Shown here piece after piece: positions 1-59,682 of a stretch of DNA of 59,682 bases. The DNA is from a virus. The translations under genes were made by a program, and so were the position numbers. The notes under the pieces were generated by a model. The model worked only from the letters and a program-made list of their open reading frames with translations. It did not search any database and was not told the DNA's origin. The first letter of the stretch is position 1, and every line of letters begins with the position of its first letter. The stretch lies in the IMG/VR virus record IMGVR_UViG_3300035111_000017, positions 1 to 59,682 of that record, one strand, 5' to 3'.

Positions 1-127
1 CAGGAAGTCAGAGGCAAACCCCATGTCCGGCTTTCCGCCGATCATCTTTCCTTCTCCCTTTCCCTGCTTACAGGAATGGTAAAGCTGGTTGATGACCTGA
101 AGCGTGATAGGCGCGGAAGTTCCATCC
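1..127. repeat. Terminal direct repeat, left copy (genome is circular)
   Basis: The first 127 bases are identical to the last 127 bases (59556-59682). An exact overlap of 127 is the usual mark of a circular or circularly permuted genome assembled with a k-mer of 127. The unique genome length is therefore 59,555 bp. It could instead be a real short terminal repeat, but the odd prime-like k-mer length and its position in the middle of the capsid gene make that less likely. Confidence 0.93.
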
Positions 128-729
128 GGGTTTCCGCCCCAATATGGAACGGAGTTCAAAGTCGTACCGTTCGACGTGCTGTTCCTGGTCTGCCCGCCGT
201 ACAGAGTAAAAACGTCACCTGTCCATGCCGGGGTAAAACCGTCATTCAGGGCTTCGGCCATTCCGTTAATGGCTTTGATGCGGTTTCCGCTGGTCACGGA
301 CGAAGATGTCGGCTGGCCGTGAATGTAAACGTCGGCGGCAACCTGCGAATCCAGAGAGTTAGATCCGTTCCCCATGCGCTCTTTTAGCACATCGACAATC
401 TGCGTCGGCCCCGCCGTGTTGTAAAGGTCTGTGATGGCCCGGTTGATGACCACTTGCGCGTTGTAGACCCTCGGGTTAAACGTCATCCCGTCAAAGGTCT
501 GACGCTCTTCAAGCGAGAAGGTATCGACGCCCGGAGAGTAAGGGCCAGCCGGAAGGGGCTGGTTCTCGAACGGAACAAACTGATACGCCCCGCCGCGCCA
601 TGGCCGGAAAATGTTCTTGTTTGACCGGAGCATTCTCAGGATAGCCGTGGCCGTGAAAAGGGTTCTCGAAACCATACCCTTCTCAAAAGCCTGAGTGGTG
701 GAAGCCGATACTTGATCAAAAAGAGGCAT
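1..729 (-). CDS. Major capsid protein, N-terminal part (gene split by contig ends)
   Basis: ATG at 729 opens a frame that runs without a stop to base 1 (243 codons) and continues in the same frame from base 59555 down to a stop at 59088, giving 398 residues. The N-terminus starts MPLFDQVSAS. Position directly after a scaffold-like coiled-coil protein and portal, and the length near 400, fit the phage major capsid (coat) protein that forms the icosahedral shell. There is no recognisable signature motif, so the call rests on gene order, length and composition. The start is supported by a GGAG-type site (AGGAGATAGCC) just upstream. The next gene upstream in transcription is the scaffold-like protein. 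Confidence 0.8.
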   Translation of the reverse strand, partial: MPLFDQVSASTTQAFEKGMVSRTLFTATAILRMLRSNKNIFRPWRGGAYQFVPFENQPLPAGPYSPGVDTFSLEERQTFDGMTFNPRVYNAQVVINRAITDLYNTAGPTQIVDVLKERMGNGSNSLDSQVAADVYIHGQPTSSSVTSGNRIKAINGMAEALNDGFTPAWTGDVFTLYGGQTRNSTSNGTTLNSVPYWGGNPDGTSAPITLQVINQLYHSCKQGKGEGKMIGGKPDMGFASDFL

Positions 730-742
730 GGTTGGCTATCTC

Positions 743-1552
743 CTATTGAATCTTTCCAGTCGTCAATTCCTGTAAGAATTTCTGCTCGTCCTCGGGTACG
801 TAACCCTCGGGCTGTTCCCACGGTTGCACCGGGCCTTTTTCCGTCTTGGGAACATAGAACGGGTCGGACGAATCTTCGAGAGTCCTGAGAGCGGGGTTTC
901 TCATCTCCGCCAAGGCTTTCTGGTAGCCCTTGTCTTCGTTTTCCCTGTCGCGCTTTTCGGTGGCTTTCTTCTCCGCATCCGTGCGAAGTTCCGCCAGCTT
1001 GTAAGTCGCTTCCGCGTACTCCCGAGGGGTCTTTTTCGCGGCGATGGAATCCTTGATGAGCTGATTGGGGCTGATTCTTTTCCCCGTAATACGTTCGACC
1101 TCGGCTACCGTATCCAGCGTCTCGCCAAAATAGGCGGTCTGCGCCCCTGCATGTTGGCGCATCTTTTCGTCAAGCTGATCTTGCGTGAGGAACTTGGAAG
1201 TATCGACTTCCGCCGGTTTGTTTTTGATCGCTTCGGCAAGTCTCTGCTCGGCGGCGAGTTTCGCGGCTTCCGCTTCCTTGATCTTCGTCTGCGCTGCATC
1301 ACGCTGCTTCTGAGTCGCGTCCAGATCGTTAACGATAGTCGAATACTCGTCGTTGGCGACTCTCCAGTTTTCCTCGATCTTTTTCTTGTCCGCTTCCCAT
1401 GAAGCCCGTGCGGACTTCTCCGTTTCCAGTTCCGTCGCCGTGGCTTCGAGCACGGAGATAAATTCCGTCTGCTCCTTGAGGGCATCTTCCAATGCCTTTC
1501 TCTTTGCCGGGTCGGTAACTTTGTCGAGTGCGGATTTAAGATCGAATGCCAT
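743..1552 (-). CDS. Scaffold-like coiled-coil head assembly protein
   Basis: A 269-residue, highly charged protein. Residues about 20-110 are heptad-rich (many E, K, A, Q) and look like a long coiled coil; the C-terminal third is richer in proline and acidic residues. It lies between the portal and the capsid gene, the usual place for a scaffolding protein that guides procapsid assembly. I chose ATG 1552 (MAFDLKSALD) over an in-frame ATG at 1606 because GAGAGGGAAAT precedes it; the 18 extra residues of the longer form look non-coding. No protease is visible next to it. Function is inferred from position and composition. Confidence 0.72.
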   Translation of the reverse strand: MAFDLKSALDKVTDPAKRKALEDALKEQTEFISVLEATATELETEKSARASWEADKKKIEENWRVANDEYSTIVNDLDATQKQRDAAQTKIKEAEAAKLAAEQRLAEAIKNKPAEVDTSKFLTQDQLDEKMRQHAGAQTAYFGETLDTVAEVERITGKRISPNQLIKDSIAAKKTPREYAEATYKLAELRTDAEKKATEKRDRENEDKGYQKALAEMRNPALRTLEDSSDPFYVPKTEKGPVQPWEQPEGYVPEDEQKFLQELTTGKIQ

Positions 1553-1562
1553 ATTTCCCTCT

Positions 1563-1781
1563 CTACGCCATCGGCGGAGCTTCACGCTGCGGAGTCCGCT
1601 GTGCATTGCCAGCTACCGATGTCATCATCTGCTGGACTATTTTCAGAATCTGCGCCGAACCCTGCGCGGCTTCCGGATACTTTTTCCCGAGTGCCATGAC
1701 CTGCTCCGCCAGTGACCGGAACTCCTGAAGCGGATCGCTGCCCTGTTCTTTTCCTTGTTCCGGCATGGGCTGTGCGGCCAT
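1563..1781 (-). CDS. Small head-region protein of unknown function
   Basis: A 72-residue protein, mostly helical by composition (EFRSLAEQVMALGKKY), with proline-rich ends. It starts at 1781, directly after the stop of the small basic gene 1782-1883, so the two are probably translationally coupled. It lies between portal and scaffold and may take part in head assembly. I do not recognise a family. Confidence 0.65.
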   Translation of the reverse strand: MAAQPMPEQGKEQGSDPLQEFRSLAEQVMALGKKYPEAAQGSAQILKIVQQMMTSVAGNAQRTPQREAPPMA

Positions 1782-1883
1782 TTACTTTCCGCTCCTCTTG
1801 CCCACAGTCTTAACCTTTGACCTTTTCTTGCCGGAGGTCAGGACTGATTTCGTTCCCGTTTTTTTGTTGACACCGTATTTCAT
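1782..1883 (-). CDS. Lysine-rich micro-protein, 33 aa
   Basis: ATG 1883 to TAA 1782 encodes 33 residues, about a third of them Lys or Arg (MKYGVNKKTGTKSVLTSGKK...). The stop directly abuts the ATG of the next gene. With the 26-residue basic gene at 1995-2075 it forms a pair of tiny cationic proteins between head genes. Such peptides could bind packaged DNA or the acidic scaffold, but this is inference; neither matches a family that I know. Confidence 0.6.
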   Translation of the reverse strand: MKYGVNKKTGTKSVLTSGKKRSKVKTVGKRSGK

Positions 1884-1994
1884 CTTGGGACTCGATTCTT
1901 TGGAAGGGGAATGAGGGGCTTGCGCGTAACCCCTCTCTCCGGTTTATCCTCGTCGGGAGACCACCATTACGTGATCGTTTCCGGTGAGGAAGGG

Positions 1995-2075
1995 TTACTT
2001 CTTGCCGCCGTGTTTCCGGCCGCGCTTTTTCCCGCCACGCTTACTGGCTGCGTACTTCAGGTTTTCACCGAACAT
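1995..2075 (-). CDS. Glycine/lysine/arginine-rich micro-protein, 26 aa
   Basis: ATG 2075 to TAA 1995 encodes 26 residues starting MFGENLKYAASKRGGKKRG and ending in HGGKK. A good ribosome site (AGGGAG) lies 8 bases upstream. The protein has no acidic residue after residue 4 and looks like a nucleic-acid-binding tail. It precedes the second basic micro-gene (1782-1883) by about 110 bases holding a GAGGGG/CCCCTC hairpin. Confidence 0.6.
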   Translation of the reverse strand: MFGENLKYAASKRGGKKRGRKHGGKK

Positions 2076-2157
2076 TGTGTTTTCTCCCTTCGGATACAAG
2101 GAATAACACGGATATGATTTAGTGGATACATAAAATTCTTGATTTAATATTTTTAAG

Positions 2158-2763
2158 TCAAGGATGGCGACTATCGCTTAGGTAGGTTATGAATTTTATA
2201 TCTTCCTTGCTAAGAGAAAACCATTCTCCGTTCAGTCTCTTGTCTTTAAATTTAATGTGTAAAGTTCTTTCCGTGAGGTGAGGATCGTCGCTCTTCAACA
2301 CTGCTACCACTTTTATAGCAACAGGCATCATCGCTGATATGGCGGATATTCTTTCTTGGGGATACTTGGCTTTTCCTATCTTAAAAAATCTATCTTCAAA
2401 CGATACTATATAAACGTACCCCATTCTGCGCCCTGCCACAGTCGGCCTATTTGCGGACGATGGATTCTCTTCTTTGCTAAAGTAGGAATCTGGACTGACG
2501 TGCCCATTGAGGTAATCTATATATGCAAAATGGGCTTCCTCTGGTGTATAGAAATGCCCCAGGTACTGATATCTGTCTCCTATCCATATTCGGGACATCC
2601 ATTTACCGTCCCCAGAGCTTAGCGCCCCTAGTAGACCGGATTTACTGTTGCTCCTTGCGGAAGTCCGAGGAGTATTTCTTTTCTTCGTCCCACGCGATGG
2701 ATGCGTTAATGCTCGCTGATACATCGCTTTGACTATTTCATCCGGTAGTCCAACGTTGGACAT
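2158..2763 (-). CDS. Putative homing-type endonuclease: AP2-like domain fused to T5orf172/GIY-YIG domain
   Basis: A 201-residue protein. Residues about 55-85 (GKWMSRIWIGDRYQYLGHF...EEAHFAY) resemble the AP2-like DNA-binding domain of homing endonucleases. Residues about 120-195 (YVYIVSFEDRFFKIGKA, later HIKFKDKRLNGEWFSL) match the T5orf172 (MUG113) branch of GIY-YIG nucleases. I chose ATG 2763, two bases after the stop of the small upstream ORF, because the longer in-frame reading runs back through the portal gene. Codons 2-6 (SNVGL) of this protein are made by a palindrome copy at the start codon. It is inserted between head genes, typical of a freestanding selfish endonuclease. Confidence 0.72.
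   Translation of the reverse strand: MSNVGLPDEIVKAMYQRALTHPSRGTKKRNTPRTSARSNSKSGLLGALSSGDGKWMSRIWIGDRYQYLGHFYTPEEAHFAYIDYLNGHVSPDSYFSKEENPSSANRPTVAGRRMGYVYIVSFEDRFFKIGKAKYPQERISAISAMMPVAIKVVAVLKSDDPHLTERTLHIKFKDKRLNGEWFSLSKEDIKFITYLSDSRHP
2748..2761. repeat. 14-bp palindrome copy 1 (GTCCAACGTTGGAC)
   Basis: Perfectly symmetric copy of GTCYAACGTTRGAC. It overlaps the second codon onward of the AP2-T5orf172 endonuclease gene and encodes SNVG. Confidence 0.95.
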
Positions 2764-2764
2764 G

Positions 2765-2935
2765 TCAACTTTTCCCACTATTACGTTTGCTGTTCTTTCT
2801 CTTTGCTGGTGATGGTTTTCTAATACCCAAGAATTTATTATGATCCACTTTTTGCTTTGTCTTTCTGCGACGAAACTCATCATCAACAATTTTCTTTTCT
2901 TTGGGGTCGGTAATATCGTACATATGCTGAACCAT
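2765..2935 (-). CDS. Small basic protein of unknown function, 56 aa
   Basis: ATG 2935 to TGA 2765, in a different frame from its neighbours. It starts MVQHMYDITDPKEKK and ends in a Lys/Arg/Ser tail. It begins 4 bases after the portal stop and ends 2 bases before the endonuclease start. The compact packing suggests that it is a real gene of the head operon. A similar basic character is seen in the micro-genes at 1782 and 1995. Confidence 0.55.
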   Translation of the reverse strand: MVQHMYDITDPKEKKIVDDEFRRRKTKQKVDHNKFLGIRKPSPAKRKNSKRNSGKS

Positions 2936-2938
2936 AGA

Positions 2939-5038
2939 CTATGACTCCTTGATCCCTGATCTTCCATCTCCCTTGGTATATTGAGATGGAGATTTTTGGG
3001 CAGTTGTCGCCCTTCCGCCTGTACCCTTAGGACCGCCCTTCGGCCCAAGGTTAGGAGTGTTGCTCGATTCGCCTTCCATTTCTTTCTGTATCTCTATCAT
3101 CTGCTTCTTTTCCCATACCCATTGCTCAAAATCGTTCGTCACGCCTTCCGGTGGAGATCCGAGATTAAGCCCCAAGCGAAGGACTTCATTCATCTTACGG
3201 AAGCTGATAGGCGCACCCTTCTGCCATGCGTTCATAATCATCAGCTTGTGCGTCGTCTGAACGATCTCGTGCAAGGTTCCGGGCTGCATCGTCCACTTGA
3301 CGTGATCCGCCATCCATCTTGCCCTTTGCATATCAGAATAGATTGATGGCTTGTCTCTGTACTCCCCCGGTAGGTGAGATGGAATAAGGTTTCCCGGCTG
3401 GTAGTCAAAATTAACCGGAACTATCCTGTCCGGCCCCATGATCTGCAAAAGCAACGGAGTAGTCCAATACTGGAAAACGTAATACTTAAACATGTCGGCC
3501 AGTTCCCGCATCGCCCGTTCCATGTCCCTTGAAATTCCCTTGACTATCGGCCCCGCCATCTCCATGGCTTTTTCCATGGAGTCCGAAGATCCTCCAAGTT
3601 TCATCTTCGAGAGCGCGGCAATGTCCCTCACTCCCATCTGGTAATCCATCTCTCCGGATAGGTAGGTACGGAAATCAGGGACAAAAGAATCGACTACGTT
3701 AAAAGCCTTGTCAAACAGGGTGCTCATTGCTCCCTGCGATCCTACCTCTTGACCGTTGTAACCAATCCTCTGCCCCTGCACGTCGGCCCTTACCGTCTTG
3801 GCCTTGTCCGGACCAATAGCTCTGGAGTTATAGAGCAAAGTCGGATTAAATCGGTTGTCAATCGTCTGATCTGTAATGCGGTCAATTTTGTTGATGACCT
3901 CATGAATAGGCGCGGCGTCGTGAACCATGGAAAATTCCGCAAACGGCCACGGGTCGGCGCAAATCTTAACCAGGGGTACTTTCCCATGCCAGTCCCACTG
4001 CGGTCCGTCATAGACAATTTCCTTGTCCGTTCCAACCAGAAGCCTTCTGCCGGGGAAGATGCGGCACTGTTTAGGAGTAGCTGGTTTATAAGTATGCTCT
4101 CCGCGTTCGTCGTATCCCGCAGGAATCATTTCTCCCACACTGGGAACGTCATAGCTCCACGGCATCTTGTGGTCTACTTCCCGTTCAACTCCTTCGGCTA
4201 TTTTTTCCTTCCGCTTCTCGTATCCCATTTTCATCGTCTTGCCTGACTTGTTGATGGACAGGTCTAAAACGAACTGATAGTAAAGCCTTACGGTCGGATT
4301 TTTTGCCGTGCTCTTTTCCGGCTCTGAGGAGAACACGTCATGGATTACGTCCTGCGCCTTTTGCTTGATTCTCTCTACCCACCCACGCGGGGTTTCCCGG
4401 TCGGGCTTCAATTCCTTCTGAAAGTCCGGCCAGAGGGCATGAGCCAAAAACATCGGCAAGTCTTTGATGATCGTGACGGTGTAGGCTTCCTGAAATCTTC
4501 CGTTGTCAGGGACTCCGGTCATTACCACGTCAAACCATGACATCGGAATCAGGTCTGTGATCGCTTCCCCATGGCCTCCGGGTACTTCTCTCTGACAAAT
4601 TTCCAGCCACCCGCAGGGGGTAATCGAGGCCCACTTCAGGCATTCTTTTAACTGAAGATCGACAAACGTATCGTAGAACCAGAATTCTCCTACACCGTTC
4701 ATTGTTTCAGCAGTATCGAAAGAATCTCTGCTGTTTGAGTGATACGCCGGGTTCCATCTGATCTCAGAAAGGGAATTAACCATCTCGCGGATGTTGCGCT
4801 TGAGGCGGTTGGTCTGCGCCTTGGAGTATTTCTGCTTTCTCTGTTTTTCCGCCAGTTCATCGGTAGGCTTGCCGGAAAGGATGCGGATGGATTCTTCTAG
4901 CTGCTCGTAACCGGGGGAAGATTTCTGGTACTCGTAACCGTCGTTGATCTGTTGCTTGAAAAATTCATGTATTTCTTTCTTGGACGCAACGCCGAATTTT
5001 GGTATCTGCCAACTTCTCCGTATTGTCTCGTCGGCCAT
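2939..5038 (-). CDS. Portal protein
   Basis: A 699-residue protein that forms the dodecameric DNA entry/exit ring at one capsid vertex. Evidence is length, position two genes after the terminase and before the scaffold/capsid, and typical portal features: a long central region with the tyrosine/asparagine-rich TDQTIDNRFNPTLLYNS stretch, and a helical crown-like region (SMEKAMEMAGPIVKGISRDM...RAMRELADMFKYY) at about residues 480-525. The C-terminus is low complexity (glycine, lysine, serine). Starts at ATG 5038, one base after the stop of the upstream gene (5039). Confidence 0.85.
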   Translation of the reverse strand: MADETIRRSWQIPKFGVASKKEIHEFFKQQINDGYEYQKSSPGYEQLEESIRILSGKPTDELAEKQRKQKYSKAQTNRLKRNIREMVNSLSEIRWNPAYHSNSRDSFDTAETMNGVGEFWFYDTFVDLQLKECLKWASITPCGWLEICQREVPGGHGEAITDLIPMSWFDVVMTGVPDNGRFQEAYTVTIIKDLPMFLAHALWPDFQKELKPDRETPRGWVERIKQKAQDVIHDVFSSEPEKSTAKNPTVRLYYQFVLDLSINKSGKTMKMGYEKRKEKIAEGVEREVDHKMPWSYDVPSVGEMIPAGYDERGEHTYKPATPKQCRIFPGRRLLVGTDKEIVYDGPQWDWHGKVPLVKICADPWPFAEFSMVHDAAPIHEVINKIDRITDQTIDNRFNPTLLYNSRAIGPDKAKTVRADVQGQRIGYNGQEVGSQGAMSTLFDKAFNVVDSFVPDFRTYLSGEMDYQMGVRDIAALSKMKLGGSSDSMEKAMEMAGPIVKGISRDMERAMRELADMFKYYVFQYWTTPLLLQIMGPDRIVPVNFDYQPGNLIPSHLPGEYRDKPSIYSDMQRARWMADHVKWTMQPGTLHEIVQTTHKLMIMNAWQKGAPISFRKMNEVLRLGLNLGSPPEGVTNDFEQWVWEKKQMIEIQKEMEGESSNTPNLGPKGGPKGTGGRATTAQKSPSQYTKGDGRSGIKES

Positions 5039-5566
5039 TTACGTTCCTAACCAATGCAAGGTAGATTCAGCTTTGACTTCTTCCCGGTTTCTGGCCTCTT
5101 TGTCCAAGACCTCAAGCATGTACCCTACCATGTCGCGCTCGTAGTTTGACTTGGGATTAGACAGAACTCGCAATAGATGTTCCCTTGGGTTTCCCTGCGC
5201 TTCGTCAAGGTACTCGGTAACTTCATGGTCGCCCTCGAACTGCCTGCGGATATCGGAGGTAATTTCCCGCTGCAAGGCTTTGGCTTCGGTAAGGTTTTTG
5301 ACTTCAAATCTCTCGCGGCCTTCGGGAACCATGGACGGGTCAGGCGGTATACAGATTTTGTTTTCTTCGTCCCGATAGTAAACCGTGCGCTGATAGTACC
5401 CGCCTTGAACTACATCCGTTGACTCGATTTCACTCTTCAGCTTGTCCAACGTTAGACTTTTACGCAGGGCCACGGTAACACGATGGTTCTTGGGGAACCA
5501 GCGTTTCCTCCCGCCGCCGATTTCCGCCCAGCAACTTCCGTCTTCGCTCCAATCAACTTGGGCCAT
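5039..5566 (-). CDS. Unknown protein of the packaging operon, 175 aa
   Basis: An acidic/basic mixed soluble protein (MAQVDWSEDGSCWAEIGGGR...). No family recognised. It abuts the portal gene and follows two small genes after the terminase, so it may belong to head or packaging. A palindrome copy (5444-5457) lies inside it and encodes SLTLD at about residues 37-41. Confidence 0.7.
   Translation of the reverse strand: MAQVDWSEDGSCWAEIGGGRKRWFPKNHRVTVALRKSLTLDKLKSEIESTDVVQGGYYQRTVYYRDEENKICIPPDPSMVPEGRERFEVKNLTEAKALQREITSDIRRQFEGDHEVTEYLDEAQGNPREHLLRVLSNPKSNYERDMVGYMLEVLDKEARNREEVKAESTLHWLGT
5444..5457. repeat. 14-bp palindrome copy 2 (GTCCAACGTTAGAC)
   Basis: Exact to consensus; inside the 175-aa gene 5039-5566, read as LTLD. 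Confidence 0.95.
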
Positions 5567-5572
5567 ATCGAG

Positions 5573-5953
5573 CTATCCGCCTGACTCTAGTTTCAGTCCT
5601 ACGCTCTTGGCGAACGATTCATCGTGCATTTCTACCGCAGTTACCGGCTGACCCAGAAGACAGACCTTGAACCAATCTACGAATCTCGAACCTGAAGTGT
5701 CGCTGATAGCCATTCGTATAGGCTGTAAAGGCTGATTGAAGGTTGACAGTTCAAGGAATATATCCGCTCCTTCCGTGACTGCTTTGCGCTGTTCATCCGT
5801 CAGCGTCCAGCGGCTAATAACCGCCCCGTGTGGCCCGTTCGCTCTCAATGTGCGGAGAGGAATATACTCTGGCTGATTGGCCGCATATACGGTTTCCTGA
5901 TTTTCTAGGCCGTCCACTACTGGGCCATTTCTCGGACTGAGATAGTCAAACAT
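5573..5953 (-). CDS. Unknown protein of the packaging operon, 126 aa
   Basis: Starts MFDYLSPRNGPVVDG with AGGAGCGTAAAA upstream. The sequence has a beta-rich look (AVISRWTLTDEQRK, RFVDWFKVCLLGQP). No family recognised. It sits between terminase and portal genes, six bases from the next gene, so it may be a head-completion or packaging accessory; this is only context. Confidence 0.68.
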   Translation of the reverse strand: MFDYLSPRNGPVVDGLENQETVYAANQPEYIPLRTLRANGPHGAVISRWTLTDEQRKAVTEGADIFLELSTFNQPLQPIRMAISDTSGSRFVDWFKVCLLGQPVTAVEMHDESFAKSVGLKLESGG

Positions 5954-5966
5954 TTTTACGCTCCTT

Positions 5967-8099
5967 CTAATAAACGTAACTTAAGGGGTCGCCTTCCGAT
6001 TCGTCTCCCGCATTCGGAAACTTGCTATGGTCTTCCATTTGAAATCTTCTGGCTAGGAGTGTAGCACCTGAATCCTTTTCTGTCTTGTCTTCTGTTTTTT
6101 CCTCTTTCTTTTTGGGCTTCAGGTTTCCCTTGATACGAGCAATGATGGCCTCATGCGCGTGACTCACCGTGTATGCGATTCCAGCGGCACAATAAATATC
6201 GTTGTTCTCTCCCGAGGCATGGTCGTATTTCATCTTGCCCGATTCTGACTCTTCGCCTTCCGTATTTTCCAGCTCGTCTATGAACTCCTGAAAACTTGCC
6301 TCCAGCCATCCCGTCTTTACCGCGTGTTCAAGATTCTCCATCATGTACTGGCGGCTCCATCCCGTCGTCACCCATCCCCGTCTCTGCGGTTTCCATCCCG
6401 GAGGTCTGCGGATATCAAACCTGTCCATGTAGTACAGATTCACATATCCCACGGCAGCTAACTGGTCGGAAATAAAGTCCCCTACGCTGATCTGTACTTC
6501 CGGGGCAATCTTCGCCTCCCGCTCCGGCATGAACTGCCCGTAATAAGCACCAAGGCAATTAGCGAAACCAGGAGTCTCTGGGGATAACATGTTAGCGGTG
6601 CAAAGCAGGGCTACAGGTTTGTCTGGTTCGTCTCCCTTGCCCACCTTATTGACAAAATACACTGTCCGGTTCTGCCCGATACCCGAGCCAACGTCAATCC
6701 CTATGACGTAGGTGTATCCCGGTTTTGGGTGTTCGCAAATTTGCAGGTAGAAGTCCAGGTTCTTTTCCTTCGGCCTTTCCCTCAACGGAATAAGTTTCCA
6801 GTTCCATACCCGGTCATCCATCGACATCCACTGAATATCGATTCTTGGCAGTGAGTGCGACTGGTAATCCGTCAGGTGAAATCTATGGTCTATCCCGTCA
6901 CCGGCGAAAGCGTAGAACTGGATCTTGTCGGCCTTGCTCTTGGCAATTTCTTCTAGTTCCGCCTGCGAGAAAACAGACCAGCGTTTCGACTGGAAACAAC
7001 TACGCTCGTCACTGGCGAACTCTGCCAGGAATTTCTTATAGGAACTGTCTTTTCTCTTGGCAATGTTGTATCTGTGCTCCCAGCACCACATCTGCTCTAA
7101 GGGCATTTTCCAGTTCGCGCCCATGTGCTTACGGAGTAACGGAGTAGTCGCAACGTAAAGATTGGCGTCTGCGGCCTGCTTGATTGTTTCTTTTAGCGGC
7201 TTCCAGTTTTCCGGTATGGGATGGTTTCTCAGCCAGTCTAACGTTGGATATTTGTCATGACCTACATACCACGGAAGGAATAGGCAGGTGAAATCGTTCC
7301 TGCCGTCTTTCTCTCCCTCGCGCTCTTTCAGCCAGCGGTTATGCCACCAATCGCCCTTGCGCCGCGCCGTTCCTTCCAGTACCACAAAGGTTCTCTTGTT
7401 TTCGTGCATGGCATTCAAGAGAGACGCTTCTATGGTTTCTTCCGGGTCTACCAAGTAGGGGCATTCCGACATGTGCGCGGCGACCGGGGTATCGCCACGG
7501 GGATCATGCTGCAAGAGAATGTCGGAATTTATTTCCCCGAACGCTGGCCCCTGCTTTACGTTATTACGAGTCAACTTAGGCTGCATCCACAGCGGCATCA
7601 TCTCCAGCCCCAGCCAGATCATGCCGCACATTTTTTCCGTCTTATCGTCCTGCGCCGAAGATACTACACAGTGCGAACCTTTGATAAATACGGCAATCCA
7701 GAGGATGATCGCCTCTACCAGAGTAGACATTCCTAACTGGCGGGCCTTCAGGTTGAGGATTTTTATCGGCAACCTTCTCAGGTCTAGGTCTGCCAGGATG
7801 TCAAGGAATATCCTCTGCGCGGCCAATATCTCCGGCCTGCGGATTTTATTTGATGCATCCTTGATGAAAAAATATCGGTAAAACCAGTACACGAAAGAGA
7901 TGGAACAAATATACTTTTCGTTCTCTATGAATCTGGCTTCTTCCTGGGTGTACTTGAAATCCTGCGGCTTGTCTTCAGGGTTGCGGGCGTAGTATAGATT
8001 TTTCCCGTCAGAACGCTCAAGAGACTTGAAGTGATCGTACCATCGGATACAGGTCTCTACCGGGTACTCAGTTATCTTCCGCTTCGTCTTCGCTTCCAA
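5967..8099 (-). CDS. terL: Terminase large subunit (packaging ATPase-nuclease)
   Basis: The motor that pumps phage DNA into the procapsid and cuts it. The ATPase domain has the terminase-type Walker A variant KARQLGMST at about residue 120 and a Walker B/coupling region ending FVVLEGTAR. The nuclease domain has the first catalytic aspartate in VIGIDVGSG and a late acidic site in HASGENNDIYCA. An ATG at 8183 would overlap the upstream gene by 116 bases, so I prefer TTG 8099 (preceded by GGAAAAG), with GTG 8138 as an alternative. A one-mismatch palindrome copy (7236-7249) lies inside and is read as PTLD. Confidence 0.88.
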   Translation of the reverse strand: MEAKTKRKITEYPVETCIRWYDHFKSLERSDGKNLYYARNPEDKPQDFKYTQEEARFIENEKYICSISFVYWFYRYFFIKDASNKIRRPEILAAQRIFLDILADLDLRRLPIKILNLKARQLGMSTLVEAIILWIAVFIKGSHCVVSSAQDDKTEKMCGMIWLGLEMMPLWMQPKLTRNNVKQGPAFGEINSDILLQHDPRGDTPVAAHMSECPYLVDPEETIEASLLNAMHENKRTFVVLEGTARRKGDWWHNRWLKEREGEKDGRNDFTCLFLPWYVGHDKYPTLDWLRNHPIPENWKPLKETIKQAADANLYVATTPLLRKHMGANWKMPLEQMWCWEHRYNIAKRKDSSYKKFLAEFASDERSCFQSKRWSVFSQAELEEIAKSKADKIQFYAFAGDGIDHRFHLTDYQSHSLPRIDIQWMSMDDRVWNWKLIPLRERPKEKNLDFYLQICEHPKPGYTYVIGIDVGSGIGQNRTVYFVNKVGKGDEPDKPVALLCTANMLSPETPGFANCLGAYYGQFMPEREAKIAPEVQISVGDFISDQLAAVGYVNLYYMDRFDIRRPPGWKPQRRGWVTTGWSRQYMMENLEHAVKTGWLEASFQEFIDELENTEGEESESGKMKYDHASGENNDIYCAAGIAYTVSHAHEAIIARIKGNLKPKKKEEKTEDKTEKDSGATLLARRFQMEDHSKFPNAGDESEGDPLSYVY
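7236..7249. repeat. 14-bp palindrome copy 3 (one mismatch)
   Basis: GTCTAACGTTGGAT, last base differs from consensus. It lies inside the terminase ATPase domain and is read as YPTLDW. Confidence 0.85.
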
Positions 8100-8703
8100 T
8101 AGCGATTTCTTTTCCGAGATTGTCTGAGGATGAAACACGCGGCAATAACGGAGGCTCCAACTCCGACAACACTTCATCCACAACCCCTGCTACCTCAACA
8201 TGGCTGGGAATGTTGATCCTAACATTGTTCTGCTGTTGCTGGAACCTGTTTCCAATCATGATATTTCTCTGGTTCACCGGAACCGGGGCCACGCCTGTAG
8301 TTTGCAGTAGCAGTCTTGCATGTTGGAACCCGTCCTTGCCTTTGGCGTGTTTGGCCGTCTTGGACATGACCGAAGGGGATTCGGTAGCGGCAATCATCTG
8401 CGACTCTATGGCCTTGGCCTTGGAATAAAATTCACAGATTACCCCGGCCATCTTGAACGGGTCTTTACACTTTGCCGCCGCTATCAGATGGTCAATGGTG
8501 ATTACTTTCTGAAGTGATGGATTCAAGCGGTCGTAGTAAGCGCAAATCAGTTGCGCGTTTCCATCTTCGCTTGACCTGAGGCAGGTAATGATTTCCTGTA
8601 GTCCAACGTTAGACATGAGAACGGATATTTTTGTCACCGGCTCATAGGTGTCAGGGAGTTCAAGAGCACGGCAAGCGTAGACGATCTGAGAGAGGCGGGT
8701 CAT
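8068..8703 (-). CDS. Probable terminase small subunit
   Basis: A 211-residue protein directly upstream of the large terminase and overlapping its start. The first 130 residues are helical with several short hydrophobic helices; the C-terminal 80 residues are polar and acidic. Position, size and order fit the DNA-recognition subunit of the packaging motor, but no sequence signature is visible, so this is by context. A palindrome copy (8601-8614) encodes SNVG just after an internal methionine at about residue 30. Starts ATG 8703, overlapping the last base of the ASCH gene. Confidence 0.6.
   Translation of the reverse strand: MTRLSQIVYACRALELPDTYEPVTKISVLMSNVGLQEIITCLRSSEDGNAQLICAYYDRLNPSLQKVITIDHLIAAAKCKDPFKMAGVICEFYSKAKAIESQMIAATESPSVMSKTAKHAKGKDGFQHARLLLQTTGVAPVPVNQRNIMIGNRFQQQQNNVRINIPSHVEVAGVVDEVLSELEPPLLPRVSSSDNLGKEIAIGSEDEAEDN
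8601..8614. repeat. 14-bp palindrome copy 4 (GTCCAACGTTAGAC)
   Basis: Exact to consensus; inside the probable small terminase gene, read as MSNVGLQ. Confidence 0.95.
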
Positions 8704-9167
8704 TACGCGGCTTTATTCCAGTTCCATAGCATCCGATTTCCCTTAGCCGGAATAGGCGGTTCAAAAACTTCGACCATCTCAAGATGCCACGCATATCTTC
8801 CGTCCTCGTAATTTCCAAATACACGTTCACGGTTGCATATTTCTTCTCTCAGCATGGCGTCTATTTCTTGCACGTCGGTTAGGCGTACTATACATAGGAC
8901 TTTCCCGTAAGGTAGACCTCTAAAAATATCATCAACATGCTTTCCGCCGCGGTCGTCCCTGTCCCGGCGAACACTAAATACCTCCGCTAACTCATCACGG
9001 AAAGGGTCGGTACTAGAAGAAGCCCCAAGCCATGCGGGAGGAATTTTAGCCGCTGAATGGATGGCAATCTCTCCCCGATATTTTGTACTCCAGCAGCGTG
9101 TTTCAATGCGCTTGACTTCCATCGCTACAAGAGAAGCCCACGGCTGCCAAAGAGTCAACGCTTTCAT
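8703..9167 (-). CDS. ASCH domain protein
   Basis: A 154-residue protein that begins MKALTLWQPWASLVAM and continues RIETRCWSTKYRGEIAIHSA, the characteristic ASCH (PUA-like) opening. ASCH proteins bind RNA or modified nucleotides; phage members are common but mostly without an assigned role. The core fold spans most of the protein, with IVRLTDVQEID and YAWHLEMVEVF as later strands. It overlaps the next gene by one base and the previous by four, so it belongs to the packaging operon. Confidence 0.85.
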   Translation of the reverse strand: MKALTLWQPWASLVAMEVKRIETRCWSTKYRGEIAIHSAAKIPPAWLGASSSTDPFRDELAEVFSVRRDRDDRGGKHVDDIFRGLPYGKVLCIVRLTDVQEIDAMLREEICNRERVFGNYEDGRYAWHLEMVEVFEPPIPAKGNRMLWNWNKAA

Positions 9168-9364
9168 TCTTCTATCCCTGCGCTTTCATCCACTTCTTCC
9201 GGCAAAGTGACTTCGCTTACTTCCGTGACCAAAAGCGGCTCATGGGACTTCTCGAAGTCCGCAGGCTCCAGTCTGGCCATTATCCCTTCCATGGCCGTAG
9301 CGATGCGTTCTAGGGCCGTTTCCGTGCGTTTGGAGCCTATTCTAATGACCCTTACCAGTGGCAC
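9164..9364 (-). CDS. Small acidic protein of unknown function, 66 aa
   Basis: A 66-residue protein with an N-terminal helix (ALERIATAMEGIMARL) and an acidic C-terminal half rich in Glu and Val. The stop overlaps the ATG of the ASCH gene (ATGA). No family recognised. Confidence 0.6.
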   Translation of the reverse strand: MPLVRVIRIGSKRTETALERIATAMEGIMARLEPADFEKSHEPLLVTEVSEVTLPEEVDESAGIEE

Positions 9365-9366
9365 GG

Positions 9367-9879
9367 CTAACCTCGCCTTGGGTTAGACACTAACTGGCCT
9401 CCGCACTTAAAACATACAGCGCGAACTTTTCTTCCAGTTACCCCGTCCGTGAGTGGAGCGAATTGTTCTTGTCCGCATTTCAGGCAGGAACAGAAACGAT
9501 CATCGTCTGCAAGCGGCTCGATTGTACCCGTTCCTTGGGCCTTGCTTATAATCTCTGAGGCCTTACCATCAACGCGGCGGGCGCGGATATCTAGCCCGCC
9601 TTTATCTACGTGTTCTTTCATCCCCTTCGAGAGATTGCGGTATTCTCTACCTGTAGGTTTGTACCATTCCCATGATGGCGGCGGGATATCGGCAGGTCTT
9701 GGGCCTTGGGGATAAAAGCTAGAAGTTGCCATTCCATCGCAAACGTTTTCTCCGTTAGCTCGACAACGGAGCATGAATGGGGTTACTCCTTCGTCAATGT
9801 CAATGGTGACCGTGTAACCCTTGCACTTCGGGCACGTATATACATTCTCTCTCCCGACTAAGGTTTTAGTTTCCACCAC
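9367..9879 (-). CDS. Zinc-ribbon protein, 170 aa
   Basis: Two metal-binding units: an N-terminal one (YTCPKCKG at residues 14-21, with further Cys in LRCRANGENVCDG) and a C-terminal ribbon (SCLKCGQEQF with VCFKCGG). The middle is a proline-rich/charged linker. No catalytic motif is visible. It probably binds nucleic acid or a protein partner. Its start overlaps the end of the upstream gene by 14 bases. It is one of at least six zinc-ribbon proteins in this genome. Confidence 0.7.
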   Translation of the reverse strand: MVETKTLVGRENVYTCPKCKGYTVTIDIDEGVTPFMLRCRANGENVCDGMATSSFYPQGPRPADIPPPSWEWYKPTGREYRNLSKGMKEHVDKGGLDIRARRVDGKASEIISKAQGTGTIEPLADDDRFCSCLKCGQEQFAPLTDGVTGRKVRAVCFKCGGQLVSNPRRG

Positions 9880-10273
9880 GCGCCTTCTTTCCTTTGGCCT
9901 TTACCAGCTTCGCTTCCGGGGATATATCTTCTGGCGGCAAGAATGCAAGAAAATCTTCCATCACTCCGGCGTCGATCTCGGTTTCTTTTTCCTCTAGTTC
10001 TTTAAGCCACATCGCAATGAATTCCTTGCGGGACATCGGCGGAGCTTCTCCCGGCTCAAGCTGCTGCTCTCTTGCCTTGCTGCCAATAACGTTGATCGCC
10101 GATTCCGGGCCACGGGCCTGAAGGATGACGTTTACTTCCCACTGCGCCGAATATCCGTAGAAGGAAAGATTACCCGATGAGAAGTCAGAATTGCGGAGCA
10201 TGGACTGTTCGATCTCCGCCATGAGTTCCTGCTTGATTTCGTCGCTGGTGATCTTGGGCTTTCCGTAGGCCAT
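9866..10273 (-). CDS. Unknown helical protein, 135 aa
   Basis: Begins MAYGKPKITSDEIKQELMAE; helical and charged with a basic C-terminal tail (AKGKKARGGN). No family recognised. It directly follows the stop of the 81-aa gene and overlaps the zinc-ribbon gene, within the operon headed by the HTH regulator. Confidence 0.68.
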   Translation of the reverse strand: MAYGKPKITSDEIKQELMAEIEQSMLRNSDFSSGNLSFYGYSAQWEVNVILQARGPESAINVIGSKAREQQLEPGEAPPMSRKEFIAMWLKELEEKETEIDAGVMEDFLAFLPPEDISPEAKLVKAKGKKARGGN

Positions 10274-10519
10274 TTACATCCTCGCCAGATGCAGAATGCG
10301 GAGAATTTTCTGCACAGTTTCATCGTTCAGGTCATTGACAGCCTGTTCGATCTGCTGACGTTCTCTCTCGTTGGCCCATCGCCTTTCGGTAAGAGACTTA
10401 CGCATGCTCTCAATGATGGGGTTTACTTCTGGAGCGAACGCGCCAGTTCCCATGGATTGCGAATTCTGTTTACATTCATCCTGCGGCCTGATTCCGCGAA
10501 TTGGTTCCTTCTCGTTCAT
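10274..10519 (-). CDS. Unknown helical protein, 81 aa
   Basis: Begins MNEKEPIRGIRPQDECK; the C-terminal half is a long charged helix (NERERQQIEQAVNDLNDETV). It overlaps the end of the HTH gene by four bases, so the two are likely co-translated. No family recognised. Confidence 0.65.
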   Translation of the reverse strand: MNEKEPIRGIRPQDECKQNSQSMGTGAFAPEVNPIIESMRKSLTERRWANERERQQIEQAVNDLNDETVQKILRILHLARM

Positions 10520-11037
10520 TTTTGTTTTCCTTTGTGTCTAACGTTGGACTTTCGGTTATCGAACTCGTTCTGAACTTGCATGAACTTTTCCAGATGTCTC
10601 CGCTGCGGCGAGTGCGCCCCCGATTCCATCCGGCTCACCGTTACCTTGCTCACTCCCAAAATCTCAGCAAATGCGTCCTGCGTCTTTTTCATCCGCTTGC
10701 GAAGCCTCCGGCAATGGAGCGGAAAATCCATTCGCAAAAGATCGAGAGCGGGGTTCGGTAGAATTTTCAGCTTCCTCTTCGCCGGGGCTTTGTACCACCA
10801 CACATGCCGAAACTTCGGGTTCCCGCAACGCCTCGGCAGTTCCCCGGTCGATGCCGTCCAACTTACACGGCATATCCGGCACATGCAACGCAGCTCCCCG
10901 TTCACTACTCGCACCCATGGGGACAGGGCAGCGACCATGGATTTTAGCGACCCTGAACCTGCGGCATTCTTTTTGTCCCGCTTCGTCCCAGTCCGCCGGT
11001 TCCCACTCGTCGGGGATATACATGTCGCACCTGCCAT
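10516..11037 (-). CDS. Zinc-ribbon plus Xre-type HTH transcription regulator
   Basis: A 173-residue protein. Residues about 50-82 carry a CMCRICRVSW...RRCGNP zinc-ribbon-like segment; residues about 103-160 are an Xre/Cro-type helix-turn-helix (RLRKRMKKTQDAFAEILGVS, VSRMESGAHSP). It is the best candidate for a phage repressor or activator. The ATG at 11037 lies 7 bases after a -10 box, so the mRNA is probably leaderless; the first 33 residues look atypical and ATG 10938 is an alternative. It is insulated: a terminator lies just upstream and it has its own promoter. A palindrome copy (10536-10549) encodes KSNVR near its C-terminus. Confidence 0.75.
   Translation of the reverse strand: MAGATCISPTSGNRRTGTKRDKKNAAGSGSLKSMVAALSPWVRVVNGELRCMCRICRVSWTASTGELPRRCGNPKFRHVWWYKAPAKRKLKILPNPALDLLRMDFPLHCRRLRKRMKKTQDAFAEILGVSKVTVSRMESGAHSPQRRHLEKFMQVQNEFDNRKSNVRHKGKQK
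10536..10549. repeat. 14-bp palindrome copy 5 (GTCTAACGTTGGAC)
   Basis: Exact to consensus; inside the C-terminal tail of the HTH regulator gene, read as SNVR. Confidence 0.95.
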
Positions 11038-11044
11038 AGATATT

Positions 11045-11072
11045 ATGGTATCAAACTACAAGTAATTGTCAA
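11045..11072 (-). promoter_or_regulatory. Promoter of the HTH regulator unit (leaderless type)
   Basis: Minus strand: TTGACA (67-72 of 110xx), 16-base spacer ending in TTTGA, then TACCAT (11045-11050). The ATG of the HTH gene lies 7 bases further, at the expected transcription start. One of nine promoters of the same design in this genome. Confidence 0.75.
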
Positions 11073-11074
11073 TA

Positions 11075-11114
11075 TAAAATAAAAAGGGGCGGATGAGTAA
11101 AGATTTTCCGCCCC
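11075..11114 (-). terminator. Intrinsic terminator upstream of the HTH unit
   Basis: GGGGCGGA (11086-11093) pairs with TCCGCCCC (11107-11114); on the minus strand the stem is followed by TTTTTATTTTA. It ends the operon that comes from 12444 just before the HTH promoter. Confidence 0.82.
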
Positions 11115-11143
11115 GGCTTCCGGTTGGGATGAATATAGCATAA

Positions 11144-11157
11144 GTCTAACGTTGGAC
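11144..11157. repeat. 14-bp palindrome copy 6 (GTCTAACGTTGGAC)
   Basis: Exact to consensus; supplies the last codons and TAG stop of the 40-aa gene 11146-11268 (VQR-stop). Confidence 0.95.
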
Positions 11158-11268
11158 TTTCTTCCACACGGATTTATATTCCGCCAGCCGTCCAAGACGA
11201 ATCAGTATTCTTCTTTGCGTTGGCCAATGGAGAGTAAACCAGTTCACGGAGATAAACCACGGTCTCAT
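11146..11268 (-). CDS. Small basic protein, 40 aa
   Basis: ATG 11268 overlaps the TGA of the upstream gene (ATGA), a coupling signal. The product starts MRPWFISVNWFTLHW and is rich in Arg and Trp; it ends KKVQR. Its TAG stop is formed by a palindrome copy. It is the last gene before the terminator at 11075-11114. No family recognised. Confidence 0.55.
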   Translation of the reverse strand: MRPWFISVNWFTLHWPTQRRILIRLGRLAEYKSVWKKVQR

Positions 11269-11753
11269 ACTCGCTCATCCAAAAAAACAATTCCGTCCTG
11301 CACCCCGAGATACACGCAATCCAGCTTCATGTTTTCCCTGAGCCACGACCGTAACTGCTCCGCGTGTTGTTCCGATTGCCCCGCCAGCCCGGAACGAAAA
11401 GGTGTGAACTGTTGCGGAAGATCGGTCTTGATGAGACCGCCATCCCGTTTCCTGATGTTCATTTTCATGTCTTTCCTCTTTGACTCCCTTATGGCCTCAT
11501 GTTTTTTCCACAGGTCTCCGGTTGAATGGCCTAACTTCCACGTTCGTAAAAGCTCTGGCGATATTGTGTCGTCAAACTCGTAACGGTCAAAAATCAAAGT
11601 ATGCGGGGCCGGTTTCCCGCGTGGGTCTTTCTTGTTTGCGCACCCGAAAGGGCATTTCTTCCGGGTCGGGGGATACATGTCCGACCCCTGGTACCTTCCC
11701 GATGCTATTTCCCGGTTACAGCAGGACAGACGAAAAATGGCGATATTACTCAC
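11265..11753 (-). CDS. Unknown protein with Cys pair, 162 aa
   Basis: GTG 11753 overlaps the TGA of the upstream zinc-ribbon gene (GTGA). Near the N-terminus it has RLSCCNREIASGRYQGSDMY and KKCPFGCANK, which could hold a metal. The rest is charged and helical. No family recognised. It belongs to the regulated operon 12444-11146. Confidence 0.65.
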   Translation of the reverse strand: MSNIAIFRLSCCNREIASGRYQGSDMYPPTRKKCPFGCANKKDPRGKPAPHTLIFDRYEFDDTISPELLRTWKLGHSTGDLWKKHEAIRESKRKDMKMNIRKRDGGLIKTDLPQQFTPFRSGLAGQSEQHAEQLRSWLRENMKLDCVYLGVQDGIVFLDERV

Positions 11754-12121
11754 TGCCGGTACTCGTCACTGTCGTCAATCCGGGTCTCGCCGGACTCCGT
11801 TTTCCGCTGCCTTGGCTTGTCCGTCTCTTTTGGCTTGATTCCGTCCACTGGAGGGACGGAATAGGGCTCTTTCTTCTCCTGAAGTTTTTCCACTCCCATA
11901 CCTTCTCCTGATGTTAGGCGTTTACTGTCTGCCCGTTTTTGGGAGTCTAGCATTTCCAGCTCTGAATTTCTCTGTGGAAATTTCTGGCCACCATTCCACT
12001 TGGAACTCCGGCACTTTCTTGAAGGACACTGATTTGGCGGGAATTTTTTCCCTCGCTCCGGCAACCACTCATGCCCGCACACGTCACACTCCAGAACATC
12101 GGTACGGGTTATGATCGCCAT
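11750..12121 (-). CDS. Zinc-ribbon protein, 123 aa
   Basis: The N-terminal 45 residues form a ribbon: CDVCGHEWLPE...NQCPSRKCRSSKWNG. The same spacing and the CRS.KWN ending recur in the protein at 12646-13119, so the two are paralogues. The C-terminal 75 residues are low-complexity and charged. It is likely nucleic-acid binding. Its ATG touches the stop of the upstream gene at 12121. Confidence 0.72.
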   Translation of the reverse strand: MAIITRTDVLECDVCGHEWLPERGKKFPPNQCPSRKCRSSKWNGGQKFPQRNSELEMLDSQKRADSKRLTSGEGMGVEKLQEKKEPYSVPPVDGIKPKETDKPRQRKTESGETRIDDSDEYRQ

Positions 12122-12444
12122 TAATCCTTTTTCTCTTTCTCGATCTTTTCAATAGTTACTTTTATGGTTCCATACCGTTGTAGGAGTTCAAAGAAGTCTC
12201 CCGTAAACCGGAGTCCAGCCATCGTTAGAGCGCCTCGGAAAAATTCCCCGTGCTCTTTAAACGTGAACGTCTTTTCAAAGTTTATGGCCTTGTGGTTTGT
12301 GCCCCAAATGGCATCTTGTTTCTCTTCGGAAAATCCTCTCAAGATAGCCCTCTGTAATTCCCCACCGTTCGTGTTGCAGTCATTTTCCGATTTCCATGCT
12401 GGGACTATAGGCTCTGCCACCATCCTTAACTTCCAATCACTCAT
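12121..12444 (-). CDS. Unknown protein, first gene of a repressor-controlled operon
   Basis: A 107-residue soluble protein (MSDWKLRMVAEPIVPAWK...) ending in a Lys/Glu helix. A good ribosome site (AAAGGAC) precedes it. It is the first gene after the operator-covered promoter at 12469-12536. No family recognised; the segment HGEFFRGALTMAGLRFTGDF suggests a compact alpha/beta fold. Confidence 0.65.
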   Translation of the reverse strand: MSDWKLRMVAEPIVPAWKSENDCNTNGGELQRAILRGFSEEKQDAIWGTNHKAINFEKTFTFKEHGEFFRGALTMAGLRFTGDFFELLQRYGTIKVTIEKIEKEKKD

Positions 12445-12468
12445 ATTCTAAAGTCCTTTTTTATCTAT

Positions 12469-12536
12469 AAGTACATCGTACACTTAGTACATGGTACCGT
12501 CAAGTACATGGTGCAAAGAAAAGTACAGTGTACAAA
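12469..12536 (-). promoter_or_regulatory. Promoter with four GTACANNGTAC operator-like repeats
   Basis: Four related sites begin at 12471 (GTACATCGTAC), 12487 (GTACATGGTAC), 12504 (GTACATGGTGC) and 12523 (GTACAGTGTAC), spaced 16, 17 and 19 bases. A minus-strand promoter lies among them: -35 TTGACG at 12498-12503, 17-base spacer, -10 TACGAT at 12475-12480. Site 1 covers the -10, site 2 fills the spacer, site 3 touches the -35. This is the layout of a strongly repressed promoter. The repressor is not identified; the HTH protein at 10516-11037 and the RHH protein at 25250-25744 are candidates. Confidence 0.75.
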
Positions 12537-12645
12537 ATAGTATTGGTAAAAAATGGGGAATGAAATTTAAAGGAAAGTATTATCCACCGCCCCTCGCGCC
12601 TCCCCCATCCGGACAACGTAAGTGTGAGACAGGACGCGGAACCCG

Positions 12646-13119
12646 TTAGCCGTCAACACGCGCCATCACTTGCGACACCCCTCCTACCCCTACCCCCTTA
12701 CATCCTGCCCGTACCAGTGCGTCTCCTAGCTGCCCCCTCTGCCTCTCTGTGATCTTAGGTCTTCTAGGGTTCGACCGCATTCCCGTTGCCTTGCCTCTAA
12801 GACATTCCGCGCTGTCTCCCTTGCCCGGTATGCGTCCCTTGCGTGGCTGTGTATCGCGCCAGGTGGCCGTAAGGCACAGGAGGCATGAGCACAGAGGATG
12901 ATGGTTCCCCTCTGAGTCTAACGTTGGACTCATCCGCTGCTTTACCTTCACCATCCCCTTGTCCGGCCTGCCTGAAACACTCTTCCTGGGCCTGTTCCAC
13001 AAGGCGGAACGGCACTTACTAGAGGCACATCTTGACGGGGTTCGATGGCCATCCTTAAGCCATACCCAGCCGCATATCTGGCACTCCCAGCACGGTCTTA
13101 CACACTCGGGCATAGCCAC
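12646..13119 (-). CDS. Zinc-ribbon protein with basic tail, 157 aa
   Basis: Residues 10-43 are a ribbon (CWECQICGWVWLKDG...SRCASSKCRSALWN), paralogous to the one at 11750-12121. A second Cys cluster (LCSCLLC) follows at about 76-82. The C-terminus is very rich in Gly, Arg and Val. A palindrome copy (12916-12929) is read as SPTLD in the middle. Base composition at the 3' end (C-rich runs in the plus strand) differs from its neighbours. No own promoter is evident. Confidence 0.6.
   Translation of the reverse strand: MAMPECVRPCWECQICGWVWLKDGHRTPSRCASSKCRSALWNRPRKSVSGRPDKGMVKVKQRMSPTLDSEGNHHPLCSCLLCLTATWRDTQPRKGRIPGKGDSAECLRGKATGMRSNPRRPKITERQRGQLGDALVRAGCKGVGVGGVSQVMARVDG
12916..12929. repeat. 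14-bp palindrome copy 7 (GTCTAACGTTGGAC)
   Basis: Exact to consensus; inside the zinc-ribbon gene 12646-13119, read as SPTLD. Confidence 0.95.
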
Positions 13120-13188
13120 ATACTACACCCCGCCTTCGCTCACTTCGTTCGCTCGGCGTCTAAGGTGTTTTCTAGGTGTCTTTCGCTA

Positions 13189-13216
13189 TTGACACTTCCT
13201 CACGGTTTGATAACAT
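13189..13216 (+). promoter_or_regulatory. Promoter of the plus-strand small-gene island
   Basis: TTGACA 13189-13194, 16-base spacer ending TTTGA, TAACAT 13211-13216. Same block as the other eight promoters. An ATG at 13224 follows after 7 bases. Confidence 0.8.
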
Positions 13217-13223
13217 GACTCAC

Positions 13224-13283
13224 ATGACGCGCACAGATCAGTTAAAGATGGATGGCCAGATGGATTACTTCCCCATCCTTTAA
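13224..13283 (+). CDS. Possible leaderless 19-aa peptide
   Basis: ATG 13224 lies exactly 7 bases after the -10 box, like the leaderless genes elsewhere in this genome, and reads MTRTDQLKMDGQMDYFPIL to a TAA. No ribosome site precedes it. It could be a real micro-protein or a leader that affects the gene at 13327. Low confidence. Confidence 0.35.
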   Translation: MTRTDQLKMDGQMDYFPIL

Positions 13284-13326
13284 CCCTTGTTCGCCTCATA
13301 CACAATCTTTCATGGAGGAAACGCTA

Positions 13327-13920
13327 ATGACACTCACTGAATCCAGTCTCACGATAAACCACGCATTACACCTTGGACGGACACGCAAGGCAAGATTGAA
13401 GTCCATCTCTTCCGCTTACCAGTTCTTCCGCAAGAACGCTGGCGGTATCGTAGGTCAGAATGCTCTTTCAGCTCTTCGGTTAGCTAAGGCAGAGGCTTGC
13501 GCTACGGATAATCGCTGGAATTTCCTTTGGGAGAACGATGAGTGTATCGGCTGTGATTGCGGGAATGAATCCTGCCCGTGCTCATCCGGAAAACCTCATT
13601 CGTCTCTGGTCTGCATCCTTTACGATTCCAACGACGTAACCCTGGCCTCTCTCGGATCAATCTGCGAACCCACGTATACATACCGCAGAGTAGTAGAGGC
13701 AGAGCTAGCTTTAGAAGCTATCGAAACCCCTGCTTCGCTTACGGATTCCGGAGCCAAACGGCTTGCGGTTCTTACTACGGAAGAGAACGAATCTTGGGAA
13801 TGGATATTCACTTCTTTGATTCAAGGCGGAAAAACAGACTCCGAAGCTGACGCCTTGGCGTGGGAAGAGATTCAATCTATTTTCCCTCGTCTCAAGTCTT
13901 TCGATGGCTGCAAACCTTAA
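13327..13920 (+). CDS. Unknown protein with Cys cluster, 197 aa
   Basis: ATG 13327 is preceded by GGAGG (13314-13318), which decides the start over an in-frame ATG at 13252. Residues 1-50 are basic and helical; a Cys-rich piece (CIGCDCGNESCPC) at about 74-86 could bind metal; the C-terminal half is acidic. No family recognised. First larger gene of the plus-strand island. Confidence 0.68.
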   Translation: MTLTESSLTINHALHLGRTRKARLKSISSAYQFFRKNAGGIVGQNALSALRLAKAEACATDNRWNFLWENDECIGCDCGNESCPCSSGKPHSSLVCILYDSNDVTLASLGSICEPTYTYRRVVEAELALEAIETPASLTDSGAKRLAVLTTEENESWEWIFTSLIQGGKTDSEADALAWEEIQSIFPRLKSFDGCKP

Positions 13921-13961
13921 CCACGGCCCTAGGCCGCAAGTCCACAAGAAACGGAGAATTT

Positions 13962-14459
13962 ATGGCACGTCTCAAGTCACATGGCAAGGAACTACTGAGG
14001 ATCGAACTGGAACGGGATATTACCGATCCAAAAGAGAATATTACCTATCGCCGCGTCACTCGCGCTTACATGTCTGACGGCAAAGTACTCCAGAAGATTG
14101 ACGTTCGCTGGAAACCTGACCAGTATCGGCCTAACGGAGAATTCTATTCCTTCGGTTGGAAGGTTGACGGCAAAGCGAAGCCAGGAATTGACATGGCCGA
14201 TGTCGTCAAGCGGCACCTTGAGCGAATGAAAGACCCAATCACAGCCGCTAGCAAGTGGACTGTCATCTCCGGCGCTCCCGCTCCCTTCGTCATCCCGCAA
14301 GACCGCATTATTGCCGCGATTGAATCAGGCGAATCCATTGGTTTCTGCCGGAACTGCGGAGCTGAGGCCGACGGCGTAGAGCCTGATGCCCGTAATTACA
14401 AGTGCGATTCATGCGGAGCAATGGACGTATACGGTGCCGAAGAGTGCCTAATTGCCTGA
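13962..14459 (+). CDS. Protein with C-terminal phage zinc ribbon, 165 aa
   Basis: GGAGAATTT precedes ATG 13962; the upstream in-frame ATG at 13860 lies in the previous gene. The C-terminal 40 residues (FCRNCGAEADGVEPDARNY, then CDSCGAMDVYGAEE) are a two-CxxC ribbon often found in phage proteins of unknown role. The N-terminal domain (KELLRIELERDITDPKENI) is beta-rich. Probably nucleic-acid linked. Confidence 0.75.
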   Translation: MARLKSHGKELLRIELERDITDPKENITYRRVTRAYMSDGKVLQKIDVRWKPDQYRPNGEFYSFGWKVDGKAKPGIDMADVVKRHLERMKDPITAASKWTVISGAPAPFVIPQDRIIAAIESGESIGFCRNCGAEADGVEPDARNYKCDSCGAMDVYGAEECLIA

Positions 14460-14533
14460 AGATCGAAACGGGCTTCTGTTTATGCCCGTCCGCGTGTGAA
14501 TCACGCGCTGATGAGATCAGGAAAGGAAAGAAT

Positions 14534-14767
14534 ATGACCGCACTCGCCAAGCGTAAGTCTCGGCTCACTTTTGAGACCTCTGATTGCATTCGCTATCGCG
14601 GGAAGCTGCGGGAAGTCGTGATTGAAGCGACCGAGTATACCGCGTCTGTCCGGCTGAAAGGCACCCGTGGTCGTTTTGAAATTTCATGGGCTGGAGTCTA
14701 TAACCTCGCCGTCAAAGTTGCCGTGGAAAAGGCCAGAGCAGAGCGTAAAGCCAAGAGGAAACCGTGA
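14534..14767 (+). CDS. Small basic protein, 77 aa
   Basis: ATG 14534 follows GGAAAGGAAAGAAT. The sequence (MTALAKRKSRLTFETSDCIR...FEISWAGVYNLAVKVAVEKA) is basic with a beta-rich core and a Lys/Arg C-terminal helix. No family recognised. Its stop overlaps the GTG of the next gene (GTGA). Confidence 0.65.
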   Translation: MTALAKRKSRLTFETSDCIRYRGKLREVVIEATEYTASVRLKGTRGRFEISWAGVYNLAVKVAVEKARAERKAKRKP

Positions 14768-14871
14768 CCCAACTCAACACTTCAACCGCTGACCGCCGAA
14801 GGATGATTATAGCACTCTTACTAGGGCTTGACCTAGCTCTTTTGGTGGTCACCATAGCCATCTGTACATAG
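14764..14871 (+). CDS. Single-span membrane micro-protein, 35 aa
   Basis: GTG 14764 overlaps the TGA of the upstream gene. A short polar start with RRR is followed by one hydrophobic helix (MIIALLLGLDLALLVVTIAI) at residues 14-33. It should sit in the cytoplasmic membrane with the N-terminus inside. Such early phage membrane peptides often target host functions; the role here is unknown. Confidence 0.6.
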   Translation: MTQLNTSTADRRRMIIALLLGLDLALLVVTIAICT

Positions 14872-14884
14872 GAAAGGACACGAA

Positions 14885-15112
14885 ATGTTCATACCAGATG
14901 CCAGCTTGCCACCTGTACGGAAAGAAGATTCCAGCCACTTTCTTCTTTACCCTACGGCTACCGGAATTTCCATTCTCCCGCTTACCGGCTTCGGCGGAGT
15001 TTGGATGTCAGAAGTGCTCGGGAAAGACTCGGAAGTCCTGGTCACCCGAGATGCCGCCGCTTGCTTCATGCTGGAGTTGTACGCGGCAGAAAATAGTCCA
15101 ACGTTAGACTAG
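14885..15112 (+). CDS. Unknown protein, 75 aa
   Basis: Starts MFIPDASLPPVRKED after GGAAAGGACACGAA. The sequence contains HFLLYPTATGISILPLTGFG and a C-terminal helix ending NSPTLD, where the last residues are encoded by a palindrome copy just before the TAG. No family recognised. Confidence 0.62.
   Translation: MFIPDASLPPVRKEDSSHFLLYPTATGISILPLTGFGGVWMSEVLGKDSEVLVTRDAAACFMLELYAAENSPTLD
15096..15109. repeat. 14-bp palindrome copy 8 (GTCCAACGTTAGAC)
   Basis: Exact to consensus; forms the last codons (SPTLD) of gene 14885-15112. Confidence 0.95.
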
Positions 15113-15122
15113 AGAGGTTTTT

Positions 15123-15263
15123 ATGAGCGAAAAGGAAATACGATTGAAGGAACTCGACAAGTTAGCCGTATGGGCTAAGGCAAATTTGCCGCGTCCTATT
15201 GTGTCCGATATAGCCTGCTACATTCTTCGGCGTATCACGGAAATCAATTCAACTTTACAGTAG
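15123..15263 (+). CDS. Small helical protein, 46 aa
   Basis: ATG 15123 after AGAGAGGTTTTT. Product MSEKEIRLKELDKLAVWAKA... is a helical protein with no recognised family. Part of the plus-strand island. Confidence 0.58.
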   Translation: MSEKEIRLKELDKLAVWAKANLPRPIVSDIACYILRRITEINSTLQ

Positions 15264-15294
15264 GTTATGGCGCGATGCGCCAGAGAGGATTCTA

Positions 15295-15357
15295 GTGACT
15301 CACCGCGATAACTGCTGTACGGAACATTGCGATTGCAGGCAAGAGGTTAACAGCTAG
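15295..15357 (+). CDS. Cysteine-rich 20-aa peptide
   Basis: GTG 15295 follows AGAGAGGATTCTA, a good ribosome site. The 20 residues begin VTHRDNCCTEHCDC and hold four Cys and two His within 12 positions, enough to bind a metal ion. It is very short, so it may be chance, but spacing and ribosome site match its neighbours. Confidence 0.4.
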   Translation: MTHRDNCCTEHCDCRQEVNS

Positions 15358-15367
15358 GGAGGGGAAT

Positions 15368-15544
15368 ATGTACACCGCCGAATTATGGACGACCATAGGC
15401 CAGATCGTAGACGGAAAACATGTAACACACGAGCATTGGGTAGTGCTTAACGATACTGGCGAAGTTGTAGCCGCTGGCGGAGAAAAATTCTGCCGGCAAT
15501 ACGCAGACGAACTAAACTCTCCAGTAAAAAGCCACGGTGTTTAG
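15368..15544 (+). CDS. Small protein, 58 aa, last gene of the plus island
   Basis: ATG 15368 after AGGGAGGGGAAT. The product (MYTAELWTTIGQIVDGKHV...) is a small beta-rich protein with no recognised family. Its stop lies inside the terminator hairpin 15529-15557. Confidence 0.6.
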   Translation: MYTAELWTTIGQIVDGKHVTHEHWVVLNDTGEVVAAGGEKFCRQYADELNSPVKSHGV

Positions 15545-15557
15545 GCCGTGGCTTTTC
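15529..15557 (+). terminator. Intrinsic terminator of the plus-strand island
   Basis: AAGCCACGG (15529-15537) pairs with CCGTGGCTT (15546-15554), 8-base loop, followed by TTC. Since the stem is preceded by AAAAA it may also work for the converging minus-strand units. Confidence 0.8.
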
Positions 15558-15719
15558 ATAACTATTTTCCCCTTGGAAATTCACGGAGACTTGGCTCCGC
15601 AAGAGGCAAAGCGATTAGTAATGCTTCATATAGTCCACCTACCTTTTTGTTGATTTTTTAAGCTGACTACTCGAACATTATCCCACTAAAGAGCCAACCG
15701 TTTAAATTTCTCTCTGCGG

Positions 15720-15926
15720 TTACGGCTTTTCCACGTCCGCATCTTTGGCCGCTGCGTCGTCAAGCGTAGCGGTTATTTGCGTGTTTATTCTGGCGATGTA
15801 TTGGTCATCCGTTTCGCCGGCGTTCTGCGGGTTCCCGCGAATCAGATCCGTTACCTGCTTCACCAGATCAGGCCCGTATTGGGCAAAGAGCTGCAATAGC
15901 AGCGCGATTAGAGAGGCTGTGTTCAT
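15720..15926 (-). CDS. Small protein with hydrophobic N-terminus, 68 aa
   Basis: ATG 15926 (MNTASLIALLLQLFAQYG) overlaps the stop of the lipoprotein gene (ATGA) and has GGGGG at the right distance. Residues 4-16 are hydrophobic; the rest is polar and acidic. It is the last gene of this minus operon. 15545-15719 downstream holds nothing more that I can support. Possibly membrane associated; no family recognised. Confidence 0.62.
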   Translation of the reverse strand: MNTASLIALLLQLFAQYGPDLVKQVTDLIRGNPQNAGETDDQYIARINTQITATLDDAAAKDADVEKP

Positions 15927-16390
15927 TTTGTCCCCCATGTGTTTGTGATGGTCTGAAGCGCAAGCTGAAGACTGGCCAGCATGATCTTGGCTGTAGCTTG
16001 TGAGTTGGGATTCTTGAAACCGAATTGCGATAAATCCCCGCTTCCCGCTTCATTCGCTACAGCTATCAGGGCCGCTCTCCAGTCCACTGAGGCGTCACCG
16101 GCCTGCGCCGCCCGTAACGCGGCAATGGCCTTATCGTTGGCCCTGGCAATGGCCTGAAGTTTTGGTTTCACGCTGGCGTAATATTCCGGCTCCGTGGCCT
16201 GAAGTTTTTCCAGCGTATCATTGGCGTCCTTCAGCCCCGTGGCTACCAGATCGCACGATTGCGCCCCGGCCAGCAGAGTGTTGACGAATACCACCTTGGG
16301 GTTATTCGTGTTGATGCTATGACGGCAACCGGACGCCAGTAAAACCAGCATCAACGATACCGCAATGGTTCCACGCGATAATTTTCTCAT
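15923..16390 (-). CDS. Lipoprotein of unknown function, 155 aa
   Basis: The N-terminus MRKLSRGTIAVSLMLVLLAS followed by GC is a type II signal with lipobox LASGC, so the protein is probably anchored to a membrane by lipid at Cys22. The mature part is helical (DLVATGLKDANDTLEKLQAT). Phage lipoproteins can be outer-membrane spanins or exclusion factors; this one is longer than usual for a spanin. Overlaps genes on both sides by four bases. Confidence 0.7.
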   Translation of the reverse strand: MRKLSRGTIAVSLMLVLLASGCRHSINTNNPKVVFVNTLLAGAQSCDLVATGLKDANDTLEKLQATEPEYYASVKPKLQAIARANDKAIAALRAAQAGDASVDWRAALIAVANEAGSGDLSQFGFKNPNSQATAKIMLASLQLALQTITNTWGTK

Positions 16391-16578
16391 CTACTCTCCT
16401 TTGGAATTTTGATGCCCATAGTAATCCATCTCTCATCACCCACTTTCAGGGAGAACGTGGATGGCATATTGAGTACAGCCTTATAGACAGGATCGCCATT
16501 ACCGAATTCTAGGTGTACTTCCGATTCCCTTCCCCCGTCCACTACCTTGACTACCCTCATTAGTAAAGCGAAGTCCAT
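16387..16578 (-). CDS. Small protein, 63 aa
   Basis: Starts MDFALLMRVVKVVDGGRESE; beta-rich small domain (HLEFGNGDPVYKAVL). No family recognised. Coupled to the lipoprotein gene by a four-base overlap. Confidence 0.6.
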   Translation of the reverse strand: MDFALLMRVVKVVDGGRESEVHLEFGNGDPVYKAVLNMPSTFSLKVGDERWITMGIKIPKESR

Positions 16579-16583
16579 AATAC

Positions 16584-17012
16584 TTAGTCTCCCTCAAATA
16601 ACGGCGCGTTCGCCGTGTTCTTTTCTTCCGACTTGAGTGTACCCGGAAAATCCTCGTCTATCCCAATTTCCTGCACCGTCAATAACCATCTTCCACCCTT
16701 GCCGCCCTTTTGCCGCCAGCCATGAACCTGAATACGACCGCCAGCGCGTAACCATCCTTCGGCCTCTGGAATGCCTTTGATCTTAGTAACCCGTGCGGCT
16801 TGGTTCGGCGTGGTAGTCGATTGCACCAACATGATTCCTTCGCCGGGTTTAAAACACGCGGAATCTCCAAAGTTAAACAGGTCTCTCTTGAACATCTTCG
16901 GCTTATCGCCGGGAAAACGTGGCGGGATTCTTACGATCTGCTCCGTTCCGCCAACAGTCCAGCCTTGCTTTTCCAGCCATCGCTTACTCCGGGCAGTGTT
17001 AGAGTCGGCCAT
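16584..17012 (-). CDS. PD-(D/E)XK-like nuclease fold protein, 142 aa
   Basis: The sequence RDLFNFGDSACF...GIMLVQSTT followed by ARVTKI and IQVHGWRQKG matches a phage family with a restriction-endonuclease-like core in which RDLF..D and the xQxT strand replace the usual D and ExK motifs. The reaction would be DNA cleavage, but the catalytic lysine is not evident, so activity is uncertain. Its start overlaps the upstream gene by 14 bases. Neighbours (HNH, helicase-methyltransferase) suggest DNA metabolism. Confidence 0.6.
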   Translation of the reverse strand: MADSNTARSKRWLEKQGWTVGGTEQIVRIPPRFPGDKPKMFKRDLFNFGDSACFKPGEGIMLVQSTTTPNQAARVTKIKGIPEAEGWLRAGGRIQVHGWRQKGGKGGRWLLTVQEIGIDEDFPGTLKSEEKNTANAPLFEGD

Positions 17013-17382
17013 GGGCCTCCCGGTCGCTTAAATCGCCGTTTTGGGCCAATGTGGGGTGTTTTACAGCAAGGTAGCATAGGGATTGTAGATGAGTGAAGAG
17101 CTTTCCGAATGACTGAAAGACCTCATCCGGCCATTCCGACTCCGGTAAACCGAATTCCTTTTCCGCCATCACCGCTATTTCTATCGGGTCTAACCACTTG
17201 TCAACCGCCAGAGGGTCGTTCAGGATGTCATAGGAATCGTTTACGTTTGCCTCATCCTCGAACATGATGTAACAAACTATTTCTTTCAGGCGGGTGCGGG
17301 TATCACCGTATTTCCGCTGCGGCTTGCTCTTGGTTCCGCGTACTTCGGCCTTGGTGGATTTACAGCCCTTTTGTCTACCCAC
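16999..17382 (-). CDS. Unknown protein, 127 aa
   Basis: Basic N-terminus (MGRQKGCKSTKAEVRGTKSK) followed by an acidic helical domain. No family recognised. It follows the HNH gene with an 8-base overlap. The basic tail next to an HNH gene might point to a DNA-packaging or DNA-processing role; this is only context. Confidence 0.62.
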   Translation of the reverse strand: MGRQKGCKSTKAEVRGTKSKPQRKYGDTRTRLKEIVCYIMFEDEANVNDSYDILNDPLAVDKWLDPIEIAVMAEKEFGLPESEWPDEVFQSFGKLFTHLQSLCYLAVKHPTLAQNGDLSDREAHGRL

Positions 17383-17641
17383 GGCGAGAGCCTTTCTCCC
17401 GGTTGCATTTGCGATGCGTTAATTCCTGATTCTCATCGGTATCGTCTTTACATCCGCCCATTTTCCCCGGTTTACGGTGATCGAGCTCCATGTCATCAAA
17501 ATCCATTATTCCGAAACCGCACAGATAGCAGACATGTTCCCTTTTTTCCCATAGACGCTTGCGTTGCTTGGTTCTCTGGTATTTATTCATCTTCTCGCCA
17601 GAGAAAGGCTTCGGCAGCTCAAATTGGGAAGTGTCGATCAC
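17375..17641 (-). CDS. HNH endonuclease, 88 aa
   Basis: The core VCYLCGFGIMDFDDMELDHR then NQELTHRKCNREKGSR is a classical HNH (ßßα-metal) motif with zinc-binding CxxC pairs: the catalytic His is in LDHR. GTG 17641 overlaps the stop of the helicase-methyltransferase (GTGA); ATG at MNKYQRTKQ is an alternative start. HNH enzymes near packaging or modification genes nick DNA; here it may act with the upstream methyltransferase. Confidence 0.82.
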   Translation of the reverse strand: MIDTSQFELPKPFSGEKMNKYQRTKQRKRLWEKREHVCYLCGFGIMDFDDMELDHRKPGKMGGCKDDTDENQELTHRKCNREKGSRRG

Positions 17642-19974
17642 CTGACTTCCCCAAACTCGTTAACTACAAGACTGTCGCTATCGGTTGCGTCTAACGTTAG
17701 ACTCTCTGGTTCCACCTGATTCGCCGTGAATAGGTTCTCTTGCGTGATCTCTGCGGCCTTCAGGTTGGCTACCGTCTGCTTGAAGTAAGATTCCTTCAAC
17801 TCGCACCCGATGAACTTGCGCCCCATTTTTACCGCCTGATAGCCCGTAGAACCGATGCCGGAGAAAGGATCGAAAACTACATCACCGGGGTTAGTCCATA
17901 GCTCAATCCCCCTGGCAATGACCTGTAACTGTAAAGGGCAGATATGTCTTTCGTCTTCGTTCTCTCTTGCACTTGATTTCTGTAGGGTGTCCGAGGGGTT
18001 GATATCCGCCCAGACTGGAGAGGCATACCTCTGCCATATCTCAATGCTTGTCCGTTCGGGATCATCACAAGTCGGCCCGGTTCCGTCTTCACCAATGTAC
18101 TCCTCAAATCTTCCTTCAACTCTTTCCTCGTTCACCCCCGGCTTCCGCATGGTCACAAGGTAATCGGGAATCCCCTGGCGCGACATGCAGGAATCTTTTT
18201 TCACCTGCTTATGGAGTAATCCAATGGCCTTAGTTCTCTGCATCGCCGTTACTGGGTCTTTCCAGATACAGACCTCAGAATGAAAAATGAAACCGTACTC
18301 CGAGAATAACCGGATAAGCTGGCCCCGGAAATCCGTCACGCCAATTACCCCGTCGCGCTCTTTTGAGGTCGGGAGATTCATGCAATGAAATGACATCAAC
18401 CGTCCTGGTTTCAGGATGCGGAACAGTTCCGGCGCAAGAAACCGAAAGTGATCGAAAAACTCCGCGTGGGTGCGGCAGTTTCCCATGTCACGCTCGGATG
18501 CTGAATAAGTATAAAGCGAAGCAAATGGGGGAGAATAGATCATGTACCCGGCGGAATTCTCTTGCCGATCTTTTGACAGCTCCACGTTATCCCCAAGATA
18601 GGCATCCCAATTAGCTCCGCTTACGTGCGCTACCTTGTACTCATCCCCATGCCTTTTGTTGCCCTTGATCTCCGCCTTATTCAACTCGCTCATGTTTTTC
18701 ACCATCTCCTCGGCCATCTTGTTAGCATCCGCTTCCTTGCGCTTGATGTTCTTTACTACTTCTCCCTCTAAACTAGAGGTAACGATGTAACAGTCTACCG
18801 GATGCTTCTGGCCGAATCTCCAGACCCGGCGAACGGCTTGATACCACTGCTCCCATGAATCGGACAGACCAAGAAACGCCTCATTGTGGCAGGATTGGAA
18901 ATTCATTCCGTATCCAAATATAAGACTTTTGGAAACTAGCACCCTGAGTTTACCGTCAGCAAAATCCAGTGCCGATTGTTCCTTAAACTCTGGCGTATCG
19001 GAACCTGTGACCTCGACGGCTCCTGGTATCAGTTTCGTAACCAACTCTGATTCCTTGTTTAAATTTGTCCATACAATCCACTGCTCGTCCGGCTTGGTTG
19101 CTACAATATCAGCCACCATACGCGCACGGTCTTCAACCGTTGCCGATCGGGCCTGCCTGCGTTCCATTAGAGTCCTAGCAGGCACAGGGAATAGTGACCC
19201 TAACTCGAATAACTGCTCTGGCGTAGGGCTATCGGCATCCGTTACGATCTCATGGATTTTCAATTCAGGAAGGATGAAACCTTCATCGCTGAAACCTAAA
19301 TCGGATGGCTTACGCAGCATGACCGCGAAAGACGACACCCATTTCCAAAAGTCTTTTACCGCGTGTCCCTTTAGTCGCCATTTGGATGTATCGCCGCCGT
19401 CATGCACAAAGAACGTGGCCAGCATTTCCGTGCGAGTGAGATTGCCCAAGAATTCAGAATGATTTCCTAGCTCCATCCAGTCGTTCGGCGCCGGGGTTGC
19501 GCTGGCCTCTAATTTGTACGGAGTATGACGGTAACGGGCGATAATCTCATTGCGGAATTTTCCCTCGAACGATTTCAAGATGCTCGACTCGTCCAAGATC
19601 ACGGCGTCGTAATCGTCCGGGTTGAATCTGTGCATCAACTCGTAATTTGTGATCGTTATTTTTTCTTCTGTCGGGAAGCGCGAGTAAACCGCGCCAACTC
19701 CAAACTTTTTGAACTCGCGCACTAACTGAGGGGCCACAGCCAAGGGGCAGAACGAGATTGTCCTGCCCGGAATGTTCTTTGCCCATTGTGACATCTGAGC
19801 ACTCTTGCCCGCGCCACAATCTTCAAATAGAGCGAACCTACCCTTTCGCAGAGCTAGTCTGGCAATAAGCCTTTGCCATGGGAATAACTTTTTGCTTATT
19901 TTAGACAGAGGAATGTCAATGCCTAGATCGCAACGGATGAACGTTTTGGAAGAAAGGAATTCTTGGTAGTCCAA
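17638..19974 (-). CDS. SNF2/DEAD-type helicase fused to DNA methyltransferase, 778 aa
   Basis: N-terminal superfamily 2 helicase: FPWQRL Q-like motif (31-36), Walker A EDCGAGKS (51-58), DExx box LDES (127-130), SAT motif (158-160), motif VI VRRVWRFGQ (381-389). C-terminal beta-type amino-methyltransferase: SPPF (481-484) as catalytic motif IV and DPFSGIGST (702-710) as the SAM site, giving N4-cytosine or N6-adenine methylation. The start is TTG 19974, which lies inside an imperfect palindrome copy that also contains the stop of the upstream gene. A second copy (17689-17702) encodes SLTLD near the C-terminus. Fusion of a translocase to a methyltransferase suggests methylation tied to movement along DNA. 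The target site is unknown. Confidence 0.85.
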   Translation of the reverse strand: MDYQEFLSSKTFIRCDLGIDIPLSKISKKLFPWQRLIARLALRKGRFALFEDCGAGKSAQMSQWAKNIPGRTISFCPLAVAPQLVREFKKFGVGAVYSRFPTEEKITITNYELMHRFNPDDYDAVILDESSILKSFEGKFRNEIIARYRHTPYKLEASATPAPNDWMELGNHSEFLGNLTRTEMLATFFVHDGGDTSKWRLKGHAVKDFWKWVSSFAVMLRKPSDLGFSDEGFILPELKIHEIVTDADSPTPEQLFELGSLFPVPARTLMERRQARSATVEDRARMVADIVATKPDEQWIVWTNLNKESELVTKLIPGAVEVTGSDTPEFKEQSALDFADGKLRVLVSKSLIFGYGMNFQSCHNEAFLGLSDSWEQWYQAVRRVWRFGQKHPVDCYIVTSSLEGEVVKNIKRKEADANKMAEEMVKNMSELNKAEIKGNKRHGDEYKVAHVSGANWDAYLGDNVELSKDRQENSAGYMIYSPPFASLYTYSASERDMGNCRTHAEFFDHFRFLAPELFRILKPGRLMSFHCMNLPTSKERDGVIGVTDFRGQLIRLFSEYGFIFHSEVCIWKDPVTAMQRTKAIGLLHKQVKKDSCMSRQGIPDYLVTMRKPGVNEERVEGRFEEYIGEDGTGPTCDDPERTSIEIWQRYASPVWADINPSDTLQKSSARENEDERHICPLQLQVIARGIELWTNPGDVVFDPFSGIGSTGYQAVKMGRKFIGCELKESYFKQTVANLKAAEITQENLFTANQVEPESLTLDATDSDSLVVNEFGEVR
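17689..17702. repeat. 14-bp palindrome copy 9 (GTCTAACGTTAGAC)
   Basis: Perfectly symmetric; inside the C-terminal tail of the helicase-methyltransferase, read as SLTLD. Confidence 0.95.
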
Positions 19975-19983
19975 CGGTTAGAC
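19969..19983. repeat. Palindrome copy 10, variant with one inserted base
   Basis: GTCCAACGGTTAGAC, consensus with an extra G. On the minus strand it carries the TAA stop of gene 19978-20166 and the TTG start of the helicase-methyltransferase. Confidence 0.85.
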
Positions 19984-20166
19984 CTTCTTTCTCTTTTGAA
20001 TTTCTCTCTTGATGTCGTTTAACTCCTTACGGCATTCTGCGACCGCAGCACCAATGCTATAGAGAGACCCTTCGATGGAATTTACCTTAAGACAAAGTTC
20101 GTCTTGCCTTTTAAGCAAGTCTCCATCTGACAGGGTTGCTACTAGAGGAATATAGCTATGGCTCAC
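19978..20166 (-). CDS. Small helical protein, 62 aa
   Basis: GTG 20166 with AAAGG upstream. Product MSHSYIPLVATLSDGDLLKR... is mostly one long amphipathic helix ending RKKV, likely a coiled coil. It directly precedes the helicase-methyltransferase gene. No family recognised. Confidence 0.58.
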   Translation of the reverse strand: MSHSYIPLVATLSDGDLLKRQDELCLKVNSIEGSLYSIGAAVAECRKELNDIKREIQKRKKV

Positions 20167-20169
20167 AAT

Positions 20170-20628
20170 TTAATACCTTTCGTTGACTCCGTAAGCCTGT
20201 ACGGGCGTCAAATGCATAGTAAGGGCCATCGGTATCAACCACTGGCAATTTGATACCGTTCTCTCAAGAGTCAGGTCGCTTACGTCTATGATCTCAAGTT
20301 TTTCTTCCGTCTTGCTCTCTAACCCAGACAAGTCACCGAAAGATCGAAAGAAGTACACCGTGAAAGGTTCGTTGCTGGAACTCCCCGGCTCCCCAGCGTA
20401 GTTACCGTTAGTTCCGTCTATCCACGCGAACAAACTCCAGTTCCTTACGTCTCCCCCGGTTTCCTCTAGGAATTCCCGGTGCATGCATTGGAACTGGTTT
20501 TCGTTTGGCTCAACCTTCCCTCCCGGCCCATTTAGCTTTCCGGCCTGCCAGTCAGGATGCGTTTTACGGATGAGGGCCACCTGTTTCCGGTCTTCTGAAA
20601 ACAGGAAGCCCACTACGTAGAGCCTCAC
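20170..20628 (-). CDS. Nudix hydrolase
   Basis: Contains the full Nudix box GX5EX7REXXEEXG: GKVEPNENQFQCMHREFLEE followed by TG. These enzymes hydrolyse nucleoside diphosphates linked to another group, for example oxidised or excess nucleotides, NAD-like cofactors or mRNA caps; substrate cannot be told. I chose GTG 20628 (VRLYVVGFLF), two bases after the upstream stop with AAGGCGG before it, since the longer ATG form at 20730 lies inside the upstream gene. Confidence 0.88.
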   Translation of the reverse strand: MRLYVVGFLFSEDRKQVALIRKTHPDWQAGKLNGPGGKVEPNENQFQCMHREFLEETGGDVRNWSLFAWIDGTNGNYAGEPGSSSNEPFTVYFFRSFGDLSGLESKTEEKLEIIDVSDLTLERTVSNCQWLIPMALTMHLTPVQAYGVNERY

Positions 20629-20630
20629 GG

Positions 20631-21452
20631 CTAAACCGCCTTTTCCAGATCGGACTCCGCTTCCCTCTGCTTCCGCAAGGCTTCCGCCGCCCGCTGGTTT
20701 GTCATGCCCTGGAAACGTTCGTCTTGGCAAAGCTGCTGCAAGTACTCAAGGCACACGGTTTCAAGGGCTTCCCCTTCCGTCTTGCAGTCGTTCAGTATTT
20801 TCGCGGCCTGGATCGCTTCGTCGCAAATGTCCTTCGCCGGAGAATCCAGCCTGATTGTTGACTGAGAATCGACATGAGACTCCGGCGAATGGTTCTGTAT
20901 CGCCGTCCGCATTTCCGACTCGCTCCCCTTCGCCGCCTTGCGGATAGGAGAGTCCACTTTCTCGTAGTGCATCTTCGGCACCTTGGTAAGCAGGTCAATG
21001 TTCCGGCGCGGCATCTCCGCCAGCTCTTCCTTGGGAATGAACGGCAACAACTTGTCTGCGGCCTTCAGCGCGGCATAGCCGGATGCGCGGGAATAAGGCG
21101 CGGCGTCTTTCAGCCATGAATCGAAGCTGGAAAACCCTTTGCCGTTGTGCTTCAGTTCTTTCCACAGCGCGAGGGTCTTCATCTCGCGGAGAATCACCAT
21201 CATCTCCACAAAGTTTTTCCTGGTGGCCGTCTCAAGCGAACGGAATTTCTCGTCGTGCGCCACGGCCAGTTCCTTGCGCTCAGTGGCTGTCATCTCAGGC
21301 ACAGGCGGAATCACGGACAATTTGCCCTTTTTCCCCTTGCCTTCGGGCTTCTCTTTCTTGCCCTTGGTTTTCTTCTTGTTTTTGTCATTTTCTAGGGCCT
21401 CTGATACCTGCGCCCCAAGACCCTTTTTCTTGCCTTTTACTTTCAGTGCCAT
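20631..21452 (-). CDS. Helical DNA-binding candidate, 273 aa
   Basis: Residues 1-45 are extremely basic (many KKK). A middle domain at about 70-170 is helical with a possible helix-turn-helix (FSSFDSWLKDAAPYSRASGY). The C-terminal third is acidic and helical. It resembles partition- or replication-type DNA-binding proteins in general look, but no family is certain. It has its own promoter (21502-21530) and an unusual leader holding a palindrome copy, so it may itself act in the palindrome network. GGGAG precedes the ATG. Confidence 0.62.
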   Translation of the reverse strand: MALKVKGKKKGLGAQVSEALENDKNKKKTKGKKEKPEGKGKKGKLSVIPPVPEMTATERKELAVAHDEKFRSLETATRKNFVEMMVILREMKTLALWKELKHNGKGFSSFDSWLKDAAPYSRASGYAALKAADKLLPFIPKEELAEMPRRNIDLLTKVPKMHYEKVDSPIRKAAKGSESEMRTAIQNHSPESHVDSQSTIRLDSPAKDICDEAIQAAKILNDCKTEGEALETVCLEYLQQLCQDERFQGMTNQRAAEALRKQREAESDLEKAV

Positions 21453-21472
21453 AAATCACTCCCTTAGGAAAT

Positions 21473-21496
21473 TTAGTCTAACGTTGGACTACGCAT
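21473..21496 (-). CDS. Possible leader mini-ORF, 7 codons, covering a palindrome
   Basis: ATG 21496 lies 5 bases after the -10 box and reads MRSPTLD then TAA. The palindrome copy 21476-21489 forms most of it. It may be a leaderless mini-cistron or chance. Confidence 0.25.
   Translation of the reverse strand: MRSPTLD
21476..21489. repeat. 14-bp palindrome copy 11 (GTCTAACGTTGGAC)
   Basis: Exact to consensus; in the transcribed leader between promoter 21502-21530 and gene 20631-21452. Confidence 0.95.
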
Positions 21497-21501
21497 TTCC
21501 G

Positions 21502-21530
21502 AAGTTATCAAAGATAAATTGCGGTGTCAA
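21502..21530 (-). promoter_or_regulatory. Promoter of the 273-aa DNA-binding candidate
   Basis: Minus strand: TTGACA (RC of 21525-21530), 17-base spacer ending TTTGA, TAACTT (RC of 21502-21507). Same block as the other promoters. The transcript would have a leader of about 45 bases before the main ATG at 21452. Confidence 0.8.
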
Positions 21531-21558
21531 TACAAAAATGAGGTTTTGGAAGATATTT

Positions 21559-22884
21559 TCAGTACCTCTCCGTAAACATAAGCGTTTCCGTGTCAAAGGC
21601 CACATAGAGAGTTCCAGTCGGGCCGTGCCTCTGCTTGGCTACTATGATTTCGGATTTCTCCGGCCATCTCTCCCCGTTGTCGTTTAACGGCTGGTAGACA
21701 AAAATAAGCGTGTGTGCGTCCTGCTCAATCCTTGAAGCTCCCTTCAGCCTGCGGAGTGACGGTCTTGGTTTTTTGTCCTTCCGGTCTTCCGGGTAATTCA
21801 GTTGCGACAAAACAATCACGGGAATATGCTCCGCATCCGCCAGCCCCCAGAGTCCGGCGCAAATGTCTTCCATTTCTTCCGTCCGGTTTCTTCCGTTGCC
21901 TCTCATTAACTGAGCGTAGTCCATACAGACCATCAACTCATCTTCTACGGATTTCCGCTGCTCCCGTATCCACCTGCGAGACTTGCTTACCAGATCGTCA
22001 ATGTGCAAGTCCCTGGAATCGTCAATCCATACCGGCCACTGCTTGACCTGTTCATTACAGTCATGGAACCTCTGCCGGTCTATCAAGTCCATTGACCCTT
22101 CCCTGATTCTTTTCCCCCTTACCCCGGAAGCGTAAGCCTTGAAGTCCAACGTTAGACTGACATCCGATACCTCGCGGGAAAATACCAGTATTTTTGTTCC
22201 GTCGAAAACGCTTGCGATGATTCCCTGTTTCATTAGACAGGTCTTGCCGTCACTTGTTTCTCCGGCGATCACCGTCACTTCCCGGTTGCGGTATCCGGTC
22301 GTAAATTCGTCCAGCTTCTTCAGTCCCGTTCTCCGTCCAACTAAACCCCGTTCCATGCGGCTTTTTTCTTCCGCCTTTACCTGCGCGTCTGCCCGTGGAA
22401 TTACTTCTGATATATGCTTGGGTTCCGATTTGCCCTTGATGCCGATAGAGAGAAAAGATTTCTCCGTCTTGGCGATTAGATCCCCAATAGACCCTGAGTT
22501 GTCGTAGGCTTCTTCAAGGGCCGAAGCAGTTAATTGGATAAATTTTCTGCGCTGGTAAAGGCTTATTACGATGTCCACATATTGCTTGATATTTTTTACT
22601 CGCGGCAGGCCGTCCGTAAGCGACGTAACATAAGCCACGCCGCCGACTGCTTCAATCTCTTTGTGTTGGCCCAGGCATTCCGTGATGGTCACAAAGTCTA
22701 TAGGCTTTCCGTCTTGTGCGATTTCGTTCATCCGGCGGTAAATTATCTGATGTGAACCGAGATGAAAATACCCGTACTCCAACCTTTCCGTTTGCGGCCA
22801 GCAGGAATTATCCAAAAGAACAGCCCCTAGAATAGCTCTTTCCGCGTCTGGGCTAGCCGGGGATGGGAGGTCAATTTCAATCAA
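21559..22884 (-). CDS. dnaB: Replicative DNA helicase, DnaB family
   Basis: A 441-residue helicase that unwinds DNA at the fork. The N-terminal domain starts at SPDAERAILGAVLLDN, the typical DnaB-N opening. The RecA-like domain has Walker A GETSDGKTC and Walker B VCMDYAQLM, and a C-terminal DLRESG-equivalent LKGASRIEQDAH. I chose TTG 22884 (LIEIDLPSP) because the upstream in-frame ATG at 22953 adds 23 atypical residues over the small gene 22877-23017. Palindrome 22144-22157 encodes SLTLD between Walker A and B. No polymerase is present, so the host replisome is presumably recruited. Confidence 0.9.
   Translation of the reverse strand: MIEIDLPSPASPDAERAILGAVLLDNSCWPQTERLEYGYFHLGSHQIIYRRMNEIAQDGKPIDFVTITECLGQHKEIEAVGGVAYVTSLTDGLPRVKNIKQYVDIVISLYQRRKFIQLTASALEEAYDNSGSIGDLIAKTEKSFLSIGIKGKSEPKHISEVIPRADAQVKAEEKSRMERGLVGRRTGLKKLDEFTTGYRNREVTVIAGETSDGKTCLMKQGIIASVFDGTKILVFSREVSDVSLTLDFKAYASGVRGKRIREGSMDLIDRQRFHDCNEQVKQWPVWIDDSRDLHIDDLVSKSRRWIREQRKSVEDELMVCMDYAQLMRGNGRNRTEEMEDICAGLWGLADAEHIPVIVLSQLNYPEDRKDKKPRPSLRRLKGASRIEQDAHTLIFVYQPLNDNGERWPEKSEIIVAKQRHGPTGTLYVAFDTETLMFTERY
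22144..22157. repeat. 14-bp palindrome copy 12 (GTCCAACGTTAGAC)
   Basis: Exact to consensus; inside the ATPase domain of dnaB, read as SLTLDF. Confidence 0.95.
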
Positions 22885-23017
22885 GCCTGCGGCTCCCGGG
22901 CTGGGGCCAGAATGGCCCGTAATGTATCCGCACTCGGCTGTCGCCAATCGCATGGGCTACTTCGTGAAGTGTCTGGGCTTTCTCTACGCCGGGAATGGTG
23001 CAGGTTTCAGTGTTCAT
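22877..23017 (-). CDS. Small protein, 46 aa
   Basis: ATG 23017 with AGGAG 8 bases upstream. Product MNTETCTIPGVEKAQTLHEV... ends QPGSRRLD. Its stop overlaps the probable TTG start of dnaB by 8 bases. No family recognised. Confidence 0.5.
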   Translation of the reverse strand: MNTETCTIPGVEKAQTLHEVAHAIGDSRVRIHYGPFWPQPGSRRLD

Positions 23018-23047
23018 CGTGGTTTCTCCTCTGCGCTCTCCCGTCCT

Positions 23048-23167
23048 CTACTCGGCCTTTTCTATCGCTTCGATGAGTTGATCTGATTCGAGGTCTTCGA
23101 GTTTCCACCCTTCGTACCACTGCTTCGCCAACTCAAGACCTTTAACGATTTGTTCTTTGGTAAACAT
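23048..23167 (-). CDS. Small helical protein, 39 aa
   Basis: ATG 23167 with AAAGGA upstream. Product MFTKEQIVKGLELAKQWYEG... is acidic and helical, ending IEKAE. No family recognised. It lies in the replication operon. Confidence 0.55.
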   Translation of the reverse strand: MFTKEQIVKGLELAKQWYEGWKLEDLESDQLIEAIEKAE

Positions 23168-23239
23168 GTGAGTCCTTTCCTATTGAGATTCCAAGTTACT
23201 GTTGTTTATACCGCGCTCTCGCCCGTGCAGTCATATCGG

Positions 23240-23431
23240 TCATGGGGTCACCTTTCCGTACAGTTTCCGTTCGATTTCTATGGCAGCCAATATGCGGGAA
23301 CGCAGGTCACTCTCGAAGCACATACGGCAAACCGGGTTACATGGTTCATCCTCAGGCTCACCATGCGCCCCATAGACGCCGATGCGGTCTGCAATCTCGG
23401 TCAGAATGTCATCCAAAGTTTCAATCGCCAT
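23240..23431 (-). CDS. Small protein with Cys pairs, 63 aa
   Basis: Starts MAIETLDDILTEIADRIGVY, with CNPVCRMCFES in the middle that could bind zinc, and a helical C-terminus. GGGGAG precedes the ATG. No family recognised. Confidence 0.6.
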   Translation of the reverse strand: MAIETLDDILTEIADRIGVYGAHGEPEDEPCNPVCRMCFESDLRSRILAAIEIERKLYGKVTP

Positions 23432-23452
23432 TGCGCTCCCCGGCCTCAGGCT

Positions 23453-23881
23453 TCATGGGAGCACCGCCGCATCCAAATTCGCGGCTATCGAAACAAGTGG
23501 ATGTTTTATCCATGAGCCAATTGGTCTGTAGCTTGGCGCGGAGAAAACGCATCCTGGCGATACGAGGAAAATTGGAATCTCGAAAGCAAGCGCTATGCCG
23601 ACTTCTATGAGTGCTCCCTTAAGCGGGAAATCTTCAGGTTGCACATACAGCACAAGGCGGTCAGAGGTTCCAATTTCGCCAGCAATACGCACCCATAACT
23701 GCCCTAGGTCGGCGGTTGCTCCCGGCTCCGCTTCGTCAATCCACGTCGAAACAATACAGACTCCGCGCTCCCGTAAGTTCTGCCACATCGCCACGCGCTC
23801 AGGAACACTTGCACGGCTGGCGGCATAAATTCTAGGCCGCTTCCCGCCTTTGCCCGTCGCTTTACTCATCTCGCCTGCCAT
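23453..23881 (-). CDS. Nucleoside 2-deoxyribosyltransferase-like protein
   Basis: A Rossmann-like protein: RIYAASRASVPERVAMW opens the fold, IVSTWIDEAEPG and GEIGTSDRLVLYV follow, and GALIEVGIALAFEIPIFLV carries the conserved Glu of the family. Such enzymes exchange bases between deoxynucleosides or hydrolyse nucleotides; in phages they may salvage or modify nucleotides. Its ATG lies 9 bases after the -10 box of its promoter, with AAGGA in that gap. Confidence 0.72.
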   Translation of the reverse strand: MAGEMSKATGKGGKRPRIYAASRASVPERVAMWQNLRERGVCIVSTWIDEAEPGATADLGQLWVRIAGEIGTSDRLVLYVQPEDFPLKGALIEVGIALAFEIPIFLVSPGCVFSAPSYRPIGSWIKHPLVSIAANLDAAVLP

Positions 23882-23890
23882 AATGTCCTT

Positions 23891-23918
23891 ATGTTATCAA
23901 ATTAATGGTTAGTGTCAA
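23891..23918 (-). promoter_or_regulatory. Promoter of the replication operon
   Basis: Minus strand: TTGACA (RC of 23913-23918), 16-base spacer ending TTTGA, TAACAT (RC of 23891-23896). A palindrome copy begins 7 bases upstream of the -35. Confidence 0.8.
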
Positions 23919-23925
23919 GCGGAGA

Positions 23926-23939
23926 GTCTAACGTTGGAC
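23926..23939. repeat. 14-bp palindrome copy 13 (GTCTAACGTTGGAC)
   Basis: Exact to consensus; forms the last codons and TAG stop of the initiator gene (VQR-stop) and sits 7 bases upstream of the -35 box of promoter 23891-23918. Confidence 0.95.
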
Positions 23940-24761
23940 TTGGGATTGACGCATGGATATCCTCTCCGCGTCCTTCCTCCGCTCACGCTCAAGAGCGTCC
24001 TCCGGCGGCGGGGCGTGGCCGTTGCCGTTATTGCTTACCGCGTAGAACGTTAGCCAGTTTTTCTGGATAGCCCTTCGCATGACCTCGCGCACGTTTTCAC
24101 CGGAAATCCGTAACTCATCCAAGCTATCAAGCGCGTATCTTTGGGCTAGCGCGGTAGCTGGCTTCCGCATCTGCTTCCGCATTTCCAGCCAGCCATTCCA
24201 CTCCGCGATCGGAAGCCAGTCGGGGAGAACAGGCTTTTCTTTTGCTTGTTTTTCTTTTTGTGTGGGGCTTTTAGGGTCTTTAAGGTCTACAGGGGTTAAT
24301 TCAAAGAAGTAAGGAGTACCTGTATTTTCTGTATTGATAGTATTTATAGTCTTTAAAGTGTTCCCTATAGGAACAACAGATGGAACAGAGGATGGAACAA
24401 TGACTGGAACAGCACTGTTCCCTATAGGAACAGACGAAAGATAGGTTTTAGGTATTTCTAGCAGAGTGTAAATAGAGGGTTTGCGACTGGTGACATTTCC
24501 TTTTTCTTCACAGCGGACTAATTTATGGGTAATCAACTTTCCTATGGCTCTCATAGCCGTCTGCGGCGAAGTCCCCAACATTTCCGCTATCTGCCGTAAT
24601 GTGATAACGCATTCCCCAGTGTGATTATTCGCCACCACACTGAGGGCCATATACACCGCGATACCGTCAATGCCGATATTTGGGCCGTACACATAGAGTA
24701 GTTCATTGTCAGCCCAGAAGTGACCGGGGCGGCGACTGTCGCGGACTTTAACTTCATTCAC
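23928..24761 (-). CDS. Replication initiator-like protein with winged helix, carries internal origin
   Basis: A 277-residue protein. Residues 1-100 form a winged-helix domain (YMALSVVANNHTGECVITLR then AEMLGTSPQTAMRAIGKL) like those of phage O-type initiators. A low-complexity middle with VP-repeats (about residues 110-136) is encoded by 12-bp iterons. The C-terminal domain (EWNGWLEMRKQMRKPATALA, YALDSLDELR) is typical of proteins that contact DnaB or its loader. By analogy with lambda O it would bind the iterons in its own gene and load DnaB. It overlaps the HNH gene by four bases. Confidence 0.78.
   Translation of the reverse strand: MNEVKVRDSRRPGHFWADNELLYVYGPNIGIDGIAVYMALSVVANNHTGECVITLRQIAEMLGTSPQTAMRAIGKLITHKLVRCEEKGNVTSRKPSIYTLLEIPKTYLSSVPIGNSAVPVIVPSSVPSVVPIGNTLKTINTINTENTGTPYFFELTPVDLKDPKSPTQKEKQAKEKPVLPDWLPIAEWNGWLEMRKQMRKPATALAQRYALDSLDELRISGENVREVMRRAIQKNWLTFYAVSNNGNGHAPPPEDALERERRKDAERISMRQSQVQR
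24360..24432. other. Candidate replication origin: 12-bp iterons flanked by two palindromes
   Basis: GTTCCCTATAGGAACA occurs at 24360-24375 and 24417-24432. Between and including the first copy, GGAACA recurs with an exact 12-base period (24370, 24382, 24394, 24406). The stretch 24230-24360 next to it is AT-rich. Iterons inside an initiator gene next to an AT-rich region are the arrangement of the lambda origin. Confidence 0.72.
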
Positions 24762-25153
24762 AGGGATGTTCCTTTTCTGGAGTTACAGGGACGGCATAGC
24801 GTCTGGAGATTGTCGATCTCAAGGGTGCCACCTTTAGATTCGGGGATTACGTGATCGACGGAGAGATTAGAGCGGGTCTTACATTCGCGGCAAGTGAAAT
24901 CATCACGCAACCATACGGCCCATCGGAGTTCTTTGGATATGAATGCCTTTTTTGTTCGGGGACGCAAGGAGCCAGATGGTATAGTCCCGATATACTTTTC
25001 CCATCCCGGCCAGTCGGATGTAGCTATATGCCCGTCAAGGTGAGTCCTTTCCCATAAATAAAGGGCTTCCTTCTCGTCTTGTGGCATAGCGGCGAGTACG
25101 CCCATCATCATGGCGTACCACTCTAAAACTTCGTTTCTTTCACGAATACTCAT
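24758..25153 (-). CDS. HNH endonuclease, 131 aa
   Basis: The C-terminal half is a classical HNH: FTCRECKTRSNLSVDHVIPE, then GGTLEIDNLQTLCRPCN. The catalytic His is in VDHV and the two CxxC pairs bind zinc. The N-terminal half is helical and may bind DNA. A hairpin lies upstream. As it sits in the replication operon it may be a functional phage nuclease rather than a selfish insert. Confidence 0.85.
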   Translation of the reverse strand: MSIRERNEVLEWYAMMMGVLAAMPQDEKEALYLWERTHLDGHIATSDWPGWEKYIGTIPSGSLRPRTKKAFISKELRWAVWLRDDFTCRECKTRSNLSVDHVIPESKGGTLEIDNLQTLCRPCNSRKGTSL

Positions 25154-25177
25154 TGTGTACCTTCTGTGAAAAGGTTA

Positions 25178-25200
25178 GGGCGGTGTTCACAGCACCGCCC
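25178..25200 (-). terminator. Hairpin between genes, weak terminator or attenuator
   Basis: GGGCGGTG (25178-25185) pairs with CACCGCCC (25193-25200). On the minus strand it is followed by TAACCTTTTC, a poor U tract, so read-through is likely. Confidence 0.5.
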
Positions 25201-25249
25201 CGTGGGGTAGACCTTTGCGGGTTAGGCGAGTATTAGATTACCAAACCCC

Positions 25250-25744
25250 CTACTCACCGTCAAGCATTTTTTCAATACTTTTTATCACCACATCCCGCAG
25301 GGTCATCTTATTCTTTCTGGCGTACCCTACGGCCCTCAGCCGGAGTTCCGTGGGAAAGTCGTTGATCCTGAGTCCTTCATTCCGGTAACGCGGCTGCTTG
25401 TTGATCTTGGTCAGCACCTTACCCCGTCTAACGTTAGACAAGATGTCTTTTACGATCTTGGAAGTGTTAAAGGCCGGAACGATCTGCTTGGCGAGTACGG
25501 CCTCTACCCGTGAGGGAAGAAAATTGAAGGGAGTTTCAGGGCGGTAGTAAGGCTTTGTCGATTCTTCCGGAGGGAATGGGCCATTTATAAAACGATCACG
25601 AAACCATCCGTCGCCTTTACTTGAAGACTCTACGACTATAATCTTCAGTGGCTTACCGCACTCCGGCTTCCTGCAGTTACCAGAAACCGTCATAAACTGG
25701 TTAAGTTGGCACCAAGGGCAACGGATTACTTCGCGGTCGGGCAT
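25250..25744 (-). CDS. Zinc-ribbon plus ribbon-helix-helix-like regulator
   Basis: A 164-residue protein. The N-terminus has CPWCQLNQFMTVSGNCRKPE with a following CGKPL, a four-Cys ribbon. The C-terminal 40 residues (FPTELRLRAVGYARKNKMTL, then DVVIKSIEKML) have the strand-helix-helix pattern of Arc/MetJ-type regulators. It could be the repressor for the operator cluster or the palindrome. A palindrome copy (25426-25439) encodes LSNVRRG. Confidence 0.68.
   Translation of the reverse strand: MPDREVIRCPWCQLNQFMTVSGNCRKPECGKPLKIIVVESSSKGDGWFRDRFINGPFPPEESTKPYYRPETPFNFLPSRVEAVLAKQIVPAFNTSKIVKDILSNVRRGKVLTKINKQPRYRNEGLRINDFPTELRLRAVGYARKNKMTLRDVVIKSIEKMLDGE
25426..25439. repeat. 14-bp palindrome copy 14 (GTCTAACGTTAGAC)
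   Basis: Perfectly symmetric; inside the ribbon-helix-helix gene 25250-25744, read as SNVR. Confidence 0.95.
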
Positions 25745-26028
25745 GATGCTTCCTTGTCCAACGTTGGACTTTCTCCCTCCTGAATGTCGATCAGGCCGAA
25801 AGGGGTGTAGCCTTGTGAGTTACCGCCCGCGTCAACTACCATGACGGAGTTAGTGTAGGGCAACTTTTGCCCGCAATGCCCAAGGGCGGAGTACGGAACT
25901 TGGTCATCAAGATCAATCATAATCCGCAATCCGTAGTAAGATTGCTGCATTGCAACTGCTTCGGCGCAGCATAGCTCTACGGGCGGGAAGTCTTTCTTTA
26001 GTTTGACTCTGGCGTTAACTATTCTCAT
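25726..26028 (-). CDS. Unknown protein, 100 aa
   Basis: ATG 26028 (MRIVNARVKL) is preceded by GGAAGG; a longer in-frame form from 26106 has no ribosome site. The domain is beta-rich (YGLRIMIDLDDQVPYSALGH). No family recognised. Palindrome 25756-25769 encodes ESPTLD near the C-terminus. Overlaps the regulator gene by 19 bases. Confidence 0.62.
   Translation of the reverse strand: MRIVNARVKLKKDFPPVELCCAEAVAMQQSYYGLRIMIDLDDQVPYSALGHCGQKLPYTNSVMVVDAGGNSQGYTPFGLIDIQEGESPTLDKEASCPTAK
25756..25769. repeat. 14-bp palindrome copy 15 (GTCCAACGTTGGAC)
   Basis: Perfectly symmetric; inside gene 25726-26028, read as SPTLD. Only 317 bases from copy 14, the closest pair in the genome. Confidence 0.95.
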
Positions 26029-26142
26029 GTCGTACCTTCCTATAAAATGCCCTCCATTGCGATTCTTTTGACTTATAAGCGCGTCCGTAGTGCGTGGACG
26101 GCCCATAGCATCAAAAAAGAAAGCGAGGGCTTAAAACGGATT

Positions 26143-26487
26143 TCACTTGCCGCCTTCCGTGGTCTGGGCCGGGGCCGCGCCGGGGTAAAAATCATGGTCT
26201 TTGTTGTGCCATGATTCACCATCAAGCGTGTAATCGGCGTGATGGTTCATGTGGTCTTCGGGTTCTCCGCATTTCATGCAAAGTTGCTCCGCCATTGCGT
26301 TCCCTTTCATCCTATCCGCCCGTCTCAAAACTTGCCCTCCGCTGTCACACTCAGCGCATTGCTTGCGTTCCTGCTTACGCGCCAGGGCCGCTTCGGATTC
26401 GGCAAAGGCGGCAACCTTACCATCTGACCACGCATGCCAACTTGACGATTGGCGATATGCCCGCGCCCGCTCTCTGGTGTCACTCAT
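26143..26487 (-). CDS. Small protein with zinc-finger-like Cys/His, 114 aa
   Basis: ATG 26487 has GGGGAG upstream and overlaps the upstream stop by 8 bases. It contains QCAECDSGGQVLRRAD and a C-terminal CMKCGEPEDHMNHHADY, together able to bind one or two metals. No family recognised. Confidence 0.62.
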   Translation of the reverse strand: MSDTRERARAYRQSSSWHAWSDGKVAAFAESEAALARKQERKQCAECDSGGQVLRRADRMKGNAMAEQLCMKCGEPEDHMNHHADYTLDGESWHNKDHDFYPGAAPAQTTEGGK

Positions 26488-27223
26488 GGGTGCTCCCCGC
26501 GTCTTTAACTTCTGGCTTAAGTTCGATTCCTTGCGCTTCAAGTCCTTTGACCAGATCATCCCGCTTGACGGTCATCAGCCCTTGCATTGGGCCTGAATAT
26601 GTTCCGTCATTCGGTTCAAATTCTCGCGTTCCAAAGCCCTGCTCTTTCATTTGGGCAATGATGTTTTTGATTGATGTGCGCTTGGTGAACTTGATCTGCA
26701 TCTCGTATGGCTTAGTACCTTTGCCCCATCCGCCAAACACTTCTCCGACAAATACAGAAGCAAGTCCATCTTCGCGGAACCTTAGGCCCCGGAAACGGTG
26801 ACCGTAATTGTCCAACTTGGCAAATGCCCTGCTCAATTTCATGGCGAATTGGTGCCTGTCGCCTTCCCAAAGCAACCTCTCAGGTATGCCGGATATGCGG
26901 ATAAAGCTCTCATTGCCGTAGTTGCAAATATCATTCGTTCCGATTGCGCGAAGAGCTAGGCCGCTGGAATCGGTCGGATGTGGCCCCTCGACAAAAGAAA
27001 CAAGGTGCGGATTCTGCTGCCTCGCGTAACTCGTGAAACAGGCCACAAGATCACCCTTGATGAACGGCTCTTTGTTCCAGTAACCCCATGAGCACCTGAC
27101 ACTGCTCAATGAATGCGGGTTCTGCATGTACCGCTGGACTTCTGGCAGGCTTTGAAGGTGCGACAACTCATGTGCCAATGCCGCACAAATATTCACTAAG
27201 ATTCGTTCACGATCTGTCGCCAT
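26480..27223 (-). CDS. Unknown protein, 247 aa
   Basis: A soluble protein starting MATDRERILVNICAALAHEL, with RCSWGYWNKEPFIKGD and GHRFRGLRFREDGLASVFVG. The HELSH at about residues 18-22 is reminiscent of a zinc-protease HExxH, but no downstream ligand pattern is clear, so I do not assign activity. No family recognised. Confidence 0.65.
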   Translation of the reverse strand: MATDRERILVNICAALAHELSHLQSLPEVQRYMQNPHSLSSVRCSWGYWNKEPFIKGDLVACFTSYARQQNPHLVSFVEGPHPTDSSGLALRAIGTNDICNYGNESFIRISGIPERLLWEGDRHQFAMKLSRAFAKLDNYGHRFRGLRFREDGLASVFVGEVFGGWGKGTKPYEMQIKFTKRTSIKNIIAQMKEQGFGTREFEPNDGTYSGPMQGLMTVKRDDLVKGLEAQGIELKPEVKDAGSTHE

Positions 27224-27265
27224 GTTTCGTCTCTCCCTATCCGGCCTCGGGGGAATCAGGCGCGG

Positions 27266-27496
27266 TCAGTATCCGCGATATGCCTGAGAACGAGTCACTA
27301 ACCCGTTCTTTTTGGCATTACGCTTGATTTTCTTCAATTCGGCCTGTACTTCCTCCAGCGTCATTTCGCCGCTGTCCATCTTCGCCACTAAGGCGGTTCG
27401 TACTTCCATGCTGTCCGCTATTCGGCCCTGTTCCTCTGCTTTGTTGAGGGCATCCCGTTGCGCTACTTTCCGCCAAAATCTGTCTCCCTTTGCCAT
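27266..27496 (-). CDS. Small charged protein, 76 aa
   Basis: ATG 27496 (MAKGDRFWRKVAQRDALNKA) with GGAGAG upstream; the longer in-frame reading from 27649 has no ribosome site. Helical with a basic tail. No family recognised. Confidence 0.62.
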   Translation of the reverse strand: MAKGDRFWRKVAQRDALNKAEEQGRIADSMEVRTALVAKMDSGEMTLEEVQAELKKIKRNAKKNGLVTRSQAYRGY

Positions 27497-27612
27497 CGCT
27501 GCTCTCCTTGTACGGCAGATTGCCGTGAAAACTTGACATTGCAAACCACGCTCTTGCGTTAACACCTTTACGCTTCGCCATTCTTCCCCCTCCCGGCCCT
27601 CGGGCCTCACGG

Positions 27613-27858
27613 CTAAATTCTGCGCAACCTGCTTGCTAGATTGTCGCACTCTTGGAATATGTCGAATCCGTCAGGCATGTCTTCCGAGCCATCCAGATAA
27701 TCGAGCAACGTTGATACCTCTTCGTAGATGGTCAATGAATTGCCGCCATGACGCGCTTTTGCTGTGTCGTATAATCTCGGTAGACGCTCCAGCCAAAATC
27801 TACATTCACTTTCATATAGCTTTGGATACGTCTCTTTTTGAAAATTTGCGCTTGCCAT
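27613..27858 (-). CDS. Small protein, 81 aa
   Basis: Starts MASANFQKETYPKLYESECR; acidic and helical, ends ASRLRRI. No family recognised. Overlaps no other real gene; 27497-27612 downstream holds only shadow frames. Confidence 0.62.
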   Translation of the reverse strand: MASANFQKETYPKLYESECRFWLERLPRLYDTAKARHGGNSLTIYEEVSTLLDYLDGSEDMPDGFDIFQECDNLASRLRRI

Positions 27859-27894
27859 CTCATTCCCCCTGTCCGCTAAGCGGTGCTCACTCGG

Positions 27895-28095
27895 CTAATC
27901 ACCCTTTACCTTCGGCATCGACGGAGCAACGATAAGCCCGGATGAGTTCTTCGCCTTTTCCAGTACCCCTTTATCGCACATCTGGATTGCCGCCCGCAAA
28001 ATCGCCGGTACTTCGGCCTCCGTCATATTCTGCGGGACGATGGCCAGCTGCCCGGTCTTTTTGTCCCACTGGATTAGAAGTTGAGCTTGGTTCAA
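27895..28095 (-). CDS. Small protein with TTG start, 66 aa
   Basis: TTG 28095 overlaps the TGA of the upstream gene (TTGA) and has a perfect GGAGG five bases before it; a longer reading from 28173 would overlap the upstream gene by 82 bases. Product LNQAQLLIQWDKKTGQLAIV... is an alpha/beta domain. No family recognised. Confidence 0.62.
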   Translation of the reverse strand: MNQAQLLIQWDKKTGQLAIVPQNMTEAEVPAILRAAIQMCDKGVLEKAKNSSGLIVAPSMPKVKGD

Positions 28096-28301
28096 GACGC
28101 CCTCCGCTGTAAGGACTTCTGACGGCGAATGGCGCGATGATGTTTGGAGTGACAAACTCTGACTCTCGCGCACTTACGCGGAGATTTATCCCACGCCAGA
28201 GAAAATGTCCGATGGCGTACAGGCTCAGGCTTAGGAGTATCAGGCGTGATAATCGCCATCTTCTTCAGCCAGTCCTTTGCGGTGTTAAGCCAGTTTTTCA
28301 T
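28092..28301 (-). CDS. Small basic protein, 69 aa
   Basis: ATG 28301 after AAAGGAAAC. N-terminal helix (MKNWLNTAKDWLKKMAI), then a proline piece and a tail rich in Arg, His and Lys. Probably nucleic-acid or membrane binding. No family recognised. Confidence 0.6.
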   Translation of the reverse strand: MKNWLNTAKDWLKKMAIITPDTPKPEPVRHRTFSLAWDKSPRKCARVRVCHSKHHRAIRRQKSLQRRAS

Positions 28302-28317
28302 GTTTCCTTTCTCCTGT

Positions 28318-28331
28318 GTCTAACGTTAGAC
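28318..28331. repeat. 14-bp palindrome copy 16 (GTCTAACGTTAGAC)
   Basis: Perfectly symmetric; intergenic, right after the stop of gene 28331-29008. Confidence 0.95.
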
Positions 28332-29008
28332 TACTTGCGTATGACGGTTTTGGAGTCCCGCCAGATTCTCACGGAACCCTTACCGATAATGTTCTCCGCC
28401 ATCGGCCCCTTGGATTTAACCAGAGCACCAATAGCATCCAAGTCCGGCGTCCAGAAATGATCCGCAACCTTCGCGCTGTCCACGATCTCAAATTGCCACG
28501 GGAGTTGCCGCGAGTAAGACCCCGTTACCTTCGTCAACTGAGACTGAACTGAAACCATCGGGGCCGGAGCGGAAATCGCTTCCTGTAAAACCTCTTCAGC
28601 CGCTACCGTATCGCCCTGCCGTTCGAGAGACGCCGCTTCCGCGAATAGCGATTCCTGCTGTTTCTTGTGCGCCTCTTCGGCTAGCTGGCGTTCCAACTCA
28701 AGACGCTTTTCCTCTTCCTTCCGCTGGAAAACGGTTATCGCTCCCTCAATCTTGTCGTAAGCCCTCACTAGCGGGTCACGGTAATGATCGCGCTTGGCTA
28801 TCAGGTTCTTATGGTGCTTGTGCGCTTCCGTAATCAGATCCCCGTAAGCAAGGTTCACTTCTTCAATCTTCCCCTTGATCTTACGGCAAACCTCTATCGC
28901 CGCTACCCGCTGCTCATCGGAAACAATCTCCGCAGGCAAAACGGAAGTCAGAGAGGTCACGGACTGCTGGAGCTCGGCTTCCTTCAGGACTAGATCGACG
29001 GCGGTCAT
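28331..29008 (-). CDS. Coiled-coil protein of the recombination group, 225 aa
   Basis: Residues about 30-130 form a long charged coiled coil (KIKGKIEEVNLAYGDLITEA, RKEEEKRLELERQLAEEAHK); the C-terminal 80 residues are a globular domain (RQLPWQFEIVDSAKVADHFW). This kind of protein is common in phage recombination clusters next to an exonuclease and an annealing protein, which is the case here. Its exact role is not known to me. Its start overlaps the upstream stop by four bases. Confidence 0.68.
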   Translation of the reverse strand: MTAVDLVLKEAELQQSVTSLTSVLPAEIVSDEQRVAAIEVCRKIKGKIEEVNLAYGDLITEAHKHHKNLIAKRDHYRDPLVRAYDKIEGAITVFQRKEEEKRLELERQLAEEAHKKQQESLFAEAASLERQGDTVAAEEVLQEAISAPAPMVSVQSQLTKVTGSYSRQLPWQFEIVDSAKVADHFWTPDLDAIGALVKSKGPMAENIIGKGSVRIWRDSKTVIRK

Positions 29009-29274
29009 GCGCGTACTCCGTATTTCATGACCAGCCGCACCATGTTACGGGCTTGGTCAAGATTAAATTCAAAATCAGTTCCACCATAGATGGCATGGGA
29101 TGTTTTCTCGACATCAAAAGAGGGTTTACCGAATAATTCACACGCGGCCATGCTGGCCTGTTCGTTCATCTCGGCTAGTTGAGCGGCGATCTCGCGCAGC
29201 CAGTACCATTCATCACGATTGTGCTCGTGCTCAATGGGGCCGCTAGTATGATTCCTTATTTCATCGGCTGTCAT
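29005..29274 (-). CDS. Unknown protein with leaderless start, 89 aa
   Basis: ATG 29274 lies 6 bases after the -10 box of promoter 29281-29309, so its mRNA probably begins at the start codon. The product (MTADEIRNHTSGPIEHEHNR...) is helical. No family recognised. Confidence 0.65.
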   Translation of the reverse strand: MTADEIRNHTSGPIEHEHNRDEWYWLREIAAQLAEMNEQASMAACELFGKPSFDVEKTSHAIYGGTDFEFNLDQARNMVRLVMKYGVRA

Positions 29275-29280
29275 AACAAT

Positions 29281-29309
29281 AAGTTATCAAACCAGAGATA
29301 GAGTGTCAA
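29281..29309 (-). promoter_or_regulatory. Promoter inside the recombination region
   Basis: Minus strand: TTGACA (RC of 29304-29309), 17-base spacer ending TTTGA, TAACTT (RC of 29281-29286). The -35 overlaps the end of the HNH gene 29306-29749. Confidence 0.82.
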
Positions 29310-29749
29310 GAGGAAAGTTTGCGATTTTTGCGCTCTTGGTATCGTCTTTGCCGAATAACGCCGTTAGCTCGTGCGCAAATAATACATCTCCTCCTCCTGA
29401 GTGTCTTTTCGCACGGATAAATATAATCAGACGTTAGCGGGTGACCGTTTTTGCAGTGCGTAAGCCGTGCTTTATTATGTGTCCCGGCCTTAACTGAATC
29501 AATCTGATTATCAGAATTATTTCCAAGACGGAGATGTTGAGGATTAAAGCACCGCCGATTATTGCAGGAATGTAAGACCATAAGGCCGGAAGGATCGCCT
29601 TTAAATATCGAATAAGAAATGCGGTGCAGCCAATCAGTTTTTCCCTCGTAATTAATTTTGTGGTACCCGTTCGACTGAAGGCATGAGGTGAATATCCAGC
29701 AGCCGTTTTCTGCTATGGTTCTTCTTTCAAGTATTTGATCTTTTGTCAC
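29306..29749 (-). CDS. HNH homing endonuclease, 147 aa
   Basis: GTG 29749 overlaps the stop of the exonuclease-like gene (GTGA). It has the HNH_3 pattern: WLHRISYSIFKG, MVLHSCNNRRCFNPQHLRLG, and a C-terminal zinc piece (HCKNGHPL, RRRRCIICARAN). Such enzymes cut an allele lacking the gene to promote their own spread. It lies between the exonuclease-like gene and the next promoter. Confidence 0.83.
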   Translation of the reverse strand: MTKDQILERRTIAENGCWIFTSCLQSNGYHKINYEGKTDWLHRISYSIFKGDPSGLMVLHSCNNRRCFNPQHLRLGNNSDNQIDSVKAGTHNKARLTHCKNGHPLTSDYIYPCEKTLRRRRCIICARANGVIRQRRYQERKNRKLSS

Positions 29750-30399
29750 GGTCGTATCCCCTTCCCCCATCTCCAGTGAACAAGAGCAAGAGCGCAGCCG
29801 AATAGCCGCTCGTCTTGGCGATCGTCGCACTTGATTACCTTGTAATCGTTTTCCAGTAGGTAAACCGCCAGCCGTACAACGTTAGACTCTTTGAATGGCA
29901 GGGCTTGCGCTGCGGTCTGTATCGCATGAGATGGCTCTATACCAGAAGTGCATTTTTTCTCAATCAGCATATTTCCGAGAGAACCAGTCCCGTAGCTGTC
30001 AAGAGTAAACGCGTAAGCCATTCCGTGTAGGCAGTGAGACATGGCCTTTTCCGTCAAGATCGGCTGATAGTTAAAATCCCCCCGGAATTTACACCATCCA
30101 ACAAGCCGCGATCTAGTCCAAGAATCCAGCGGCTCCGCGAGTGCTTCCTTTTCCCATATGTCGATCTTGAGCATGTCACGCGGATTGTCTTCGTCGAATA
30201 AACGGGTAGCAAAGTGCGCCGCATCCCCGCGCTCCCTCGCCGCTTCCATTACGTCCTTCCGTACCTTGTCGTATCGGCAAAGTCCGCAACTGTCCAAGAT
30301 GTAGGAGAGGCCGGGAATTTCTTTGCCGTCAAGATAGTAACGATGACATGGCTCTCCCTTTTCGTCTTTATCGCGGAAGTCTACTTCGGGACAGGGCAT
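29746..30399 (-). CDS. PD-(D/E)XK exonuclease, lambda exo/Cas4-like
   Basis: A 217-residue nuclease-fold protein. After a helical N-terminus the core reads HGMAYAFTLDSYGTGSLGNM and LIEKKCTSGIEPSHAIQTAA, giving the Asp, the ExK (EKK) and the glutamine motif of the family. In recombination operons such enzymes resect double-strand ends. I chose ATG 30399 (AAGGA upstream) over GTG 30417. A one-mismatch palindrome (29874-29887) encodes ESNVVR after the active site. Confidence 0.72.
   Translation of the reverse strand: MPCPEVDFRDKDEKGEPCHRYYLDGKEIPGLSYILDSCGLCRYDKVRKDVMEAARERGDAAHFATRLFDEDNPRDMLKIDIWEKEALAEPLDSWTRSRLVGWCKFRGDFNYQPILTEKAMSHCLHGMAYAFTLDSYGTGSLGNMLIEKKCTSGIEPSHAIQTAAQALPFKESNVVRLAVYLLENDYKVIKCDDRQDERLFGCALALVHWRWGKGIRP
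29874..29887. repeat. 14-bp palindrome copy 17 (one mismatch)
   Basis: GTACAACGTTAGAC; third base differs from consensus. Inside the exonuclease-like gene, read as SNVVR. Confidence 0.8.
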
Positions 30400-30653
30400 G
30401 ATTTCCTTTTCTTCCACGTCTCGCGTAGGGCGGATGTTTCCTTAGCCACAAAGTCGGCTATGTCCCAGAGACAGTTGTGCTCAAACAGGGTTTCGTCGTC
30501 AGGGAAGAAGGCATAACTTCTCCATGAACCATGCCACTTAATCACCCCGAGCCTATCGTCGAACTGCTTAGACAGAACAAGCCATCTCTTCGTCTTCGTC
30601 TCTGTGGAAGATTCTTTGATGTAAATGTACTTGTACTGGCGGTCTTCGGTCAT
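30381..30653 (-). CDS. Unknown protein, 90 aa
   Basis: Starts MTEDRQYKYIYIKESSTETK; a small alpha/beta protein with a basic end (TWKKRKSCPVPK). Its start overlaps the stop of the KTSC gene by four bases. No family recognised. Confidence 0.62.
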   Translation of the reverse strand: MTEDRQYKYIYIKESSTETKTKRWLVLSKQFDDRLGVIKWHGSWRSYAFFPDDETLFEHNCLWDIADFVAKETSALRETWKKRKSCPVPK

Positions 30654-30859
30654 ATCTTCCTACTCTCGTACTTTCCCTTGATGTTGGCGTGGAAAAACTT
30701 GCCGGCAGAGTCCGCCTGCGTCCATTGGTTAAATACAACCGCCGGGATTCCATCATACTCATGCACTGCACCCGTGCTCTTGAAGGTCACTCTTACAACC
30801 CCTTCATCCGTGCGCTCAAGTTGGTCAATGAGAGATGAGTTTGCAATACGAAAAATCAT
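30650..30859 (-). CDS. KTSC domain protein, 69 aa
   Basis: ATG 30859 with GGAGG upstream. The sequence VRVTFKSTGAVHEYDGIPAV and AGKFFHANIKGKYE matches the KTSC domain, a small module often found alone in phages or fused to lysyl-tRNA synthetase-like proteins. Function is unknown; RNA binding has been suggested for the domain. Confidence 0.82.
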   Translation of the reverse strand: MIFRIANSSLIDQLERTDEGVVRVTFKSTGAVHEYDGIPAVVFNQWTQADSAGKFFHANIKGKYESRKI

Positions 30860-31008
30860 TTCTTTTCCTCCGGTTTCTTTTCGGGTTCCGGTTTCTTGTT
30901 CAACTTCACCGAAACCACGGTCTTGATAATGTTTATCTCGTCCAATATCCAATCGTGCTGTATCGGAACGTACATGACTCCGTTCCAGATCAAAAATTCA
31001 ATCTTCAT
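30856..31008 (-). CDS. Small protein, 50 aa
   Basis: ATG 31008 (MKIEFLIWNGVMYVPIQHDW) with AGGAG upstream; ends in a Lys/Glu/Pro tail. A longer in-frame form runs through a hairpin and is unlikely. No family recognised. Confidence 0.58.
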   Translation of the reverse strand: MKIEFLIWNGVMYVPIQHDWILDEINIIKTVVSVKLNKKPEPEKKPEEKK

Positions 31009-31028
31009 TGCGTCTCCTAGAAATAATT

Positions 31029-31055
31029 GGGCAGTGGGGATTGAGGCCACTGCCC
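31029..31055 (-). terminator. Hairpin between genes, weak terminator
   Basis: GGGCAGTGG (31029-31037) pairs with CCACTGCCC (31047-31055). The minus-strand tail is AATTATTT, so termination would be partial. It lies between 31069-31449 and 30856-31008. Confidence 0.5.
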
Positions 31056-31068
31056 ACACCACAGGGAT

Positions 31069-31449
31069 CTAAGTCGTTTCCTCGTTTCTCTCTACGCTTA
31101 GTGTGGTAGAGACCAAATTCGCTTCTTCTTCCGGCGTAAGCAGTGGATCGCATTCGTATTTCGCCTCTTGCACCAAGCGACATACAGAAGTACGGTACAC
31201 CGTAAGCCGCAACATTCCGGATAGGGCAAGGAATTCAAGACTGTCCCCGCTATTACTTACTCGCTTCACTCCGGAGCCTACCGCCTTTACCGCTGACAGG
31301 AAATCATCCTTCCTGTCGTAGTAACTGAAGGATTCCAGTCCGTGATGAAGAACATAGTTATCCTGGTAGTCTGGCAAAGTGAACGCCGGTTTTGATTCCA
31401 GTGCCTCCGCCAATGCCTTGAGTTTGGCCGCATATTCGTGCGATGTCAT
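31069..31449 (-). CDS. Unknown protein, 126 aa
   Basis: Starts MTSHEYAAKLKALAEALESK. Alpha/beta sequence with YDRKDDFLSAVKAVGSGVKR and an acidic C-terminus. It follows the annealing-like gene across a palindrome copy (31462-31475). No family recognised. Confidence 0.65.
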   Translation of the reverse strand: MTSHEYAAKLKALAEALESKPAFTLPDYQDNYVLHHGLESFSYYDRKDDFLSAVKAVGSGVKRVSNSGDSLEFLALSGMLRLTVYRTSVCRLVQEAKYECDPLLTPEEEANLVSTTLSVERNEETT

Positions 31450-31461
31450 ACATCCCCCTTT

Positions 31462-31475
31462 GTCTAACGTTGGAC
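31462..31475. repeat. 14-bp palindrome copy 18 (GTCTAACGTTGGAC)
   Basis: Exact to consensus; intergenic, right after the stop of gene 31477-32460. Confidence 0.95.
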
Positions 31476-31476
31476 T

Positions 31477-32460
31477 TCAGAAGTTACTCGGATCGTACTT
31501 CCCCGAATCGCTACCAGCCGCAGCTTTCGGCTTGTCATGGTGCAGGAACTTCGGGTCTACGGAATCTATGAACCCCTCGTAATCTTTCTTCAGCATGTCC
31601 CGCGTATGCTCCAGCGGGTTCCCGGCCTTGTCCTTGCACTGCTTTTTCATCTCCGCCTTGATTTCATCATCCGATAGTTTCAACTGCTTACAGATAGCGT
31701 ACAGCCGTTTCCCTTGGCCCTCTGAGATACATTCGGGATCACGCGGAGCAGGTTTCTCTTCGGCCTTGGCTTCCTTCCGCTGCGGTCGCTTGATGGCTTC
31801 ACCGATTTCAGCCTGTTCCCGTTCTTCCGTGATCTGAGCGGCCAACTCTTCCGGCATGTCTTCCAGGTCCTGAGAGAAAATGGCAGAGGCCGCAGTCGCC
31901 GTCAGCGTAGCGTCAATCTGTGCTCTTTTCTTCCCCATCTTCACAATCGTATTGGCAATGTCAGCCGTAGGGACGCGAACTTGCTTCGTCTGGTAGTCCG
32001 CCTTACCGTTGTATCCCTTACTGAATTTTGTCCGCACAAGCTCCGGATTCTCGGCCTTCAGGTAGTCAAATTCCGCATCGTTAACCGCCCTGCGCCACTT
32101 ATACTTCTCTTCCCATGACGAACACTCGCCTACTCCCTTGCCCACAAACCTGCCTGATTTGATTTCCTTGACCGTCACATGAACCCGTACCCGGAACTCA
32201 TCGTAAGCCCCGGCCCCGAGAGGGCAGAGGTCTTCTACCAGCGGGTCTACCGCAAGCTGGAACATGGCGAGAATCTTTTCCGACCCGGCCTTGAAGAGAG
32301 ACGGCTTATCTCCGCAGCCCGGAGTCTTTCCGTAATCAACCTGCTTCTCCATGGACTCAGCCATGAGAGTCCAGATGGCCGTCTGTCGGCTAGCAACTAC
32401 CTTCGCCGGGATGATGGTGGTTTCAAATTCAGGAACGTGAATGATCTGATCGGTTGACAT
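31477..32460 (-). CDS. Putative single-strand annealing recombination protein (ERF/Rad52-like)
   Basis: A 327-residue protein. The core has the pattern seen in phage annealing-type proteins: YGKTPGCGDKPSLFKAGSEK, RVHVTVKEIKSGRFVGKGVG with ECSSWEEKYKWRR, and IANTIVKMGKKRAQIDATLT with ATAASAIFSQDLED. The C-terminal third is a linker and a helical domain. With an exonuclease-like gene nearby it would form a two-component recombinase. I chose ATG 32460 with GGGAG upstream. The family name is from memory of similar proteins, so this is a moderate call. Confidence 0.62.
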   Translation of the reverse strand: MSTDQIIHVPEFETTIIPAKVVASRQTAIWTLMAESMEKQVDYGKTPGCGDKPSLFKAGSEKILAMFQLAVDPLVEDLCPLGAGAYDEFRVRVHVTVKEIKSGRFVGKGVGECSSWEEKYKWRRAVNDAEFDYLKAENPELVRTKFSKGYNGKADYQTKQVRVPTADIANTIVKMGKKRAQIDATLTATAASAIFSQDLEDMPEELAAQITEEREQAEIGEAIKRPQRKEAKAEEKPAPRDPECISEGQGKRLYAICKQLKLSDDEIKAEMKKQCKDKAGNPLEHTRDMLKKDYEGFIDSVDPKFLHHDKPKAAAGSDSGKYDPSNF

Positions 32461-32470
32461 AAATTTCTCC

Positions 32471-32659
32471 CTACTGGACGTGAGTTGTGTAGTCGATCTC
32501 CGGGTTGGACGGGTCGGTAAATCGGTCGTGAGCAAAATTGACCGCCTGCCCCAACATCCCCAATCCCTTTCCCGCTATGGCCAATAACAGTCTGGCCACA
32601 TGGTTGATAGCACAGGAAGCATGGTAATGGAACATCTCAAACTCTTTTTGGGCGTTCAC
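32471..32659 (-). CDS. Small helical protein, 62 aa
   Basis: Starts MNAQKEFEMFHYHASCAINH, with a hydrophobic helix (VARLLLAIAGKGLGML) in the middle. No family recognised. Overlaps the upstream gene by four bases. Confidence 0.6.
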   Translation of the reverse strand: MNAQKEFEMFHYHASCAINHVARLLLAIAGKGLGMLGQAVNFAHDRFTDPSNPEIDYTTHVQ

Positions 32660-32904
32660 AATTCCTCCATGTCAACCATGTTTGTTCCGATGCCCCAAGA
32701 GGTTGACGCTTTGTGTCCGACTACGTTGCCGTTGCTATCAATCAAATCATGACATCGTTTGCCGCGCACATTACTCTCTCCTGCGTTCCATCGTTTCTTG
32801 GCGTCCTCCCAAAAGGCTATTTCTTCAGGAGTGCAGCATTCGGCGTCGGGCGTGAAGTCATGCGGATTTTCGACGCACGGGAAACCGTAGACAGCTTCTT
32901 TCAT
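32656..32904 (-). CDS. Unknown protein, 82 aa
   Basis: ATG 32904 overlaps the TGA of the upstream gene (ATGA) and has GGAGG upstream. Contains PDAECCTPEEIAFWEDAKKR. No family recognised. Confidence 0.62.
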   Translation of the reverse strand: MKEAVYGFPCVENPHDFTPDAECCTPEEIAFWEDAKKRWNAGESNVRGKRCHDLIDSNGNVVGHKASTSWGIGTNMVDMEEL

Positions 32905-33020
32905 GCAGCCTCCGGGGATTCCTCGTCTTCGTTGAAGCACTCGCATTCAGTGACGGGCCTGAGACAGTATTCGCAAATTTCTTCGTCTTCTTTTTCGTCT
33001 GTTGTCCGAGAAAAGGTCAT
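32901..33020 (-). CDS. Cys-rich acidic micro-protein, 39 aa
   Basis: ATG 33020 with GGAGG upstream, overlapping the upstream stop (ATGA). Four Cys in CEYCLRPVTECEC could bind zinc; the ends are acidic. No family recognised. Confidence 0.6.
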   Translation of the reverse strand: MTFSRTTDEKEDEEICEYCLRPVTECECFNEDEESPEAA

Positions 33021-33202
33021 TGGATTACCTCCGTTACGTTTTTCCCGTCATGGGTAATAGTAAACTTGGGCCTAGCAGTCGGAACATGGCGGGTAAAATG
33101 ATTCAGAAGATCACGGGCGTATTCTGCTACTACCTTGCCAGTCGATAAAATAAAGTGCTCATCTTCTGATTCGACTTCGATAACAATCTTGGTTCGCGCC
33201 AT
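33017..33202 (-). CDS. Small protein with leaderless start, 61 aa
   Basis: ATG 33202 lies 6 bases after the -10 box of promoter 33209-33237. Product MARTKIVIEVESEDEHFILS... is an alpha/beta domain with TITHDGKNVTEVIQ at the end. No family recognised. Confidence 0.65.
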   Translation of the reverse strand: MARTKIVIEVESEDEHFILSTGKVVAEYARDLLNHFTRHVPTARPKFTITHDGKNVTEVIQ

Positions 33203-33208
33203 GGCTAA

Positions 33209-33237
33209 AAGTTATCAAATTGATTACACAGTGTCAA
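33209..33237 (-). promoter_or_regulatory. Promoter of the annealing-protein operon
   Basis: Minus strand: TTGACA (RC of 33232-33237), 17-base spacer ending TTTGA, TAACTT (RC of 33209-33214). It overlaps the last codons of gene 33224-34165. Confidence 0.82.
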
Positions 33238-34165
33238 GAGAAATATTTAGCACTCTGTCGATTTCTTCCGGCCCTAAAACTTTGTACTCCCTGCGGTCTT
33301 CCTGTGAGCCATGGCAGAGCTTATTGAAGACGCAGGACTGACAGGTTTCTCGGAAGCGGGGAAAGATGGAGGGCCGTTCCTGCGCTACGCACATTTGTTC
33401 TATGTCGAATAAGAGGCGGTCGCGCTCATCCGTGTCTAACGTTGGACAAACAGTGTAAATCTCTCTGATCTTGTCAATACACTGGTCGCGCTCTATGCCA
33501 AGCCGCCATTCTTCCCATGGGGGGTTAGGCTGGATTTCCCACCTACCAATCCTTTTCCAGTTAGGGCCAAAATCCGGTTCATCGTAAAGACGCGAGAGAC
33601 GATATTGAATATTTGCGAACGTCGGATGCTGGTACGCCATGTTAAGTGGGGTCGTGAGCCTGCCCATACGTACGGACGGAAGTTTGAAGGAATGGATTTT
33701 AGTCTCTCCTCCATGTAAGACCATGGCGCACAACTCTGGCCAGTGGACGGCCTTTGGTTCCTTGTGAATTTCGGACTGGATTCGATAGATATGACAGACA
33801 TCTCCATCCTCCCACGCTTCTAGGTTAATTTGATGGTCGCCAATTTGGTACAGCGGCAACTGCTCCAGATTGGCATTTTCTTCCAGCACAATCCGTAAGG
33901 CACCGTCCAGCCAAGAGGCATGATCTTGGGCAATCATAAAATGCTCTCCCTGCGGATAAATAAATCCAGGATTAGCCGCCGCAGCCAAGAAAGCACTGAC
34001 CGTTAATTCCGGCGATTCCCCCGCCATGATGCCACGGATACCAGTCTCGAAAAATCGTTTTACGGCCTCACGAATCGGCCACGCGGGGGGTTCAAAAGAT
34101 CGGTAGAGCTGAGGAAATCTGGGACACGTCTCGAACTGCGAGAAAGATTGAGCGTCAAAGATCAA
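33224..34165 (-). CDS. Cas4/RecB-like Fe-S protein, probably nuclease-dead
   Basis: A 313-residue protein. The N-terminus SFSQFETCPRFPQLYR is typical of Cas4/AddB-type PD-(D/E)XK proteins, and the C-terminus RETCQSCVFNKLCHG gives three more Cys; one N-terminal and three C-terminal Cys usually hold a 4Fe-4S cluster. The central region expected to hold the D and ExK residues (EAWEDGDVCHIYRIQSEIHK) lacks a clear ExK, so cleavage activity is doubtful. It may bind DNA ends. Palindrome 33434-33447 encodes CPTLDT. Confidence 0.65.
   Translation of the reverse strand: MIFDAQSFSQFETCPRFPQLYRSFEPPAWPIREAVKRFFETGIRGIMAGESPELTVSAFLAAAANPGFIYPQGEHFMIAQDHASWLDGALRIVLEENANLEQLPLYQIGDHQINLEAWEDGDVCHIYRIQSEIHKEPKAVHWPELCAMVLHGGETKIHSFKLPSVRMGRLTTPLNMAYQHPTFANIQYRLSRLYDEPDFGPNWKRIGRWEIQPNPPWEEWRLGIERDQCIDKIREIYTVCPTLDTDERDRLLFDIEQMCVAQERPSIFPRFRETCQSCVFNKLCHGSQEDRREYKVLGPEEIDRVLNISLDTV
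33434..33447. repeat. 14-bp palindrome copy 19 (GTCTAACGTTGGAC)
   Basis: Exact to consensus; inside the Cas4-like gene, read as PTLD. Confidence 0.95.
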
Positions 34166-34413
34166 AAAGACCTCAGTAGAGAAAGGGCCTTCTCGAAAGC
34201 ACGTTGTAACTCTTCTTTCCTTAAACCCTTATTCTTGCTGCCGGGAACCCAAAACGTTACTGCAGACCTATCGTCATCTTTCTCGTTAAAGTGGAGGGAT
34301 TCCGGTGATTTAAGGATAAACCGTATAGCGTAAAAGGTATTTCCGGTATCCGCTGTTTTTTCTTGTGACTGAACTTCGTCAGTAATTTCTTCAGCGTAGA
34401 TATTTACTCTCAT
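34162..34413 (-). CDS. Unknown protein with leaderless start, 83 aa
   Basis: ATG 34413 (MRVNIYAEEITDEVQ) lies 7 bases after the -10 box; a longer in-frame form would start inside the promoter. The domain is alpha/beta with a charged C-terminal helix (LRKEELQRAFEKALSLL). No family recognised. Overlaps the Cas4-like gene by four bases. Confidence 0.65.
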   Translation of the reverse strand: MRVNIYAEEITDEVQSQEKTADTGNTFYAIRFILKSPESLHFNEKDDDRSAVTFWVPGSKNKGLRKEELQRAFEKALSLLRSF

Positions 34414-34420
34414 AAACGCT

Positions 34421-34448
34421 ATGTTATAAAACCATATCCACATGTCAA
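34421..34448 (-). promoter_or_regulatory. Promoter upstream of 34162-34413
   Basis: Minus strand: TTGACA (RC of 34443-34448), 16-base spacer, TAACAT (RC of 34421-34426), with TTTTA in place of TTTGA. A palindrome copy lies 8 bases upstream of the -35. Confidence 0.75.
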
Positions 34449-34456
34449 GTGTTATT

Positions 34457-34470
34457 GTCCAACGTTAGAC
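34457..34470. repeat. 14-bp palindrome copy 20 (GTCCAACGTTAGAC)
   Basis: Exact to consensus; intergenic, after the stop of gene 34472-36829 and 8 bases upstream of promoter 34421-34448. Confidence 0.95.
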
Positions 34471-34471
34471 T

Positions 34472-36829
34472 TTACTTGAGGGGAGAAAGACCAGGATTTA
34501 TCTCTGAGGGATCGACGCGGGTAATTGAACCATCTTCCAGTTTTACCGTGATTCTACCGAAGGCCGTTCCAATCACCGTTCCCGGCTTTCCTTTGACGGT
34601 AACATTCTTGCCCTTGTAATTGGTCGCTTCGTATGCGGCCTTGTTCTGACGTTCCTTGGCTGTGAGCTCTCCGGTGATCTTTCTTTTCTCCGCCGCGTAC
34701 TCCATTCCGTAGCCTTTTTTGCGGGCTGCTAGTTCTTGCCCTGTGTACGTTCTTTCGGCATACGCAATCCGACTGTCGTAATTTTTCTTGGCTTCGTCCC
34801 ACTCTTTCATTTTTTCATCTGATAGAGTAACCGTTCTGTCTTTGCCTTCGACGTTTACCGTAACTTCATTCGTCTTGGTCTCTAACGGCGGTAACGTCTT
34901 AGGACGTTCGGCCATCCGCCTTACGGGACTACCCTCCGATAACACTTTCTCTTGTATCGGCGTAAGTTTCTCTCCCGCATTCACCCTTACACTTCCATCC
35001 GGCAATACCGTTACATGCGTAGCCCCCGAAGGAGTAGATTCTGGCGCGAACGATTTTCCGTGGTACGTCAGCTTGCCTGATTTCGTCACTACGTAGTTCG
35101 TACCTTGGCGGCTCAATTCTTCAACCGAACTGACCCCACCTCCCGCATGTCCGCCCTGTTCCTGCTGCTTGCGGATATCCGCTGCTTTCTGCGGAACTTC
35201 CTTCCTCTGCCCAGCAAGATTCTCCCGCTTGGTACGAAGAAATTCAGCTTGACGAGCACGGGCGGCAGCAGCTTCAGGGTCGGTACCCGGCCCACGTCTC
35301 GTAACCTCGTCTATATCGCTCTCAGGATGCCCCGCAATGGGGCTAGGACTCGATTTAAGAGGCGTTTGAGGGTTAGATGGTGTCTCAGGCTCAAGCGGGG
35401 GTAACGAACGCTTAGGCGCAGGTTTAGAGGCCGTTGGATTCCGTAACCGACTGAAGGCTTTCTTGATCTGCTTTCCGGCGGCTTTTTCCGGTGATCCCTC
35501 AAACTTCGGATGTACCGCTGGCGTTAACCCCGAAGCATGGCCCCTAACGTAAAATCCAGCCCTCTTGAGCGGCCCCGCCGTCTCATACGCCGCCTGCTTA
35601 TCGGCAATGTCGGATACCCTGTTCTGTAGACGGTGATTCAAATCCAGAAGTTTCGCCTGCTTTTCCTTTAACTCTTTGAACTTCGCTCCCTTGTACCGTC
35701 TGTCCATTTCACCGTAAACAATCTCGCGGAGAGAGTCTTCTATCGTCTTGTCGGCCAATGTCTCGACATTATTCCTGACGGCACCCATTTGCTTGACTTG
35801 GGTCTTGGCTTCTAAAGTCGCGTCTAGCATCTTCATGCGCTTCTGGTTTAGATCCCCAAGCGACCACGGTTTTTGATAGTCAATCGCCCTCTGCCTGAGA
35901 TACTGTCTCGCCGCCCGCCCTTCCGGGGTCTTGGCATCAAACTTATTTGCCTCCTGTAAAAGCCTAGTCGCAACCTCCGACGGCATGATCCGCTGAGAAG
36001 CTATCGGCTGTAGGGCTTGGTTAAAATCGGTTTCCATGTCCCGTCCGGTCTTTTTAACCAGCTCGTAAAGATCATTGACCGTTTTGGGCTTTCCATACTT
36101 TTTGGCCGATGTCGCAAGATCGCGCATGACGGACTCAAACTCTTTCGCCCCGCCACCAGCAGCCGCTGAAAGCCGCTTACTTGGTTCTACCCCTTTCATC
36201 ATCCGCTTGGTCGCAAGTCCGGCAATCGCGTAAACCGCGTTTTCCCCAAGAGCTTCTACCCACTCACCTTTCCCGATATCTTCCCCAATCCCAGCGGCAA
36301 ACGGCCCCGCGCCCGGAATAAGAGACGCCGCCCCATGCGCCAGACCTTCCGATGTCTTGCCTTCTTTAAACGCCTGCCTAGATTTATTGAATTGGCTGAA
36401 TTGAGGATCGAAGAATAACCTGTCTAACGTTAGACCTACGCCCCGCTCGGGTTCTCCAAAAACAAACGGATGCCTTAGATGTCTGCCCTTTTCGTATTCC
36501 GTAGGGGGCTGAGTAATGTCTTGCTCTACGGTTATCGGCGCAGTGGCGAGTCCGGTAAGTCCCCGCAATCCGCCCTTGACTAATCTTCCGGTTACTCCCG
36601 GCTGGTCTGCTTGCTCTACCCCTTCAATAACAGAACCAGTGCTTCCCGTCTGCCCCCTGCGTCTGGCTACGTCTTCGGCAGTATCGGGGGTTCCCATGGT
36701 TCCGCGTACCATGTTCGTCTTAAGGAACTTGATTACTTCGTCTTTTTTGGCTTGCGGAAGTTTGGCGTAGGCATCACTCTCCAGGTAAGAAGCGGCATCT
36801 TCCTGCGTGATTTTATCGTCAGCTCCCAT
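34472..36829 (-). CDS. Large internal-virion/ejection-type protein
   Basis: A 785-residue protein. The first 250 residues contain short Gly/Ala-rich hydrophobic pieces (GLAHGAASLIPGAGPFAAGI), the middle 250-440 is charged and coiled-coil rich, and a Pro/Arg/Glu-rich linker leads to a small beta domain at the C-terminus. This resembles proteins carried in podovirus capsids and ejected with DNA. I chose ATG 36829 (MGADDKITQED); starts at 36858 and 36880 overlap the upstream gene more. Palindrome 36422-36435 encodes LTLD. Function is inferred. Confidence 0.62.
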   Translation of the reverse strand: MGADDKITQEDAASYLESDAYAKLPQAKKDEVIKFLKTNMVRGTMGTPDTAEDVARRRGQTGSTGSVIEGVEQADQPGVTGRLVKGGLRGLTGLATAPITVEQDITQPPTEYEKGRHLRHPFVFGEPERGVGLTLDRLFFDPQFSQFNKSRQAFKEGKTSEGLAHGAASLIPGAGPFAAGIGEDIGKGEWVEALGENAVYAIAGLATKRMMKGVEPSKRLSAAAGGGAKEFESVMRDLATSAKKYGKPKTVNDLYELVKKTGRDMETDFNQALQPIASQRIMPSEVATRLLQEANKFDAKTPEGRAARQYLRQRAIDYQKPWSLGDLNQKRMKMLDATLEAKTQVKQMGAVRNNVETLADKTIEDSLREIVYGEMDRRYKGAKFKELKEKQAKLLDLNHRLQNRVSDIADKQAAYETAGPLKRAGFYVRGHASGLTPAVHPKFEGSPEKAAGKQIKKAFSRLRNPTASKPAPKRSLPPLEPETPSNPQTPLKSSPSPIAGHPESDIDEVTRRGPGTDPEAAAARARQAEFLRTKRENLAGQRKEVPQKAADIRKQQEQGGHAGGGVSSVEELSRQGTNYVVTKSGKLTYHGKSFAPESTPSGATHVTVLPDGSVRVNAGEKLTPIQEKVLSEGSPVRRMAERPKTLPPLETKTNEVTVNVEGKDRTVTLSDEKMKEWDEAKKNYDSRIAYAERTYTGQELAARKKGYGMEYAAEKRKITGELTAKERQNKAAYEATNYKGKNVTVKGKPGTVIGTAFGRITVKLEDGSITRVDPSEINPGLSPLK
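36422..36435. repeat. 14-bp palindrome copy 21 (GTCTAACGTTAGAC)
   Basis: Perfectly symmetric; inside the large internal-virion-type gene, read as GLTLDR. Confidence 0.95.
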
Positions 36830-37199
36830 GCGAATGTTTTCTGTCTGCAAAGTGCGCATCGGATAAAGGCTGGACGCCATCCGATGCGGACTTAAGAATT
36901 GTTTTGTATTTCAATAACGCTCCCAGCGTTTCACACCGTGATGCAGAAGACGCCATGTCATATAACAACCTCAGCTCTTTCGGCCAATCGCAATGGCCGA
37001 ACATTTGATCGACCGCAGCTTTCATCGCATGGAATTTTTCGATTACCTTGCAGGGCGATGCGCCATTCTGTAGGTAATCATCTAATCTCCATGCTAGGTT
37101 GTGGACAATAGCAGCCAAATTACGGACTTCCATGGGACACATAGGGCATGGTTTGCCATCATATGGAGGCCCTTGTATTCCGGTAGCAGGGTAATCCAT
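36819..37199 (-). CDS. Unknown protein, 126 aa
   Basis: ATG 37199 with AGGAG upstream. The N-terminus has YDGKPCPMCPMEVRNL, a CxxC; the rest is helical with several Cys. No family recognised. Lies between two virion-type genes. Confidence 0.62.
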   Translation of the reverse strand: MDYPATGIQGPPYDGKPCPMCPMEVRNLAAIVHNLAWRLDDYLQNGASPCKVIEKFHAMKAAVDQMFGHCDWPKELRLLYDMASSASRCETLGALLKYKTILKSASDGVQPLSDAHFADRKHSHGS

Positions 37200-37212
37200 T
37201 TTCACTCCTAGA

Positions 37213-38808
37213 TTAGTCAATGACTTTGTGCTTCCTGAGAATATCTTCCACGTTGGACGGAGACTTGCCTGAGTCCTGTCCCGTGAACGTACCCTTCTGC
37301 ATGGCTACGTCCACTTCCTTAAGTATCCTCTGGATTCTCTCTCTCGCGTCTTTAGAGTCCTTGGTAGAGACGGGGTTAGGCAGTTCCGCCTTAAGCCTTT
37401 CAATCGTGGCCTCTGTAGCCCGTCCAGACCTTACCAACTGAGCCAAGCCTGAAATGGTTCCAACAAGCTGATTGTAAATCTGAATGAAATTCTTTTGATC
37501 TTCCGTCAGGTTTTGCGCGGCAACCACACTTAATCCCCGTCCAAGCATTCCTTCTTTGTCCGGGTTTTTGGCTACCTGCGCCATCTTCATCCGCTGCGTA
37601 AAATCTCCGTCTAGAGCCTTTAACGCCTTATCGTCCAAAGCAGTCTTCAGGAACGTAGTCGATTCCCGCAGCATGACCTGCTCTTTAGGCGTGAACTTCC
37701 CTTGCGACCATCCGTACTTTCTCGCCAGCTCAGCCGCCGCCATTACATCCTTGGTCGGCATCTTCAGCTTGCTTATATCCTGCCCGTCAAGCAACTGATT
37801 GGCCCCCTCGCGTAACTGAGGATTTCCGCCGGCAGTGGCCGGAATCTCGCCGTTATGATCCAGGCCGTATTTGTCGTAGATTCCCTTGGATGGTGCTCCA
37901 GGATGGCCCGCAGTCGTCTTAGGTTGACTTATGGGCGTTAGCTGGCGTTTCGGCGGGGTAGAAGTCTCTGAATTCCCCTTGCCGCCTAGAACGGGCTTCC
38001 GTACCGAATGCGTTCTTGTAGTCTGCCCTGCCGGGTCAGTGGTGGTCGTATCGGTTTCAGAGGTGATTAACCCTCTCTGCGGAGGCGCGTTCTGCTGCCG
38101 GGAATATTCTTTCCCTGAAACCTGATCGTAACTGACGAAACTCCATCCCGTAGAAGAGTTCGGGTCCTGCTCCAGTTTTGTAGTGATCTTCGGCGGAGGG
38201 GTCAACTTGAAATGCGTGTCCACCTCAGCCGGGGTCATATCACGGCCAAAGGCCTCTTTAAAATCCTGCTGTACCTGCTTGAACTGGTTGACGTGAGTGA
38301 TCTTTTCCGCGTTTGCCTGCGCTGTAGCAACATCGGTTGCCGTAGGAAATACCGAAGGGTCTAACGGGGGTAATTGCTGCGGATGTCCGCCTTGCAATAG
38401 CTTTCCCATTGCCGCCATTGCCCCGCCCCGCTTGGGTTGTCCAACGTTAGACTGGACTTCCGATTGCGGCACTACCCCAACATTCGGGATTGGGATAGGA
38501 GGTTTTCCCGTAGCAGGATTGGTTTCATCCATCGGCTGATTGCCCTTGGTGCGGGAACTGACATGATTCAGTAGTCCGGCAATCTTCCCGAATGGAGATT
38601 CTTTTTTATTGACTCCTCTTAACTTGGTTATCTGGTCTGCGGCCTTCTGTCTTTGCTCAGGAGATGAGTTAGGGTCAAACAAGACCTTCTGGTACATCTG
38701 AATGTCTTCCTGCTTGGCCTTGTTATTTTTTTCTTCTTCGGCCTTAGCTTTCTCTTCGGCCTTATTGAAGACCGTGCCGAATATTCTCGCCAGATCGCCG
38801 CCGGGCAT
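37213..38808 (-). CDS. Large virion-associated protein, 531 aa
   Basis: The N-terminal 60 residues are a charged coiled coil (FNKAEEKAKAEEEKNNKAKQ). A long Gln/Pro/Thr-rich low-complexity region follows, then a helical C-terminal domain from about residue 350. Its layout resembles internal virion proteins of podoviruses. Its ATG overlaps the stop of the next upstream gene at 38808. Palindrome 38439-38452 encodes QSNVGQ. Confidence 0.6.
   Translation of the reverse strand: MPGGDLARIFGTVFNKAEEKAKAEEEKNNKAKQEDIQMYQKVLFDPNSSPEQRQKAADQITKLRGVNKKESPFGKIAGLLNHVSSRTKGNQPMDETNPATGKPPIPIPNVGVVPQSEVQSNVGQPKRGGAMAAMGKLLQGGHPQQLPPLDPSVFPTATDVATAQANAEKITHVNQFKQVQQDFKEAFGRDMTPAEVDTHFKLTPPPKITTKLEQDPNSSTGWSFVSYDQVSGKEYSRQQNAPPQRGLITSETDTTTTDPAGQTTRTHSVRKPVLGGKGNSETSTPPKRQLTPISQPKTTAGHPGAPSKGIYDKYGLDHNGEIPATAGGNPQLREGANQLLDGQDISKLKMPTKDVMAAAELARKYGWSQGKFTPKEQVMLRESTTFLKTALDDKALKALDGDFTQRMKMAQVAKNPDKEGMLGRGLSVVAAQNLTEDQKNFIQIYNQLVGTISGLAQLVRSGRATEATIERLKAELPNPVSTKDSKDARERIQRILKEVDVAMQKGTFTGQDSGKSPSNVEDILRKHKVID
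38439..38452. repeat. 14-bp palindrome copy 22 (GTCCAACGTTAGAC)
   Basis: Exact to consensus; inside the 531-aa virion gene, read as SNVG. Confidence 0.95.
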
Positions 38809-39503
38809 TAGGCACCTACCAGAGCAGTAGCGATTAAATCAGCCCACTGCTGTACCGCAGCATCGTGAATTTTCTGCGATTGCACGCGGCTTTGTGCGGC
38901 TTCCCCGTACAATCCGAGTGCGGCATTGGTGGCAGCGGATTCCGCGCCTAATCCCTGCCCGGTTTCCGATACCCCAATTCCGGCCTCTCCTAATCCAGTT
39001 CCGGCCTTGGATGCTCCCGTCCTTTCAAGTCCTCCCGCCGCTCCGCCTCTGGCCTTGGCAATAATATCTCCTACCGCGCCAGACGCCTTAAACTTTGTGT
39101 CCTGAAGTCCGGCGTTCGCCCCGCCTGTCCGGTTTCCCGAAGTATCAGTAGACTTTACCGCCTGATCGACTTGCGCCCCTACCGCCTTCGTCTCAGGGGC
39201 AACAGCCGCCATCACCTTCGTAGGGTCGCCAGATAGGATATCGGAATAATACTTGGACGCCTTCTCTGTATCAGATAATCCACCCTTGACATCACTAAGA
39301 CCTGTTTTGGTATCGGCTTGGCCTTGAGGGAATAACTGAGAGGCAAACTGCTTTAGGGTGTCGATGCCGCCGGACACGTCACTACCGGCCTTCAACTGCG
39401 TTTTTCTGTCAGAAGCCGCTGAGCTACCGCCGCAAATATAGCTACCCGTCCTTCCGCCAGTCGTATAGCTGATCTCCGAGAGCCATGGCTCCCTCTCTTT
39501 CAA
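38808..39503 (-). CDS. Ala/Gly-rich virion-associated protein, start unclear
   Basis: Up to 231 residues. The body is helical and rich in Ala, Gly, Thr and Ser (GGLERTGASKAGTGLGEAGI), similar in look to small internal-virion proteins. The only canonical-type start in frame is TTG 39503, deep inside the upstream gene (62-base overlap). Homology-like start would be at CGGSSAASDRKTQ, where AAGGA precedes an ATT codon at about 39459. The real start is therefore uncertain. Confidence 0.58.
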   Translation of the reverse strand: MKEREPWLSEISYTTGGRTGSYICGGSSAASDRKTQLKAGSDVSGGIDTLKQFASQLFPQGQADTKTGLSDVKGGLSDTEKASKYYSDILSGDPTKVMAAVAPETKAVGAQVDQAVKSTDTSGNRTGGANAGLQDTKFKASGAVGDIIAKARGGAAGGLERTGASKAGTGLGEAGIGVSETGQGLGAESAATNAALGLYGEAAQSRVQSQKIHDAAVQQWADLIATALVGA

Positions 39504-39822
39504 GCATCCGTCTCATAGCAGGGTGCGAAGTATGACTCAATACTCTAGGAGCACCGCTTTTCAAAACAAAATCTTTCATCATCTCGAACAATGGCTTCAG
39601 GTGCTCACCATATCCGACTTCGGCATTCATCGGCTCCGCAACGGGCAGACTTTGCAGTACGCAATGCGCCTTGATCTCTCCGCTTTCATCCACGGCAACA
39701 AACGCCACGGTAAGAACGATATTCGGCAGCGGCTCTCCCTGCTCAACCATCTTCCGTAGTAACGGCTCCAGCGACGGCCCCGCCAGCATCTTGTATTCGA
39801 CTTTTTCTTTCGTGTCGATCAT
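39442..39822 (-). CDS. GNAT-fold-like virion-region protein, 126 aa
   Basis: The pattern IVLTVAFVAVDESGEIKAHC, then KSGAPRVLSHTSHPAMRRML and a final LYDWRK resembles the acyltransferase-like proteins found beside internal-virion genes of podoviruses (gp13 type). No CoA-binding Q/RxxGxG/A motif is obvious, so it may be structural only. Overlaps its upstream gene by four bases. Confidence 0.55.
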   Translation of the reverse strand: MIDTKEKVEYKMLAGPSLEPLLRKMVEQGEPLPNIVLTVAFVAVDESGEIKAHCVLQSLPVAEPMNAEVGYGEHLKPLFEMMKDFVLKSGAPRVLSHTSHPAMRRMLEREGAMALGDQLYDWRKDG

Positions 39823-40193
39823 TCAATAACCAGCGTCACAAAGGCTTTTGTCCCGCCCGCATCGGTATCAAGGGACATGTTATTGACGGAGAATTGATTG
39901 CTTCCCGCGTTCGATTCTATCGTTCTTTCCTGTAACGGGGGAACATGGAGGATTACTCCCGTGCCAGCATTCGCCGCCGCCGTTGTGCCATTGAAGCAAA
40001 GAAAGATGTTCCCCGCTGCGCTGGCGTTCATCACTTTGATGGACGCACATTTCAGAGGGGAAGGATTAGCGGCAGTTCCAGCGGCATCAGTCAATGGGAC
40101 GTTCGTGCTGAGGGGAATGACCGTCCCGATAACCGCAACGGTGAAAAGTCCGAGAGGATAAATTGGCCCTGTTTTTGATCCAAAGGCAGGCAT
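39819..40193 (-). CDS. Beta-rich structural protein, paralogue of 47688-48089
   Basis: A 124-residue protein beginning MPAFGSKTGPIYPLGLFTVA. It shares the opening FG..TGP.Y..G, the central GTAANP..(L/M)(K/R)C and GN.(F/Y)(L/V)CF.G, and the overall length with the protein at 47688-48089, so they arose by duplication. Probably a virion decoration or tail component. No other family recognised. Confidence 0.62.
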   Translation of the reverse strand: MPAFGSKTGPIYPLGLFTVAVIGTVIPLSTNVPLTDAAGTAANPSPLKCASIKVMNASAAGNIFLCFNGTTAAANAGTGVILHVPPLQERTIESNAGSNQFSVNNMSLDTDAGGTKAFVTLVIE

Positions 40194-40247
40194 TCTTTTC
40201 TCCGAAAGGAGATAGTACCACCAAAGTAGCGGGAGTCAAACTGGTAT

Positions 40248-40781
40248 TTAACATCCAGATAAACCGTATATAGGTTCAGGGGTCGCCCTGATAGGTCTAC
40301 GGTTAGAGCCCTGCTGTTTCCAGTTTGCCCATCTACAATTTTCTGGTTCATAGTTTCCATTAACATCAATCCTGTCTATAGTCATACCGTCTAACCTTTG
40401 CCCCATATCTGCCAAAAAGTCTGGGAATGAGTCCTTCCATCTATCGCATACCTTTATTCCGCGCCCACCATAGTTATGGTATGCCTTATTTTTTTCATCG
40501 AGACATCTATTTCTCATGCAAAGCCAAGACCTGTACGTAGGGCTAGTCCTTAGCCTTGTACTATGACCATGCTTCGTGATTGCTTTTAATGCATTCTCTG
40601 GCTGTAGACATCCGCAGCTCTTGGTGTGGCCGGACACTAATGACCGAGCAGTAGGAATAGTTATATTTCCGCAGGAACATTTGCATAGCCATTTTACGTT
40701 CCCATGCAACCGAAACCGGGTAGGAGCTATGGCCTTCAATCTACCGAACGTCATCCCATTTAATTTAACTGGCGCTCCCAA
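40248..40781 (-). CDS. HNH-type homing endonuclease, 177 aa
   Basis: N-terminal zinc part ([20 protein letters not shown] then KSCGCLQ) and a C-terminal HNH-like core ([40 protein letters not shown]). This arrangement recurs in 48090-48677. The start is TTG 40781 (GAPVKLNG) or ATG 40754. It lies between structural genes as a freestanding selfish element. Confidence 0.82.
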
Positions 40782-40784
40782 TGC

Positions 40785-41069
40785 TTAGGCTCCAAATTTA
40801 AATTGACCAGTGGCGGTATCGTATCTAATCGTATCGCCTGCCTTCGGTTGCCCCGGTGTCACCGCCAGCCCCACTATCGTAGTATTCAGCGGCCCCCCGG
40901 CAGTTTGTCCAACGTTAGACTCGGCAACCTTGGCGACTTTCTTTAAATCCGTTATCGCCTTTTCCAGTTTGGCCTTTTGCTCGTAAACGATGTTCAGGGT
41001 TTCGACGTGAGCAGACCATTCCTCATGGGTCTTGAAGTGGCTACGTTCTGGATACCATGGGTCAGGCAT
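40785..41069 (-). CDS. Small coiled-coil structural-region protein, 94 aa
   Basis: Starts MPDPWYPERSHFKTHEEWSA; helix LEKAITDLKKVAKVAESNVG then a short beta tail (DTIRYDTATGQFKFGA) that looks like a tail-fibre or virion attachment peptide. Palindrome 40907-40920 encodes ESNVGQ. Confidence 0.62.
   Translation of the reverse strand: MPDPWYPERSHFKTHEEWSAHVETLNIVYEQKAKLEKAITDLKKVAKVAESNVGQTAGGPLNTTIVGLAVTPGQPKAGDTIRYDTATGQFKFGA
40907..40920. repeat. 14-bp palindrome copy 23 (GTCCAACGTTAGAC)
   Basis: Exact to consensus; inside gene 40785-41069, read as SNVG. Confidence 0.95.
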
Positions 41070-41292
41070 TTTCTACCGTCACCCCAAGATCGGCAATCAC
41101 CGCCCGACACGCATTCTTGAACTGCTGCGTTACTCCCTGCGTAGGCATATACATCAACCCGTTTGGTCTGTCGCCTTTCGGCAGAAGTCCGTCCTGTATG
41201 GCCCTGTCCACTAAAGCCGACCATGCGACCTCTGTGGCAAATTGCAGGTTTCCGTAGGGAGTCTTTTCTATTTTTGAAACTTTAACTTCCAT
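41062..41292 (-). CDS. Small protein of the tail region, 76 aa
   Basis: Starts MEVKVSKIEKTPYGNLQFAT; alpha/beta domain with a C-terminal helix (FKNACRAVIADLGV). No family recognised. It follows the large tail gene and has GGAGC upstream. Confidence 0.62.
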   Translation of the reverse strand: MEVKVSKIEKTPYGNLQFATEVAWSALVDRAIQDGLLPKGDRPNGLMYMPTQGVTQQFKNACRAVIADLGVTVENA

Positions 41293-41303
41293 GGCTGCTC
41301 CTT

Positions 41304-44300
41304 TTAAATCGTCGCCCGTGGCCCCATGCTATCACCCAAGAGTTTTATGTTCCGGTACGGCCCTGAGTCGCCCCATGCCTTCAGGAAAACCTCTAAATCA
41401 TCATTCCATATTCCGAAGGGCTGAGTTGAAGTCGCGGAATACTGGAATACCAGACCCTTAAGCAAAGCGGAAAACGGCAACAGCGTTTTGACGAATCCAG
41501 AAGTTGCGGGAAGCGTGAATGCGCTTGTAACTCCGTCCACTGTAACCGACATCGTAACCGGAGCGGTCGCACTGTAAGGGACAAGCATCTGCTTCAAGTG
41601 CTGATACCCCGGAAGCCCGTGAGAAGTAGGCTGCGTTATCCAGTTCAAGGCAAACTCCGGCGTAGGCTCCGCAATAAAAGTTACCCGGAATAATCTCCAC
41701 GTATTCAGGTCTTGCGGCTCAATCCTCGCCAAGTGAGCGCGGAACGGAGTCGGGAAGCTGCAGGTTATGACCTGTTGCCCGTTGGCTTTCACTTGTCCAG
41801 CGGAAAGAGCGGAATTATCAGAGACAAAAGAATGCAGGGCCAAAGCGTCCCCGTCTCTTACCATTAGACTCTTGATCGCGTTTAGCGTGTCGCACTCAAT
41901 CTGGAATCCCTGAAAGAATTTATTGACCTGCGTACCCGCGTTGTCCCAGTCGGTTATCCGGTTGGAAATATCCTCTGGCTGAGTGACATAGCTGATTTGC
42001 CACATGAATACCGAAGAAGAAGTCCCTTGGTCTGTCCATGCGATAGATAACCCCATGCTTCTCTTGATCTGCTCACCCAAAAGATTGATCGTAGGCGGAG
42101 AGCTAGGTCTTGACGATTGACCGCCCGCGATGACTGTGGAAGTCACAAATGCCGTACCGTAAAATATCGGGGTCACGGTCATATTCGAACCCGCCGCAAG
42201 ACAATCTATCGCCGCGTCCCCAAAGAGTTTATTGGCCCGAATGTCTCCTACCATCTCCTCTCTGGTAACGGCAAGGCACGATATAACCTCTCCCGCGTTC
42301 TGGGTGAGCGTCGATTGCTCGTTGTAGATTGCCCCTGTAGTATCCCCCAAATAAAGCTGCTGATTACGAGTAGCGGACGCGGGTATTTTCTGGTTAGAGG
42401 CGGGATTCGTAGTCCCGGCATGGATACTGACAGTACCGCTATAGACATCAACGCACCATGCGGTTTTCCTTAGATCGCAGGTCAATGTCCTTTGGTTCTG
42501 GCTTGAGTCCAGATAGTCAAAATAGAGAAATCCGTTTACGCAGGCAAGTCTAACGTTAGACGCGAACCTGTATTCAGGAGCAAAAACCGTTTGCCCTGCG
42601 TAGCTATAGTTAGCAGGGAAAATACCCTCATGCGGGAAAATATTATAGAGGTCTAAATCGGTCAATGATTGAGAGTTGCCAATCTGCGATGCCCGGATTC
42701 CGTCCTTTGCAACGTAGTAAACAAGGTTCCCGTCCGAGCAGATTCCGAACTCCGCCGCAAGTCCTGCGCTTACAGGTATACCTCGCCATGCATAAGAACC
42801 ATCCGACTGAGGGATTCCAGACCATGCACGACTAGCAGAGAAAACTACTGGATAACCTGAAACAATAGCACCATTAACAAATGGCTCCGTAGGCGGACAT
42901 AACTCTTTCGTATTAGAAGCCGCCGCCGCGTCAGGATCGTTTGGGTTTGTCCACTGAATCAACCCCGGCCTTAGCCCTATCCCGTTATTGTTTGTAGCTC
43001 CGGCCATGACGGAGAAAAACACCCCTTGCGCGTCCGGCCCCCAGACTCTGTTCGTAGGCTGGGCGGCAAGGTTAGGCTCTTGAATGATTACCAAGGGGTT
43101 AGTCAGGTTATTAGCGTTTTCCACCAAACGGAAAAGATAGGTCTGCGTTCCCGGCGTCGTACTTACCAAAGTCGGCCTTTTCTCCAGCGTGTACTTCTGC
43201 GCTCCCACGGTAATCACGTTTCCAGGGAGAAGATTCCCAAGCTGAGATAAAGTCCCAAACCCTGCGGGGTTAGATGCCGCCGTCGGGAAAGTCACCTGCA
43301 TGGCCGTTCCCGTAATCGAGGCGGTAGATGTCCTGACAGGTGGCCCAATGGAAGGAAATGGCTCAAGATTATCGAACGAGAGCAATTCGTTGTTAGTAAT
43401 CGCAAGATCGAAGATCGTATCGGTAAACGTGGTTGAAGTTGAAGGCACAGACCCTACGTATCTCCACTCCGTAATGCTTCCGCCAAACCTGAATACGTCC
43501 CAAGTGTCAATCTGTGAATCATAAGAAGGACTCGGCAGAGGCACGATTACATTCTGCCTGCGCGGTGACACTCCGTACCTTGTCGCGGGACTCGGATTAC
43601 CCTTGGTTCCCGTGACGGAATTTCTTCCCCTCACGCGGTAGAAATAAAGTATCCCCGCATCCCCTACGTCCGGCTGACCGCCGGATTCAACCCAGAATGC
43701 CCCAAACTTAATGACATCCGTATTTGTCACGGTTAATTGAAGCTGTACGCTCTGGCAGTTCGCCAGCGTCCGGGTCATATCGTTTCCCACTCTTGTAAGA
43801 GTGCTTATCGGAAACATGACCTCAGACCATTGCGAAGTGCCTAGAGTCGTTTGGTCGGAAGTGTTGATGTCTGTCGTACCCGCTACCGGACTTACCGGAA
43901 GGCGATTTACTCCTAGCGGGTTTATGGACGGAATAATGTCAGGATTACCAATCGAGAGGTCAATAATGTTGCGCTGTAAAGCGACTTGGGCCGCGCCCAA
44001 CTGAGACTGCGTACCCGCAACCGCCGATGTCAGGTCGTTGGGCCTTACGTCATGGTAGAAAAAATTAGAGGTAAAGTCCGCTGCCCCGTTGTTTACGTCA
44101 AACGCTATACGGATGTTAGTAACCAATGTCACGTCAGCGATATTCAGGCTGATATGGACATAATCATCCTGTTGCGGAGTGGCAAGGGTCGGGTCTGACA
44201 AAAATCCTTGGTTGATAAACGGGTTATTAGCCCCTGAAATGGTCTTGGTAATTAACCCTGTTCCAACAGCGATAGAAGAATTGATCGCGCTCTCTGAAAT

Positions 44301-45389
44301 TGCCTGCCCCGTCAAAAGACTAGGGGCCTCAGTGAAACTTACCGATACCGCCGGGACTCCCGTCATGCTTTCCCCGGCAGCGTGAGGATTGACCGTTATA
44401 CACTCAAAGCATACGGAGTTTTGCGGCCCCAGAGTCGCGCTCAAGACAAATACGGTCTCTTTGGTTCCACCTGTGCCGATGCTGATTAACGACCCCCTGC
44501 GGAGAGCGGAAATCAACTGCTGCGTATTAATCGAATCCCCTACCGGATTATTTCCTTCAAACTGAGGCGCGGTATTATTGACGGGCATCTGCGATGGAAC
44601 GATTACACAGCGTCCCGTGTTTCCAGTGAAGTAAAAGATGCTAAGAATTGAAAGCGTGGTCTGCTGGTTCGCCGGGGGTAGAACGTCCTGCACGATCATC
44701 GCCGCCGAACCGCCGCTTGAGTTAACAACCGAAAGAAGCTCTCCTACCGAATAACTGACTGTAGTCCCTACCTGCATCGAATATCTAGGCGCAAGAATCG
44801 GTGACACCGCCGCTGGGTCTAAAAAGAAAGCAACCGCCGTATCCGTCACGCGGTTTACGTCCGTCAAGGCTCCGGCAGTTCCGGTATTGGCCCATGTTGC
44901 CGCCGCACCGTTAAAAGGGAAAACGTTAAAGTGGTCAATACACGCTTCCGGCGAGTTCTGCGGTTCCGCGATTCCAACTTTATTGACTACCGCAGGCCCG
45001 GATGACGGGATAAAAACCTTACTTGCTTTCGCCTGATCGAAAACGTACTCATACGCATTCGGGCTAGCGTTAGGCCGGAACGGACATAAGGAAGCCCCAA
45101 GACCCGAAGCGTATCCCGTATCTATCGCCGTCCCTTGATTGAAAATCTTGGTGCCTATTTTGTAAATGCCAATCGTAGGCTCAAGAGATAGAACCGTTCC
45201 CGTGTTACCTGACGGCGCGGGTTGAGACTGCACAATCGGAGGGCGGGAGGTAACGGAAGATTCATTGTAAAAACGGGTATTCTGCAAATATGGATAGCAA
45301 TCTTCCGGCATTGCATCAGCAGAGGAGTTCGTCTTGAGTCTTCCGCCGATAAGCCTAAAACCAGATGCCGGACGTGAGTAATCAGCCAT
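41304..45389 (-). CDS. Very large tail protein (nozzle/hub type), 1361 aa
   Basis: The largest gene. It is beta-rich throughout with many Asn, Thr, Ser and Pro and no coiled coil. The opening (SRPASGFRLIGGRLKTNSSA, then TSRPPIVQSQPA and YKIGTK) resembles large podovirus tail proteins that form the nozzle below the portal. Gene order neck-like gene (45696) then this gene supports that. Palindrome 42548-42561 encodes ASNVRL. Its ATG overlaps the upstream small gene by 8 bases. Confidence 0.68.
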   Translation of the reverse strand: MADYSRPASGFRLIGGRLKTNSSADAMPEDCYPYLQNTRFYNESSVTSRPPIVQSQPAPSGNTGTVLSLEPTIGIYKIGTKIFNQGTAIDTGYASGLGASLCPFRPNASPNAYEYVFDQAKASKVFIPSSGPAVVNKVGIAEPQNSPEACIDHFNVFPFNGAAATWANTGTAGALTDVNRVTDTAVAFFLDPAAVSPILAPRYSMQVGTTVSYSVGELLSVVNSSGGSAAMIVQDVLPPANQQTTLSILSIFYFTGNTGRCVIVPSQMPVNNTAPQFEGNNPVGDSINTQQLISALRRGSLISIGTGGTKETVFVLSATLGPQNSVCFECITVNPHAAGESMTGVPAVSVSFTEAPSLLTGQAISESAINSSIAVGTGLITKTISGANNPFINQGFLSDPTLATPQQDDYVHISLNIADVTLVTNIRIAFDVNNGAADFTSNFFYHDVRPNDLTSAVAGTQSQLGAAQVALQRNIIDLSIGNPDIIPSINPLGVNRLPVSPVAGTTDINTSDQTTLGTSQWSEVMFPISTLTRVGNDMTRTLANCQSVQLQLTVTNTDVIKFGAFWVESGGQPDVGDAGILYFYRVRGRNSVTGTKGNPSPATRYGVSPRRQNVIVPLPSPSYDSQIDTWDVFRFGGSITEWRYVGSVPSTSTTFTDTIFDLAITNNELLSFDNLEPFPSIGPPVRTSTASITGTAMQVTFPTAASNPAGFGTLSQLGNLLPGNVITVGAQKYTLEKRPTLVSTTPGTQTYLFRLVENANNLTNPLVIIQEPNLAAQPTNRVWGPDAQGVFFSVMAGATNNNGIGLRPGLIQWTNPNDPDAAAASNTKELCPPTEPFVNGAIVSGYPVVFSASRAWSGIPQSDGSYAWRGIPVSAGLAAEFGICSDGNLVYYVAKDGIRASQIGNSQSLTDLDLYNIFPHEGIFPANYSYAGQTVFAPEYRFASNVRLACVNGFLYFDYLDSSQNQRTLTCDLRKTAWCVDVYSGTVSIHAGTTNPASNQKIPASATRNQQLYLGDTTGAIYNEQSTLTQNAGEVISCLAVTREEMVGDIRANKLFGDAAIDCLAAGSNMTVTPIFYGTAFVTSTVIAGGQSSRPSSPPTINLLGEQIKRSMGLSIAWTDQGTSSSVFMWQISYVTQPEDISNRITDWDNAGTQVNKFFQGFQIECDTLNAIKSLMVRDGDALALHSFVSDNSALSAGQVKANGQQVITCSFPTPFRAHLARIEPQDLNTWRLFRVTFIAEPTPEFALNWITQPTSHGLPGYQHLKQMLVPYSATAPVTMSVTVDGVTSAFTLPATSGFVKTLLPFSALLKGLVFQYSATSTQPFGIWNDDLEVFLKAWGDSGPYRNIKLLGDSMGPRATI
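42548..42561. repeat. 14-bp palindrome copy 24 (GTCTAACGTTAGAC)
   Basis: Perfectly symmetric; inside the 1361-aa tail gene, read as SNVR. Confidence 0.95.
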
Positions 45390-45699
45390 TAGAGAATCTC
45401 TCGATTGCCTCTCTGATTGAATTATTTACACAGACTCCCGTCTTGAAATGCACCATGTCTTTCTCGGTTTTGTTCTTAGTCCTACTTTTTATATATCCCC
45501 AGAATGCTCTGCTTTGCCTGTTCGGGCCATAGCCTCCTGATATTTCCATGCAAAACTTTTTCAGGCGTATTAGTTGGCGCATCCTGTTTTTAGTCTTACA
45601 ACGACAGAGCCTTTTGTTAATGCGGGGGATAATCCTAAACCATCTACTGCAAGTAGTAGGGAGGGTTCCGGGAGTAGCTCTATTTTGCCTTTGCCTCAT
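45382..45699 (-). CDS. Basic protein, 105 aa, possible endonuclease remnant
   Basis: ATG 45699 overlaps the stop of the upstream gene (ATGA). Strongly basic (RWFRIIPRINKRLCRCKTKN, RLKKFCMEISGGYGPNRQSR), ending AIERFSNG. It sits in one of the gaps between tail genes that elsewhere hold homing endonucleases, but no HNH or GIY-YIG motif is visible. It may be a remnant or a small DNA-binding protein. Confidence 0.5.
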   Translation of the reverse strand: MRQRQNRATPGTLPTTCSRWFRIIPRINKRLCRCKTKNRMRQLIRLKKFCMEISGGYGPNRQSRAFWGYIKSRTKNKTEKDMVHFKTGVCVNNSIREAIERFSNG

Positions 45700-47000
45700 T
45701 CGGCAACGCTTTCCATGGGTGCCATTTGATTTTCCCGCTGAGTGCGACCGTAAAGGATGTCAGAGAAGCAACTCATGGCTCTTATTTTACTCCGTCTCTC
45801 CGCTGCCAGCTTGATAATATTTCCATGTAGATCGGCGGCTTGCGCGGCTTCTACTCCGCCCATCTTACAGACAGCGATTGACTGCGCTTCGTCAAGTAGA
45901 CAGTCTAAAGTTGCGGCGTCATCTTGGATGAAATCTCCATCCACTACCGGAATCGCCGCGTTCGCGCAAAGCAGCAAAACTATCTGCATCGCTTGATTCG
46001 TAGGGAAGGCCACAAGGTTCTGGCCTGATAACCCTAAATTAAGGGGGTTCGCCACGGTTGTGCGCCATGCCGGACTGAAAGCGTCCAAACTTTCGACCGC
46101 ATCCACGGCCAACGGGACTCCGTTTACCTTACTTGAAAATACAAACGGATACGCGCCCATCAACTGTACGTATTCATCAAATCTCTGCCTTGCGTACTGC
46201 GCTCTCGGAAGGTCTTGCTTTTCCATTCCTGAACTCAATAAATCCGCCAAAGAACCCCACGTAAGGGCCGGGGCAAAGTCTGAGGGTAGAAGCAGGGTTG
46301 TGGCTTGCGCGGGGCTTAAAACGCCTTGGGACTCGATTGCAAGGCATTCTAGCGTACCTGCCCTGTCCGGCGGAGGGACTAACTCAAGGCTTAATGGCGG
46401 TTCCACTCCGGCGGAAAACGATCTTGGCTGGCCGGGAGAAAACGCATCCTGCGGAGCAAAACAAGAGGTCGCGAATTCGTCCGTCTTAAATACCGGGAAA
46501 GCCGTACCGGAATTTGGAAGCCAATATCCCCGCCTTGCCTGACTTACGTTCTGCGGAAGGACAATAGTTGATACATTTGGAGTCACGGGCAAAGTTTCTA
46601 CGACGCTCGTACATCCCGTCTTAAAAAGAAATTCATCCCGCTTTCTCTGTACCGCCTGCACTAAATCATCTTGAGAGAATTGATTGCTTGCTATCACAGC
46701 AGTAGAGGACGGAGGTTCCAGAAGTTGATAGGTCAATCTCAGGTAAATGTTTTGATCCGTGAAAGTCGCCTGACGCGGAGAGCCGCTGATTGTCTGAAGA
46801 TCAAACCAGACCGGATTAGAAACGGGAATCGATAGCGGATATTTTTGCTTGTTGTCTCCCGTGAGACAATTATAAAATCTAAGAGCATCGGCAACGTAGA
46901 GCTTCAACTCCGCATCCGTCCAGTAAATTTTATTTGGATCGTTCAACCTTTGAGCTAGCGAATTTCTTGCAGACAGAAAACTTAATTGAGAGTACGGCAT
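45696..47000 (-). CDS. Neck/tail adaptor protein, 434 aa
   Basis: N-terminal helices (LSFLSARNSLAQRLND, KIYWTDAELKLYVADALRFY) are typical of proteins that bind below the portal ring. The central part is beta-rich, and the C-terminal third is helical with many Ala and Asp. It directly precedes the large tail gene. Called by position and the N-terminal pattern. Confidence 0.6.
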   Translation of the reverse strand: MPYSQLSFLSARNSLAQRLNDPNKIYWTDAELKLYVADALRFYNCLTGDNKQKYPLSIPVSNPVWFDLQTISGSPRQATFTDQNIYLRLTYQLLEPPSSTAVIASNQFSQDDLVQAVQRKRDEFLFKTGCTSVVETLPVTPNVSTIVLPQNVSQARRGYWLPNSGTAFPVFKTDEFATSCFAPQDAFSPGQPRSFSAGVEPPLSLELVPPPDRAGTLECLAIESQGVLSPAQATTLLLPSDFAPALTWGSLADLLSSGMEKQDLPRAQYARQRFDEYVQLMGAYPFVFSSKVNGVPLAVDAVESLDAFSPAWRTTVANPLNLGLSGQNLVAFPTNQAMQIVLLLCANAAIPVVDGDFIQDDAATLDCLLDEAQSIAVCKMGGVEAAQAADLHGNIIKLAAERRSKIRAMSCFSDILYGRTQRENQMAPMESVAE

Positions 47001-47516
47001 TTATCTACGCTCCATGGAAAACGGCTCGCATCTAAAAAACTCACCGCGCATCCGCATGGCAACATTTCTGTACGCTCTTAATGCCTCTTCTTTGCTTTCG
47101 TATCTCCCAATATTGATTGTTCTCTTGCTGCCGTTTTCTGTATGCATAAGGGCCGCTTTCCATTTCTGCATTGACTTATCCCACGTGATACCCTTATGCC
47201 CACTCGTGTTACGCCTAGACGGCCCTCTATTCCATTGATTATTGCTTTTTGTGGCTAAGCGGATATTAGACCGCCTATTATTAAGTCCGTCGCCATCCCC
47301 GTGGTCAACCAAAATTCCTTTTGGTGCCTTGAGTATCTCCCGATGCATATATATTCTATGACTATCGCCCCTCGGCCCTTCCATTCTCATCACGTAATAC
47401 CTAACAAATGCCGCATTTCTTTGAAGCTCGGCATGCCATTCCCATTGCATAAGGAATTCGTAGTCGTCATCATCAACAATGGCATACTGATTTCTGCCTA
47501 CAGGTATTAAAGCCAT
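47001..47516 (-). CDS. HNH-AP2 homing endonuclease, 171 aa
   Basis: HNH core: RIYMHREILKAPKGILVDHG, then DGLNNRRSNIRLATKSNN. AP2 DNA-binding domain: NTSGHKGITWDKSMQKWKAA and RTINIGRYESKEEALRAYRN. This is the textbook freestanding phage homing endonuclease. The gene ends at the ATG of the neck gene, so it is inserted between structural genes without disrupting them. Confidence 0.9.
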   Translation of the reverse strand: MALIPVGRNQYAIVDDDDYEFLMQWEWHAELQRNAAFVRYYVMRMEGPRGDSHRIYMHREILKAPKGILVDHGDGDGLNNRRSNIRLATKSNNQWNRGPSRRNTSGHKGITWDKSMQKWKAALMHTENGSKRTINIGRYESKEEALRAYRNVAMRMRGEFFRCEPFSMERR

Positions 47517-47526
47517 AGCGATATTC

Positions 47527-47691
47527 TCAAAAGAACCTCGAACCCGAGTCCGTTGGACGGGTAGAAATAAAGTCCGGCTTACGCACGTACCTGACCGTAG
47601 GACGGGGAATAATGCCTAACGTTGGACTAGTCTTATTTCTCCGCCATATACGGCCAATCCAAGCATCGAATTTTAGCCAGAGATTTTTCAT
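47527..47691 (-). CDS. Small basic protein, 54 aa
   Basis: ATG 47691 overlaps the stop of the upstream gene (ATGA). Product MKNLWLKFDAWIGRIWRRNK... is rich in Arg, Trp and Pro. A one-mismatch palindrome (47614-47627) is inside and read as SPTLG. No family recognised. Confidence 0.55.
   Translation of the reverse strand: MKNLWLKFDAWIGRIWRRNKTSPTLGIIPRPTVRYVRKPDFISTRPTDSGSRFF
47614..47627. repeat. 14-bp palindrome copy 25 (one mismatch)
   Basis: GCCTAACGTTGGAC; second base differs. Inside gene 47527-47691. Confidence 0.85.
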
Positions 47692-48089
47692 ACGATAATC
47701 GCTGAAACCCGGCAGCCGTCGTTGGGGGAATCACTGTCGATCACGAATTGAGTAGGGTCGAAGGGCGAAGTCAGTCCCGCATTGCTTAACACGAACCCCT
47801 GCCCCGGCTGGAGGTCTACGATCACGGAATTCTGGATTGTACGGTTTCCGCCTTTGAAACAAACATAAACATTCCCTACGTTAGCCGCGTTTCCCCCGGC
47901 CCCGCCCGTACCCCCCGGAGCCTTGAAGGTGATTTCATTGCAGCGCATGGTCGCCGGATTCGCGGCTGTGCCAAAGGCGGTATTGTTGGACACGTTCTGA
48001 TTTAACGGCGCGGGAGTACCCGGAACTGCTACGTTGATTCTGCCAAAGCAGTAAGTCGGCCCTGTCGGATTTCCGAAGGCTTGGGCCAC
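47688..48089 (-). CDS. Beta-rich structural protein, paralogue of 39819-40193
   Basis: A 133-residue protein starting MAQAFGNPTGPTYCFGRINV, with GTAANPATMRCNEITFKAPG, a Gly-rich insert and GNVYVCFKGG. It shares these landmarks with 39819-40193. Probably a virion surface or tail component. Confidence 0.62.
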   Translation of the reverse strand: MAQAFGNPTGPTYCFGRINVAVPGTPAPLNQNVSNNTAFGTAANPATMRCNEITFKAPGGTGGAGGNAANVGNVYVCFKGGNRTIQNSVIVDLQPGQGFVLSNAGLTSPFDPTQFVIDSDSPNDGCRVSAIIV

Positions 48090-48677
48090 TTAAGCCGCCC
48101 TCCTTCCAAGACTATATTTTCGGTTGTAATCTCGGATGCACGTGCGACACCTTCTGCGTCCTCCCTTGGAAACAAGAGTATTATCTATATCCATACAGTG
48201 ACCCATGGCGCAGTGTGTTTTTATTCTTCTCCTGCGATTCTTCATTTGCGTTGAATGATCCGACCATCTGCAATTAGATGGCTCGTAATTGCCGTTCGTG
48301 TCTATACGGTCAAGAGTATGGCCGTCTGGACGCGGCCCCATATCGGCGTAAAAGTCCTTAAAGGAATTGAGCCACCTAGAACATACAGAGATGCCGCGCC
48401 CGCCGTAATATTTATAACTATCGTGCTTAGCGTTATAACAGCGCGTTTTCATACTCACCCATGACCTGAACTCCCTGGAACCTTTCATGCCATGTTTTAT
48501 ATGAAGACATCCGCAGCTTTTCGTATGACCGCTTATAAACTTATTTATTCTCGTAATGGCAATTCGGCCGCACTCGCATCGGCATACCAACATTTTTCTT
48601 CCGTTATGGAGGAGAGGCAATAAATGCATCGCTGTAAGTTTATTGAGTGTAGCGCCGACAATTTCAGTGGTGAGCAT
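48090..48677 (-). CDS. HNH-type homing endonuclease, 195 aa
   Basis: Same architecture as 40248-40781: zinc part (LVCRCECGRIAITRINKFIS then KSCGCLH) and core (YYGGRGISVCSRWLNSFKDF, GHTLDRIDTNGNYEPSNCRW), plus an extra C-terminal Cys module (HCAMGHCM, RRRCRTCIRDYN). ATG 48677 follows the stop of the upstream gene by 26 bases; the longer reading from 48791 overlaps it. Inserted between two structural genes. Confidence 0.82.
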   Translation of the reverse strand: MLTTEIVGATLNKLTAMHLLPLLHNGRKMLVCRCECGRIAITRINKFISGHTKSCGCLHIKHGMKGSREFRSWVSMKTRCYNAKHDSYKYYGGRGISVCSRWLNSFKDFYADMGPRPDGHTLDRIDTNGNYEPSNCRWSDHSTQMKNRRRRIKTHCAMGHCMDIDNTLVSKGGRRRCRTCIRDYNRKYSLGRRAA

Positions 48678-48702
48678 ATCAGCTTGAGTAGACAATATTA
48701 CC

Positions 48703-49434
48703 TTACCACGGAGAACTCTGAATTGGGAACGGTTTTCCGTCTGGAGTAAGCGCAGCATTCGCATACCCCGGAAGGATGATCTTGGTTTCATGCTGGCGAC
48801 CGCCTATCCAGTAATCCCCGCTTGAGGCTTGGGCCGCGTTGAAGGTCGCTATCTCGGCCAGCCAAAGGCTTGTTCCCTTAGATATAGCCGTGCTTGTGCT
48901 GGTAGCGTTAAACGTGCCTTTGGCCGCAACTATCTGCCACTCGGTAAGCACGTCTACCCCAAGAGTTTCCGCCAGCGTCCATCCCGCCCCTTGCGTCAGG
49001 GCTAACTGGGCGCTTGCCAGTAGAACAAAGCCGAACAGTAATTCCGCCGCAACTCTAGTGGACACCGGCCCGGAATCCTGCGACTGCCCGCTTCCGATAG
49101 CCGAGGTGAATACGTCGATTGACGTTACCCCGGAGAATTCATGGATTAAAAGCTGGGGAGTCGCGCTTCCCGTCGCAAGGTTTACCGTGTTCGCCCCAGT
49201 CGCATTCGCCGTGACGACAAATATCTGCCCTCTGCCGCCAGAAATAGAATTGGCGTCCACCAGGGCCAGAGAGCTATATATATTGCCCTGCGTATCGGAC
49301 ACCGCGAACGTTACCCCGCCGCCAGCATCCCGCGAACCAGCGGCCACGATCAATAGATTTCCCAAGGTAACGTTTCCAGTATAGGCAAGCGATAAACCGG
49401 CCACTGAGCGGGATTGGACAAAGGCTATCGCCAT
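48703..49434 (-). CDS. Beta-sandwich virion protein, 243 aa
   Basis: Starts MAIAFVQSRSVAGLSLAYTG and continues with alternating beta strands (VTLGNLLIVAAGSRDAGG). This repeated small-residue beta pattern is typical of phage surface or fibre-associated domains. The start codon touches a palindrome copy (49433-49446). It heads the tail operon on the minus strand. Precise role unknown. Confidence 0.62.
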   Translation of the reverse strand: MAIAFVQSRSVAGLSLAYTGNVTLGNLLIVAAGSRDAGGGVTFAVSDTQGNIYSSLALVDANSISGGRGQIFVVTANATGANTVNLATGSATPQLLIHEFSGVTSIDVFTSAIGSGQSQDSGPVSTRVAAELLFGFVLLASAQLALTQGAGWTLAETLGVDVLTEWQIVAAKGTFNATSTSTAISKGTSLWLAEIATFNAAQASSGDYWIGGRQHETKIILPGYANAALTPDGKPFPIQSSPW

Positions 49435-49446
49435 CTAACGTTAGAC
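49433..49446. repeat. 14-bp palindrome copy 26 (one mismatch)
   Basis: ATCTAACGTTAGAC; first base differs. It overlaps the ATG of gene 48703-49434 and lies 22 bases upstream of plus promoter 49469-49497. Confidence 0.85.
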
Positions 49447-49468
49447 TAGCATCCGCGCCTAATTTTCC

Positions 49469-49497
49469 TTGACACGGATGCTTTGGTTTGATAACTT
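49469..49497 (+). promoter_or_regulatory. Plus-strand promoter for the membrane protein gene
   Basis: TTGACA 49469-49474, 17-base spacer ending TTTGA, TAACTT 49492-49497. The only member of the set without a nearby downstream ATG; the leader is about 150 bases and runs antisense to gene 49496-49654. Confidence 0.72.
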
Positions 49498-49654
49498 AGC
49501 GGCTAACAGGACACGGCTCACCCGGAAAACATAAAGGTGGCCAGGGGCGGTCGATTGCCACAGGTTTATGATTGACAATAATTCTCAACGCTGCGCTCCC
49601 GCTCGTAAGCAGGGCTACGGCCAGCAGAAAGGCAAGAACGACTTTTTTGGGCAT
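49496..49654 (-). CDS. Small secreted or membrane-anchored protein, 52 aa
   Basis: ATG 49654 with a strong AAGGAG upstream. The N-terminus MPKKVVLAFLLAVALLTSGS is a signal peptide; cleavage after SAA is plausible. The short mature part is proline-rich with two Cys. Near lysis-type genes such proteins can act as spanin parts. It overlaps the plus-strand promoter and shares CATG at its start with the divergent gene 49653. Confidence 0.55.
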   Translation of the reverse strand: MPKKVVLAFLLAVALLTSGSAALRIIVNHKPVAIDRPWPPLCFPGEPCPVSR

Positions 49655-50300
49655 GATTAAATTCTCCTTGTTGGACTACGTTTTTCTCTGGGGAACAGTA
49701 GCGATAGATGCTGGACTATTCTTCGCTATAGAGTACCCTTTTCTTCGCTCATTGAAAATCTTTTTCGGAGCGATGGCCGCTCTTGATTTACTGTTTTTCT
49801 TTGTCTATCGCCAGCCGAGTTTCATCTATGCCCAATGGTACTCAATCATGGCCCTACTTGTCCTTCAAGGGTTTATCACCGCTGACCTTGTAGTCCTTGT
49901 CTGCCCAAGACTTCCGCGCACGCTGAAGAGAATCATCCCGGCTGTAATAGTTCTTGCCACCATTGTAAACGGTAAGCCGGGTTCCGTTTGGGGTACGGAA
50001 TACCCGACCCAGCACATGCTGGTTTATGAGATTTTCTGCCTTACCTTCCTGATCCTCTCCGTCTGCTTTTCCATTATCTTTTCTTCCGTCCGCAGATACG
50101 AAACCCTGGTCATGGGCTTCGGCTTTCTTCTCGCCGCCCAATCGGTTGCCGCCCTGCATCGCCTTTATGTGGGCATTAGCCCATTTATATGGAACCTGTG
50201 CTGGCTGGCCGGGATTGGGTTTATCGTCCATGCCATCTTCACTTATGAGCCTCTAAGTACTTTTCCACTAGCCATATCGTCAAGGGCAAAACAAAAGTAG
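49653..50300 (+). CDS. Multi-span membrane protein, 215 aa
   Basis: About six hydrophobic helices (DYVFLWGTVAIDAGLFFAI, IFFGAMAALDLLFFFVY, SIMALLVLQGFITADLVVLV, and three more). ATG 49653 has no good ribosome site; an in-frame start at 49572 is also possible. It is transcribed from its own plus promoter against the flow of the genome, so it looks like cargo (moron). Roles such as superinfection exclusion are possible but unproven. It overlaps the end of gene 50239-50592 tail-to-tail by 62 bases. Confidence 0.65.
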   Translation: MIKFSLLDYVFLWGTVAIDAGLFFAIEYPFLRSLKIFFGAMAALDLLFFFVYRQPSFIYAQWYSIMALLVLQGFITADLVVLVCPRLPRTLKRIIPAVIVLATIVNGKPGSVWGTEYPTQHMLVYEIFCLTFLILSVCFSIIFSSVRRYETLVMGFGFLLAAQSVAALHRLYVGISPFIWNLCWLAGIGFIVHAIFTYEPLSTFPLAISSRAKQK

Positions 50301-50592
50301 CCAGAAGTCCAAGCATCACCCACAACGCCCCCCGCATGTACCAGTAAGCCTGCGTTAGCCTGTGGTCTGAGTTTTCAAGTTCAGTGATTTTTCCGGGCTT
50401 CCCGTTGCCCCATAGAAATTCCATCTTGGTTTTCAACTCCGCTACGTCGGCGGAATCGGACAGACTGACTCTGAGCATGTTTTGCATGCTCTCGACTTGG
50501 GCAAGAAGTTCTTCCAGCGGTTCAGGGTTTGCGGCCATTTGAGATCGTGCTCCGTTTAAGTAGTCCTTCTCCCGAAGATTACCCTTAGGCAC
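50239..50592 (-). CDS. Membrane-anchored coiled-coil protein, 117 aa
   Basis: N-terminal charged helices (EPLEELLAQVESMQNMLRVS) followed by a C-terminal transmembrane helix (GALWVMLGLLATFVLPLTIW). This is the layout of haemolysin XhlA-type phage membrane proteins of the lysis region. Start could be GTG 50592 or ATG 50538 (GGAG upstream). Confidence 0.62.
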   Translation of the reverse strand: MPKGNLREKDYLNGARSQMAANPEPLEELLAQVESMQNMLRVSLSDSADVAELKTKMEFLWGNGKPGKITELENSDHRLTQAYWYMRGALWVMLGLLATFVLPLTIWLVEKYLEAHK

Positions 50593-50600
50593 GTCTCTAT

Positions 50601-50879
50601 CTAATGCGCTACTCCTGCTTTCTTGTTTTTTATTTGCTTGACTACTTCCCTTTGCTGATCGGAGATAACCTGTAGTTGATAATTAATGAGATCAATCTGC
50701 CACTGTTCCACCCGGCTCTTGTCCCGCTCAGCCAGCATCTCAACCTTGGAACGAGTTACCGCGTTAGCCTGATTCTGGATTATCTGATAACCAGTTCCAG
50801 TGGCCACCATGCCCATAAGCCACACAAGCAGCCATTGCAATCTGTCGGGTTTACGGCGGTTCTTGAAGTCTATGCTCAT
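50601..50879 (-). CDS. Membrane-anchored coiled-coil protein, possible inner spanin, 92 aa
   Basis: One N-terminal transmembrane helix (LQWLLVWLMGMVATGTGYQI) is followed by a long polar coiled coil (KSRVEQWQIDLINYQLQVIS). This topology matches an inner-membrane spanin, which links inner and outer membranes at lysis. No paired outer lipoprotein is nested in it; the lipoprotein at 15923 is far away. So spanin is a hypothesis. Confidence 0.55.
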   Translation of the reverse strand: MSIDFKNRRKPDRLQWLLVWLMGMVATGTGYQIIQNQANAVTRSKVEMLAERDKSRVEQWQIDLINYQLQVISDQQREVVKQIKNKKAGVAH

Positions 50880-50887
50880 GGTTAAAC

Positions 50888-51610
50888 CTATAGACCCCGC
50901 ACGTTCCAGTTCTTAATCTGTATCGAACACGGAACCCCGTTCCCCATGGAATCAATCTGTACCGCATTGTGTAGGTAGTTGGTCTGCGGTGACCACTTCA
51001 GTTTCTTCCCGTGCGCCAGATTCACCGGATAGGTTGCCCCGTCAATGACAATAGAATCGTGGTAGGTAACTCCATTGGCGCGGTCGATAATGAAGTATGC
51101 CTGCGCGGAAACAAATACCCCAGACTTTACGGATGGCGGAGGAATAGACGGAACGGCAGCCCACTTACCCGCAACCTGATCGAATAAACTCCACGCCGGA
51201 GGACCGTCCACATGCGACCACTTGTACTGCCATGCCATGTTGTACGTCCATCCCGCTTCGCACAGTTCAATCTCAAACTCTCTGGCGTTGCCGGGAAGGT
51301 CTGCGGCTTGCAGGGAAAACTCTAACTCCCATGCGGCGTAAACAATCTTCGGCGGGGTGCGGGATATCGTTCCGTAACGATACAGATTGTCCCAAGGTTT
51401 ACCCGATGGACGCTTGGCGGGAGAAAACTCCAGCAGAGCGGGACTGGTATCGGTTCCCGGCTTCCATGTTGACTTGCCATGAGGCAAAACATTCGGCCCT
51501 CCCGTATCCGCTCCCCCGCCGTCTATCATGGTCAGGACTTTCTCCAGACCAGTCCACTCGTAGAATAACCTGTCTCCGCTTAACAGTTCTTTGGTAACCG
51601 AATCAATCAT
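50888..51610 (-). CDS. Unknown beta-rich protein of the lysis region, 240 aa
   Basis: ATG 51610 overlaps the stop of the 67-aa membrane gene (ATGA); the much longer reading to 52030 is a shadow of other genes. Residues suggest a beta-sandwich, lectin-like fold (AWELEFSLQAADLPGNAREF, AYFIIDRANGVTYHDSIVID). It could bind a glycan or be a virion protein. No endolysin motif is visible. Confidence 0.62.
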   Translation of the reverse strand: MIDSVTKELLSGDRLFYEWTGLEKVLTMIDGGGADTGGPNVLPHGKSTWKPGTDTSPALLEFSPAKRPSGKPWDNLYRYGTISRTPPKIVYAAWELEFSLQAADLPGNAREFEIELCEAGWTYNMAWQYKWSHVDGPPAWSLFDQVAGKWAAVPSIPPPSVKSGVFVSAQAYFIIDRANGVTYHDSIVIDGATYPVNLAHGKKLKWSPQTNYLHNAVQIDSMGNGVPCSIQIKNWNVRGL

Positions 51611-51810
51611 AAGACACCGAACCTTGTCAGTAGCCACCATACCATCATGACGACCACAACAAAAATAATAATCTGCGGAAATGGCGGCTGCATCTTTACG
51701 TAATTTACCAGCAGCCACAACGCAAACCCGCAGACCACAAGAACCAGAACGATCTCGATCCCGTCCCGTAGGGAAAAAGGTCTCACAAGTATCGTCAAAG
51801 CATTCAGCAT
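51607..51810 (-). CDS. Two-span membrane protein, Thivi_2564-type holin candidate
   Basis: A 67-residue protein with two helices (IVLVLVVCGFALWLLVNYV and IIIFVVVVMMVWWLL) separated by KMQPPFPQ. This pattern is common in small phage membrane proteins of lysis regions. A perfect AGGAGG precedes ATG 51810. Confidence 0.68.
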   Translation of the reverse strand: MLNALTILVRPFSLRDGIEIVLVLVVCGFALWLLVNYVKMQPPFPQIIIFVVVVMMVWWLLTRFGVL

Positions 51811-51819
51811 GGAATCCTC

Positions 51820-52062
51820 CTACTTCTGAGATGCGTTTACCACACTCACCGGGGTTTGAGATGGCCCAATGGTTAGGGGCGTATTGGCCTTCCATCGCCC
51901 GTATAGGGCCAGCAACGCCCCGGCTAGAGATACGGCCACCTTTGCCCATCCCAGCGCGTCTGTGGGCATCGTAGTGATGTCCACAGAGCCGGGAAAGAAT
52001 TGGGCGACAATCATGGTGACGATACCCCAAATGGTCTTTGACGTTAAAAAGTTCTTAGTCAT
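51820..52062 (-). CDS. Holin-like protein, 80 aa
   Basis: Starts MTKNFLTSKTIWGIVTMIVA, with a second helix AKVAVSLAGALLALYGR near the middle and a polar end. SKTIWG...GALLALYGRWKA is a familiar phage holin pattern. Holins form lesions in the cytoplasmic membrane for lysis. First gene of the minus lysis-type operon. Confidence 0.72.
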   Translation of the reverse strand: MTKNFLTSKTIWGIVTMIVAQFFPGSVDITTMPTDALGWAKVAVSLAGALLALYGRWKANTPLTIGPSQTPVSVVNASQK

Positions 52063-52099
52063 ATTTTCCCTTTTTCCTCGAATCTATTGTAACCCTCAA

Positions 52100-52113
52100 G
52101 TCCAACGTTAGAC
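52100..52113. repeat. 14-bp palindrome copy 27 (GTCCAACGTTAGAC)
   Basis: Exact to consensus; between divergent genes, 7 bases upstream of the -35 of plus promoter 52121-52149. Confidence 0.95.
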
Positions 52114-52120
52114 TTTACTG

Positions 52121-52149
52121 TTGACACCTTCAGCGCAGTTTGATAACAT
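52121..52149 (+). promoter_or_regulatory. Plus-strand promoter of the secreted cargo gene
   Basis: TTGACA 52121-52126, 17-base spacer ending TTTGA, TAACAT 52144-52149. The ATG at 52157 follows after 7 bases (leaderless). Confidence 0.85.
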
Positions 52150-52156
52150 ACGGTTT

Positions 52157-52975
52157 ATGAAAACTTTCTTCACTGTCTTACTGCTGATGTCCAGCGCATT
52201 CCTGCTTTGCTGCGGCGGCAACACCGCCCATGCACAACAACAAACCACTCCCGCGAATTCTATTTTCAGTGGGCGCTATATATTTCGCTCCGAACTCCAT
52301 ACCGTGAATGCATCTACCCCATTCGTGGAAGGAGGAGTCATCAATGCAGATGGCAACGGAAACATTATTTCCGTGTTCACTACCTACAATCGGGGCGGCT
52401 CTTACATCACGTCGCCCAATGCGGCATCCCGTGGAATCTATTCCATTGACTCGCAAGGCTTCGGAACAATTTCTTTGAGCATTCTGTCCGGGTCTTTCTG
52501 GATGACCCCTGAGCACATGTTCTGTAAGATTTCCGGAGATTACTGCACCGTGGTAAGTTCTGAACCCGGAAGAGCGTGGCAAGGTAAACTTTGGCGCGAC
52601 AAGTCCATAACTACAGCATCCACTCTTACGGGTTCTTTCATCTTCGAAAGCGACGGCTCCCTTAATCAGTTCGCGGAATCGGGGATAATATCTTTTTCTG
52701 CAAATGGAAACTATTCCCTGTCGTCCATCTACAATGTCGCGCTCAATCCGTCCGTTAGCAACTTGACGAATCCATCTCCCTCCTTCACCTGCGGAGTGAT
52801 TACCCCCATGTCGTACTACGGAGAACCCGGAATATTTAACGCTACTCAAGGTCAATGTCCTTCTACCGTTGGTTTCGATGAGTTCGCCATGTACTGCTTT
52901 CTTGATGGATCATTTTGCATCCTCGTACCGCATCACAATGGCGGGGGATGGATCGCAGAAATGAGAAAGCAGTAA
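52157..52975 (+). CDS. Secreted two-domain protein, Acidobacteriota-like cargo
   Basis: ATG 52157 gives a signal peptide (MKTFFTVLLLMSSAFLLCCG...AHA) and 272 residues. Two similar domains follow: the first has SGRYIFRSELHTVNA, EGGVINADGNGNIISVF, and the second TGSFIFESDGSLNQF, ESGIISFSANGNYS. The G(V/I)..ADGNGNI pattern is common in secreted proteins of Acidobacteriota. Acting outside the cytoplasm, it might change the host surface. Its own promoter, opposite strand and host-like sequence mark it as a moron. The alternative ATG upstream is excluded by the promoter. Confidence 0.7.
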   Translation: MKTFFTVLLLMSSAFLLCCGGNTAHAQQQTTPANSIFSGRYIFRSELHTVNASTPFVEGGVINADGNGNIISVFTTYNRGGSYITSPNAASRGIYSIDSQGFGTISLSILSGSFWMTPEHMFCKISGDYCTVVSSEPGRAWQGKLWRDKSITTASTLTGSFIFESDGSLNQFAESGIISFSANGNYSLSSIYNVALNPSVSNLTNPSPSFTCGVITPMSYYGEPGIFNATQGQCPSTVGFDEFAMYCFLDGSFCILVPHHNGGGWIAEMRKQ

Positions 52976-54676
52976 TTACTGCGCCCATTCAAATATCACG
53001 ATTCCTGATCCGCCCGCAGCTCCGGCGGCATTCGCAAATACTCCACCGCCTCCAGCCCCTGAATTAGCACTCCCAGCTGCTCCCTGCAATGGGGCAGCTC
53101 CAAATGGCCCAGCCGCGCCTAGCGCTCCCACCGTTGGCGCGGCTAACCACGTAAGATTGCCTGCATTCCCATTGAAATTAATATCGCCATTTGTGGCCGT
53201 TCCTCCAGCCCCGCCACTGTTTGCTCCAGCATTTCCGCCAACTCCGCCTAAACCTCCATTAGAGGTTACCGTGGTAATGACCTGAGTCCCGCTGGCGATA
53301 CTAGACGCTCCGCCGGTATTTCCGGTAGCGTTTACATTTCCAGTTCCTCCGTTACCTACAGTAACTACTATCGTGTTTTGAGGAGTCAATCCAGAGAGCC
53401 ATTTAATTGCAAGACCGCCTGCTCCTCCGCCGCCTCCGCCTGCGTTCACTCCGTTCCCGCCGCCGCCTGCTCCGCCGCCGCCAACGACTATGACTTTTAC
53501 CGCCGTCACCCCTACTGGAATAGTGAATGTTCCATTGGCCGTGAACTGCTGGAATTTCAGTACTCCGTAAGCCAGCACTCCGCCCGTGGGAGCAGTCGCG
53601 GCAAAGGTATGCTTGGTTCCATCCGTTCCAGCTAACTCAATCGAATTGTCTACCGCGAAGGTCTTGGCATTGGTAAGGGTGAAGGTTCCCGTGGTACTAG
53701 AAATTATCAGCCCGTTAATGCTTGTCGCCGTCGCTACTCCCAAAACCGGAGCTACTAAAGTCGGGGTATTCGATAGAACTATATTCCCCGTTCCCGTCTG
53801 GTTACTGCTGGCTAAAGCAGTTCCGCCGCCTATCGCCAGAGTCCCTGTGACGGTGACGTTCGATGAAAATGATCCCGTAGTCCCTGAAATGGCCGCCGCC
53901 GATACGTTGCCGGAGAACACGCCATTAGTTACCGCGATAGGCCCGCCAGTGTAGGACGTTCCAGTGATGGCCCCAGCCGTAATGGTCCCCGTGATTGCCG
54001 CGTTTCCGTTTACGATTAGACCAGTTCCGATGAACTGATTGATTACCGTATTGCCGAACGTGTTAGGGCTGGCGTTGCTTCCGCCCGTGAAACTCTGCCC
54101 CGTCACCGCGCCTGAGAACGTTCCTACAGTTCCGGTAATTACGCTTCCCGTGATGGGATTGCCGCCCGTCGATAGCGAACCCTGAAGGGTGACGGCGGTA
54201 TTCAGGTTTACAACGTCTGAGGCGTTCTTTGTAAAAGCTATGTCAGCTCCGCCCAAGTTAGCCTTCCACGCTGGCCCTACATCGGCAGTCGCCATCCTGA
54301 GAACCCCGGAAGTCGCAGGCGTAGCAGAAGAAGAGATGAAGGCGGACGCGGTTACGGTTGTGGACGCCGTAGGATCGTTCAGCAGAACGTCCGTAATCGT
54401 CTCTGTCGAGGGCATCCCCGCGCCTGACAGTTGAATTGTGTAATGGCCGTTCGCCGCGTAAAAAATAAAATCTCCGGTCAGGGCAGATGCGGTAAAAGGA
54501 TTGGCCAGCGGAGTCCCAATGTTGTCGGCAAAGATCGTAGAAAGGGTAGTCGTACCAAAGTTGAATACCGTTACCGTGGCACCAGGATAAGAAGCATCAA
54601 CAAGCGTAGTGCTCTGGATGCCTTGAGTGACAACCTTTTGCCCGCCGAGAAACGCTGTGCCCTGTTTAGCTTCCAT
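52976..54676 (-). CDS. Tail fibre/adhesin with glycine-rich tip, 566 aa
   Basis: The N-terminal 100 residues are a beta attachment domain; the middle is a repetitive Gly/Thr/Ser beta region (TGSVITGTVGTFSGAVTGQS). From residue about 385 it has the classic opening FTANGTFTIPVGVTAVKVIV followed by polyglycine stretches and a terminal GIVIFEW. Such glycine-rich tips form receptor-binding sandwich structures in phage adhesins. It therefore probably decides host range. Ends one base after the convergent cargo gene. Confidence 0.8.
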   Translation of the reverse strand: MEAKQGTAFLGGQKVVTQGIQSTTLVDASYPGATVTVFNFGTTTLSTIFADNIGTPLANPFTASALTGDFIFYAANGHYTIQLSGAGMPSTETITDVLLNDPTASTTVTASAFISSSATPATSGVLRMATADVGPAWKANLGGADIAFTKNASDVVNLNTAVTLQGSLSTGGNPITGSVITGTVGTFSGAVTGQSFTGGSNASPNTFGNTVINQFIGTGLIVNGNAAITGTITAGAITGTSYTGGPIAVTNGVFSGNVSAAAISGTTGSFSSNVTVTGTLAIGGGTALASSNQTGTGNIVLSNTPTLVAPVLGVATATSINGLIISSTTGTFTLTNAKTFAVDNSIELAGTDGTKHTFAATAPTGGVLAYGVLKFQQFTANGTFTIPVGVTAVKVIVVGGGGAGGGGNGVNAGGGGGGAGGLAIKWLSGLTPQNTIVVTVGNGGTGNVNATGNTGGASSIASGTQVITTVTSNGGLGGVGGNAGANSGGAGGTATNGDINFNGNAGNLTWLAAPTVGALGAAGPFGAAPLQGAAGSANSGAGGGGVFANAAGAAGGSGIVIFEWAQ

Positions 54677-54679
54677 ACT

Positions 54680-55651
54680 CTAGCCCGGAAAAACCGCAAT
54701 CCCCTGCGCCATATCGACCCACGGAAGATTGAGCGCATAACCGTCACTTTCGGCCTTCGGGATCGTGTTTCGCTTGGTCATTTCTTCGTCTACGAAAATG
54801 TACTCATTCAGAAGTTTCTTGTATTCTTTTTCCGCTGCCCCATGAAGGTACTTAAAATCTCCCGACCCCGCCAGTTTAGGATTAGCTATTGCCCACTCGT
54901 ACCCAAGCATCTTCGCCTTTTCCATAACGATGTCCTCGCCCAATGGAGGGATTACCGTGTCGCTGAAACCGGGGTTGGTATTGTCGAAGTCTTTGGCGGA
55001 GCAGTACCCGGATGCAACATACGTCAAACCCTGTTGCGGGGCGGGCCACATCTCAAACATCGGGAACCCGTAGAAGTTTCCGGGCTGAAGATTGATCTGG
55101 TAGGGGATTACTGCGGTCGGAAATCCAAGCTGAAGTCTCTGCGGGTCTGTCTGCCCTATCTCGGAACGGGTCTTGGTCGTAGCCAGTGAGTACCCCGTTA
55201 CGGGATCGCGGATGTCGTCAAACCATACAAAATTCTTGACCGGGGCGAAGTAATAGACCTCGTAAATCTGGTAACTAGATCCAGCACCCGTGGGAGTATC
55301 GACATAGGCCCGGTCTAGCGTGATCGTGTTCGTTCCGTTATAGGCGATGATGTTATACAACGTCCCTTGCCCCACCCTGAATTGCTGTGACGTGATAGGA
55401 GTCACAGAGGGGATAGCGGCCCATGCCGCCGATGCCGCCGCGTCACCTGTGACCGTCGTTATACCTCGGGTTAAAGTCACTGTTCCGGTCGTAACGGTGA
55501 TTGGAGTGGGGATTGAAAAGTCTATCCAACGGAAAGACCAGAACCATGCACGTTGGACGTTTCGCCATGCACGGTTGACAAGCGTAGGAGTGTACGGACT
55601 AGGGACAGGTACGATTCCCTGTAATTCCGCTGCCATTGACGACCATGACAA
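54680..55651 (-). CDS. Head-tail (neck) connector-like protein, 323 aa
   Basis: Starts with SMAAELQGIVPVPSPYTPTL and helix NRAWRNVQRAWFWSFRWIDF, a pattern of phage connector/adaptor proteins, followed by beta domains (QQFRVGQGTLYNIIAYNGTN) and a helical end. Gene order places it next to the adhesin. Role is inferred. Confidence 0.58.
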   Translation of the reverse strand: MSWSSMAAELQGIVPVPSPYTPTLVNRAWRNVQRAWFWSFRWIDFSIPTPITVTTGTVTLTRGITTVTGDAAASAAWAAIPSVTPITSQQFRVGQGTLYNIIAYNGTNTITLDRAYVDTPTGAGSSYQIYEVYYFAPVKNFVWFDDIRDPVTGYSLATTKTRSEIGQTDPQRLQLGFPTAVIPYQINLQPGNFYGFPMFEMWPAPQQGLTYVASGYCSAKDFDNTNPGFSDTVIPPLGEDIVMEKAKMLGYEWAIANPKLAGSGDFKYLHGAAEKEYKKLLNEYIFVDEEMTKRNTIPKAESDGYALNLPWVDMAQGIAVFPG

Positions 55652-55652
55652 T

Positions 55653-56072
55653 TTACCCGTCCTTTGTTGTGCGGATAGACTCGCAGTCTAGGCAATATCT
55701 CCATCCCTGTCCGCTGATTGCCGTATTGATAGATGTGCGAGGATGTCCCTTGCGGCAGAATAAACTGAAGTGTCTATCTAGATTTTCGGCATGAGTTACA
55801 GCTTCAAGGTGGTCAGGATTTACGCATTTCTTGTTTCTACATGTGTGGTCTAACTCCATGCCTTCAGGGACGGGGCCGTACTTTATCTCGTACAGCAACT
55901 TGTGCACTCGATACATTTTCATATCTATTCTGGCCTGTGCGTAGCCCTTAGCGGTTAAGTTGCCGTTCCACTCCCAACATTTTTCTGTCTTATTTATCCT
56001 TCCAGCTACGCGAGGCGGAAGTATCCTGCTTTCTCTCCATAGTCTTTGCTCTTCTTTTTTTATCCATGGCAT
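55653..56072 (-). CDS. HNH homing endonuclease, 139 aa
   Basis: N-terminal part KCWEWNGNLTAKGYAQARID, HNH core VHKLLYEIKYGPVPEGMELD then HTCRNKKCVNPDHLEAVT, and a C-terminal zinc piece. Freestanding, inserted directly upstream of the connector-like gene. Confidence 0.88.
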   Translation of the reverse strand: MPWIKKEEQRLWRESRILPPRVAGRINKTEKCWEWNGNLTAKGYAQARIDMKMYRVHKLLYEIKYGPVPEGMELDHTCRNKKCVNPDHLEAVTHAENLDRHFSLFCRKGHPRTSINTAISGQGWRYCLDCESIRTTKDG

Positions 56073-56093
56073 ACACTAATTATAGACCCGCCT

Positions 56094-56107
56094 GTCTAAC
56101 GTTGGAC
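56094..56107. repeat. 14-bp palindrome copy 28 (GTCTAACGTTGGAC)
   Basis: Exact to consensus; intergenic, right after the stop of gene 56107-56304. Confidence 0.95.
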
Positions 56108-56304
56108 TAGGACGCGATTACCAGATCGTGCGCCTCTTGCTGTACATCCAGCGCGGCCTTGGCGAATTGCTCTTTCGCCGCCTCGACTTCCGCCTTGGCG
56201 TCCTCGATCTGCTTTCCGAGGGTTTCCCTCGTAGCCACCAATGCCTTGAGGGCATCGGTTTTTGCCGTAAGGTTTTCGCTTGCCGCTTTCAGTTCATCTG
56301 CCAT
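56107..56304 (-). CDS. Small coiled-coil protein, 65 aa
   Basis: Almost entirely one heptad-patterned helix (LTAKTDALKALVATRETLGK, AEVEAAKEQFAKAALDVQQE). Could be a virion-associated coiled coil. No family recognised. Confidence 0.62.
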   Translation of the reverse strand: MADELKAASENLTAKTDALKALVATRETLGKQIEDAKAEVEAAKEQFAKAALDVQQEAHDLVIAS

Positions 56305-56321
56305 GTTTGCCTTTCACAAGT

Positions 56322-56348
56322 GCGGCCCTGTGTTTAAAGCAGGGCCGC
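56322..56348 (-). other. Strong RNA hairpin between structural genes
   Basis: GCGGCCCTG (56322-56330) pairs with CAGGGCCGC (56340-56348). No U tract on the minus strand, so rather an mRNA processing or stability hairpin than a terminator. Confidence 0.6.
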
Positions 56349-56372
56349 GACTAGAAGGAGACGGATGGCCTC

Positions 56373-56999
56373 TTACGAGTTCAATGCCTGCTGCGGAATC
56401 TCTTCCCAGATCAATTCGGCAAAGGTCGATGACGCGCCCGAAGCCGTGGAGGTCTGAAAACTGATTGCCGAACCGGGCAAGAGAATCAATGATCCGTCAA
56501 ACCATCTGTTCATCGCCAACTGGTACGGGATCGTCGTGATAGCGCCCGTAAGTCCCGAGCCAAGTGTAGCAATGGCAATCGGGGCCGCTGGCAGGGTTGC
56601 CGCCGTCAAAATCTGCCCGGACGGAGAGTTCGTATTGCCGATAAGACAGTTGGAGAAAGTTGCCACTGTTCCCGTAACCGCCGCCGCAGCCACGTTAACG
56701 TTTGCCGCCAGCCATACCACAGCCGCAGCCACGTTCGCTACGCTGAGAATAACTCCGGCATACCACACCGAAAGCAGCTTCGTGCTGCCCTTGGGGTTGG
56801 CCAGGGTAAGTACCGGCGTGGTGGCCGAAAGTCCGGCTTGGGTCGTTACGCCCGATTGATTGGACGAGATAAAGCAGTTCCCGTTCAGTACGGCCTGCTG
56901 GTAACGTGCGTGTGCGTCCATGGTTAGGGTTTCAAATCCCGCCGCTCCACGGGCGACACTCTGGCCGCCTGTAGAATAATTTTTTACTTCATTCTGCAT
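56373..56999 (-). CDS. Structural virion protein, 208 aa
   Basis: Beta-rich, rich in Ala, Thr, Gly and Ser (SATTPVLTLANPKGSTKLLS). Begins MQNEVKNYSTGGQSVARGAA. Lies in the structural operon leading from the capsid gene. May be a head fibre or decoration protein; no specific family. Confidence 0.6.
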   Translation of the reverse strand: MQNEVKNYSTGGQSVARGAAGFETLTMDAHARYQQAVLNGNCFISSNQSGVTTQAGLSATTPVLTLANPKGSTKLLSVWYAGVILSVANVAAAVVWLAANVNVAAAAVTGTVATFSNCLIGNTNSPSGQILTAATLPAAPIAIATLGSGLTGAITTIPYQLAMNRWFDGSLILLPGSAISFQTSTASGASSTFAELIWEEIPQQALNS

Positions 57000-57026
57000 A
57001 ACCGTCTCCTTGTTTTCACCTGGGTA

Positions 57027-58088
57027 CTAATTTATGTCGGCAGACAATCCGCTCCAGTTAACTGGAATCTCCATGCTGCCGCCATCCTTCAACTGCGCGA
57101 GTAGCGTGTTCGTTACCCGCATTTCGTACAAAATCGCCGATAGATACTGCCTCATCTTGGATTCGTCGCTTCCGCCCATCAGGTCAGGCTGCGTCACCAC
57201 TCCGCCCATGCCGGGGTTGGACTGCGCCTGGTTCCACGGCTTGAGAGGCCGCTTGGGGTCGGATGCATAGGCATCGTAAAGCATGACCATCTCTGTCGCG
57301 GTTCCCATGACCGTAGCGCCCGCGTTCTGGGGGCCATTGAGGGCGAAGGTGTCAAACGTAGCAGCGGTTGAACCAGAGAAAACTACCGGACTCTGAAGGT
57401 TGACGGTAGTCGGCCCTGCGCCAGCGGAAGGATTGTTGTTGAGAGATACGATTACTTCCTCTCTCGCTGCTCCGTTTACTCCTCCGCTCAAAAGTATCGT
57501 GTTGCTGAGATCGAGTCCAGAAGTCCAAGGGTTATCAATAAATACCAGGGTCGTATCGCCGGGGTTTGTCGGCAAAAGCTGCATCTGCGCGTAGCCTTGC
57601 CCCTGAAAATTCCTTGCCGGGTCTTGCCCTGCGGTGGCATTGGAACCGGCTGCCCCGGTAGATATCGAAATACCAGAAGACAAGGGGGGGCCACCCTGGT
57701 TCGACCCGAGCACACTGATTGAGGCAAGCGGCTGCGTAGGCAGAGCAGCAGTAGTGCCGTCAACGCTGACCACGGCGGTTCCTGAAGTCCATGCCGAAGA
57801 CCTTACGCGGAACGCCTGATAACCGAAGATGCTAACTCCCCATAGGCCGTTCGCGGTCGTAGAAGTAATTACCGGGCCACCGTTTGAGGCCAGCGGGGTA
57901 GCGACTACGGGATCAAAATTATTTCCGTCTACAGTGACTTCAAAAACCAGCGTCCCTGTCCAGTTTCCCGTGACTTTTACCGCAACCGATCCTACCGAGG
58001 GAAGCATGGGGCCATCGGTCTGAAGCTGTACGACCGCGCCTAACGCCGCGATATTCCCGGCGACCATATTGTTATTCGTGGTTGTCAT
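57027..58088 (-). CDS. Structural virion protein, 353 aa
   Basis: Beta-rich. The first 120 residues resemble a small carbohydrate-binding-like beta-sandwich (VKVTGNWTGTLVFEVTVDGN). The C-terminal part is helical. A member of the structural operon; no exact role. Confidence 0.62.
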   Translation of the reverse strand: MTTTNNNMVAGNIAALGAVVQLQTDGPMLPSVGSVAVKVTGNWTGTLVFEVTVDGNNFDPVVATPLASNGGPVITSTTANGLWGVSIFGYQAFRVRSSAWTSGTAVVSVDGTTAALPTQPLASISVLGSNQGGPPLSSGISISTGAAGSNATAGQDPARNFQGQGYAQMQLLPTNPGDTTLVFIDNPWTSGLDLSNTILLSGGVNGAAREEVIVSLNNNPSAGAGPTTVNLQSPVVFSGSTAATFDTFALNGPQNAGATVMGTATEMVMLYDAYASDPKRPLKPWNQAQSNPGMGGVVTQPDLMGGSDESKMRQYLSAILYEMRVTNTLLAQLKDGGSMEIPVNWSGLSADIN

Positions 58089-58089
58089 C

Positions 58090-58419
58090 TTAGACTCCGA
58101 AGGCTAGAACGCGAAGTTTTTCCGCGCTCAGGTTGGTTCCGTTTCCGACTTCCGCATTGGTGGCAGCGGTAAACCACTTGATCTTGACGTTCTTTGCTTT
58201 CGGCGCAGCAATAGAAAATATGCGGACATAGAACGTTCCGCTTACCGTCAAGTCCATCGGCGAAACGAAATAGAGTCCGCTGGATAATCCGAACACAGAA
58301 GCCCCTACCGTGACTCCGCCCGTCAAGTAAGACGCAGGCCCGGTGTAGTCGGATAGCTTCAGGTTAAGGTCTGAAGCCAATCCCACGGCTGGCGTTACGA
58401 TCTGCTGCGGCCCAGGCAT
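58090..58419 (-). CDS. Structural virion protein, 109 aa
   Basis: Beta-rich small protein (MPGPQQIVTPAVGLASDLNL...). Its ATG shares a base with the stop of the gene at 58419-59063. Possibly a decoration protein. Confidence 0.6.
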   Translation of the reverse strand: MPGPQQIVTPAVGLASDLNLKLSDYTGPASYLTGGVTVGASVFGLSSGLYFVSPMDLTVSGTFYVRIFSIAAPKAKNVKIKWFTAATNAEVGNGTNLSAEKLRVLAFGV

Positions 58420-59063
58420 TAGTAGACTCCAAGAATGCCCTTGATTTCCATGGCGATGGTGGTATTCGATACCGGAACCGCCAAAGCGTAACCAAGGTAC
58501 TTGTTAAGGAAAAGAGTGGAAAACACCGAGGCCAGCGTGAGATCGTCAACCGTTCCGGAACCGCCACCGGCAAACAGGGCATCGCCTTCCGCCGCGCCAC
58601 CGTTGGTGATCGGGTTCTTCAGCTTGATGTTGACTTTCCCTCCGATACAGATGGCCCCAATGTTTCCGGGGGTGATCGTGTTCAAAAATATTCCAGCGAC
58701 TTCGTTTGATGCGCCCGTGGCCACACCTTCAGAGGTAACGGTAAATGCCGTATTTCCTGCGGCTGTGTTCTTAACGAAAGCGACCTTGCCTACCACCACG
58801 TCCGCCGCGTTCGCGCCTGAGTCCACGGTCACAAGCTGGTAGTAACCGCCAAACAGAGTCCCGTTCGTCGTGTTCGTCACCAGTCCGATATTCGGGGCTT
58901 CGACCCAGATTCTCTTCCCCAGATCATCAAGCGAGCCATAGCTGGTCGTGGGCAGGCGGGTATCGGTATTCACCACGCCCAGATTGGAAACGTTGATGTT
59001 ATTGAGTCCGCCGTTGGCCAAGGCCACATTCCATAGCGATTTGTCTGCAAAATTGAAGGCCAT
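58419..59063 (-). CDS. Capsid-linked structural protein, 214 aa
   Basis: First gene after the major capsid gene. Beta-rich (FGGYYQLVTVDSGANAADVV, GNIGAICIGGKVNIKLKNPI). The order capsid then this gene, with a palindrome copy between them, suggests a head decoration or head-fibre protein. No signature motif. Confidence 0.6.
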   Translation of the reverse strand: MAFNFADKSLWNVALANGGLNNINVSNLGVVNTDTRLPTTSYGSLDDLGKRIWVEAPNIGLVTNTTNGTLFGGYYQLVTVDSGANAADVVVGKVAFVKNTAAGNTAFTVTSEGVATGASNEVAGIFLNTITPGNIGAICIGGKVNIKLKNPITNGGAAEGDALFAGGGSGTVDDLTLASVFSTLFLNKYLGYALAVPVSNTTIAMEIKGILGVY

Positions 59064-59073
59064 AAATCTCCTA

Positions 59074-59087
59074 GTCCAACGTTAGAC
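59074..59087. repeat. 14-bp palindrome copy 29 (GTCCAACGTTAGAC)
   Basis: Exact to consensus; intergenic between the capsid stop (59088) and the next start (59063). Confidence 0.95.
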
Positions 59088-59682
59088 TTAACCTGAGTAA
59101 CCGAACGAGCTGATGTTTGACGAAGGAACAAGGTTATAGAGGATCATCGCCGCCCTGATAACGTCCGCCGCCATGTCGCCGTCAATCGCGTTGATTAACC
59201 CAGAATTCTTGAAGGCGTAAATTCCAGTCTTGGGATAAACGAATCTCCACGAATCCGTGCGCCAGAACCAGAAAGTCTCTCCAACCGTCAAAGTCGTGAC
59301 TCCGCCCGACCGTGAGGGGAAGTTGCTCAGGGTCGTATTGGAATCAACCGAGGTCGGGTTCGTTATCGTCCCCGTGGTGATTCTCGCAATCACCGACTGG
59401 TCTTGAATGAACCGGGCATTCTGGAGTCCCGGCGAGTAGGAGTCGGCCAGGATCGTAGACCCGTAGAACTTGACTCCCTCAAAACCGAGTTTAGCTTCCT
59501 TCACTCCTACGTCCGCCCGCTGCATCGGGAACAGAAGTCCGCAGATTCTTCCATACAGGAAGTCAGAGGCAAACCCCATGTCCGGCTTTCCGCCGATCAT
59601 CTTTCCTTCTCCCTTTCCCTGCTTACAGGAATGGTAAAGCTGGTTGATGACCTGAAGCGTGATAGGCGCGGAAGTTCCATCC
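59088..59682 (-). CDS. Major capsid protein, C-terminal part (gene split by contig ends)
   Basis: This is the remainder of the gene that starts at 729: the unique part is 59088-59555 and 59556-59682 is the duplicated end. The C-terminus ends in SSFGYSG and the stop is followed at once by a copy of the 14-bp palindrome (59074-59087). An apparent internal start at 59600 is only an internal methionine of the full gene. The next gene (58419-59063) probably encodes a decoration or structural protein, so capsid and structural genes are contiguous around the circle. Confidence 0.8.
   Translation of the reverse strand, partial: DGTSAPITLQVINQLYHSCKQGKGEGKMIGGKPDMGFASDFLYGRICGLLFPMQRADVGVKEAKLGFEGVKFYGSTILADSYSPGLQNARFIQDQSVIARITTGTITNPTSVDSNTTLSNFPSRSGGVTTLTVGETFWFWRTDSWRFVYPKTGIYAFKNSGLINAIDGDMAADVIRAAMILYNLVPSSNISSFGYSG
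59556..59682. repeat. Terminal direct repeat, right copy
   Basis: Exact copy of bases 1-127. The capsid gene reads straight through the join in one frame, which confirms that the two ends are adjacent in the real molecule. Confidence 0.93.

Follow-up and report, generated by a model that had tools for sequence, protein, structure and literature searches.

What purpose is served by the four similar short sites that lie over a predicted promoter at 12.5 kb of this viral genome, and which protein would bind them? The preliminary description of the locus saw in them a likely genetic switch, of the lysogeny or early/late kind, under the control of an HTH protein (10516-11037) or an RHH protein (25250-25744). 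The window, that is the whole stretch of 59,682 nucleotides analysed here, carries a 127-bp terminal direct repeat, positions 1-127 being the same as 59556-59682. Since the first 127 bases are repeated at the end of the record and the junction of its two ends is spanned by the major capsid gene, the virus record is a complete genome, circular as assembled, of 59,555 bp with 51% GC. Its terminase shares 46% identity with those of the Acidobacteriota podophages Tunturi 1 and 2, to which the portal, capsid and tail proteins also relate it, 56% with the TerL of a 59.5-kb contig (G001) and 48% with the terminase of a 57-kb contig (G002). A 13-kb contig (L030) matches positions 2455-13017 of the window at 99.5% identity. 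The phage's rightward genes begin only at about 13.2 kb, and an Rfam search of the window returned no match. We are dealing with a soil virus akin to Acidobacteriota phages, whose host we infer from the Tunturi relatives; the first isolates of Acidobacteriota phages were reported in 2025 (PMC11924767). In one of these relatives, Tunturi 1, we observed that ORF101 (L054 29234-29446), annotated as hypothetical, is an Acb2/Tad1 hairpin-domain protein (PF24729, E 1.7e-11). The members of this family are known as anti-CBASS sponges.

By inspecting the locus, we found that each of the four sites, which stand between 12470 and 12533 on the plus strand and share one orientation, is an 11-12 bp imperfect dyad AGTACA-N-NGTAC. 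Site 1, AGTACATCGTAC (12470-12481), covers the predicted -10 hexamer; site 2, AGTACATGGTAC (12486-12497), falls within the -35/-10 spacer; site 3, AGTACATGGTGC (12503-12514), which has one mismatch, abuts the -35 hexamer; and site 4, AGTACAGTGTAC (12522-12533), a perfect odd dyad GTACA-N-TGTAC, is located upstream of the promoter. The left half AGTACA is common to all four and the right half is variable, and the start-to-start spacing of these AGTACANNGTAC sites is 16, 17 and 19 bp. We compared the array with dinucleotide shuffles. First, AGTACANNGTAC with at most one mismatch has six matches in the genome against 1.1 ± 1.1 expected by chance, a number reached in none of 100 shuffles, and exact GTACANNGTAC occurs in the genome in the array only. 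Second, in a motif-free test for 12-mers recurring within 70 bp with at most two mismatches, the array ranks first with four copies (maximum of three in 100 shuffles) and is therefore the strongest short-range repeat array of the genome. At 69% AT, the DNA in which it stands (12435-12584) is surpassed in AT content by one other 150-bp stretch only. The cluster proposed earlier, with four sites spaced by 16-19 bp over TTGACG and TACGAT, is thus confirmed, no shuffle reproducing the array. Its conservation, however, was seen only in the near-identical L030, which shows no change in the array or in the 220 bp that surround it. We did not find it in G001, G002, Tunturi 1, Tunturi 2 or more distant loci, so the expectation that the same cluster would recur in relatives is borne out by this 99.5%-identical contig only.

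Two readings would deny the array any role in gene control. AGTACAN heptamers repeated in tandem are frequent among bacterial genomes and the GTAC units within each array site are 7 bp apart, as expected from a decayed microsatellite of this kind without function. However, the successive GTAC spacings are 7, 9, 7, 10, 7, 12 and 7, that is, regular pairs with GTAC-free linkers between them, and these pairs fall on promoter elements, which makes such an origin of the array very improbable. The array might also be an iteron cluster working as replication origin or partition centromere: four direct repeats with dyad symmetry and adjoining AT-rich DNA are what is seen at the lambda origin, and the phage encodes an O-like initiator (phrog_678). 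Against this, a lambda-type origin, with dyad iterons and an AT-rich stretch, is present at 24279-24432 inside the O-like initiator gene itself (23928-24761), where iterons TGTTCCCTATAGGAACA lie at 24359-24375 and 24416-24432 beside a stretch of 75% AT. In G001, the same O-like gene carries different iterons, ACCGTTCC. With a lambda-type origin in this gene, an origin role of the array is unlikely and none is needed at 12.5 kb; iterons of O-type origins lie in or next to the initiator gene, whereas the array is 11 kb away. A partition centromere, for its part, has a partner ATPase gene, and no ParA/CbiA-type domain was found in the genome. Given these separate iterons and the lack of ParA/CbiA, we rejected both the origin and the centromere, to which we would leave only a very slim chance.

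The array coincides with a predicted sigma-70-like promoter on the minus strand (12475-12503), in which TTGACG (12503-12498) is followed, after 17 nt, by TACGAT (12480-12475), with 9 of 12 matches in a class that is not above chance. Because promoter-like hexamers are no commoner in the 7-kb region than in shuffles (7 against 5.5 ± 2.5), this promoter is a prediction. Its main supports are that it coincides with the array and that the DNA is locally rich in AT, and it falls outside the recognisable promoter class of the phage, TTGACA-N-TTTGATAACWT. Its predicted leader is about 25-30 nt. The first gene below it on the minus strand (12121-12444) encodes a 107-aa protein of no known family with a single Cys; its start codon lies about 30 nt below the -10, with AAGGAC upstream. 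Then come a 123-aa protein with a CxxC...CPSRKC zinc ribbon (11750-12121, minus strand) and a 162-aa protein of no known family with a Cys-containing N-terminus and a poor zinc ribbon (11265-11753, minus strand). An intrinsic terminator in the same orientation (11078-11114; 8-bp GC-rich stem, 13-nt loop, then TTTTTATTTT, -16.3 kcal/mol) confines the controlled unit to these three small genes. The operon of small zinc-ribbon genes described previously is therefore retained as an operon of three small genes, the zinc ribbon being clear only in the second of them (11750-12121). On the other side of the array, the upstream gene (12646-13119, minus strand) is also a zinc-ribbon gene, with a homologue in G001 (48% over 111 aa).

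We consider it fairly probable that the four sites constitute a tandem operator array for a dimeric repressor acting on the leftward promoter of this three-gene unit. Dimers bound at sites 1 to 3, on the -10, in the spacer and beside the -35, would exclude RNA polymerase, and site 4 directly upstream would add cooperativity. The promoter would then drive the three small genes up to the terminator at 11078-11114, and the HTH gene beyond this terminator would be served by a promoter of its own. The sites, their spacing and the boundaries of the unit can be read directly in the DNA; an active promoter, a repressive effect and a dimeric binder are what we infer from them. Taken together, the locus looks like an ordinary, tightly controlled, multi-operator promoter, well supported by its anatomy, and our preferred reading is an arrangement of a known kind.

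Does this proposed tandem operator array belong to a lysogeny or early/late switch? As in lambdoid OR/OL, several dyad sites lie over a -35/-10 pair, and the four sites cover the predicted promoter in the way that tandem operators cover the lytic promoter of a lambda-type switch. Unlike in these systems, however, the array stands over a single non-divergent promoter, with a spacing of 16-19 bp, and the phage has neither an adjacent CI-like gene nor an integrase. Since gene 13119-12646 runs the same way as gene 12444-12121, the array between them is not in a divergent switch region, where repressor and antirepressor promoters would share operators. The operon headed by the array terminates before the HTH gene. 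Moreover, no domain match was found in the complete genome for a tyrosine integrase (Phage_integrase), a Resolvase or ParA/CbiA, that is, for an integrase or a partition system by which a prophage would be maintained. The lack of a visible integrase that had already been pointed out is therefore upheld, for Phage_integrase and Resolvase alike, in a genome closed by its 127-bp repeat. The Tunturi phages, Tunturi 1 and 2 among them, showed lytic cycles, and recombinase/integrase genes are annotated only in Tunturi 3-5 (PMC11924767). Of the switch that had been proposed, a regulated promoter with multiple operators is what stands, and a lysogeny or early/late decision under the HTH or RHH protein is not supported, although either protein may still bind the sites. 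To call the array a lysogeny switch is to say more than the evidence allows, and we saw no sign of a dormant (lysogenic) life cycle.

The proteins named in that proposal have to be weighed as binders in their own right. The HTH protein (10516-11037, minus strand) is XRE/MqsA-like, though its likeness to MqsA is weak, with a Cys-rich N-terminus and HTH_3/HTH_31 at residues 110-154. Its gene was said to have its own promoter and terminator. The former is present on the minus strand (TTGACA-16-TACCAT, 11045-11072) and belongs to the TTGACA-N-TTTGATA class of the phage, its -35 beginning a few bases past the terminator at 11078-11114; as to the latter, this terminator precedes the HTH promoter and ends the three-gene operon instead of following the HTH gene. 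The HTH start codon is only 7 nt below the -10, and the message is probably leaderless. We also observed an inverted repeat CCATA-N5-TATGG (11034-11048) that overlaps the -10 of this promoter and is a possible autoregulatory site of the HTH protein.

In favour of the HTH protein as repressor at the four sites, within a phage decision switch, no other clear XRE regulator was found, and the distance between its gene, which has a promoter of its own, and the array is 1.4 kb. However, G001 keeps an HTH orthologue at the same place (56% identity in the domain) without any GTACANNGTAC site, and the inverted repeat over the -10 of the HTH gene differs in sequence from the array sites. The RHH-like protein (25250-25744) could play the same part: its C-terminus fits the strand-helix-helix pattern and, like the array, it has no detected counterpart in G001. 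This shared absence says little, because 42 of the 80 called genes of the window also lack a G001 match; moreover, the protein is not recognised by Pfam and no strong array-type sites lie near its gene. Searches with both proteins in phage records found nothing, a profile of the HTH protein found no relative in bacterial genomes, and structures predicted without alignment for the HTH and RHH proteins (pLDDT 39 and 42) were too poor to help. We therefore regard control of the array by either of these two proteins as doubtful.

Sites of the array type were also searched for outside the phage. By scanning bacterial genomes with a double-site pattern of the AGTACANNGTAC type, we obtained AGTACAN heptamer microsatellites and, besides these, about twenty loci of another kind. 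At 12 of these non-microsatellite loci a TetR-family gene is near, and the double site lies about 200-280 bp before an MSLYRYV-like recognition-helix motif. The three proteins scanned from double-site loci all contain TetR_N and TetR_C_1, and the best-scoring solved structures for these TetR proteins were SimR and ActR. Such double or triple AGTACANNGTAC sites lie directly upstream of TetR-family genes at L183, L188, L202, L205, L243, L246, L273 and others; the loci come from Streptomyces and other Actinobacteria and from a Vibrio plasmid, and the sites are a recurrent operator, which is probably autoregulatory. Since the same double site precedes TetR-family genes at 12 loci, the motif fits a dimeric TetR-like repressor. 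The core GTAC-N3-GTAC is shared by the array and the operators of TetR_C_1-type genes (SimR/ActR relatives), and both arrange AGTACANNGTAC sites in tandem, two or three upstream of the TetR genes and four, spaced by 16-19 bp, in the phage. Unlike these loci, where the TetR gene is adjacent, the phage has no TetR gene anywhere: TetR_N gave no match in its complete genome at E up to 10, against matches in 14 of 14 control genomes.

The match in motif and tandem arrangement, together with the absence of TetR_N from a complete genome, would suit a promoter that the phage has put in the hands of a TetR-family repressor encoded by the host, or by a plasmid or prophage residing with the phage, the operon being silent until released by a ligand or stress. 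However, in the searched phylum (that of a genome titled Acidobacteria) we found TetR_C_1 in just 2 of 99 genomes, with no GTAC dyad in the examined loci, and the host is itself deduced from the Tunturi relatives. In 396 genomes of this phylum we found no double site other than tandem repeats. A TetR protein profile (A7), used with no positive control, returned no match at E up to 1e-15 when 40 genomes were searched. Such control from outside seems rather unlikely as a full account of the promoter. Regarding the binder alone, the HTH protein is no likelier a candidate than a TetR-like protein encoded outside the phage or a phage protein that escaped recognition. Viral contigs with a double GTACANNGTAC were discarded as a guide to the regulator: many have the look of in-frame 18-bp coding repeats, others belong to unrelated phages, and they have no identified regulator in common with the window.

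The genome holds a second set of sites that is more unusual than the array, and in our view more striking and more deserving of attention. The 14-bp near-palindrome GTCYAACGTTRGAC has 28 copies in the window at up to two mismatches, about one every 2.1 kb (for example at 2748, 5444, 8601, 10536, 11144, 12916, 23926, 34457, 52100 and 59074). There are 30 copies in G001 and none in G002, and Tunturi 1 and 2 carry a related yet distinct set, made up of AGTCCAATATTGGACT with its variants (14 and 15 copies, against 6-7 in shuffles). Among viral contigs, more than one exact GTCTAACGTTGGAC was found in G001 and L030 only. The spacing of the 14-mers is more even than random, with coefficients of variation of 0.50 and 0.52 against 0.97. 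For six of the 28 window copies, G001 has a site no more than 50 bp from the orthologous position, against 1.4 expected (p = 0.0025), and in four of these cases the positions match exactly. In one shared gene the 14-mer stands at a shifted place and in another reading frame, indicating that the DNA rather than the protein is kept. In addition, 12 of the 28 stand no more than 30 bp from the start or end of a gene, where 3.6 would be expected (p = 0.002). The halves of a site are unequal more frequently than by chance (pooled p = 8e-5) and the true motif is therefore slightly asymmetric; in the window, its orientation shows no bias with respect to transcription, asymmetric sites being split about evenly.

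These 14-mers are also found at promoters of the recognisable class of the phage. Promoters of the form TTGACA-(N)-TTTGATAACWT or close to it number nine in the window (11072, 13189, 21530, 23918, 29309, 33237, 34448, 49469 and 52121), and in most of them the start codon follows the -10 by 7-10 nt, an arrangement suggestive of leaderless messages. At four of the nine, a 14-mer is found within -25 to +60 of the start of the -35 (0.36 expected, p = 0.0004), and at three promoters it is centred 14.5-15.5 bp upstream of the -35. One gene (20631-21452, minus strand) encodes a lineage-specific protein of no known family that is present in the window, G001, Tunturi 1 and Tunturi 2 and not in G002, and a 14-mer lies in its leader just below the promoter, both in the window (21476) and in G001. 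By this covariation, the protein is a candidate reader of the 14-mers. The HTH protein was rejected as reader for its poor covariation, with orthologues in G001 (which has the 14-mers), more weakly in G002 (which has none) and not found in Tunturi (which has the related set).

Cluster A mycobacteriophages provide the closest parallel in the comparison, since their stoperators are likewise more than 20 short binding-site-like sequences across the genome, often at gene boundaries, and the 14-mers are, as stoperators should be, many, short, genome-wide and conserved in relatives. They differ in being near-palindromic and without orientation bias in the window, whereas stoperators of the L5 type are 13-mers that lack symmetry and point in the direction of transcription (PMC9283540, PMC6550527). 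As a tentative possibility, which we hold to be less probable than not, this lineage could carry some 28-30 regularly spaced 14-mers genome-wide that the 20631-21452 protein would read to silence, pause or organise the genome, the array being a second, separate layer of control. If this is true, a system that is stoperator-like or organises DNA would exist in phages other than actinobacteriophages.

To our knowledge, very little is known about gene control in Acidobacteriota phages. The dispersed palindromes can be tested in the cultured phages Tunturi 1 and 2. The array offers a defined promoter for testing in this group of phages, and its motif a candidate class of regulator. If the binder is a TetR protein of the host, then a set of phage genes would be wired to a host regulator.
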